Source of the DNA: Deltaproteobacteria bacterium
GTDB lineage: Bacteria; Myxococcota_A; Polyangia; JAAYKL01
Direction: 5' to 3'
NCBI GenBank assembly: GCA_016935665.1
Contig: JAFGQN010000062.1
Location: 1 to 33,174, forward strand
Length of the DNA stretch: 33,174 nt
Part shown: positions 1-33,174 of the stretch, piece after piece
Numbering within the stretch: the stretch's first letter is position 1
How the letters are laid out: every line of letters begins with the position of its first letter
Position numbers and translations under genes: made by a program
The notes under the pieces: generated by a model
The model's database searches: none
What the model was told of the DNA's origin: nothing
What the model saw: the letters and a program-made list of their open reading frames with translations, nothing else

Positions 1-59
1 AAAAAAAAGACGATGAGACGAACGCATGACGATTCCGCGTGATAACTTTACCGTCCTGA

Positions 60-884
60 CTACGTCCCCCTTGTTCCCCGTCCCCCTTGTTCCCCACAGT
101 ACTGTGAGACAAAAAATTTGTACCGACGTATGGCATTGATTCGCAGCTTTTTTTCCAGCGAGAAGAATCTCGGATTCATGCCTCGGCGCTCTTCTGTGGA
201 TTGTGGTCTGGCTGTGTATGATTGCTTTAAAACCGCTCCCATTCCCATGAATGTCTGACGGCTTTTTCTCATTGCTTCCGCAATTTCGTTTTCCTGCGCG
301 GACAATTGTTCTTCAATCAGCTTTTCATAGGCGGCGACACGCATGTTCTCACGCGACATCGGTACATGAATCCGCAGCTCTGCCGTTTCAGGCATGGTGC
401 CATCACGTTGAAAATATTTGTCTGGACGCTTTACTGTTCGTGAGTGACTTTGTTTGCAAAGCCATACGCCCTGCCAACGCGATGCTTTGGCCGTTAGATG
501 GGCGTTGACTGGATTGATAAGACAATAAACAATCTTGCTCTGGATGTCCTCCGCCGATTCCAGCGGAATAACACTGGTTTTTTCCGATGACCAGAGATTC
601 TCCCATCGACCGCGGGAACAGTTCATCGCTTTGGCCACATACTTGTGCACCCATGCGTAAAACTGCGCGATCCTTTCTTCAGGGTCGGATATCACCGCAT
701 GCCAGTGGTTGCTCATTACACAGGCGGCATTCAACCGTACACCGGTTTTCTGTGCAGCAATAGCAATGCAATACAAAAAGATTTGCGTGTTTTTCTTTGT
801 CGGCTTCAACCAGAATTCCCGCTGAGTTGTTCGCCGCGTAATGAAGTAGGTTGTATTGGGTAGAAATTGTCTGGGTAGTGTCAT
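60..884 (-). CDS. REP-associated tyrosine transposase (RAYT, Y1_Tnp / IS200-like)
   Basis: Single-strand DNA transposase of the HUH/Y1 superfamily, the kind that processes REP/BIME hairpins. The HUH motif reads MSNHWHAVI with the two metal-binding histidines at residues 60 and 62; the family tyrosine is probably Tyr120 in YCLINPVNA, a stretch typical of RAYT proteins. About 274 aa, which is somewhat longer than many RAYTs because of a basic C-terminal tail. I chose the ATG at 884 because an AGGGG lies 4 bases upstream; the frame stays open further upstream (to 1089) but without a credible start, and the family homology begins at MTLPRQFLP. The last 11 residues are encoded by a 16-bp tandem duplication (64-95). 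No IS ends of classic type are visible. Whether it is active is not known; the frame is intact. Confidence 0.88.
   Translation of the reverse strand: MTLPRQFLPNTTYFITRRTTQREFWLKPTKKNTQIFLYCIAIAAQKTGVRLNAACVMSNHWHAVISDPEERIAQFYAWVHKYVAKAMNCSRGRWENLWSSEKTSVIPLESAEDIQSKIVYCLINPVNAHLTAKASRWQGVWLCKQSHSRTVKRPDKYFQRDGTMPETAELRIHVPMSRENMRVAAYEKLIEEQLSAQENEIAEAMRKSRQTFMGMGAVLKQSYTARPQSTEERRGMNPRFFSLEKKLRINAIRRYKFFVSQYCGEQGGRGTRGT
64..95. repeat. 16-bp perfect tandem duplication at the 3' end of the RAYT gene
   Basis: The unit GTCCCCCTTGTTCCCC occurs twice head to tail (64-79 and 80-95). It forms the C-terminal codons and stop of the transposase. On the other side of the gene, 935-950 carries CCGGGGACAGGTTTTT, so both ends of the RAYT gene carry runs related to GGGGAC/GTCCCC, which may be ends or recognition motifs of the element. 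The recognition role is inference. Confidence 0.8.
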
Positions 885-1038
885 AATCCCCTGTCGGCCG
901 TTTTGAGATTTTGCAAAAAAATTAAAAAAAATAACCGGGGACAGGTTTTTTGTCAGAAATTGCAATTGTCTTTCCGGGGCATCGGAAATTTTCAATTGAT
1001 AAACTGTGAGGAATCTGCAGTGCTGCGTCTCCGGAAGG

Positions 1039-1344
1039 TTCTCCCACGCTGTTGAACATTTCTCGCAAAGATCTGGAACGTTCTCGCATCAGGTTTCATG
1101 CTTCTCACAGGGAACGACGGCTGTTCTCGCAGGGGGCGGCGGTCTTCTCACAGGGAACGACGGCTGTTCTCGCAGGGGGTGGCGGTCTTCTCACATGCCC
1201 CTGGGTTGTTCTCGCAGGGGGGCGGCGGTCTTCTCGCATGCCCCTGGGCAGTTCTCGCAAGGGGGCGGCGGTCTTCTCACATGCCCCTGGGTTGTTCTTG
1301 CAGGGGAATTGGGACTTCTCGCAGAGTGCAAGGGTGTTCCTGCA
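1039..1344. repeat. Phased array of about 15 TTCTCRCA boxes, 21/22-bp period
   Basis: Boxes matching TTCTCRCA start at 1039 (TTCTCCCA), 1060, 1081, 1102, 1124, 1145, 1167, 1188, 1209, 1231, 1252, 1274, 1295 (TTCTTGCA), 1316 and 1337 (TTCCTGCA). Steps are 21 or 22 bp only. From 1102 the boxes pair into a 43-bp higher-order unit: units at 1102 and 1145 are near identical, units at 1188, 1231 and 1274 share a different spacer (TGCCCCTGGG) after the first box, and nearly all share the GGGGGCGGCGGTC spacer after the second. Because 22-bp steps break the reading frame, the array as it stands cannot encode one continuous repeat protein on either strand. A 21.5-bp mean is two helical turns, so boxes lie on about the same DNA face. 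Function unknown. Confidence 0.9.
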
Positions 1345-1744
1345 GGAGCCCTGGGGCCTATCGCTGAACTGGCGGCGGCTGTCTCGTTTGGGGATGCGTC
1401 AGCGGATGTGCCGGCGGTGGGTTTGGCGGTGCGGTGGCGTCGCTGGTATTCGCTGGCGTAGCCAACCAATTTGGTAAATCGCAACGCTCGCCACCTGGAC
1501 TGCGCATGACGCGATGCCGCCAGTCGCACCAGAAATCCGTCCACCCGCGTCATATCAAGCCCCGCCTGTTGCAGCTCGGGCAGATCGTTCTGCATCCATT
1601 CATACAAATCCCCAGCATCCTGGTGATACGTCCCTCCCCATGGATAGGGGGCAGGGGAAATTTCGACACGATCAGTCGAATGGGGATTTTCACCCCGCTC
1701 ACCAGGAACTTTGTCGAAAGAAAGCTTTATGACTGGAAGTCTGC
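1191..1744 (-). pseudogene. Decayed hypothetical gene running into the TTCTCRCA array
   Basis: A minus-strand frame is open from just after a stop at about 1760 down to TGA at 1191-1193. Its middle part (about 1437-1660) reads like a real protein, with a tryptophan- and charge-rich segment around YEWMQNDLPELQQAGLDM and WRALRFTKLVGYASEYQRR. The last 70 residues become Ala/Pro/Thr-rich and then enter the box array (CEN and CEK tripeptides, since the box read backwards is TGYGAGAA). No ATG or good ribosome binding site opens the frame; only a TTG at 1607 is available, with no ribosome binding site seen. I do not recognise the family. The interpretation as a truncated gene end is inference; it could also be an unusual intact TTG-start gene of about 138 aa. 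Confidence 0.35.
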
Positions 1745-2250
1745 AACGGATTTCGGATGATGACTATTGACTGCGAACAACAACGAATGGACAAAGTTGC
1801 TACACCGGTGTTCACTTTTGCGTTGCAAAAGATGAACTGAATGGTCGCAGCCATTACCGACGGAGCATCCATAAAGAAATATCTCGATGGCGTCGGTCTT
1901 CCTTCCGAGCCGCAGGTCCCGATGCCCGCCAGGCGTCCTCCACAAAAGGAATTTGACCATTACTTTGAAGGCGCCTGATTTTTGTCAGTTTTTTGAGATT
2001 ACAAAATCTCAAATTGATGTATTGCGGCGTCCTTTGTTGGAAACGAAGTGAAAGATTCCCGTAATACCAAATATAAATCACCATTTTTGATGCACTTCAG
2101 ATGAAATGAATGCTTTTTTTTTGGATATGAACTCAAATGTGAACGAAAAAAAGGCAATTATGCCATCCGGAAGGTAGATGCGAAATGGCTTTTATACTTC
2201 CTAACGGTTAACGCCTGTACAAAATGGCAATTCCCCTCTTTCTCCCTTTT
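1745..2250. other. Intergenic stretch with one perfect inverted repeat
   Basis: No convincing gene on either strand. The only structure I see is a perfect 9-bp stem TTTGAGATT / AATCTCAAA at 1992-2000 and 2005-2013 with a 4-nt loop; no T-run follows on either strand, so it is not a standard terminator. The region is AT-rich toward 2080-2200. Confidence 0.6.
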
Positions 2251-4266
2251 TCAGCGTGAACGGCGAGGAACGATCGGGTTCGTTTGTTTGGAATTACTTC
2301 GGGTGGTTCGAACCGGAGATCCATTACTGGTTTTCGTTTTATCTTTTCCGTTTCCCGATGGCGTCAGCTTCACAAAGCGTCGCTTTCCTGGAGTTGTACG
2401 GTACATTCGAGGGGTCCCCTCGTGGGCGCGTAACGTATACGTACCCACGCCTACACTGAGCATGTCAAACCGAATCCAGTCCGACTTAAAGGTTCGACTA
2501 AACGATTTGTATCCCACAGTGAATCCAAATCGAATTTGCGGAATTAAAAACAACTCAATTTCATATCGAAGGTCCCGCAGCTCAAAGCCATATGATTGAT
2601 TCACCGCTGACTGATCGTTTTGCAGCGAGAGCCGACCAAGATTGGCTTGAAGGGTCAAAGGCTCTTGATTGGCAAACAAAAGGTCGCGTGTGTTTTTGCT
2701 TTGCTCATCAACGATATCACTTTTTTCCAGTCTGATTTTTGCGTTGCCGTTGAGCATTACACCTGTAATCAGGCTGCCTTTCAATGCTTCAAACGTCAAC
2801 TCTGTATTCGTCAACCTGGCCGGGATCTCTATATCCACGCCACACGACGGGCATTTGGGCCCAAAGGGAGGACGGGTATTTTGCGTGAACCGCAACCCGT
2901 TTGTGGCGGTGTAACTCTTTTTGACGACATCGGTCCCAAATGCGCGAAATTTATATCCAAATCCCGTCTGAAATTCCAAAACAAACTCATTGCCATCAAA
3001 CAGTTTGTCGCTGGGCAATCCCACTCTCTGGTAGAAAGCGCTGTCCGCATCCAGTGTTTTGACGCGCAACTCCGTATCCACCCTCAGCGGTTTGTCTCTG
3101 CGATCATAAACCAACACGTTGGTGGGAGTCATTTTTGCGTCCACTTCGATGGGCACACGAATACCAATGCCGTATCCCGCACCAAACGTGAGTCTGAAAA
3201 ATCCCACGCCAAACGTCCATTTTCTCTCCCACAAAAAAGACTGACCAAACGTAAATCCCGCCAAAAACTCTTTTGTCACCTCAAACGTTCCATCCACCTC
3301 GTATTTCGGTTCATCTCCCATTTTGGCCGTGGCGGCAACAACAGCATCTTTATCGCGCACCGCGTCTGGAATGTTGCCTTTCGCATCCACTTTCGCAACG
3401 GCCTTCGACTGTCCGACGTTTCGTTGCACCTGTGATGAACGGCCTTGCTCCACAACCGTTGCCGTTGGCATCTGCACCGGTAACGGCTGCTTAAAATTGA
3501 GCGCGCCATTTTCAATGCGAGGCAAAAACACTTTCCCGTTCACCACCTTCACCGGCGCTTTGGGAATAACAACGCGATCGATCACCTCAAATTCGCCCTT
3601 TCCATCTGAAATGGCCTGTAACACCGCCGCTTCGCCATTCTGGGCCGCTAATCGGACAGGGTCGTCCACGTCGCGTGTCTCCGCGCTTGTGATGAGTTCG
3701 CGTATAAATTTCCGCTCATCGGCGTTCAACGCATTTAAATCCGCTTTCACCGGCGGGCGTTCCATCATTGATTGATACATTGGGGATACCGCCTTCAGCG
3801 TCGCCGGGTCGGTCACCACAACGCGAGTGGTTTGCGTCAGCACAAACGTATCTTCCTGTTCATCCACCACTGTTTCCACTTCGGCTTTTTTCAAGACCGC
3901 TTTCCCCTCGACGCGACCAACTTCCCTGGCAAACTGATTTTGTTTGTCAAAAACAATTTTCGATACAGCGTTCAGCGTCATTTTTTTTCCGCTGCCAAGC
4001 AAAATCACCTTTTGCCCCATTTGTTTCAAGTTCCCTCTTTTTAAAGAAGGCGACACACGCAGCTGCGATGCCTGAATGCTGTCGGCATCGGGTTTCACCT
4101 GTGCCGCAGCGGCTGTTTTTACACGTGCCCGACCGGCGTTTTTCTGCTGTGCGAAAGCCGCATGGCCAACGCACAATACCAGAATCGCCACAACCAAAAA
4201 ACGCACGCTCGACATCCTGCGCGCATGGCCTTTTAACGCATCAAATGAATTCTGAATAGGGTTCAT
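2251..4266 (-). CDS. Large exported protein of unknown function, probable cell-envelope protein
   Basis: A 671-aa protein with a long basic N-region and a hydrophobic signal core (VRFLVVAILVLCVGHAAFAQ, residues 21-40) with an AFA-Q cleavage site, so it should leave the cytoplasm. Residues 40-340 are charged and rich in Lys/Val/Asp, with repeated hydrophobic-charged alternation; residues 340-620 contain many aromatic-glycine strands (GFGYKF, FGFTVGYKSF) as in beta-rich or barrel domains. A CPSC pair lies near residue 465 in the middle of this part. The C-terminus is Ser/Thr/Lys/Arg-rich. The ATG at 4266 is supported by AGGAAAGAGG 9 bases upstream; an internal ATG at 4215 would give a more usual signal peptide. 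A sigma-70 promoter lies at 4337-4364. I do not recognise the family. Confidence 0.85.
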   Translation of the reverse strand: MNPIQNSFDALKGHARRMSSVRFLVVAILVLCVGHAAFAQQKNAGRARVKTAAAAQVKPDADSIQASQLRVSPSLKRGNLKQMGQKVILLGSGKKMTLNAVSKIVFDKQNQFAREVGRVEGKAVLKKAEVETVVDEQEDTFVLTQTTRVVVTDPATLKAVSPMYQSMMERPPVKADLNALNADERKFIRELITSAETRDVDDPVRLAAQNGEAAVLQAISDGKGEFEVIDRVVIPKAPVKVVNGKVFLPRIENGALNFKQPLPVQMPTATVVEQGRSSQVQRNVGQSKAVAKVDAKGNIPDAVRDKDAVVAATAKMGDEPKYEVDGTFEVTKEFLAGFTFGQSFLWERKWTFGVGFFRLTFGAGYGIGIRVPIEVDAKMTPTNVLVYDRRDKPLRVDTELRVKTLDADSAFYQRVGLPSDKLFDGNEFVLEFQTGFGYKFRAFGTDVVKKSYTATNGLRFTQNTRPPFGPKCPSCGVDIEIPARLTNTELTFEALKGSLITGVMLNGNAKIRLEKSDIVDEQSKNTRDLLFANQEPLTLQANLGRLSLQNDQSAVNQSYGFELRDLRYEIELFLIPQIRFGFTVGYKSFSRTFKSDWIRFDMLSVGVGTYTLRAHEGTPRMYRTTPGKRRFVKLTPSGNGKDKTKTSNGSPVRTTRSNSKQTNPIVPRRSR

Positions 4267-4336
4267 ACAGTCGTACCTCTTTCCTGGCCCATGGGCCTTT
4301 TTACCAATTTTTCAGGAGACAGTTTCAGTACTGGAA

Positions 4337-4364
4337 ATCGTAACACGAAACAAGACACTGTCAA
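4337..4364 (-). promoter_or_regulatory. Sigma-70 promoter for the 671-aa exported protein
   Basis: On the minus strand a perfect TTGACA (4359-4364) is followed by 16 bp and TACGAT (4337-4342). It lies about 70 bases upstream of the start at 4266. Confidence 0.6.
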
Positions 4365-4743
4365 AATTAGTCATTCAATATTTGAACATTTAGAAATCCG
4401 TTTCGAAGCATCCCTCCGATACACACCGCCTTTGGGGTGATGAATGCAACGACACCCAAATCAACACCGTTCAGGCGACGAAATGCATCAAAAACTCAAT
4501 CTGAGAGCACCCATCGCTTATTGGAATGGTGCCCACCGTATACAGTGGATACGGCCCGCTTCGGCAATACAGACCCCAACGGTTCGCGGCCATCATTAGC
4601 GAACCGGAAAAAATCGACGAAATCATCCTTAATTGATATTCAATGTTACCATCTCCAGCAGTATAAAATGACGAACAACACCAGCTTCTTTCAAAACACC
4701 AACACACATTCTGCAATATATTTCCCAATACAAAGGAGGGCTT
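4365..4743. other. Non-coding stretch between exported-protein promoter and integron cassette, with two inverted repeats
   Basis: No gene that I can support; a 92-codon minus frame (4471-4749) begins at the cassette boundary with TTG and lacks a ribosome binding site. Two perfect inverted repeats lie close together: CCGTAT / ATACGG at 4536-4541 and 4549-4554, and CGGTTCGC / GCGAACCG at 4580-4587 and 4599-4606 with an 11-nt loop. Neither is followed by a T-run on either strand. Confidence 0.5.
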
Positions 4744-4797
4744 ATTCAACCATGCGAAAAGGTCGCTGCGCTCACGACCTATCTTTCATTGTTAGGC
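4744..4797 (-). other. attC recombination site of an integron gene cassette
   Basis: Reading the minus strand, the site starts 8 bases after the acetyltransferase stop with GCCTAAC (4797-4791, fits RYYYAAC), continues through an imperfect stem whose inner arms are AGGTCG and CGACCT (4780-4775 and 4765-4760, 9-nt loop), and ends with GTTGAAT (4750-4744, fits GTTRRRY). The crossover point is after the G at 4750. The arm GCCTAAC is the exact complement of GTTAGGC at the other end of the cassette (5298-5292), as expected for a cassette that was once circular. At 54 bp it is at the short end for attC sites. Confidence 0.75.
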
Positions 4798-4805
4798 AAC
4801 AATGC

Positions 4806-5228
4806 TCATTTTTGGTTCCGAACCATGGCTACAACCGATTTCCCTGTTGCTTTGTAATTTGCCAACCGGTCTTGAAGAAACTCCGGGGCAGAACGACGAG
4901 TGACCTTAACAAAACCAGCCTGGCCGTAAAACCCAATCAGGTGAGTATACGGTATACACCAGCACTCGCGATTTCCTAATTCCTCAACCGCAGCCACCAA
5001 AAGAGCTGAGCCAACCCCCATGCCTTGTTTCTCTTTTAGGACATACATTCCGCGAAGCACCGAATAGCCCTGTTCAAAACAAAGTCGGACTGCACCAACT
5101 ATTCCGCCGTTTTCCATAGATCGAAGGACCCTGTCTGACCCGCTCAATGCGCACGAATACCCGCAGCCCAAATAAAAGGACTCGATTTGGGGAAATTCAT
5201 GTTGGCTGGCAAAGCTCACCTCCAGCAA
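4806..5228 (-). CDS. GNAT-family N-acetyltransferase (integron cassette gene)
   Basis: A 140-aa protein with the layout of a small GNAT enzyme, which moves an acetyl group from acetyl-CoA to an amine. The acetyl-CoA pyrophosphate loop (motif A) is clear: VLKEKQGMGVGSALL, containing the Q/RxxGxG pattern, followed by an alpha helix (VAAVEELG) and the motif B-like segment HLIGFYGQAGFVKV typical of the family. The substrate is unknown. The frame opens at TTG 5228 (GAGG lies 7 bases upstream) and there is no in-frame ATG before the stop at 5238-5240, so TTG initiation is likely. A 19-codon leader frame overlaps the start and may couple translation. The stop is followed after 8 bases by the attC site. 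Small GNAT genes are common integron cargo. Confidence 0.82.
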   Translation of the reverse strand: MLEVSFASQHEFPQIESFYLGCGYSCALSGSDRVLRSMENGGIVGAVRLCFEQGYSVLRGMYVLKEKQGMGVGSALLVAAVEELGNRECWCIPYTHLIGFYGQAGFVKVTRRSAPEFLQDRLANYKATGKSVVAMVRNQK

Positions 5229-5275
5229 CTCTGCGCCTCATGTTTTCCGGCGTTTAGATGCCGTCCCTTCTTCAT
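5216..5275 (-). CDS. 19-codon leader ORF overlapping the cassette acetyltransferase
   Basis: ATG at 5275 follows AAAGGA with a 6-base gap, a better initiation site than that of the main gene. The peptide begins MKKGRHLNAGKHEA and ends at TGA 5216-5218, overlapping the TTG start at 5228 by 13 bases in another frame. It could be a leader that feeds ribosomes into the acetyltransferase start, replacing a promoter-proximal expression signal missing from the cassette. Alternatively it is the original N-terminus cut off by a frameshift. Coding status is inferred from the ribosome binding site only. Confidence 0.4.
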   Translation of the reverse strand: MKKGRHLNAGKHEAQSCWR

Positions 5276-5388
5276 TATAATTCCTTTGTTTGCCTAACTG
5301 TTTTATCAGACATGGTCTTCAAATTGGTTGATTAGAGGTGGAAATATTGTGGTTCCTTTCTTTTGTTGATTTGTATTTTTAACATAGC

Positions 5389-5522
5389 CTGGGGAAGGTA
5401 TCAGGGCAATCGAGTTCTGCCAATCTGGGAGAGCTAAGCTCCTGCTTTGCCTAGCGCTATTCAGACAATTTGCGGAGCGGGAGCTCCGCGTTCCCAGAAG
5501 AAAAAACAGAACTGGGGAAGGT
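5389..5522. repeat. REP/BIME-like element: two hairpins between 11-bp direct repeats
   Basis: The 11-mer CTGGGGAAGGT occurs at 5389-5399 and again at 5512-5522. Between the copies lie two GAGCT-centred hairpins: GAGCT-A-AGCTC at 5431-5441, and GCGGAGC / GCTCCGC at 5472-5478 and 5483-5489 with a GGGA loop. Paired short GC-rich hairpins of this kind are the usual form of REP/BIME elements, the substrates of RAYT transposases, and one such enzyme is encoded at 60-884. The link between the two is inference. Confidence 0.55.
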
Positions 5523-5574
5523 TCCACCAAAGGAAACAGGACAAAATCCAACACATTAATGCAAATTACCGGAT

Positions 5575-5754
5575 TTAGACGATGATACCCGTCTCCTGTA
5601 CCCATTTGCGAAATGTAGGTTTTGGCCCAGTAATACAGCGACCTGTTCGTGAATATCGACCCGCATTGATGAAATCGAGGGTTAGATGTTCATGCCCCTC
5701 TTTGCCAAAGAGAAAGCGGAAGAAAAAATCATTGATTGGGGATATGCGTTTCAT
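5575..5754 (-). pseudogene. N-terminal fragment of an Rpn-type PD-(D/E)XK nuclease/transposase
   Basis: Beginning at ATG 5754, the segment MKRISPINDFFFRFLFG followed by KEGHEHLTLDFINA matches the hallmark N-terminus of Rpn (recombination-promoting nuclease) family transposases, whose members normally start with a TND-x-x-F-K-x-x-FG motif and run to about 250-300 aa. Here similarity stops after about 31 residues; the following 28 residues do not look like the catalytic PD-(D/E)XK core and the frame ends at 5575. There is no ribosome binding site. It is a dead fragment, located in the same stretch as the REP-like element and the integron cassette. Confidence 0.6.
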
Positions 5755-5978
5755 GCCGCAATGCACTGGCGAATCGTGTGCCAGATACGGGCAATCATGC
5801 AACTGTTCAAATTTATTCATGTTACGTGTGCTGCCGGAATCGGTTCGACTGGCCATGAACCGATTTTGCCAGCTGGGTTGGCCAGATGATGCCACCATTG
5901 GATAAGAAACCCAGCCGGGTTGCACAGCGCCCCAAAACCGCCAAATAGTTGATTTGGGGTGGGAAATGAGGCACCTAT

Positions 5979-6302
5979 TTGCAGATGTCGTTTAAGGAAA
6001 AATGGCAGCATGCCTTTGGGCTGGCGCCGGATGATGAACCACAGGTGGACGGGTTGCCTGAGGTGTTGGAGCGGTTTGCCAATGGGGTGGTGGCGAGGGG
6101 GATGGAGACGCCGGCGATTTTGTTTTTGGAGATGGTGAAACCGCTGAATTATATTGGGAGTCAGCTGGCGTATGGATTGTCGCCGGTGGCGGGAGTGTTT
6201 GGCAGTGCGCGGGAGATGGAAGAGGTGGCGCGGGCGCTGGAGCATCGCGGCGCCATTGGCTGTGTGATTGAGCGGATTGAGCAGCTGGCTCAACAGCGGT
6301 GA
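5979..6302 (+). CDS. Small conserved protein, first gene of the MutL operon
   Basis: A protein of about 107 aa with no signal peptide or membrane helix. It has an N-terminal helix (FKEKWQHAF), an acidic turn, and a hydrophobic central part (AILFLEMVKPLNYIGSQLAYGLSPVAGVFGS split by charged residues), then a heptad-like C-terminal helix (IERIEQLAQQ). I recall proteins of this general shape near B12-related genes but cannot name a family. TTG at 5979 has GAGG 7 bases upstream, whereas the ATG at 5985 has it 13 bases upstream; I prefer the TTG. Its stop overlaps the start of the next gene (TGATG at 6300-6304), so the two are translationally coupled and probably work together. Confidence 0.75.
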   Translation: MQMSFKEKWQHAFGLAPDDEPQVDGLPEVLERFANGVVARGMETPAILFLEMVKPLNYIGSQLAYGLSPVAGVFGSAREMEEVARALEHRGAIGCVIERIEQLAQQR

Positions 6303-8080
6303 TGGAAGCCATGTCTCAAAACGATACCGGGCGCGTGTTTGTGATCACCGACTGTGGTTCCACCACCACCAAAGCCATATTGATTGAACAGATTGACGGC
6401 GTGTACCGACAGACATATCGCAGCGAAGCGGCCACCACGGTGGAGGCGCCCGTGGCGGATGTGACGGTGGGGGTGCGGCGCGCGCTTTTGGATTTGTCGG
6501 CGGTGAGTGGGCGACGGCTGATTGATGAATCGGGTGATATTATTCGGCCCGTGAGCGGGAGCGATGGGTGTGACATGTATATGACCACGTCGTCGGCCGG
6601 TGGGGGCTTGCAGATGGTGGTGCTGGGGTTGGTGAAAACCATCAGTGCGGCATCCGCCGAGAAGGCAGCTCTTGGGGCCGGGGCCATTGTGACGGACTGC
6701 ATTGCCTGCGATGATACGCGCAGTATGCTGGAGCAGGTGGAGCGCCTGCGCCGTCAGCGGCCGGACATGGTACTGCTGGCCGGAGGCACCGATGGTGGAC
6801 AACAGGTGGGCGTAGTGGAGCTGGCAGAACTGCTGGCGCTGGCGGAACCTGTGCCCCGATTTGGTGAACGCTACGAATTGCCGGTGGTATATGCGGGCAA
6901 TTCTGATGCGGCGGCGGCGGTATCGAAGGTGTTGTCCCATACGGCGCGGGTGATAGTGGAAAAAAATGTGCGGCCATTGGTGGAAACCGAGACAATTTCC
7001 CACGCGCGCGACCGGATACATACTCTGTTTTTGGAACATGTGATGCAACAGGCGCCGGGATTTGGGGCGTTGATGGATTTGTGCGATGCGGATGTGGTGC
7101 CTACCCCTGCTGCAGTGGGGAAAATGCTGCAGCTTCTGGGTGAAAAAAAGAGTGTCGATGCGTTGTGTGCGGATATTGGTGGGGCGACTACCGATGTATT
7201 CTCATTTGTGAACGGCAAGTTCAACAGAACCGTGAGCGCCAATCTGGGCATGAGCTACTCGGCGGCATTTGTGCTGAAGGAAAGCGGCATTGCCAATATC
7301 CTGCGCTGGTTGCCGAAGGGGGGAGATGAAGACACTCTCCTCAACCAGCTCATGAATAAAACCATTCGCCCCACCACCATACCGGAGACTCTGGAAGAGT
7401 TGGCGGTGGAACAGGCGCTGGCCCGGGAGGCGTTGCGCCTGTCGCTGGCCCATCATGCGACGTTTGCCACTGGCTTGAAGGGCACAGTGGGGGAACGCAA
7501 TATTGACGGCGGTTTTTCAACGGGCCCAAAGAGTGATTTTCAGATACGGGATGTGGACTTGATTGTAGGTTCCGGCGGCGTGCTTTCCCATGCGCCGCTG
7601 CAGATGCAGACCGTGGCCATGCTGGTGGATGCCTTTTTGCCCGAAGGGGTGACTGCCATTGCAAAGGATTCTATTTTTATGATGCCTCATCTTGGCATCC
7701 TTGGCGACATTGATGATACAGCTGCGCTGGAAGTGTTTTTTAATGATTGCATTGTGCCTTTGGCCACGTGTGTGGCGCCTCTCGGAAAAGCGATACCGGG
7801 ACGTCGGGCGTTTTCGTGGCGTTTTGATGGTGCAGATGGAACGGTTTCATCTGGAACGGTAATTTTTGGGGAGTTGATTCATGAGCCTCTCAAGGGGGAT
7901 GGCCGGCTAACGCTGGCGCCACAGCGGCATGTGGATGTGGGGTTTGGTGCAGGTTGCAATGGAACGCTTCAAATCGATGACACTCTTTTGGGATTGATTC
8001 TGGATGGCCGTGGCAGACCACTGGCATCGATGGGTACAGGGGAGTGGCAGCGCATTTACGAGGAGTGCCAAAATGGATAA
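6302..8080 (+). CDS. GlmL/MutL-family ASKHA ATPase (glutamate mutase L-like)
   Basis: A 592-aa member of the MutL/GlmL family, ATPases of the actin/Hsp70 fold found next to adenosylcobalamin-dependent amino-acid mutases and thought to activate or reactivate them. Visible motifs: phosphate-1 loop DCGSTTTK (about residues 17-24), a second Gly-rich segment VLLAGGTDGG (about 160), phosphate-2 loop ADIGGATTD (about 290) and adenosine-binding VGSGGVLSH (about 422). Full length for the family. The start is taken at ATG 6302, overlapping the upstream stop; GTG 6299 and ATG 6311 are alternatives. The next gene overlaps its 3' end by 8 bases. No glutamate mutase (glmS/glmE) or aminomutase gene lies in the window, so the partner is unknown and DNA mismatch repair MutL is not meant. 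Confidence 0.88.
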   Translation: MEAMSQNDTGRVFVITDCGSTTTKAILIEQIDGVYRQTYRSEAATTVEAPVADVTVGVRRALLDLSAVSGRRLIDESGDIIRPVSGSDGCDMYMTTSSAGGGLQMVVLGLVKTISAASAEKAALGAGAIVTDCIACDDTRSMLEQVERLRRQRPDMVLLAGGTDGGQQVGVVELAELLALAEPVPRFGERYELPVVYAGNSDAAAAVSKVLSHTARVIVEKNVRPLVETETISHARDRIHTLFLEHVMQQAPGFGALMDLCDADVVPTPAAVGKMLQLLGEKKSVDALCADIGGATTDVFSFVNGKFNRTVSANLGMSYSAAFVLKESGIANILRWLPKGGDEDTLLNQLMNKTIRPTTIPETLEELAVEQALAREALRLSLAHHATFATGLKGTVGERNIDGGFSTGPKSDFQIRDVDLIVGSGGVLSHAPLQMQTVAMLVDAFLPEGVTAIAKDSIFMMPHLGILGDIDDTAALEVFFNDCIVPLATCVAPLGKAIPGRRAFSWRFDGADGTVSSGTVIFGELIHEPLKGDGRLTLAPQRHVDVGFGAGCNGTLQIDDTLLGLILDGRGRPLASMGTGEWQRIYEECQNG

Positions 8081-9137
8081 GGTGTTTTCGCCGGCAACGT
8101 TGGTATTGGAAAAGACGCGAATTATAAGAGTTCGTAAATTGCCGCCCGATGCTGCCGTACAAGTGACGCCGGGGCAAGTGGCGCGTGCGGCCGATGTGGT
8201 GGCCACAGCGTCTGTCCCTGGACAGGTGCATTCGGTAGCGGCATCGGACATGCTGGGCGTGGCCAAATCGAAAGTGGTGGATTATCTGCTGTTAAAAGAG
8301 GGGGACCCGGTGACAGCAGGGCAGGCGCTGGGAGAACACACAGCGCTGCTGGGACTGGTGAAAAGTCAGGTGGTGTCTCCGGTGGATGGCATTGTGGAGA
8401 CGGTGTCACGGGTGTCGGGACATGTGATGATTCGTGAAAACCCACATGTGGAAAATGTGCGGGCGTTTGTGAGCGGGCAGATTACGGGCGTGGATGAAAA
8501 AAACGGTGTGACCATTGAGGCAGAGGTGTCGCTGGTGCAAGGGGTGTTTGGTGTGGGAGGGGAAGTGATGGGCACTCTGTGCCTTTTTGATGATACGGAT
8601 GTTCAAGGGAAGATTGTGTGCACAAAGGACACGTTGACGGTCGGCGCCTTGAACCGATTTAAGGAAGCAGGGGCCAAAGGGGTGGTGGCGCCATCCATTT
8701 CAGGCAGTGACCTGTATGGGTTTTGTGGGGCGCATTTGAACCTTGCGGCCACCGGGGATGAAGATGTGGGTTTAACTCTGATGATCACCGAAGGTTTTGG
8801 TCAAATTCCCATGGCACGGCGCACCAGACAGGTGTTACTGGACTGTGTGGGCAAGCACATATCCATGTGCGGCATCACACAGGTGCGCGCCGGGGTTATT
8901 CGGCCGGAACTGATTGGACCGGTCATTCAAAGAGAGGATGACAAAATGGACGATGACCAGGCCAATACTGAATTTAAAATAGTGCGCGGCCCTTTCGCTG
9001 GAGAGGAAGCGCGTATTGTTGAAACGCTCGCAACGCCTCAGGTGCTGCCCTCCGGGGTGAAGGCGCTGGTGTATCGCGTGCGTCTTGTTCAAAGCGGTGA
9101 TGAGGTGCTGGTGGCACGGGCCAATGTCGCCCGATGA
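8073..9137 (+). CDS. Barrel-sandwich (RnfC-like) protein with KOW-like C-terminus, third gene of the MutL operon
   Basis: A 354-aa cytoplasmic protein. Residues about 60-130 (KEGDPVTAGQALGEH, then SPVDGIVETVSRVSGHVMIR) have the repeated beta-hairpin and Pro-Val-Asp-Gly turn of barrel-sandwich/lipoyl-like folds such as the one in RnfC, but no lipoyl or biotinyl lysine motif is evident. A central part (GAKGVVAPSISGSDLYG) resembles an alpha/beta ligand-binding segment, and the last 55 residues (FKIVRGPFAGEEARIV and following) look like a KOW/SH3-like barrel. ATG 8073 with AGGAG 7 bases upstream; the first 8 bases overlap the mutL-like gene. It is thus tightly coupled to it. Function unknown; a scaffold or cofactor-handling role is inference. 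Confidence 0.8.
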   Translation: MDKVFSPATLVLEKTRIIRVRKLPPDAAVQVTPGQVARAADVVATASVPGQVHSVAASDMLGVAKSKVVDYLLLKEGDPVTAGQALGEHTALLGLVKSQVVSPVDGIVETVSRVSGHVMIRENPHVENVRAFVSGQITGVDEKNGVTIEAEVSLVQGVFGVGGEVMGTLCLFDDTDVQGKIVCTKDTLTVGALNRFKEAGAKGVVAPSISGSDLYGFCGAHLNLAATGDEDVGLTLMITEGFGQIPMARRTRQVLLDCVGKHISMCGITQVRAGVIRPELIGPVIQREDDKMDDDQANTEFKIVRGPFAGEEARIVETLATPQVLPSGVKALVYRVRLVQSGDEVLVARANVAR

Positions 9138-9437
9138 CCAGCGGTGTTGTGCCATGGAAACTATGCCGGTAAAAGGAATATATGATGCAGGTAAACGGCT
9201 AAAAAAAGATGTGGGCGAAAATGAAAAATTGTTCAAATATCCGCTGATTGCCCATGTGAGGATGCTGCCCTCAAAGGGAACGCCTTTTTTTATGCGGTTT
9301 TCGATGAATGCCACATACGAGACCAGCGAACGAAACAACGATAATCCCCAAACAGCAGCGTTCAAGGCGAATAACTCGGGGATGCCTGTGACCATCTGGG
9401 TGGTATTGCGCGATAATCGATATGGTGTAGAGCCGTG
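9138..9437. other. Convergent intergenic region, no supported gene
   Basis: Lies between the 3' ends of the MutL operon and the minus-strand Cys-rich gene. A minus frame beginning at about 9395 has a hydrophobic start but lacks a ribosome binding site and runs antisense through the preceding gene, so I did not call it. A weak CCCT-CAA-AGGG hairpin followed by a run of seven T lies around 9270-9295 and may help terminate transcription from the left. Confidence 0.45.
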
Positions 9438-10007
9438 TCAGGGTTCGCTGTCCGGGAAGGCCGGAGTGCACTTTGCGGTGCTGTCATTCATCTCGCATTT
9501 AAAATCTATCGAGGCACAATCGAATATCGTATACCATGTATTGCCAGGAAGGCATGTCAGTATGGTTTCCTCCCGGCAAATGCTGTCACTTGTCTTGCAT
9601 GCGCTGGGGAGGGTGCTGGTGTCCATTGATGAGTCGGCGTCCTGGAAGGCCAGAACGCACATTGCAGCGTCGTCTTTCATCTGGCATTCAAAATCTATCG
9701 AGGCACAATTGAATATCGGAAACCATGCATTGCCAGGAAGGCATGTCAGTACACTTTCCTCACGGCAAGCACTATCACCTATCTTGCATTTGGTGGGCAA
9801 GCCGTTGGTGTCCGTTGATGAGGAGTTGCCATCGGTTGCCCCGGAATCGTCGTCGTGAGGAAATGCGGATTCCCGTATTTTGGAAAAATCTCCGTCACAT
9901 GCGGGGCTCGAAATCGCGGATACCAGTAATATGGCAAAACCGTTTATCACAAGCCATTTAATCGTTTTACTAAAATGGATTTCAATATGTCTGTTTGCGC
10001 GTTTCAT
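9438..10007 (-). CDS. Exported protein with two copies of a six-cysteine module
   Basis: A 189-aa protein with an N-terminal signal (hydrophobic core IKWLVINGFAILLVSAIS) ending near SSPAC; the Cys at 37 could be lipidated, although the lipobox is atypical. A Ser/Thr/Asp-rich linker follows (residues 40-70). Then come two tandem modules with a 63-residue period: Cys at 74, 81, 89, 101, 108, 117 and again at 137, 144, 152, 164, 171, 180, each containing CREE(S/T)(V/I)LTCLPGN and CASIDF. Six cysteines per copy suggest three disulfides outside the cytoplasm. The DNA repeats with a period of 189 bp. ATG at 10007 has a G-run 6 bases upstream. I do not know the family; similar Cys-rich modules occur in secreted proteins of Myxococcota. 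Confidence 0.8.
   Translation of the reverse strand: MKRANRHIEIHFSKTIKWLVINGFAILLVSAISSPACDGDFSKIRESAFPHDDDSGATDGNSSSTDTNGLPTKCKIGDSACREESVLTCLPGNAWFPIFNCASIDFECQMKDDAAMCVLAFQDADSSMDTSTLPSACKTSDSICREETILTCLPGNTWYTIFDCASIDFKCEMNDSTAKCTPAFPDSEP
9455..9789. repeat. Direct duplication, 189-bp period, encoding the two Cys modules
   Basis: Matching blocks include AAAATCTATCGAGGCACAAT at 9501 and 9690, and TTGCCAGGAAGGCATGTCAGT at about 9541 and 9730. The copies have diverged at many third positions and a few replacement sites, so the duplication is not recent. Confidence 0.75.
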
Positions 10008-10107
10008 GATTGCCCCCCCGTGATGGACGCGGATACGTCTTCTCCTTTATTTAATATCGGCATCTGAGGTCAGAGATGTACTCAAACAGGGCGAATGAGC
10101 GGAATTT

Positions 10108-13100
10108 TTAACTGCGTGGAACGATATTATGGCATTCCGGTTCACCGAATCCGCCCCCGCCAGGAGTCTCAATGATTAGAGTGTCCCCAGGGGACACCGC
10201 AATACTGTCGCAGGCGCCAAGGGGATGAACGGCCCCGTTGACCTTTCGCAACGTGTTTTTGCCGCAGGCGCCGTCCTGACCGCCCTGCAAACCTTTGGGG
10301 GCGCAGGTGCGATGACTGGAGACGATGCTGACCGTCATGGGGGTATTGAAGCGAATGGCGCGAATGGCGCCGTTGCCGCCGCGGAATAGGCCGTTGCCGC
10401 CGCTGTTTTGACGGACCGCGAATTGTTCCACCGTAACTGGAAAACGCGTTTCCAGAATTTCGGGGTCCGTGATGCGGGAATTGGTCATGTGGCACTGAAT
10501 GGCATCTGTGCCGTCGAAAAACGCCCCGGCGCCGCTGCCGCCACAGATGGTTTCGTAATACTGGTGCTGGGCGTTACCGAACGTGACATTGTTCATTGTC
10601 CCCTGTGAACCCGCCAGTTTGCCAAGGGCCTGCAACAGGACATCCACCACATATTGCGACGTTTCCACATTTCCCGCCACCACCGCGGCGGGCCAGGTTG
10701 GATTCAAAATGGAATCATCCGGAACAATAATCTCAAGCGGCACAAGACAACCGCTGTTGAGGGGAATATCTCTGGTCAGGGTACGAAACACATACAGGAC
10801 CGCCGCATGGGTGATGGAGAGCGGGGCATTGAAGTTGTGAGTGGGATTCTGTGGCGACGTTCCGCTAAAGTCGATACGCGCACATTGGCGGTCCGGGTCA
10901 ATTTGAACGCGTACCGCAATGGTATCGCCGGTATCCATCTGAATGGCGGCCTCGCCATTGTGAAGAGTGCAAAGCAGCGCTCTAACCGATGCTTCCGCAT
11001 TGTTTTTCACATGTGTCATGTAGGCGCGGACCACGTCGTCACCCAATTGAGACACCATGGTTGCCAGTTCTGCTGCTCCTTTGGCATTGGCCGCCATTTG
11101 GGCTTTAATGTCCGCCAGATTGCAGGCGGGATCCCGTGCCGGGTGTGTGGCGTTCGTCAGTCGCGCGAGGATATCGTGTTCCTGAAATACGCCATTTTGC
11201 GCAATCCGTATCCCGTCGAAAAGCACGCCTTCTTCGTCGATATGAGTGCTGCCGGGCGGAATGGAACCGGGGGTAATTCCACCGATGTCGGCGTGATGTC
11301 CCCTCGACGCGACAAAGAAATCCGGCGGAGTGTCTGGCTGGATGAACACCGGGGTGATGACGGTGAGGTCGGGCAGATGGGTGCCGCCGTGGTAGGGTGA
11401 GTTGAGCAGAAACACATCCCCTTTGTGGATTCTCTTCTCTTTTTCGATAATCGCTTTCACGCTTTTTGCCATGGACCCCAAATGGACCGGGATGTGGGGG
11501 GCATTGGCAATCAAATCGCCGTTGGCATCGAATACGGCACACGAAAAATCGAGGCGTTCCCGGATGTTCACCGATGCGGCCGTGTTTTGCAGCGTGTATC
11601 CCATCTGCTCCGCCACATTCATAAACCGATTATTAAACAATTCCAGCAACACCGGGTCCACATTGGTTCCAAGTGCCACACGGGATTCTATGGGAACAAT
11701 GCGCTGCAGTATCAGATGCCCGCCTGATTGCAGCGTCGCCTGCCATCCGGGCTCCACGATAATGGTGGAATTGGGTTCTGTCACGATGCACGGGCCGTTG
11801 AGAATGGCGCCTGCCAAAAGTCGGTCCCGGTTGTACACCGCTGCTGTATGCCAGCGACCACCGGAGAAAAAAGAGGTGGTTTCCTTTATTGACGGCGTGT
11901 GGAAGCGCTCCACCTGCGGCTTTGCCAAAGCCTTTGGGGTCCCCTCCTGTCGGACTTCGCAAACCAACCTGGCCACCTGAATGGACTTGTCGGGGAACGT
12001 AAAACCAAATCGATTGAGATGCAGCGTTTCGAATCGCTGGTGCATTTGTGGGCAGGTATCAAACGGCACGGGAATTGTGCTGTCGCTGCCGTCGTATCGC
12101 AGCAGGGCTTTGTGGTGAATGGTGGGCGGCTGGAAATGCGGGGAGATGTGGCGTTTTGCTTCATTGGTCAAGTTATCCAGTGCGCTGTGCAGGTCGGGCA
12201 TCGCGGACTCCACAAGCGTGAGCAGTACCGATTTTTCCCGCACCACCACATTGTCTGCCAGCCCCATGCCCAGAGCGGAAAGGACACCGGCTGCCGCATG
12301 GATAAACACCTGGGTCATACCCAGAACGTCGGCGGTTTTGCATGCATGCTGACCCCCCGCACCGCCAAAGCAGCACAGCGTGTATTTTTGCACGTTGTAG
12401 CCGCGCTGGACCGAAATGCGCTTAATGGCCTGTGCCATGTTTTCAACCGCAATATCCAAAAAACCTTCGGCGATTTCCGCAACACTTTTTTGGGTGCCGA
12501 ACGCAGCGTTGATTTGGGTGGTGATTTCTTTAAATCGCTGCAGCGTCGTCTCTTTGTCGAGGGGGGCGTCGGCCTTTTTGCCAAAGACTTTGGGAAAGTG
12601 CGCCGGAATGATTTTGCCCAGCGCCACATTGCAGTCGGTTACCGCAAGAGGTCCGCCGTTGCGGTACGATGCCGGACCCGGATGGGCGCCCGCGGACTCC
12701 GGTCCCACCTGGCAGCGATTGTCTTCGAATTTTAAAATCGAACCACCCCCGGCGGCCACGGTGTGAATATTGAGCATGGGACACTGCAGCCGGATACCTG
12801 CGATTTCCGATTCGAAGTTCAGCTCATATTCGCCGTTGAAGTGGGCCACGTCGGTGGAAGTGCCTCCCATGTCAAACGTGATAATGTGGTCGAATCCCGC
12901 CTCTCTGCAGGTGGTGACCGCACCGACGATGCCTCCGGCCGGGCCGGACAGGATGCTGTCTTTTGCCAGAAAATGGTCTGCATCGATGAGTCCGCCATGA
13001 GACTGCATGAACATCAGCGTCGACGAGGGATTGGACGCGCTGTCCCGAGGGCGCAGGTGGTTGCGGATGCTGTCGATGTATCGGCACAGCAATGGCGAGA

Positions 13101-13755
13101 GATACGCATCCACAACAGTGGTGTCGCCGCGTCCCACCGCTTTGATGGACGGACTGATGCGATGGGATACCGAAACATGGGAAAACCCCTCTTTGGAAGC
13201 CAACGTGGCCAGCCGCTTTTCGTGAACAGGGTATTGGTATCCGTGCAACAGAACGATGGCGACAGTGCGAATGCCATCGTTGTAAATCTGCCGCAGCGTT
13301 TGCCGGGCGTGCGCTTCGTTTAGTGGAGTATGAATGTGGCCGTCGGCGTCCAGCCGTTCTTCGATTTCGCCAACTGTTTCATAAAGAGCGTCTGGCCTGC
13401 TTTGCTGGAGGCTGAACAGTTCCCTGCGATGTTGATATCCAATATGCAGCAAGTCGGCAAATCCGCGCGTGACCAACAGTGCCACGCGCTCACCCTTTCG
13501 TTCCAAAAGGGCGTTGGTGCCCACTGTTGTGCCCATTTTCAGTGCTTCAATGTCTGCGGTGTCAGATGGCGCTCCCGTTGTTGACTCCAGGATCCGGTCG
13601 ATGCCAAACATGGCGGCATCAGCGTATTGATTTGGATTATCCGAGAGGTATTTGCGCGAGATAATATCGCCGTTTGGGGATTTGCCGATAACATCGGTGA
13701 ATGTGCCGCCGCGGTCCACCCAGAATTGCCATTTGTTACTGTGATGCCGAGTCAA
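10108..13755 (-). CDS. 5-oxoprolinase (ATP-hydrolysing), hydantoinase A/B fusion
   Basis: A 1215-aa enzyme that opens 5-oxo-L-proline (pyroglutamate) to L-glutamate with ATP hydrolysis. The hydantoinase A half (about residues 10-690) shows WVDRGGTFTDV, MGTTVGTNALLERKG, a DMGGTSTDV phosphate loop and FGGAGGQHAC. The hydantoinase B half (about 690-1215) starts around VDPVLLELFNNRF and includes NSPYHGGTHLPD and the Gly-rich end TPGGGGFGEP. The single-chain layout is like eukaryotic oxoprolinase (about 1290 aa) and some bacterial fusions, while many bacteria have separate subunits or pxpABC. The start is TTG at 13755 with AGGAG 5 bases upstream; no nearby ATG fits. A promoter candidate lies at 13783-13813. 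The substrate assignment within this hydantoinase family is likely but not proven. Confidence 0.92.
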   Translation of the reverse strand: MTRHHSNKWQFWVDRGGTFTDVIGKSPNGDIISRKYLSDNPNQYADAAMFGIDRILESTTGAPSDTADIEALKMGTTVGTNALLERKGERVALLVTRGFADLLHIGYQHRRELFSLQQSRPDALYETVGEIEERLDADGHIHTPLNEAHARQTLRQIYNDGIRTVAIVLLHGYQYPVHEKRLATLASKEGFSHVSVSHRISPSIKAVGRGDTTVVDAYLSPLLCRYIDSIRNHLRPRDSASNPSSTLMFMQSHGGLIDADHFLAKDSILSGPAGGIVGAVTTCREAGFDHIITFDMGGTSTDVAHFNGEYELNFESEIAGIRLQCPMLNIHTVAAGGGSILKFEDNRCQVGPESAGAHPGPASYRNGGPLAVTDCNVALGKIIPAHFPKVFGKKADAPLDKETTLQRFKEITTQINAAFGTQKSVAEIAEGFLDIAVENMAQAIKRISVQRGYNVQKYTLCCFGGAGGQHACKTADVLGMTQVFIHAAAGVLSALGMGLADNVVVREKSVLLTLVESAMPDLHSALDNLTNEAKRHISPHFQPPTIHHKALLRYDGSDSTIPVPFDTCPQMHQRFETLHLNRFGFTFPDKSIQVARLVCEVRQEGTPKALAKPQVERFHTPSIKETTSFFSGGRWHTAAVYNRDRLLAGAILNGPCIVTEPNSTIIVEPGWQATLQSGGHLILQRIVPIESRVALGTNVDPVLLELFNNRFMNVAEQMGYTLQNTAASVNIRERLDFSCAVFDANGDLIANAPHIPVHLGSMAKSVKAIIEKEKRIHKGDVFLLNSPYHGGTHLPDLTVITPVFIQPDTPPDFFVASRGHHADIGGITPGSIPPGSTHIDEEGVLFDGIRIAQNGVFQEHDILARLTNATHPARDPACNLADIKAQMAANAKGAAELATMVSQLGDDVVRAYMTHVKNNAEASVRALLCTLHNGEAAIQMDTGDTIAVRVQIDPDRQCARIDFSGTSPQNPTHNFNAPLSITHAAVLYVFRTLTRDIPLNSGCLVPLEIIVPDDSILNPTWPAAVVAGNVETSQYVVDVLLQALGKLAGSQGTMNNVTFGNAQHQYYETICGGSGAGAFFDGTDAIQCHMTNSRITDPEILETRFPVTVEQFAVRQNSGGNGLFRGGNGAIRAIRFNTPMTVSIVSSHRTCAPKGLQGGQDGACGKNTLRKVNGAVHPLGACDSIAVSPGDTLIIETPGGGGFGEPECHNIVPRS

Positions 13756-13782
13756 TCCGTCTCCTTTCGGTCGAGCGGCGCG

Positions 13783-13813
13783 GTTGTACCACAGGAAAGG
13801 TGAACGGTGTCAA
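13783..13813 (-). promoter_or_regulatory. Promoter candidate for the 5-oxoprolinase gene
   Basis: On the minus strand TTGACA (13808-13813) is followed by a 19-bp gap and TACAAC (13783-13788), preceded by TGG which makes an extended -10. It lies about 30 bases upstream of the TTG start. The spacing is long, so confidence is moderate. Confidence 0.45.
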
Positions 13814-13920
13814 CCCTGGATGGCATTGCCATTTTAAAAACCGTTCTTCGTGCGATAGTAATCTTGCATTCCATCTCCAATTAGTTCAGAATTCATGAAA
13901 ACTTTTACCAGGGTGTGCAC

Positions 13921-14742
13921 ATGAGTGAAGATTGGAAAAAAGTAGATAGCGTTGCGAAGTTTTTGGGAGAGCACCTGGGACGGGCGCCAGAAGTGGTTAT
14001 GGTACTGGGTTCCGGTCTCCGCGATGTCGCATCCGGGTTGACCGATGAGCAGTCGTTGCAGTTCGACGAAATCCCCTATTGGCCGAGATCCACGGTGTCG
14101 GGACATACAGGGGAGCTGCGTCGCGGCAAACTGGGGGACAAGGATGTGCTGCTGCAACTGGGTCGCGTTCATTTGTACGAGGGCTATTCGGAGGAGGAAG
14201 TGGTTCGTCCCATCCGCAGTATTGTGCAATGGGGGGCCAAAAAAGTGCTGATGACCAATGCCGCCGGAGGAATTAATGAATATCTGAAGCCGGGCGGGTT
14301 GATGTTTATTGATGATCATTTGAATTTAACCGGGAGAAATCCGCTGATTGGTCCCAACGATGACAGTCGCGGCGAGCGATTTCCCGATATGACGGATACC
14401 TATAGTCGCAGACTGCGCGCACTTTTGGTGGAGGAAGCCAGCCGGTTGGGGATTGAATTCAAGCTGGGAGTGTATGCGGGACTGCTGGGGCCTTCCTATG
14501 AAACGCCGGCCGAAGTGAAAATGCTGCGGACGATGGGAGCTGACGCGGTGGGCATGTCCACCGTACTGGAGGTAATCGCCGCACGCCATATGGGGGCTGA
14601 AATTGCCGGTATCTCCTGTATTTCAAATATGGCCGCTTCTTATGGTGGCCCCCGACTGACACATGACGACGTTCAGGTGGCTGCCGGCCGTGCGACCCGG
14701 GAACTGGCACGTTTGATTTTATCTGTGGTCTCCAAACTCTAG
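13921..14742 (+). CDS. punA: Purine nucleoside phosphorylase (trimeric, class PNP/MTAP)
   Basis: A 273-aa enzyme that cleaves purine nucleosides with phosphate to a free base and ribose 1-phosphate in purine salvage. The phosphate-binding loop VLGSGLRD, the segment VSGHTGELRRGKL, LGRVHLYEGY, the GPSYETPAE motif and VGMSTVLEVIAARHMG are all typical of the trimeric family; the TNAAGGIN stretch also fits. Full length. ATG 13921 is preferred (AGGGTG 5 bases upstream); GTG 13915 is in frame just before it. Transcribed away from 5-oxoprolinase. The next gene is cytidine deaminase 29 bases downstream, so the two form a nucleoside-salvage operon. Confidence 0.93.
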   Translation: MSEDWKKVDSVAKFLGEHLGRAPEVVMVLGSGLRDVASGLTDEQSLQFDEIPYWPRSTVSGHTGELRRGKLGDKDVLLQLGRVHLYEGYSEEEVVRPIRSIVQWGAKKVLMTNAAGGINEYLKPGGLMFIDDHLNLTGRNPLIGPNDDSRGERFPDMTDTYSRRLRALLVEEASRLGIEFKLGVYAGLLGPSYETPAEVKMLRTMGADAVGMSTVLEVIAARHMGAEIAGISCISNMAASYGGPRLTHDDVQVAAGRATRELARLILSVVSKL

Positions 14743-14771
14743 ACGAGTAGTTGTTCGAACGGAGTGGTGCA

Positions 14772-15158
14772 ATGAGTAAACATACGGACTGGGATGCATT
14801 GAAAGCGGCGGCACTTGCTGTTCGACTGCGCGCGTGGGCGCCCTATTCGAAATTCAAGGTGGGGGCAGCGATTGCAGCTGCAGGACACATTTTTGTTGGA
14901 TGCAACGTTGAAAATGTTTCCTATCCCGTTGGTATTTGTGCAGAGCGAAGTGCGATTTCGGCAATGGTTGCCGCTGGCGTAACGCAGCCAGATGCAATTG
15001 TGGTCGCTGCCGGTCCGCTGGTGACCCCGTGCGGAATGTGTCGTCAGGCCCTCGTGGAATTTTCTCCCAATCTTCCCGTGCTGCTGGTAAGCGCAGACAC
15101 GGCGGAGCAGCAGGAGACCAGCCTTGAAGCGCTTTTACCCGGCGCGTTTCAGTTTTAG
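14772..15158 (+). CDS. cdd: Cytidine deaminase (homotetrameric type)
   Basis: A 128-aa enzyme converting cytidine and deoxycytidine to uridine and deoxyuridine. The zinc site is complete: CAE at residues 56-58 (Cys ligand and catalytic Glu) and PCGMC with Cys87 and Cys90. The substrate-binding FKVGAA segment and the CNVENVSYP segment match the short tetrameric class. ATG 14772 has GGAG 7 bases upstream. It follows the purine nucleoside phosphorylase gene closely and is followed after 3 bases by a lipoprotein gene, so all are probably cotranscribed. Confidence 0.94.
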   Translation: MSKHTDWDALKAAALAVRLRAWAPYSKFKVGAAIAAAGHIFVGCNVENVSYPVGICAERSAISAMVAAGVTQPDAIVVAAGPLVTPCGMCRQALVEFSPNLPVLLVSADTAEQQETSLEALLPGAFQF

Positions 15159-15161
15159 ATT

Positions 15162-15689
15162 ATGTTGCGGTTGATTTGGGTCACCATCGGTTTTGCTGCC
15201 CTGGCTGCTTTGGTAAGTGCGTGCAGACAGGACGGTGAAAATCCATATGTGTTATGGACACCGTACTCCCATCCGAAAGGTGATTTCAGTTTTTATTATT
15301 TAACCCCGTTGTTTGTTCGGGGCGCCGATTTTAAGGATGAGCATCCCATTCTGGTGGTAGATCGATTTTCCGATCCGGTGGAGGGGGAGTTGGATGCCCG
15401 GATACATGTGGAAGCGTGGAGCGACAAAGAGCATAGTGCCCAGACAGCGTTTGACGATAGAAAAAAATATTGGGAGGCTAAGGGATACAGACTTGAACAG
15501 CAATTGACGTATTTAAATTATTTTGGGGAAGAGGGAATTATGTTTGTGATGGAACGCGGCGACCAATGGTTGAAAGAATTGTTTTTTTCGTACAAAGACG
15601 GTTGCGTGGCAATATCTGCCTGGACAAATGAACGCGGCTCCAGAGAAGATATTGAGTTCCTGCTCAAAGGGTTTCGTCCTGGGGAGTGA
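15162..15689 (+). CDS. Hypothetical lipoprotein
   Basis: A 175-aa protein with a lipoprotein signal: hydrophobic core IGFAALAAL and lipobox LVSAC with Cys21 as the acylated residue. The mature part is soluble, acidic and aromatic-rich (FSFYYLTPLF, LTYLNYFGEEGIMFVMERG), ending in a helix DIEFLLKGFRPG. No known motif recognised. ATG 15162 begins 3 bases after the cytidine deaminase stop, so it is likely translated from the same message. The association with nucleoside salvage may be only transcriptional. Confidence 0.78.
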   Translation: MLRLIWVTIGFAALAALVSACRQDGENPYVLWTPYSHPKGDFSFYYLTPLFVRGADFKDEHPILVVDRFSDPVEGELDARIHVEAWSDKEHSAQTAFDDRKKYWEAKGYRLEQQLTYLNYFGEEGIMFVMERGDQWLKELFFSYKDGCVAISAWTNERGSREDIEFLLKGFRPGE

Positions 15690-15695
15690 TACACA

Positions 15696-16718
15696 GTGAC
15701 TCGCAGATGTGAACGCAGGGCAAATGTGTTGTTTTTTTTCGTGTTTTCGTGGTTCACGCTGGTGGCCATGGGTGCAATGGCTAATGACAGACGCTGTCCC
15801 GTGTGTCACGAAGTGTTTGACGAAAAAGTGGATGTTTGTCCCAACGACGGTACCGATTTAAAGCTGGTGGGGGAATCGGTAGAGCTGAGCGACGACGGCA
15901 CTCTGTCTGAACAGCCCCCCGGGAGTCCGGAGGAGCCGGCAGCTCCGAACGATGTGACGCCCCCGGAAGAAGCAGTCGATGGCGAACACAAATACATCCG
16001 CCAGGACAAAGGGGGGCGTCGTCGTCGGGTACAACCTGCGGACGGGGACTTTGGCGGTGATGAACGCATTGATCGCCTGCGTCGTCTTCAGGATGAACGC
16101 GCAGGCGTGCTTGCCCCCAAAAAGCGCGATACGGAATCAGGTTTTTCAGAGGAAGAGAATGCCCGACTGCGAAAACAGTACAAAGAAATACGTGATGAAC
16201 TCGCTTCGAAGCGGTCGATTAAGCGCGAAAAAAACAGCCCTCCCCATCGGCAGCCATTAAAGACGTATAATGTCTGGGAACAGGCGGCCCCCGTGATGTC
16301 AATTGGCTTGCGACTAAGCTGGATGGGGGAAGCCAGAGAGCCAGGTCCTTTAACGGGCGCTGAAATAGACTTAAATGTGTTGCGAACCAATATAAGAGTT
16401 GGGTTGTCCAGTTTTATTGGAATCCGAAGCGTGTCCAGGAACGAGTTGATATTTCTTGAAAGTATCTCCATTGGCATTCAGCGCCCATGGCGATACGCAC
16501 CTTATATCGTGGGTAGATTCGGAATTGGTGCGATAGTGAGTGAGCGGTTTGGAGAGACAGACACCAACCTGATACGGGGAACCGGATTCGACACAGGCGT
16601 CGATTGTCACCTCAATGATGCGTTAACTGTAACCCCATCTGTCGGATATGTTCGTTATGTGGTTTCGAGTGCAGCGGCCTGGGACAGCGTTGCATTGAAA
16701 CTTTCAATCGGATTCTGA
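15696..16718 (+). CDS. Exported zinc-ribbon protein with beta-barrel-like C-terminus
   Basis: A 340-aa protein. The N-terminus has a hydrophobic signal (LFFFVFSWFTLVAMGAMA), directly followed by a zinc-ribbon pattern CPVCHEVFDEKVDVCPNDG (Cys pairs about residues 34-48). Residues 60-205 are acidic then basic and mostly helical (DERIDRLRRLQDERAG, ENARLRKQYKEIRDELASKR). Residues 210-340 look like outer-membrane beta-barrel strands (APYIVGRFGIGAIVSERFG, TVTPSVGYVRYV, SVALKLSIGF) and the chain ends in Phe, the usual sign for BAM recognition. Start GTG 15696 has GGGGAG 9 bases upstream and lies 6 bases after the lipoprotein gene. The family is unknown to me; a zinc ribbon outside the cytoplasm is unusual. 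Confidence 0.75.
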   Translation: MTRRCERRANVLFFFVFSWFTLVAMGAMANDRRCPVCHEVFDEKVDVCPNDGTDLKLVGESVELSDDGTLSEQPPGSPEEPAAPNDVTPPEEAVDGEHKYIRQDKGGRRRRVQPADGDFGGDERIDRLRRLQDERAGVLAPKKRDTESGFSEEENARLRKQYKEIRDELASKRSIKREKNSPPHRQPLKTYNVWEQAAPVMSIGLRLSWMGEAREPGPLTGAEIDLNVLRTNIRVGLSSFIGIRSVSRNELIFLESISIGIQRPWRYAPYIVGRFGIGAIVSERFGETDTNLIRGTGFDTGVDCHLNDALTVTPSVGYVRYVVSSAAAWDSVALKLSIGF

Positions 16719-16753
16719 AGTTGCATTGCCGATTTATTTTTTTAAAGTTCTTC

Positions 16754-16781
16754 TTGACCAGAAAATTTCAGTCACTATATT
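16754..16781 (+). promoter_or_regulatory. Sigma-70 promoter upstream of dnaG-rpoD
   Basis: TTGACC (16754-16759), 16-bp gap, TATATT (16776-16781). A second, perfect TATAAT occurs at 16825-16830 without a good -35, closer to the gene. The region 16735-16830 is very AT-rich, as expected for a strong start region. Confidence 0.55.
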
Positions 16782-16922
16782 TTTCATTTTTTTGGGCTGG
16801 TAATATATATATTAAATTACAAATTATAATACAGGGTGTGACGGCTACTCGTACAAGCGGTAACAAATGATTGAAGGTAGCAGTTTGTCATCAAAATTTT
16901 CAACATGTAGTGAGGATTTGCT

Positions 16923-18728
16923 TTGATCCCTGATGAAAAGATTGCTGAAATCAGGGAACGGGCGGATCTGGTAGAGGTCGTTGGAGAGTACGTTTCTTTG
17001 AAACGTGCGGGAACGAACTTCAAGGGCGTTTGTCCTTTTCATGCTGACAGTGATCCCTCCTTTAATGTCAATCCATCCCGTCATTTTTTTCACTGTTTTG
17101 GCTGTAGTGCGTCAGGGGATATTTTCAGTTTTGTCCAGCGGATAGAGGGAATCGAATTCATGGAGGCCGCGAGACGACTTGCAGGTAAATATGGAATTCA
17201 ACTTCCCGAACGCCCCATGTCGAAGGAAGCAAAGACGCAACAGGAACGCCAGCGCGAAGAGAAGGCGCGTCGATTGTATATACTCGAAACCGCGACATCT
17301 TTTTTTGAGAAACATCTTTGGTCTCCCACGGGAAAGCCGGCCAGAGATGTTTTGCAGCAGCGGGGGATTGATGACGAGACGGCACGTCTCTTTCGCATGG
17401 GCTTTGCTCCGGACGGCTGGCAGGAATTGCTCGATCATCTGCACCGCGCACGAATTTCGCCTCGTGAGGTGGAATCGGTTGGTCTGGCATTGCCTCGTAA
17501 AAGCGGGGACGGCTATTACGATCGGTTTCGAAATCGGCTTGTATTTACCATCACGGATTCGCAGGGACATCCCATCGCATTCTCAGCGCGGGCATTGCCT
17601 GGGGATGATACCGGCGCCAAATATATCAACTCTCCGGAAACGCGGGAGTACACAAAGGGGAAAGTGCTGTTTGGTCTCCACCAGGCCCGGGTGGCGTTGA
17701 GCAAGCAGCGACAGGCGATTCTGGTGGAGGGTAACTTCGATGTGCTTTCCATGTACGCCGCCGGGTTTCAACATGTGCTGGCGCCCCTGGGCACCGCTTT
17801 CACAGACGATCAGGCGACAGTCCTGAGGCGGCGCGTCGACCGTGTGACTATTATGTTTGACGGGGATCGTGCGGGCATGGCCGCAGCGGTTCGCGCGTTT
17901 CCCATTTTGGCAAAAGTGGGCCTTGCCGGATACATGGCGCCTTTGCCGACCGGCGAAGATCCCGATTCTCTGCTTCGGGAAAAAGGGCCCAAAGCCATTG
18001 AGGTGGTACTTGAGAGGGCCTGTGGGCTTCTTGATGAAATAATTAAAATGACAGCAGCCGCGAGCGATGGCTCTACCCAGGACATCTCCAGAAGGGTCAC
18101 AAAATTGCGACCGTTGATTAATTCTGTTAGAGACGCGATGGAGCGGGATTTGTACAGACAAAAGGTGGCTGCCGCATTTTCTGTAGAACCGGGAATTGTG
18201 TTTCGATATTTGCGGGATGAGAAGATGAATTCGGTATCGGAGGCGCCCAAAGTGTCCTTTCCGATACCCGGGCATAGTGATGAACGGGAATTAATTGGTC
18301 TGTTGCTGGATTTGCCGGAACTATGTGATGAGGCAGTGCAAATTGGCGCTGTATCACTTATTCGGACGCCGCGATTGCGGGAAATCGCAGAGCAATTGGT
18401 TTTTAACAGTCACCATCACTCGTCCGCAGCATCCGCACTGATGCAAAACGCCGAGCAGGATCCGGTGGCCAACTGGCTGGCAAAACGAGGAATGGAAAAA
18501 TTATATGAAAATGCGGAAGCAGGAAAAGAGGCGCTGCATGAAGTAAAAGCGATTATGGAGAAACGGAGCATTGAGACCCGTATAGCGGAAATTAAAAAGC
18601 AGATACAGCTGGCTCATGCCTCCGGCGATGACATGATGGTTTTTTCACTACAGCGTCGCCGAACAGAACTCGAGCGGGAAATGCACGGGGCTGGAAGCGC
18701 TTTTGACAACAACACAGTCAGGCATTAA
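16923..18728 (+). CDS. dnaG: DNA primase DnaG
   Basis: A 601-aa primase that makes the RNA primers of replication. The N-terminal CHC2 zinc-binding domain has Cys37, His40, Cys58 and Cys61 (CPFH ... CFGCSASGD). The catalytic part contains a TOPRIM domain with [11 protein letters not shown] (Glu269) and MFDGDRAG (Asp313, Asp315). A C-terminal helical region follows, where DnaB helicase binds in other DnaGs. The start is TTG at 16923: GAGG lies 7 bases upstream and the sequence [12 protein letters not shown] is where DnaG proteins normally begin. rpoD follows after 20 bases, the partial macromolecular synthesis operon (no rpsU is seen upstream). Confidence 0.96.
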
Positions 18729-18748
18729 TTTTACATGAGGATGTCCTT

Positions 18749-20590
18749 ATGAAAAAAGAAAAACAAAAAAAGACAATGCAGCAACTTATTGAGCTTGGAA
18801 AATCAAAGGGTTTTCTGACATACGATGAGGTGAACGGGTTTCTTCCCGATGCCACCGTATCTTCAAGCGAGATAGACGAGTTGCTGGATGTGCTGAACGG
18901 CGAAAACATCGAGGTGGTTGACCGTAAGGAGAATTTTGGATCTTACGGCACCGCGTCGGAACACCGTGCAAATCTGGATCGGATGAACATGGACGATGGT
19001 GAGTCGGATATGGGGCAGATGTCCAAAACCGGCGACCCCGTTCGAATGTATCTTCGGAAAATGGGTTCGGTGTGTCTGCTGACCCGTGAAGGCGAAGTTG
19101 AAATTGCAAAGCGTGTGGAGCAGGGGGACCGGCAGGTACTCGATGTGATTCTGTCGTCCAACATTCTAATTAAGGATATGTTGACACAGGAGGAAGTTCC
19201 CACCGACGAGCAGTTTGACGAATCCGATTCGGACGAAGACGACGACGATGATGACGACGACGACATGGACGCGGAAGAGGATAATGCGTCTTCCATGGAT
19301 GAGTTCGATGGTGAGATGGGCGATATGGCAGACGGTGAGGGTGGTGGTGTGAACGCCAATCAGCGGTTTCTGGATACGGTTGATGAAATTAAAGAGCTTC
19401 AGAAATCCGTGCAACAGTGCTCGGACGCCATGCGTGGCAATAAAAAGCTTTCTGAGAAAAAGCGAGACGAACTGAAGACAGAGATTTTACGTTCCCGTTT
19501 AAAAATCAAAAATCTGGTGATTCGTTTAAATCAGAACAAAGATCAGATTCAGCGGGTTGTTGCCAAGTTAAAAGAGTGTGTGGGGCGAGTCGAAATGGCG
19601 GAAGCGGATGTAATGTCCTGCGAAAAAGCGGTTGGCATGTCTGCGAGGGACATTCGGCGAACCGTTCGTGAGATGAAGCTTGGAAAAAGTGCGGAGCAGC
19701 ACATCTGCAATACGCTGGGACTGAAACCCGAAGAGCTCGAGGACATGGAGGAGCGTATTCGCGAAGCGCAGCGTATCATTCGTTCTGTGGAGGAAGAGGT
19801 GAATCTGGACGTGGAGGAGCTGCGTGAGATTTATCGTCGAATTCACGAGGGTGAGCGTCGCGGTGAGCGGGCCAAGGCGGATTTGGTGGAAGCGAACCTG
19901 CGTTTGGTTGTTTCCATTGCAAAAAAATACACCAATCGTGGATTGCAGTTTCTTGATTTGATTCAGGAAGGCAATATCGGCCTGATGAAAGCGGTGGATA
20001 AGTTTGAGTATCGCCGTGGATACAAATTTTCCACCTATGCCACCTGGTGGATTCGGCAGGCAATTACCCGCGCCATTGCTGACCAGGCCAGAACCATTCG
20101 AATTCCGGTCCATATGATAGAGACCATCAATAAGTTAATTCGCACCAGTCGGTTTCTGGTCCAGGAGATGGGTCGGGAACCGTCGCCCGAAGAAATTGCG
20201 GAGCGTATGGAGTTGCCTCTCGATAAAGTCCGCAAGGTGTTGAAGATTGCCAAGGAGCCGATTAGTCTTGAAACACCTATCGGTGAAGAAGAAGACAGTC
20301 ATCTTGGCGATTTTATTGAGGACAAGGGCGTGGTATCACCCTCTGATGCGGTTGTGGGATTGAATTTGAGCGAGCAGACCCGGCGTGTTTTGAAAACATT
20401 GACGCCAAGGGAAGAAAAAGTCCTTCGAATGCGGTTTGGTATTGGTGAAAAATCCGATCATACACTCGAAGAGGTAGGGCAGGATTTCGCGGTCACCCGC
20501 GAGCGTATACGTCAAATTGAAGCCAAAGCCCTTAGGAAGCTAAGACATTCGTCCCGATCAAAACATCTGAAAAGTTTTATTGAACATTAG
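18749..20590 (+). CDS. rpoD: Primary sigma factor RpoD (sigma-70)
   Basis: A 613-aa primary sigma factor. Region 1.1 is present (residues 1-60), region 1.2 begins around [13 protein letters not shown], regions 2.1-2.4 contain [22 protein letters not shown] and [17 protein letters not shown], region 3 contains [12 protein letters not shown], and region 4 ends with a helix-turn-helix ([21 protein letters not shown]). Between regions 1.2 and 2 there is a non-conserved insert of about 250 residues with a run of more than 20 Asp/Glu (about residues 155-180, DNA 19210-19290), followed by helical, charged segments. ATG 18749 has GAGG 8 bases upstream. It is cotranscribed with dnaG. Confidence 0.97.
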
Positions 20591-20648
20591 CGGGATTTGA
20601 TTATAACCACTCTCGGATATTGCAACCCCTTTATAAGGACCAGTAATT

Positions 20649-22064
20649 ATGAGTCTATCCCACGACGAGCACGATCACTTTAGAGACGAGTGCGGTGTTT
20701 TCGCCATCGCGAATCACCCCGAAGCAGCCAACCTGACATATCTGGGATTACACGGACTTCAGCATCGGGGACAGGAAAGTGCCGGAATTGTCACTACCGA
20801 TGGGGAGCAACTGTACGCGTATCGACGTCTTGGCCTGGTATCGGAAATATTTACCCCCAAAAACCTGGAAAAACTCCCGGGGCGCATGGCTATTGGACAT
20901 GTTCGTTACTCCACATCCGGCGAGAGTAATCTATCCAATGCTCAGCCGTTGGCTGTCCATTGCGGCAAAGGTTCCATCGCAATCGCCCATAATGGTAATT
21001 TAACAAATGCATTGCATCTGCGAGAGGAACTTGAGAATCAGGGCGCCATTTTTCAGACAACGACAGATACCGAAGTGCTTGTGCATCAGGTTGCGCGCTC
21101 CGGACGAAGCATGCGCGATGCAATCTGCGACGCGTTGTATCGGGCCAAAGGCGCGTATTCGATTGTCTTCCTGAACAAGAATAAAATGATTTGTGTTCGG
21201 GATCCCCATGGTATCCGTCCTCTTTGTATTGGGAAAGTCAATGACGGTTGGGTAGTGGCCAGTGAATCCGTTGCGTTTGAGCTGATTGGCGCGGATTTGG
21301 TTCGAGATGTGGAACCGGGAGAGATGATTATTTTTACTCCCGATGGTAAAATGGAGTCCATAAAGCCGTTCCCTGCAGCCAACCGGCGGGGATGTCTGTT
21401 TGAATATGTTTATTTCGCGCGCCCGGACAGTATCATTGATGAAGTATCTGTCTATTTTTCCCGCAAAAGGATGGGGGAAATTCTGGCGGAGGAGTCTCCT
21501 GTGGAAGCCGATATTGTGATTCCCGTTCCAGACTCGGGCATGGCTGCAGCGCTGGGATACTCGCATCGTTCAGGAATTCCTTTCGAGCAGGGTCTGATTC
21601 GGTCTCACTATGTGGGGCGAACTTTTATCGAACCCAAACAATCCATCCGAAACTTCGGCGTGAAATTGAAGTTGAATCCTTCCAGACTGGTGTTGAAAGG
21701 AAAACGTGTCGTTGTAATTGACGATTCCCTCGTGCGCGGCACCACCTCCAGGAAAATCATTGAAAATATTCGTAAATCTGGCGCCAAAGAAGTGCATTTT
21801 CGAGTCAGTTCCCCCCCTATTAGACATTCGTGCAAGTACGGTATTGATACCCCCACAGACGAAGAGTTGATTGCCAATGAAATGTCACTGGATGAAATCG
21901 CCAGCCATATTGGCGTGGACTCTCTGGCATATCTGAGCATTCCGGGCTTAAAAAAAGCCGTCATGGAAGAGGGCGGTTTTTGTACCGCCTGCTTTGATGG
22001 CGACTATCCCGTTGAGTACGACGATCAGGGGAAAAAGCTGCAGCTTCGATTTGAGGGACTGTAA
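20649..22064 (+). CDS. purF: Amidophosphoribosyltransferase (glutamine PRPP amidotransferase)
   Basis: A 471-aa enzyme for the first committed step of purine synthesis, PRPP plus glutamine to phosphoribosylamine. The glutaminase nucleophile is Cys15 in RDECGVFAI, behind a 14-residue propeptide that must be removed. The glutaminase domain shows LHGLQHRGQESAG and GHVRYSTSG; the phosphoribosyltransferase domain shows the PRPP loop VVVIDDSLVRGTTS (about residues 355-368). Cys249, Cys395, Cys445 and Cys448 (CTAC) match the four ligands of the [4Fe-4S] cluster in the Bacillus-type enzyme, so this is the oxygen-sensitive class. ATG 20649 has AAGGA 10 bases upstream. Confidence 0.97.
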   Translation: MSLSHDEHDHFRDECGVFAIANHPEAANLTYLGLHGLQHRGQESAGIVTTDGEQLYAYRRLGLVSEIFTPKNLEKLPGRMAIGHVRYSTSGESNLSNAQPLAVHCGKGSIAIAHNGNLTNALHLREELENQGAIFQTTTDTEVLVHQVARSGRSMRDAICDALYRAKGAYSIVFLNKNKMICVRDPHGIRPLCIGKVNDGWVVASESVAFELIGADLVRDVEPGEMIIFTPDGKMESIKPFPAANRRGCLFEYVYFARPDSIIDEVSVYFSRKRMGEILAEESPVEADIVIPVPDSGMAAALGYSHRSGIPFEQGLIRSHYVGRTFIEPKQSIRNFGVKLKLNPSRLVLKGKRVVVIDDSLVRGTTSRKIIENIRKSGAKEVHFRVSSPPIRHSCKYGIDTPTDEELIANEMSLDEIASHIGVDSLAYLSIPGLKKAVMEEGGFCTACFDGDYPVEYDDQGKKLQLRFEGL

Positions 22065-22141
22065 CCGGAAACGCTCACTCCCGTGCTGACGGACTTGCCT
22101 GGTCGCTGCACAATTTCACGATTAGCCGAACGAACCAGAAC

Positions 22142-22170
22142 TTGCACAAATTGATTGTAGATTGTATCAA
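22142..22170 (+). promoter_or_regulatory. Promoter candidate for the zf-TFIIB protein
   Basis: TTGCAC (22142-22147), 17-bp gap, TATCAA (22165-22170), about 35 bases upstream of the start at 22205. Confidence 0.4.
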
Positions 22171-22204
22171 TACCTTACACAGATTGTGGTGAATGAGGTA
22201 AGTT

Positions 22205-22585
22205 ATGGAACTGGATTGCCCACGTTGCAAAATTGGCAAGTTGGAAGAGTTGGAAGTTGACGGTATTCTGATTGACAGGTGTCGCGTGTGCGGTGGACTG
22301 TGGTTTGACTCAGGCGAATTAACCCAGGTGAGCGGCGACGATGAATCGGTTCGGGAGACTGAATCACAAATACCAGATGAACAGACTCATATGGATTGTC
22401 CCCGGTGCGAACAGACAACCATGAGAAAGCAGCGGCTATGCGATGCCGGGCAACAGGAACACGACATTTTCAGGTGTCCTTCCTGTCTTGGCAGCTGGAT
22501 TGATCGCGGGGTGCTGAGCGGCACCGAAGATAAAAACATTGCACAGAATACGCGGGCGTGTTTTTCAAAAATGCGTGTGAAATAG
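22205..22585 (+). CDS. Two-domain zinc-ribbon protein (zf-TFIIB type)
   Basis: A 126-aa protein made of two TFIIB-like zinc ribbons. The first spans residues 5-40 with CPRC and CRVC followed by GGLWFDSGEL, the second residues 64-105 with CPRC and CPSC followed by LGSWIDRGVL. The W-(F/I)-D-x-G-x-L ending is the signature of this family, which is common and uncharacterised in bacteria. ATG 22205 has GAGG 6 bases upstream. Its 3' end faces folC with only 9 bases between stop codons. Nucleic-acid or protein binding is plausible but unproven. Confidence 0.86.
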   Translation: MELDCPRCKIGKLEELEVDGILIDRCRVCGGLWFDSGELTQVSGDDESVRETESQIPDEQTHMDCPRCEQTTMRKQRLCDAGQQEHDIFRCPSCLGSWIDRGVLSGTEDKNIAQNTRACFSKMRVK

Positions 22586-22594
22586 AAATTGATA

Positions 22595-23893
22595 TCATGT
22601 TGGGGCTGGCCAGCTGGTACGCTGGCAAACCACTTCTTCTTTGGAGAACCACCTGCTTCGCACATCTCCACACAGGTAAAACGAACCACATATCAACACG
22701 GTACCCCCAATGGCCAGATTCAGCGCCAGGTCAACGGCTTCGTGGGGATTTGGACAAATGATCGGCTCTGGCGTCTCGTCGCTTAAAAACACAGCTGTTT
22801 GAGACGCGGGAAATGCCTTTTTACCGTATACATTCGGTTCGGTAACGATTATCTGGTCAAATTTGGCCGACAAAGGCGCGAGAGTTGCGGCATCGGCTTT
22901 GGTTCCCAGAATTCCAACGACAGCGATTCTCGGACCATTTTGCGACGATTCATCATCCAATACATGGTTGACTGCTGCGGTGAGTTTGTCCGCATTGTGT
23001 GCGCCATCCAGAAAAACCGTCGCTTTATCTGCGATCTTTTCAAATCGGCCTGGCAGCTTTACCGAATGAATGCCATCCATACTGATTTTGTCGGTTATAG
23101 GGATTTGGTGGCGTCGACCAAAAGCGTTTGCCGCTTTTTTCGCTAAATGAAAGTTGTGTTTCCTCGGTCCATCTGTATTTGGTATAATTTCGACGGGAGC
23201 ATTGAGCATCTCTGCTTCCCGCTTAATGACGTCCAGCGCAACACCGGTCGTACCGGTAACGACCTGGATGCCTTTGCGAATGATGCCTGCTTTATGCCAT
23301 GCAATATCTTCGATATTCGGGCCAAGGCTCACAGTATGGTCCAGCCCCACGTTGGTGATCACTGCCACCTCCGTATCGATAAATGAGGTCAGATCAAATC
23401 GGCCCCCACATCCGGCTTCAAATACCATAACATCTACCCTGTCTCGTCGAAACGCTTCCAATGCGATTGCCACGGATGCCATACCGTGGATGGATGCCGG
23501 AGTTTCCGGGTTGCGATACGGCAAAGCAAGCGGCATAATCCAATCAACCAGTTTTCCAAATTCTTTGCCTGAAATGTATTGGCCGTCTATCCATATCTTT
23601 TCGGTTGCAGATTGCAGGTAGGGTGAAATGTGCAATCCAACCTTCAGTCCCCAGGATTGTAAAATCCCTGCAATGGCGGCGCAGACAGAGCCCTTGCCCG
23701 AGGTTCCCGTCACATGAATTGCGGGGATGCTCTTTTGGGGATCTCCGCATGCTGCCAGAAATTGACGCATTGTCTCCATTCGGGAGTTTGGATTTTTCAC
23801 GTAGCCTTCCGGACGGGCCGACGAAATATCCATTCGAATCAATCCTTCATTTATTTTAAATTCAGCTTCTTTATATTGTAAAAAGTCATTCAT
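22595..23893 (-). CDS. folC: Folylpolyglutamate synthase / dihydrofolate synthase
   Basis: A 432-aa Mur-ligase-family enzyme that adds glutamate to dihydropteroate or folates. The P-loop VTGTSGKGSV (residues 61-70), HISPYLQSATEKI, FEAGCGGRFDLTSF, TNVGLDHTVSLG with the metal-binding region, and FLDGAHNADKL in the C-terminal ligase domain are all present. Length is normal. ATG 23893 is preferred; GTG 23908 is in frame upstream, but neither has a good ribosome binding site. A 77-codon frame ending at 23886 overlaps the start and could supply ribosomes. It is convergent with the zf-TFIIB gene. Confidence 0.93.
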   Translation of the reverse strand: MNDFLQYKEAEFKINEGLIRMDISSARPEGYVKNPNSRMETMRQFLAACGDPQKSIPAIHVTGTSGKGSVCAAIAGILQSWGLKVGLHISPYLQSATEKIWIDGQYISGKEFGKLVDWIMPLALPYRNPETPASIHGMASVAIALEAFRRDRVDVMVFEAGCGGRFDLTSFIDTEVAVITNVGLDHTVSLGPNIEDIAWHKAGIIRKGIQVVTGTTGVALDVIKREAEMLNAPVEIIPNTDGPRKHNFHLAKKAANAFGRRHQIPITDKISMDGIHSVKLPGRFEKIADKATVFLDGAHNADKLTAAVNHVLDDESSQNGPRIAVVGILGTKADAATLAPLSAKFDQIIVTEPNVYGKKAFPASQTAVFLSDETPEPIICPNPHEAVDLALNLAIGGTVLICGSFYLCGDVRSRWFSKEEVVCQRTSWPAPT

Positions 23894-24119
23894 CGTATTT
23901 TTTTTCACTGTTTTGTTGCATTACTCGCCACAGAGTATGCAGGACCTGGTAGATTGCGGAGTGGAGATACCAGAATCCACGATATCTGCCAATGCAATCA
24001 TGAAGTCCTCTTTGAAAATAATCTGAGCTTAGGGCAGCCAGGGAATGCTGTTGGTCGAGACTACCGTCTGGTAGAATATTGAATTTGACGCTGGCCCGTA
24101 TAATGTTGCTCCTGAGCAT
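23886..24119 (-). CDS. Possible small protein overlapping the folC start
   Basis: A 77-codon frame starting at ATG 24119 and ending at TGA 23886-23888, overlapping folC by 8 bases. The peptide is polar with amphipathic helices (LHDCIGRYRGFWYLHSAIYQVLHTLWRVMQQ) and lacks a signal. Because folC has no clear ribosome binding site, coupling through this frame would make sense. Against it, no Shine-Dalgarno precedes the ATG and I do not recognise the protein. Confidence 0.35.
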   Translation of the reverse strand: MLRSNIIRASVKFNILPDGSLDQQHSLAALSSDYFQRGLHDCIGRYRGFWYLHSAIYQVLHTLWRVMQQNSEKKYDE

Positions 24120-24167
24120 TGCTGAATTAACCTGCCTGAAAGGATGGCATAACAGAAAAAAGGTGAC

Positions 24168-25601
24168 ATGAGAGACTTACTATTAATGACGCTGATGGTA
24201 CTTGCATTAACGACCACGACTTCCTGCCAGCAGTCAACCGCTGATAAGGGTGATTCCGGTTCGGATGGGGATTCTGACTCAGACGGGGATTCCGACACGG
24301 ATGGGGATTCCGATTCAGATGGGGATTCTGATTCGGATGGGGACTCTGATTCGGATGGCGATTCCGATTCAGACGGCGATACCATGTCCTGGAAGTACGA
24401 TGGTGCCAGGCAGGGCAGTATTGGTTCGGTTTCGGTGGAATGTGACGAGGGCGACCTCGTTAAAGCCGATTGCGGTGCGAATTCTCCCAGCCCATGCGTA
24501 CCTGCGGCTGGAAAAATACTGTGCACGATGGTGATTAAGGACGGTGAGGGCGCCGAACAGTACAGCGGTCTGGTGGGTTTGGAGCAGTGGGGGCGCGGTA
24601 CGGGCAAGTACAACAAGCCCAACTACGAGTTTGAGATGCGTATCGAAAACGGCATTGACGAAAACCCCACGCCTCTTTTGGGAATGGGCAAAGAGGAAGA
24701 CTGGATTCTCGACGGCTCCTGGACGGATCGCACCTTCATGCGCCAGGATATTCTGTTCGATATTTTCAAAGAGCTGGGAGGCGCTACACACGTTGCAGCG
24801 GATAGCCGGTACGTCACCTTGAATTTTAATGGGGAGGCACGTGGAATATATCGTGTTTCTGAACGAATCAAGCGGGACGACGACCGCGTTGAAATGGAGC
24901 AGGATTCGGGCGTTGGCAAAAATTTCATTGTGAAGCTCGATGATGATGGGCTCATCAAGGATATTTCTATCGGTGCCGGGCAGGACGATTGGCAATGTGT
25001 TTATCCGTCAGAGGATAAAGCGACGGATAGTCAGCTGACTGGTATTCAGGTGTGGCTGGCGCATTTGGCAACGGAGATGGCAGAGAACGAACCTTTTGAC
25101 TGGCTCAACAAAGACAACGTTCTGGATTGGGTGTTGATGAATGAATTTGCTAAGAATATGCGTACTTACGAGAAAGGTTGGTATCTGTTTAAAATAGGGG
25201 ATGAAAAAGCCAATCTTATCCCATTTGATGCGGATATGTCTTTTGGGCAGCCAGACACCTCAGCCGAAGGTTGGGTGCCGCACAATGACCTGACTTCAAA
25301 TCTTCTTGTGGACAGTAGCTTTAAAAGCGCATTGGCTCCCCGCTGGAAACAGTTGCGGAGCGGTCCGCTGTCAGATTCGGCGTTGACACAACGTATCGAC
25401 GACTATCTCAAGGCGCTGCCCAGTGACGCCATTGAAGCGAATTTCGGCATGTGGCCCATGGCGGACCTGGATTTGAGCATCGTTGAAGAAGACTACAGCA
25501 CTCCGGAGGTGTCGGATTTTGATGCGGCAGTGGCCGATCTTCGCGCGTGGATTACCGCCCGAGTGGCCTGGATTGATGAAAATATTGCGTCGTATCAATA
25601 A
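24168..25601 (+). CDS. CotH-family lipoprotein (secreted kinase-like) with Asp-Ser-Gly linker
   Basis: A 477-aa protein with a short signal ending at TTTTSC (Cys20, likely lipidated though the lipobox is loose). Residues 29-70 are a (DSDSDG)n linker, then comes a CotH domain (about 110-470). CotH of spore-formers is an atypical protein kinase that phosphorylates spore-coat proteins. Matching features here are GLEQWGRGTGKYNKPNYEFEM, LLGMGKEEDWILDGSW, the RGIYRVSERIKRD segment and the acidic site IPFDADMSFG (Asp354, Asp356), corresponding to the DxDxxFG-type active site. ATG 24168 follows AAGGTGAC closely. A perfect TATAAT lies at 24099-24104 without a good -35. Attached to the outer membrane or surface by its lipid is inference; its targets are unknown. 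Confidence 0.85.
   Translation: MRDLLLMTLMVLALTTTTSCQQSTADKGDSGSDGDSDSDGDSDTDGDSDSDGDSDSDGDSDSDGDSDSDGDTMSWKYDGARQGSIGSVSVECDEGDLVKADCGANSPSPCVPAAGKILCTMVIKDGEGAEQYSGLVGLEQWGRGTGKYNKPNYEFEMRIENGIDENPTPLLGMGKEEDWILDGSWTDRTFMRQDILFDIFKELGGATHVAADSRYVTLNFNGEARGIYRVSERIKRDDDRVEMEQDSGVGKNFIVKLDDDGLIKDISIGAGQDDWQCVYPSEDKATDSQLTGIQVWLAHLATEMAENEPFDWLNKDNVLDWVLMNEFAKNMRTYEKGWYLFKIGDEKANLIPFDADMSFGQPDTSAEGWVPHNDLTSNLLVDSSFKSALAPRWKQLRSGPLSDSALTQRIDDYLKALPSDAIEANFGMWPMADLDLSIVEEDYSTPEVSDFDAAVADLRAWITARVAWIDENIASYQ
24252..24377 (+). repeat. Seven 18-bp tandem repeats encoding DSDSDG
   Basis: Seven units of 18 bp, each beginning GATTC or GACTC and ending GGATGGG or a close variant. Synonymous variation between units (Asp and Ser third positions) with constant protein sequence indicates selection for the acidic flexible linker. 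Confidence 0.9.
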
Positions 25602-25760
25602 CTGATTGAACAGTCGTCGCCTCCTGGGCAATCCTTTCCCCGAAACACGCAACGGGTTAAATTTTTAATAAATTTCAATATGTTTGTATTGGCGATGGAC
25701 GCCTGTCTACCATGTGGATGTTTGGCCAGGCATTTGTGAATTTGGTTTGGGAATGCTAAA

Positions 25761-26711
25761 TTGAACGCAATTATGTTGAGGCATGTCATTATTCTTTGTT
25801 TTTTTTGTGTTGTGGGTTTGAATTCATGCGGTGCACCGAATTCTCAGTCGAAGTATCGACCTGCTGCGCTTACGCCTGCGGAAATTAAATGGGAGCAGGC
25901 GCATCTTATGGAGGAAAAGGGCGATATTGAGGGTGCGGTCAGGCAATATGCCATTCTTTGCGAGGGGGCTGAAAAATACGAGAGAGCCTGTTACGATCAG
26001 TGCCGAGCCCTTTTTGATACCAGTCATGTGGACACTGCACTGGCCTGCGCCACATCATTTGTAAAAAATCATCCCGACAGTGGACTCGCACCGGTCGCTG
26101 TTCGAATGGTATCCACGACCTTGCGGGGGCAGGAGGCATATTTAATGGGCGCCGCCATGCTGCATCAACTGGCCCAGTCGGTAGAGGGCAGGGATGTTTG
26201 GGACTCCATTCAATATGAAAGGGCCAGGCTTTTTAGATATGCCGCAATGAAGGCCGAGGAGGAAGCGGTGTTGGCGAGTATTGTGGATTTGGGCCGATGG
26301 GGGAGTCAGTTGTGGGACAATGCGATTTGGCGCATGATTGCCATCCAGCAGGACAAAGAAGACGATTCGAAAGAGGAGGAGCTACTGCTGCGCCTGCTGA
26401 GCGCAAAAGAAAAAAGCGCGTTGATTGCCAGTTATAATTCGCCCTATTTTGATGATGCATTGTATCGATTGGGGGAACTGTACGAGGAACGAAACGATCT
26501 GCAGCAGGCGTACGATGCGTTTTTGCGTCTCTCCACGTGGAAAACCAGTCGGCGCAGGGATGATGCCCTGCTAAAATGTGCATTGCTGAAAAGACGCACT
26601 GGCGATGGTGAACGTGCATGTATGCATCTGAAGCTTTTGACACAACGCATGCCTGGCTCAGGAAGTATACGTAAAGCAAAAAAATTATTGAAAGAATGGA
26701 ACTGCTCTTAA
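25761..26711 (+). CDS. Lipoprotein with TPR-like helical repeats
   Basis: A 316-aa protein with a hydrophobic signal (VIILCFFCVVGL) and lipobox LNSC (Cys23 acylated). The mature part consists of paired helices of TPR/Sel1-like character: EIKWEQAHLMEEKGDIEGAV, DALYRLGELYEERNDLQQAYDAF and ALLKCALLKRRTGDGERACMHL, the last fitting the outer-membrane-assembly (BamD/YbgF) type of tetratricopeptide. Such lipoproteins usually act as protein-binding scaffolds in the periplasm. Start uncertain: TTG 25761 (GGGA about 8 bases upstream) or ATG 25773. It lies 160 bases after the CotH gene on the same strand. Confidence 0.8.
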   Translation: MNAIMLRHVIILCFFCVVGLNSCGAPNSQSKYRPAALTPAEIKWEQAHLMEEKGDIEGAVRQYAILCEGAEKYERACYDQCRALFDTSHVDTALACATSFVKNHPDSGLAPVAVRMVSTTLRGQEAYLMGAAMLHQLAQSVEGRDVWDSIQYERARLFRYAAMKAEEEAVLASIVDLGRWGSQLWDNAIWRMIAIQQDKEDDSKEEELLLRLLSAKEKSALIASYNSPYFDDALYRLGELYEERNDLQQAYDAFLRLSTWKTSRRRDDALLKCALLKRRTGDGERACMHLKLLTQRMPGSGSIRKAKKLLKEWNCS

Positions 26712-26745
26712 GGGGGACTGAGCAAATGGGATGAAGACCTGGTGG

Positions 26746-27144
26746 TCAGTACTCTTCCTCGTCAACTTCCTCTTCGTCGTCGTATTCTTCTCCGCCTTCA
26801 TCATCATCATCGAACTCATCCGGATCATCATCATAATCCACAACATCCTCCGGTTCGGCGCCGTCATCGTCAAAACTGATATCAATATTTGATTCAGCCA
26901 TAACTTCCTTGAATTCCTCCAGCAGTTCTTCCATGCTGTCGCCGCTCCAGTCGGACAATACGTTATCGATGACCTCATCAAAATCGCCGGAATCGAGCAT
27001 TTCCTCTATTTGCTCAATTTGTTCTTCTGTAAAACAATCGCGGATGTCATCTGCAAGAGAACCATATTGCCCATTGTCAATCGAATCGCTGATAGCTTCC
27101 TTTAATGCGAGGGTCCTGTTTGTATTGATGATAATGTCGAGCAC
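26746..27144 (-). CDS. Small, extremely acidic protein
   Basis: A 132-aa protein beginning with GTG at 27144; a perfect AGGAGG sits 9 bases upstream, which decides against the longer frame starting at 27180. Residues 1-85 form helices (TLALKEAISDSIDNGQYG, EEQIEQIEEMLDSGD, SMEELLEEFKEVMAE) and the last 45 are almost only Asp, Glu and Tyr. It has no signal peptide. The promoter at 27197-27224 is consensus in both boxes, so expression is probably high. The function is unknown; acidic tails of this sort occur in proteins that bind basic partners or metal ions. It is divergent from the PP2C phosphatase gene. Confidence 0.8.
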   Translation of the reverse strand: MLDIIINTNRTLALKEAISDSIDNGQYGSLADDIRDCFTEEQIEQIEEMLDSGDFDEVIDNVLSDWSGDSMEELLEEFKEVMAESNIDISFDDDGAEPEDVVDYDDDPDEFDDDDEGGEEYDDEEEVDEEEY

Positions 27145-27196
27145 TTCCTTATTCCTCCTGTGATTGGTGGGTGCAACCACTTATGCTTGACGCAAA

Positions 27197-27224
27197 ATTA
27201 TAGATAGCGACTGAAGTCTGTCAA
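27197..27224 (-). promoter_or_regulatory. Consensus sigma-70 promoter for the acidic protein
   Basis: On the minus strand TTGACA (27219-27224) and TATAAT (27197-27202), both perfect, with a 16-bp gap. About 50 bases upstream of the GTG start. Confidence 0.8.
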
Positions 27225-27311
27225 CTATTCCGAACAGGGAAAGACACCGGTTTGCATTTTAACGGGTGTGAAATTCCGCTTTTCACTGTATATATATAAT
27301 TTGTCTTATTC

Positions 27312-27339
27312 TTGACATAAATTGATTGTATTTTAAATT
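27312..27339 (+). promoter_or_regulatory. Promoter candidate for the phosphatase-kinase-cyclase genes
   Basis: Perfect TTGACA (27312-27317), 16-bp gap, TAAATT (27334-27339). It points toward the PP2C gene and is back to back with the promoter of the acidic protein, about 90 bases apart. Confidence 0.5.
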
Positions 27340-27461
27340 CAATCCTAATTGTGAATCATTATAGATTTCGAGGACATCGCCCTCCGCTGGCTTTTTTGAG
27401 GACAAAATACACATGAAGACAAGCTGGTGCAGTGAGAAACGAAATAAGGGAACGAGCCGGT

Positions 27462-29219
27462 ATGGTAGAAGCCAGAGATAACGAGAGCAGCAACGCGGAC
27501 GCCGCTGCCAAAACCATTCGCGTCAATGTGTTTGGACGCACGGATGTAGGAATGGTTCGAGAGCACAATGAGGATAATTTTCTCATTGCCGATTTATCCC
27601 GAAAAAATCGCAGTATTCAACCCGAAGTGCAGCAGCATGAAATCGGTGAACTGGGCTCCGTGTTTGCAGTGTGTGACGGAATGGGAGGGGCGGCCGCCGG
27701 CGAAGTGGCCAGCAAACTCGGTGTCGATATTATTTACGATGTTTTACAGAACGGCAGTCCTCCCGAAGACGAGATAGGGTTGGCCCTGAGGTTGAATGAG
27801 GCAATTTGTGAAGCCGGGAGGTTCATTTACGAAGAGTCGAAAGCCAATAGCGCGCGACGGGGTATGGGGACGACGGCGACAGTTGCAGTGTTGATGAATG
27901 AACGAATATTTTTTGGTCAGGTCGGAGACTCCAGGGCGCATATTGTTCGAAACGGGCGCCTGGCACAGACCACCAAGGATCAGTCACTTGTACAGCAACT
28001 GATTGATGCGAATCAACTGACCATCGAAGAAGCCAGAAATTTTGATCGCAGCAATATTATTTTGCAGGCATTGGGGACCAGTGAAGAAGTGCATGTGGAC
28101 GTGACCTCGACGTTGCTTCGAAAAGGTGACATCCTCGTAATATGTTCCGATGGGTTGTCCGGCATGGTGGAGCCGGAAGATATTCGAGATGTGGTGCTGT
28201 CAATTGACGACCCCATTGAGGCATGTCAGAAGCTTACTCAAATGGCTTGTGACAATGGTGGCGATGACAATGTGACAGTAATTGTTGCCAGGTTTGATGG
28301 GGATGGGTTGGCGGAACCGTCCGATGACGATGTCGTGCAGTACGACAAGTATACCATGCCTGGGATGGATGATGACGAAAGTATCACGATTCCCAGAGGA
28401 ATGCCCACCGTGCCGGGAAGTGGAATGCGAACGAACATTGAAGGGGGATTCGCCTCGCAGGAACCTTCAAGACGGCTGCCATTTCTGGTATTGCTGTCCG
28501 CACTCATCCTTGTTGGGTTGGTTATTGGATTCTCGTGGAAGGGCAGCAAGTCTAAGAACGATGGCTCTGCGGCACTCAATGGGAATTCATCAGCCGCCCA
28601 TTCCCTGGGCACAGAGGATAGCGGCAACAAATCAATCGATACGCCGGATATGGGTGTTAAAAATAAAGCCAATGTGCTGCCCGATGGAATGACCGCCGAA
28701 ATAACAGATTCTGAGTATGGCGATTTGGATTCAGAGATTTCTGACACATCTGCCCTTACGGAGGGTATAGATGATGCAGATTCGTCTGAAATGGGGGATG
28801 AAGGTGACGAGGACGATATGGATGCCGCCCTGATGGATTCTGACATGGGTGACGACGCCCAGGCGGAGAATGTGGAATCCGGTGACAAAAATAGTGCTCC
28901 AGAGGATGGCGGTACGTCTGAAGAAACGGATGGCGGGAGAGCAGGTAGTGACGCAGGCGACAAGAGTTCGGGAAAATGGACTCGAACCAAACTGAAACGG
29001 AAACGCAGAAGTGAACAGGAATCTCCAGATGATGATATTGCTGAGCCGGATGAATCATCTGACGAAGATTCAACGGATACGGGAGAGCAGGCGCCCAAAA
29101 AGGTGCCGGATGCGGAAAATATATCATCAGATGAATCATCTTCCGGTGAAAATGAAGAAACCAAAGCACCCTCTGCGGAAGAAACTGCTCCATCTGTACC
29201 AGAGGAAAATCCGTATTAG
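27462..29219 (+). CDS. PP2C-family Ser/Thr protein phosphatase with membrane anchor and acidic tail
   Basis: A 585-aa protein. Residues about 20-260 are a PP2C (PPM) phosphatase domain with the metal-binding motifs REHNEDNF, VFAVCDGMGG, GQVGDSRAHIV, ICSDGLSGMV and GGDDNVTVIV, all intact. One transmembrane segment follows (LPFLVLLSALILVGLVIGF, about residues 339-358), then about 225 residues rich in Asp, Glu and Ser, probably extracytoplasmic. It removes phosphate from Ser/Thr on proteins, and the kinase encoded next is the obvious counterpart. ATG 27462 is preferred (GGGA 10 bases upstream); GTG 27432 is an in-frame alternative. The kinase gene starts 66 bases downstream. Confidence 0.92.
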   Translation: MVEARDNESSNADAAAKTIRVNVFGRTDVGMVREHNEDNFLIADLSRKNRSIQPEVQQHEIGELGSVFAVCDGMGGAAAGEVASKLGVDIIYDVLQNGSPPEDEIGLALRLNEAICEAGRFIYEESKANSARRGMGTTATVAVLMNERIFFGQVGDSRAHIVRNGRLAQTTKDQSLVQQLIDANQLTIEEARNFDRSNIILQALGTSEEVHVDVTSTLLRKGDILVICSDGLSGMVEPEDIRDVVLSIDDPIEACQKLTQMACDNGGDDNVTVIVARFDGDGLAEPSDDDVVQYDKYTMPGMDDDESITIPRGMPTVPGSGMRTNIEGGFASQEPSRRLPFLVLLSALILVGLVIGFSWKGSKSKNDGSAALNGNSSAAHSLGTEDSGNKSIDTPDMGVKNKANVLPDGMTAEITDSEYGDLDSEISDTSALTEGIDDADSSEMGDEGDEDDMDAALMDSDMGDDAQAENVESGDKNSAPEDGGTSEETDGGRAGSDAGDKSSGKWTRTKLKRKRRSEQESPDDDIAEPDESSDEDSTDTGEQAPKKVPDAENISSDESSSGENEETKAPSAEETAPSVPEENPY

Positions 29220-29285
29220 AATTTACGACAAGCTTTTTGATTTTCCGAAACGGATGATTTCGGGAAGTGTACGAAAGGAAATAAA

Positions 29286-31232
29286 GTGGCTGAGGAAACT
29301 TTGTGTCCAAAATGTAATGCAGTGAATCCAGTGGGAACATCTTTTTGTTCGAAATGTGGAACAGCCATTGGTACGACTTCGGTTGAAGATAAGGCGGACC
29401 CGTTTGTTGGTACCTTCGTTGGTGAACGATTCCTGGTAAAACGCAAGCTGGGTGAAGGTGGTATGGGCGTTGTATACGAAGCAGAGCAGACGGCAATGGA
29501 CCGAAAGGTTGCCTTAAAGGTTCTCCATCCGCATCTGAACGACGACGAGCTTTATGTGCGGTTTCAGCGGGAAGCAGCGGCCAGCAGCAAATTGGAACAT
29601 CCCAACATTATCACCGTATATGACTTTGGCAGGACGGAAAACGATTCTCTGTACATCGCCATGGAGTTTATTTCCGGACGAAGTCTTGATGATGACATAC
29701 AGGCCAATGGGGCAATGCAATGGGATCGCGCCTGCAAAATAGGCAGCCAGATATGCAGTGCGTTGCGCAATGCCCATGACAAAAATATTATTCATCGCGA
29801 CATGAAACCTGAAAACGTAATGCTTTGCAGGCGGGGAGACGATGTCGATTTTGTAAAGGTTTTGGATTTTGGTATCGCCAAAATGATGGAGGAGGGCGAC
29901 GTAAATCAGCAAAAGGCCTTGACCAAAACGGGAATGGTGTTTGGCACACCCCAATACATGTCCCCCGAACAGGTGCGCGGCGAGAAGTTGGACGCGCGAT
30001 CGGATATTTATTCGGTGGGAATAATTCTTTACGAAATGCTGACAGGGAAGTTGCCGTTTAATGCCGATACGCCTATGGGATTGCTCACAAAGCATCTCAT
30101 CGATCCGCCGCCGGCATTTGCCACTGCCAACCCCAATGTGGCTGTCCCGGAAGAGCTTGAAGCATTGGTAATGGCATCGCTGTCCAAAGACGCGAATTCC
30201 AGACCGCAGACCATGAAGGATTTTGGTCAGGCACTGGATCGCTATGTTGGCCAGGAACATTCCGGGAATACCACTGTTGCGTCCGTGGTCGCCAGCGCGG
30301 GTACTGCGAAAATGCCGGCAACTGCATCCGGTTCGGGTACAATGCCCATGCCGGCGCAGTCGGCGCCTTCTCCAGTGCTGCGGCAGCCAAAAAAATCGAG
30401 TCCGATGATGGGGGTTGCCGTGGGAGTTGCAGTGCTTCTATTGGCTGGTGCGGGTGGTGCATGGTACTTTTTAATGGGACCCGGCAGTGCCACAAACGTG
30501 GTAACGGATAATCCCGGTACTGTCGCCACAGCGCAGGCGGTTCCGACATCCGGTGCTGCGAGCGCTGACAGTACCCCTCCTGGAGCAGACGACATTGAAC
30601 TGCCGCCAGGGCCAGAATCGCTTGCGGCGAATCCGGGTGGGGCGGATATGGAAGCGGATGATGGTCCGGCTTCCAAAGGTGGTACAGGTGGTCGTATCAG
30701 CCAGGTGAAGAAATTGGCGAATAGCGGGCAGATAGATAAGGATCAGTTGAAAAATGTGAAAGTTTCCAAAGAGACACAGGAAAAAATAAAAAAAGCGGCG
30801 GAGAGCGGCCAGGTGCCTGATGGTGTAAAAATTCCTGACAATATTCAGGTCCCTGATGAGGTGAAAAAGAAGCTGGCTGAACAACTGGGTAGCGTCGGCG
30901 GTGGCAAATGTATGATCAATTACAGCGGCAAAGCCATTGGCCAGGCTATCTCACGCGCATTGAAAAGAAAGCAAAATGCAATTAAAAACTGTGCAGTGGA
31001 CGGCAGCGATTCGTCGTCATTCTCATTTTCGATTTCCAGTGGCAGCAGCAGCTTGTCAGGTGTGTCTGTGAAGAAGTCCGGAAACGGTGGACAGGCGGAT
31101 TGTTTGAAGTCAATTCTTAGTGGTCTGAAAATGGTGTCTCCCGCCGATACGGATGGCAACGGAACTGTGATTTTTAATACAAAGAAGTCTGACGGTGAAG
31201 TAACCCGATGCACGGGAACGGTGAAGATTTAG
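29286..31232 (+). CDS. Ser/Thr protein kinase with N-terminal zinc ribbon, membrane segment and AgmX-like tail
   Basis: A 648-aa protein. Residues 7-27 form a zinc ribbon (CPKC, CSKC). The kinase domain (about 45-320) is complete: Gly loop LGEGGMGVV, Lys78 in VALKVL, HRDMKPENV (Asp172), DFGIAK (Asp194), GTPQYMSPEQ and an APE-like segment, so it should be active. A transmembrane segment follows at about 375-399, then a Gly/Ala/Pro linker. The last 110 residues (from GGKCMINYSG) contain two Cys and a beta-rich pattern like the AgmX/PglI or TonB-like C-terminal domain of Myxococcota. GTG 29286 has AGGA 6 bases upstream. A hairpin with T-run follows at 31243-31264. Partner of the PP2C phosphatase upstream. 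Confidence 0.93.
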   Translation: MAEETLCPKCNAVNPVGTSFCSKCGTAIGTTSVEDKADPFVGTFVGERFLVKRKLGEGGMGVVYEAEQTAMDRKVALKVLHPHLNDDELYVRFQREAAASSKLEHPNIITVYDFGRTENDSLYIAMEFISGRSLDDDIQANGAMQWDRACKIGSQICSALRNAHDKNIIHRDMKPENVMLCRRGDDVDFVKVLDFGIAKMMEEGDVNQQKALTKTGMVFGTPQYMSPEQVRGEKLDARSDIYSVGIILYEMLTGKLPFNADTPMGLLTKHLIDPPPAFATANPNVAVPEELEALVMASLSKDANSRPQTMKDFGQALDRYVGQEHSGNTTVASVVASAGTAKMPATASGSGTMPMPAQSAPSPVLRQPKKSSPMMGVAVGVAVLLLAGAGGAWYFLMGPGSATNVVTDNPGTVATAQAVPTSGAASADSTPPGADDIELPPGPESLAANPGGADMEADDGPASKGGTGGRISQVKKLANSGQIDKDQLKNVKVSKETQEKIKKAAESGQVPDGVKIPDNIQVPDEVKKKLAEQLGSVGGGKCMINYSGKAIGQAISRALKRKQNAIKNCAVDGSDSSSFSFSISSGSSSLSGVSVKKSGNGGQADCLKSILSGLKMVSPADTDGNGTVIFNTKKSDGEVTRCTGTVKI

Positions 31233-31242
31233 GTTGTGGTGA

Positions 31243-31264
31243 GCGCCGGTTGGCGCATGTTTTT
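31243..31264 (+). terminator. Weak intrinsic terminator after the kinase gene
   Basis: Stem GCGCC / GGCGC (31243-31247 and 31252-31256) with a GGTT loop, followed by ATGTTTTT. The stem is only 5 bp and the T-run is shifted by 2 bases, so it would be leaky at best and may allow readthrough into the cyclase gene. Confidence 0.4.
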
Positions 31265-31307
31265 CCCAAAAAAGCGAATGACGTAAATTTTAAAATAGAG
31301 GATTAAA

Positions 31308-32930
31308 ATGGCCAAACTGGTAATTTTTGATAGCGAAGGTCGTCGTGAAGTGGCGCTGAAAAGCTTTAACAAAGTAGGGCGCTTGCCTCAGAATGACGTG
31401 CAGATTCTTGACCGCATTGTCTCCAAGGAACATGCCGTGATTGAGCATTCGCAGGCAGAGGGATTTGTGATTTCGGATTTGGGTAGTCTGAATGGAACGT
31501 ATGTGAACAGGACCAGGATTGCCGGAAAACAAGTGCTTCGCGATGGAGATGAAATATCGCTTGGTAATACCCGCTGTATGTTTCTACGCGATAATGATAT
31601 GACCAATGCCGGGCAGGTTGTGGATGTGAGTGAGGGCGCGCTGCAGAGTCATATTCGTTCGGCAGTGGAGGTCACAGACCGTTTTTTGCCAGAGAAGGAA
31701 ATTCCCGAAGAAAAGCAGGTGCGTGAAGACTACGAAAAGTTACGCGTGACTTACGAAATGCAGAAGGATTTTCGCCCGGATCTGGAACTGGAAGAAGTGC
31801 TGCAAAAAATCCTTGAACGAACATTTGAATTTTTAAACTGTGACCGTGGCGCCATCCTGATGAAGCAGGAAAATGGTGAAATGAAACCGCAGGTCTACAA
31901 AATGAAAAAGAAAGAAGACAAGCTGGTTATTTCATCTACGCTGGTCAATCACGTCAAAGCGGAGAAAAAAGGTGTGTTGTCCTCCGACGCGCAGATAGAC
32001 AATCGGTTCAAGGAAGCAAAGTCCATGATTATGCAGGGAATACGGTCATCCATGGCTGCACCGATACTCCATCAGGATGAACTGTTGGGATGCATCGTTA
32101 TCGACTCATCGGTGGCAGTGAACGCCTATTCTGAAAAGGATTTGCAGTTGCTCACAAACATTGGCACACAGACGGCGCGATTCATTACAAATGTGACGAT
32201 GGGAAAGAAAATCAAGGATGATGCCCTGACGCGTGAACGGTTTTCAAAACTGATGTCCCCGGATTTGGCGGAACTTGTGGTAAGCGGAAAGCTGAGTGTT
32301 GAAAAAGGGGGGCAAAATCGAGTGGCGACAGTCTTGTTCGCCGATATTCGCGGTTTTACGTCTATGAGTGAAAATATGAAGGCTGCGGACGTGCTGCAAA
32401 TGTTGAATGAATATTTTGAGTTGATGGTTGAAATAGCATTTAAGCATGAAGGCACTGTCGACAAGTTTGTGGGAGATGAAATCATGGTGTTGTGGGGAGC
32501 CCCAGTCAGTCACGAGGATGACGCCGCGCGCGCGGTACGGGCAGCGGTTGATATGCAGCGCGCTCTGGTGGAATTCAATCAGGTCAGAGAATCGGAAGGT
32601 CAGCGACCCATTCAGATAGGCATTGGGTTGAATACCGGTGAGCTGGTGGCAGGATATATCGGTTCGACGCGTACAATGAGTTACTCCGTGATTGGCGATG
32701 TGGTCAACACAGCTGCCAGGTTATGCTCTGCCGCCAAGGCGGGTCAGGTGATTGTGAGTCAGAATACTTTTGGGAAGCTGAATCAGGAGTTTGAATGCAT
32801 TCAGCTCGAAGACATTCTCGCTAAAGGCAAAAGCAAGCCTCTGAAAGTTTACAATGTCGTTGGGTACAAATATGTGGGTGAAGTCGACAAGACCACCCCC
32901 TTCATGTTGGATACTAAGACAATCAGCTGA
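31308..32930 (+). CDS. FHA-GAF class III adenylate cyclase
   Basis: A 540-aa soluble protein of three domains. FHA (about residues 20-95; VGRLPQNDVQI, VSKEHAVIEH, SLNGTYVN) reads phosphothreonine. GAF (about 150-300) could bind a small ligand or dimerise. The class III cyclase (about 335-520) has both metal aspartates (Asp346 in FADIRGF, Asp390 in VGDEIMVLWG), the transition-state Asn467 and Arg471 (VVNTAAR), and the base-selecting pair Lys386 and Asp464, which fits ATP, so cAMP is the probable product. ATG 31308 has GAGG 6 bases upstream. The FHA domain makes it a plausible target of the neighbouring kinase, with the phosphatase as the off switch; this link is inference. Confidence 0.93.
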   Translation: MAKLVIFDSEGRREVALKSFNKVGRLPQNDVQILDRIVSKEHAVIEHSQAEGFVISDLGSLNGTYVNRTRIAGKQVLRDGDEISLGNTRCMFLRDNDMTNAGQVVDVSEGALQSHIRSAVEVTDRFLPEKEIPEEKQVREDYEKLRVTYEMQKDFRPDLELEEVLQKILERTFEFLNCDRGAILMKQENGEMKPQVYKMKKKEDKLVISSTLVNHVKAEKKGVLSSDAQIDNRFKEAKSMIMQGIRSSMAAPILHQDELLGCIVIDSSVAVNAYSEKDLQLLTNIGTQTARFITNVTMGKKIKDDALTRERFSKLMSPDLAELVVSGKLSVEKGGQNRVATVLFADIRGFTSMSENMKAADVLQMLNEYFELMVEIAFKHEGTVDKFVGDEIMVLWGAPVSHEDDAARAVRAAVDMQRALVEFNQVRESEGQRPIQIGIGLNTGELVAGYIGSTRTMSYSVIGDVVNTAARLCSAAKAGQVIVSQNTFGKLNQEFECIQLEDILAKGKSKPLKVYNVVGYKYVGEVDKTTPFMLDTKTIS

Positions 32931-33174
32931 TGTTTTTGCTGTAACCGCACCCCTGCTCAACAGGCGCATTCCCCTTGGGAAACCGCTCCTTTCAACCGGG
33001 GGCCCGCGACTTTCCAACCGCGAAAACGCGACATTCCAATATGCAGCCTCGAGCCCTATTAATTGAAAGGACCGGGCGCTTTACTTGCAGCTCCGGGGTG
33101 TTGGTTGTCACTGTCCGGCTCCTGTGGTCGCATGCGCCCTCCCCGGGACCGCGTAGCTCCAGCTGCGCCCAAAT
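32931..33174. other. Non-coding right end of the window
   Basis: No gene and no clear terminator. The segment is GC-rich from about 32990 and contains several short palindromic bits (GCATGC at 33130, GTAGCTCCAGCTGC at 33154) that hint at a structured repeat running out of the window, but I cannot define its borders. Confidence 0.4.

Follow-up and report, generated by a model that had tools for sequence, protein, structure and literature searches.

What is a run of evenly spaced 8-bp boxes doing beside a broken gene in a deltaproteobacterial genome? The window, by which we mean the whole stretch of 33,174 nucleotides analysed, is contig C117 of an 8.16-Mb genome in 249 contigs (G000), whose closest named relative is the deltaproteobacterial MAG ZodW_Metabat.4 (G002) of the same genus. 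The features that concern us are as follows.

1039 to 1344, minus strand: phased array of 15 boxes TGYGAGAA (TTCTCRCA on the plus strand) with a pitch of 21.29 bp, on the 3' side of a family gene remnant
1102 to 1306, minus strand: pair-duplicated part of the array with a 43-bp superunit, from TRF period 43 and the unit listing
1374 to 1646, minus strand: family gene remnant adjoining the array, which begins just past it
1422 to 1463, minus strand: GYASEYQRRHRTAK, basic motif of the remnant's C-terminal tail, shared without change by the intact paralogue on contig C6
60 to 995, minus strand: Y1/REP-associated-type transposase-like gene beyond the array's far end, outside the recurrent unit

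The initial annotation, made from the letters alone, had described about 15 TTCTCRCA boxes at steps of 21 or 22 bp, and the array is real. Boxes start at 1039, 1060, 1081, 1102, 1124, 1145, 1167, 1188, 1209, 1231, 1252, 1274, 1295, 1316, and 1337, with steps of 21, 21, 21, 22, 21, 22, 21, 21, 22, 21, 22, 21, 21, and 21 (mean 21.29 bp); 12 of the 15 are exact, those at 1039 and 1295 carry one mismatch, and that at 1337 carries two. The phased-chain score is 13.1, whereas 300 dinucleotide shuffles average 2.04 and never exceed 3.55, and the window contains 8 copies of TGCGAGAA, where 1.5 +/- 1.26 are expected. Column by column, identity is 13-15 of 15 within the box (10 of 15 at the R column) and 5-12 of 15 in the spacers; in units 1-5 the box is invariant save for R, with spacers identical in only 2-3 of 5, as expected from the earlier statement that the first units conserve box over spacer. 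The 43-bp superunit said to run from 1102 onward was recovered by TRF (period 43 at 1119-1306, 4.4 copies, 85% match), consistent with later spacers having been copied by duplication of pairs. We also agree that this is no CRISPR array (repeats of ~21-48 bp, unique spacers of similar length, and cas genes), since the boxes are only 8 bp long and the spacers are short (13-14 bp) and partly duplicated.

Could the array be a decayed protein repeat with units of 7 residues? Some frames across it are open, and two arrays elsewhere in G000 with exact 21-bp steps, on contigs C233 and C80, are coding; those two were set aside. But steps of 20 and 22 bp break any frame, and the arrays lie outside genes. 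Given steps of 20, 21, and 22 bp outside reading frames, the intact open frame with strict 21-bp spacing that would mark a protein repeat was not found in any relative, and we reject this reading as almost certainly wrong.

Other features of the window are recorded here for completeness. The transposase-like gene at 60-995 scores 56.7 bits against NF047646, below the cut-off of 80, and its 3' end carries a 16-bp direct duplication, CGTCCCCCTTGTTCCC, at 63-95; a Y1/REP-type transposase was rejected as partner of the array because none recurs beside other arrays. A 189-bp tandem duplication at 9450-9822 doubles a cysteine-rich segment in the open frame 9438-10007 (minus strand), and in a 477-residue protein (24168-25601), 18-bp tandem repeats at 24252-24380 encode a linker rich in SDGDSD close to the start.

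The search of the whole genome for boxes at 21-22 bp spacing that the initial annotation had proposed found such pairs at three loci only, C117 (the window), C6, and C95, and a reversed control pattern at the same spacings found none in G000. The C6 array is 3' of a family gene, the window array 3' of a remnant, and the C95 array is solo. The spacers of the three are unrelated to one another, so the box, not the unit, is the common element. The C6 array starts directly past the stop codon of a 262-residue family protein, and the solo C95 array, with the same box, has the same box inverted 30 bp before its first direct copy. In the window, the remnant consists of residues 38-96 (1467-1646) fused in frame to residues ~235-260 (1374-1466), having lost the N-terminus and the middle (~138 codons). 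The C6 protein and the remnant have identical tails and identical array boxes but are only 56% identical over the remainder. The window gene has decayed with its array intact, and the C6 protein could bind the window array in trans.

Linkage of gene and array extends well beyond this box. Arrays of 21/22 bp lie 3' of many family paralogues in G000, and the box differs by paralogue (for example CCAATAAC, GGGACGC, GCCAAAT, and CCGTTTC). When 7-mers that recur within 500 bp on the 3' side of 44 genes were pooled, the distances between copies peaked at 21, 42/43, 63/64, and 84/85 bp, a series absent from the 500 bp 5' of the same genes and from shuffles. A scan of species genomes, in which a subfamily A3 query gave nothing and an A4 query succeeded, yielded a second set of 80 loci, 71 of them outside the window's own group and mostly from Bacteroidota; 7-mer pairs 21 bp apart occur 3' in 52 of 71 loci versus 5' in 7 of 72, with harmonics to 126 bp. 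Of a third set of 15 loci, which includes a complete 8.0-Mb chromosome, 8 showed a clear array, on the 3' side in five and on the 5' side in three. Between roughly a quarter and a half of family genes lack any detectable array.

Conversely, we searched for 20-22 bp arrays ab initio in 1.40 Mb of G000 contigs, picked for family genes or the C95 array, and found 11: the two coding arrays mentioned above and 9 non-coding arrays, of which 8 adjoin a family gene or remnant (six 3', two 5') and the ninth is the solo C95 array. The two 5' arrays, C27:30339-30602 and C98:36693-36785, belong to a divergent subfamily and have a common GTATATG box; both consist of alternating GTATATG units in a 43-bp superunit. 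On the complete chromosome of G210, two arrays (L291 and L292) lie 5' of family genes with chain scores of 11.0 and 17.4, and a third copy (L290) has its array 3'. The expectation that arrays sit at the 3' end of a single gene family therefore holds for most arrays, but some occur 5' and one alone. When neighbor genes were clustered by BLAST, no family recurred across most loci, so that no conserved neighbor points to a purpose. At the level of sequence, these comparisons establish the pairing of gene and array in several phyla. The window array is apparently one member of a large, undescribed set of gene-linked arrays, each with its own box: we found no description of such a pairing in the open-access literature, a search whose coverage leaves out most subscription journals.

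The linked gene encodes an all-helical, uncharacterized protein of ~230-260 residues with ~25 paralogues in G000. Family members also occur in Bacteroidota (including Aquimarina, Draconibacterium, Sunxiuqinia, and Marinilabilia), Aminicenantes, Acidobacteriota, and other Deltaproteobacteria, and in ~10% of the genomes in a sample spanning the window's phylum; the distribution is patchy and gene remnants are common. Purifying selection acts on the genes (dN/dS 0.04-0.23). No match above cut-off was found in Pfam, NCBIfam, PHROGs, or PADLOC, whose defense models matched 0 of nine family members tested, and no member was found among 72,556 plasmid records, 50,697 phage records, or the IMG/VR viral records searched; a defense, phage, or plasmid origin was rejected for want of matches in the respective databases. 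Bacteroidota members have a weak but recurrent similarity to NCBIfam NF052641 (the PQLLE family; E 2e-5 to 2e-2), with scores of 14-24 bits (best 24.1) that do not reach the cut-off of 80.

An AlphaFold model of a deltaproteobacterial member (252 residues, 73-sequence alignment, pLDDT 92) is entirely helical with no beta strand, and includes one 56-residue helix (58-113) and, at lower confidence, a C-terminal helix (230-250). The model shows none of the known DNA-binding folds, and no PDB entry is a conspicuous match: the best Foldseek E values are 0.07 (PDB) and 0.03 (BFVD), and the best VIA-align Z is 8.3 (talin R4), below the chance level for helical bundles. The S23/IVS four-helix protein 2rld aligns with Z 7.8 and rmsd 3.0 over 92 residues, values in a range common for helical bundles. 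The C-terminal tail carries a net charge of +5.9 over 28 residues, versus -1.5 for the rest of the protein. As an alpha-helix rises 1.5 Å per residue, the 56-residue helix would be ~84 Å long, and 21 bp of B-DNA measure ~71 Å; on these modeled dimensions, one elongated protomer per box is plausible.

Does the box follow the protein? Across 72 arrays, the more alike two proteins are, the more alike their boxes tend to be (rs 0.30, matched in 0 of 500 Mantel permutations), and the box is common to both arrays, in the same orientation, in 77% of pairs above 85% identity but in 2% of pairs at 35-45%. This covariation is partly phylogenetic, and column tests of protein against box are confounded by clade. 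Among independent nearest pairs, the residue after the tail's conserved Y ranks 1st, 3rd, and 4th of 128-161 columns; these ranks fail correction for multiple testing, residue 20 performs about equally, and a sliding-window correlation of protein with box does not single out the tail, so that the tail is likely, rather than proven, to be the reader of the box. Between related arrays, mismatches are fewer in boxes (118/747, 16%) than in spacers (290/1176, 25%; p = 3e-6).

These data bear on the proposal that the arrays are neutral satellites, repeats generated by slippage and carried along with a rapidly moving gene family, with no protein to bind them. Pair duplication over 43 bp in the window array and differences in array length between relatives are what slippage would produce, but it would hardly conserve boxes among spacers that are unrelated both within and between arrays, make the box follow the protein, hold inverted boxes in phase (see below), or arrive at the same pitch with many unrelated sequences. 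We regard this proposal as very improbable.

One pair of loci bears on how protein and box might change together. L140 and L156 (G247:C65 and G247:C93) are two contigs of one metagenome-assembled genome and represent the same locus: i) the 24.1 kb upstream contain 19 mismatches, none of them within 10 kb of the gene; ii) the first 563 nt of the gene are identical, followed by 10 substitutions in ~110 nt; iii) from nt 682 on, the tail codons, the gene end, and the array are wholly different; and iv) the tail YFRNR is paired with the box CGCAGGA in one, and YHSK with CCGGGA in the other. The same pairings recur in distant relatives, CGCAGGA with YF tails in L104, L112, and L170, and CCGGG with YH tails in L117, L121, L137, and L146. 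Strain variation, a switch, or chimeric assembly of the metagenome may each account for the difference between L140 and L156. It is possible, and we propose it only tentatively, that the modules form a new class, present in several phyla, for addressing DNA, in which each paralogue (up to ~25 per cell) would use its short C-terminal tail to read a private box array next to its gene and recombination at the gene's 3' end would swap tail and array together; if so, protein and target would switch specificity in one step.

Joint replacement of tail and array in L140/L156 is also among the grounds for a different reading, in which the gene and array form a mobile cassette and the array is a recombination or transposition site where the protein assists a recombinase. 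The unit does behave as a moving or exchanged cassette would: near-identical Aquimarina units (~140 bp of 5' sequence, the gene, and a 200-260 bp array) lie in unrelated contexts, the distribution is patchy with many remnants, and family genes are often near contig ends. But the protein has no recombinase domain, the other end of the unit has no array, no bounding inverted repeats were found at the four loci tested, and the unit is absent from the phage, plasmid, and viral records searched, all of which makes an assisted recombination site unlikely.

In the search for inverted repeats bounding the Aquimarina unit, nothing was found except a dispersed 16-bp palindrome, AGACCTCACAGGTTTT/AAAACCTGTGAGGTCT, which lies upstream of the Aquimarina genes (L129, L131, L135, and L136) and is scattered through the same loci. 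About half of the family genes and fragments in G000 are within 1.5 kb of a contig end (C86, C121, C126, C185, C210, C160, C8, C201, C72, C233, C205, and C117), and some of these contig ends share a dispersed palindromic repeat of the GGGCGGTAGTTTATCTGCC type.

Many arrays also contain boxes in the opposite orientation. A gene-proximal inverted box precedes the direct boxes in 31 of 70 arrays, where 1.1 would be expected, and inverted boxes often form a run of their own; in L108, for example, they start at 28, 48, 68, 88, and 109, with direct boxes from 118. Measured modulo 21, the inverted boxes stand 7-9 bp ahead of direct boxes (Rayleigh R 0.80 for 48 sites; R 0.83 and p = 1.5e-8 with one inverted box per array, p values that are optimistic because related loci are not fully independent). 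The sequences thereby place direct and inverted boxes in one helical phase.

The first inverted and direct boxes of the Aquimarina arrays pair into a strong hairpin (z -3.9 to -9.6) that leads into a T-rich stretch, and matching box changes are seen in both arms of its stem; this looks like a terminator ahead of most of the array. Together with the mostly 3' position of the arrays, the hairpin and its paired changes speak for an RNA-level element, in which the transcribed boxes would act as untranslated 3' hairpins or repeats recognized by the family protein, or as a terminator or regulatory RNA. However, a terminator-like hairpin would precede most of the array, arrays also occur 5' of genes, and a pitch of 20.8-21.1 bp with phase-locked inverted boxes fits B-DNA. 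Moreover, the proximal end of the window array folds no better than shuffles, and no Rfam family reaches its gathering score, the sole sub-threshold chance match lying outside the array. An element acting in RNA is, in our judgment, improbable.

Several known systems in which a protein binds an array of DNA repeats invite comparison. In Rep/iteron loci, as in ours, the units of the array measure about two helical turns each and lie beside a gene, there that of the binder. But here there is no match to a Rep or HTH family and no winged-helix Rep domain, the model being all-helical, and the genes are chromosomal, with many diverged paralogues per genome and no member in plasmid records. In type II plasmid partition, ParR forms a helical nucleoprotein complex on parC (PMC5016525), whose repeats measure 20 bp in pSK41, 11 bp in R1, and 17 bp in C. 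perfringens pCW3 (PMC9426499). ParR recognizes only its own direct-repeat array and falls into specificity families, much like the probable cognate pairing here. ParR, however, is a ribbon-helix-helix protein, whereas the present family is modeled as all-helical and has no Pfam or NCBIfam match; parC lies upstream of the parM operon, whereas our arrays are mostly 3'; and a motor ATPase is encoded beside parC, whereas no motor gene (ParM, ParA, or TubZ) recurs among our neighbors. The omega protein of pSM19035 binds short repeats in parS equivalently in both orientations and wraps the DNA in a helix (PMC5016525), but omega/parS has contiguous iterons, a ribbon-helix-helix protein, and a ParA partner, unlike 8-bp boxes at 21 bp without such a fold or partner. 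As defining folds and partner genes are absent where tested, the module belongs to none of these systems, although by analogy it may work like any of them.

Two other kinds of repeat also deserve mention. The BrickBuilt minisatellite MITE of Porphyromonas gingivalis consists of intergenic tandem 23-nt units in many copies (PMC4596501) and is similar in unit length, intergenic position, and occurrence in Bacteroidota; it differs in having spacerless units, one sequence family, a leader and tail with inverted ends, and, in its abstract, no linked gene family. The TAACTGA direct repeats of Beggiatoaceae and others resemble our boxes in being short and in recurring in different phyla, Bacteroidota among them (PMC4679880), but differ in being 7 bp long, of one sequence, and mostly located before start codons. 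The initial annotation had suggested a binding array for a cooperative protein, which fits the adjacency of the family gene, the general phasing, and the persistence of boxes where spacers diverge; none of its narrower guesses (a partition site, a replication iteron, or a nucleoid or transcription factor site) has been confirmed.

The explanation that we favor, and consider probable from linkage, helical phase, box-protein covariation, and purifying selection, is a cognate module: the product of each gene would bind the neighboring array in DNA form, with one protomer for every two helical turns, and so build a local filament. The array would be the cis-acting half of this two-part module and the adjacent gene for an all-helical protein the other half; each protein would read its own box in double-stranded DNA, mainly through the basic C-terminal tail; protomers would sit one per ~21 bp, all on one face of the helix, and would touch through their helical bodies to build the filament; and in many loci the filament would run both ways from a dyad beside the gene. 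As to purpose, we suggest only weakly that such a locus-specific nucleoprotein complex might help to maintain or isolate the gene-array cassette itself.

If this explanation is right, the window array would represent an abundant, unnamed protein-DNA pairing that spans four phyla or more, and its dozens of naturally diversified protein-box pairs could be used directly to work out a new recognition code. It would also provide a new route to nucleoprotein filaments built in phase, and a starting point for understanding one class of intergenic repeats in environmental genomes.
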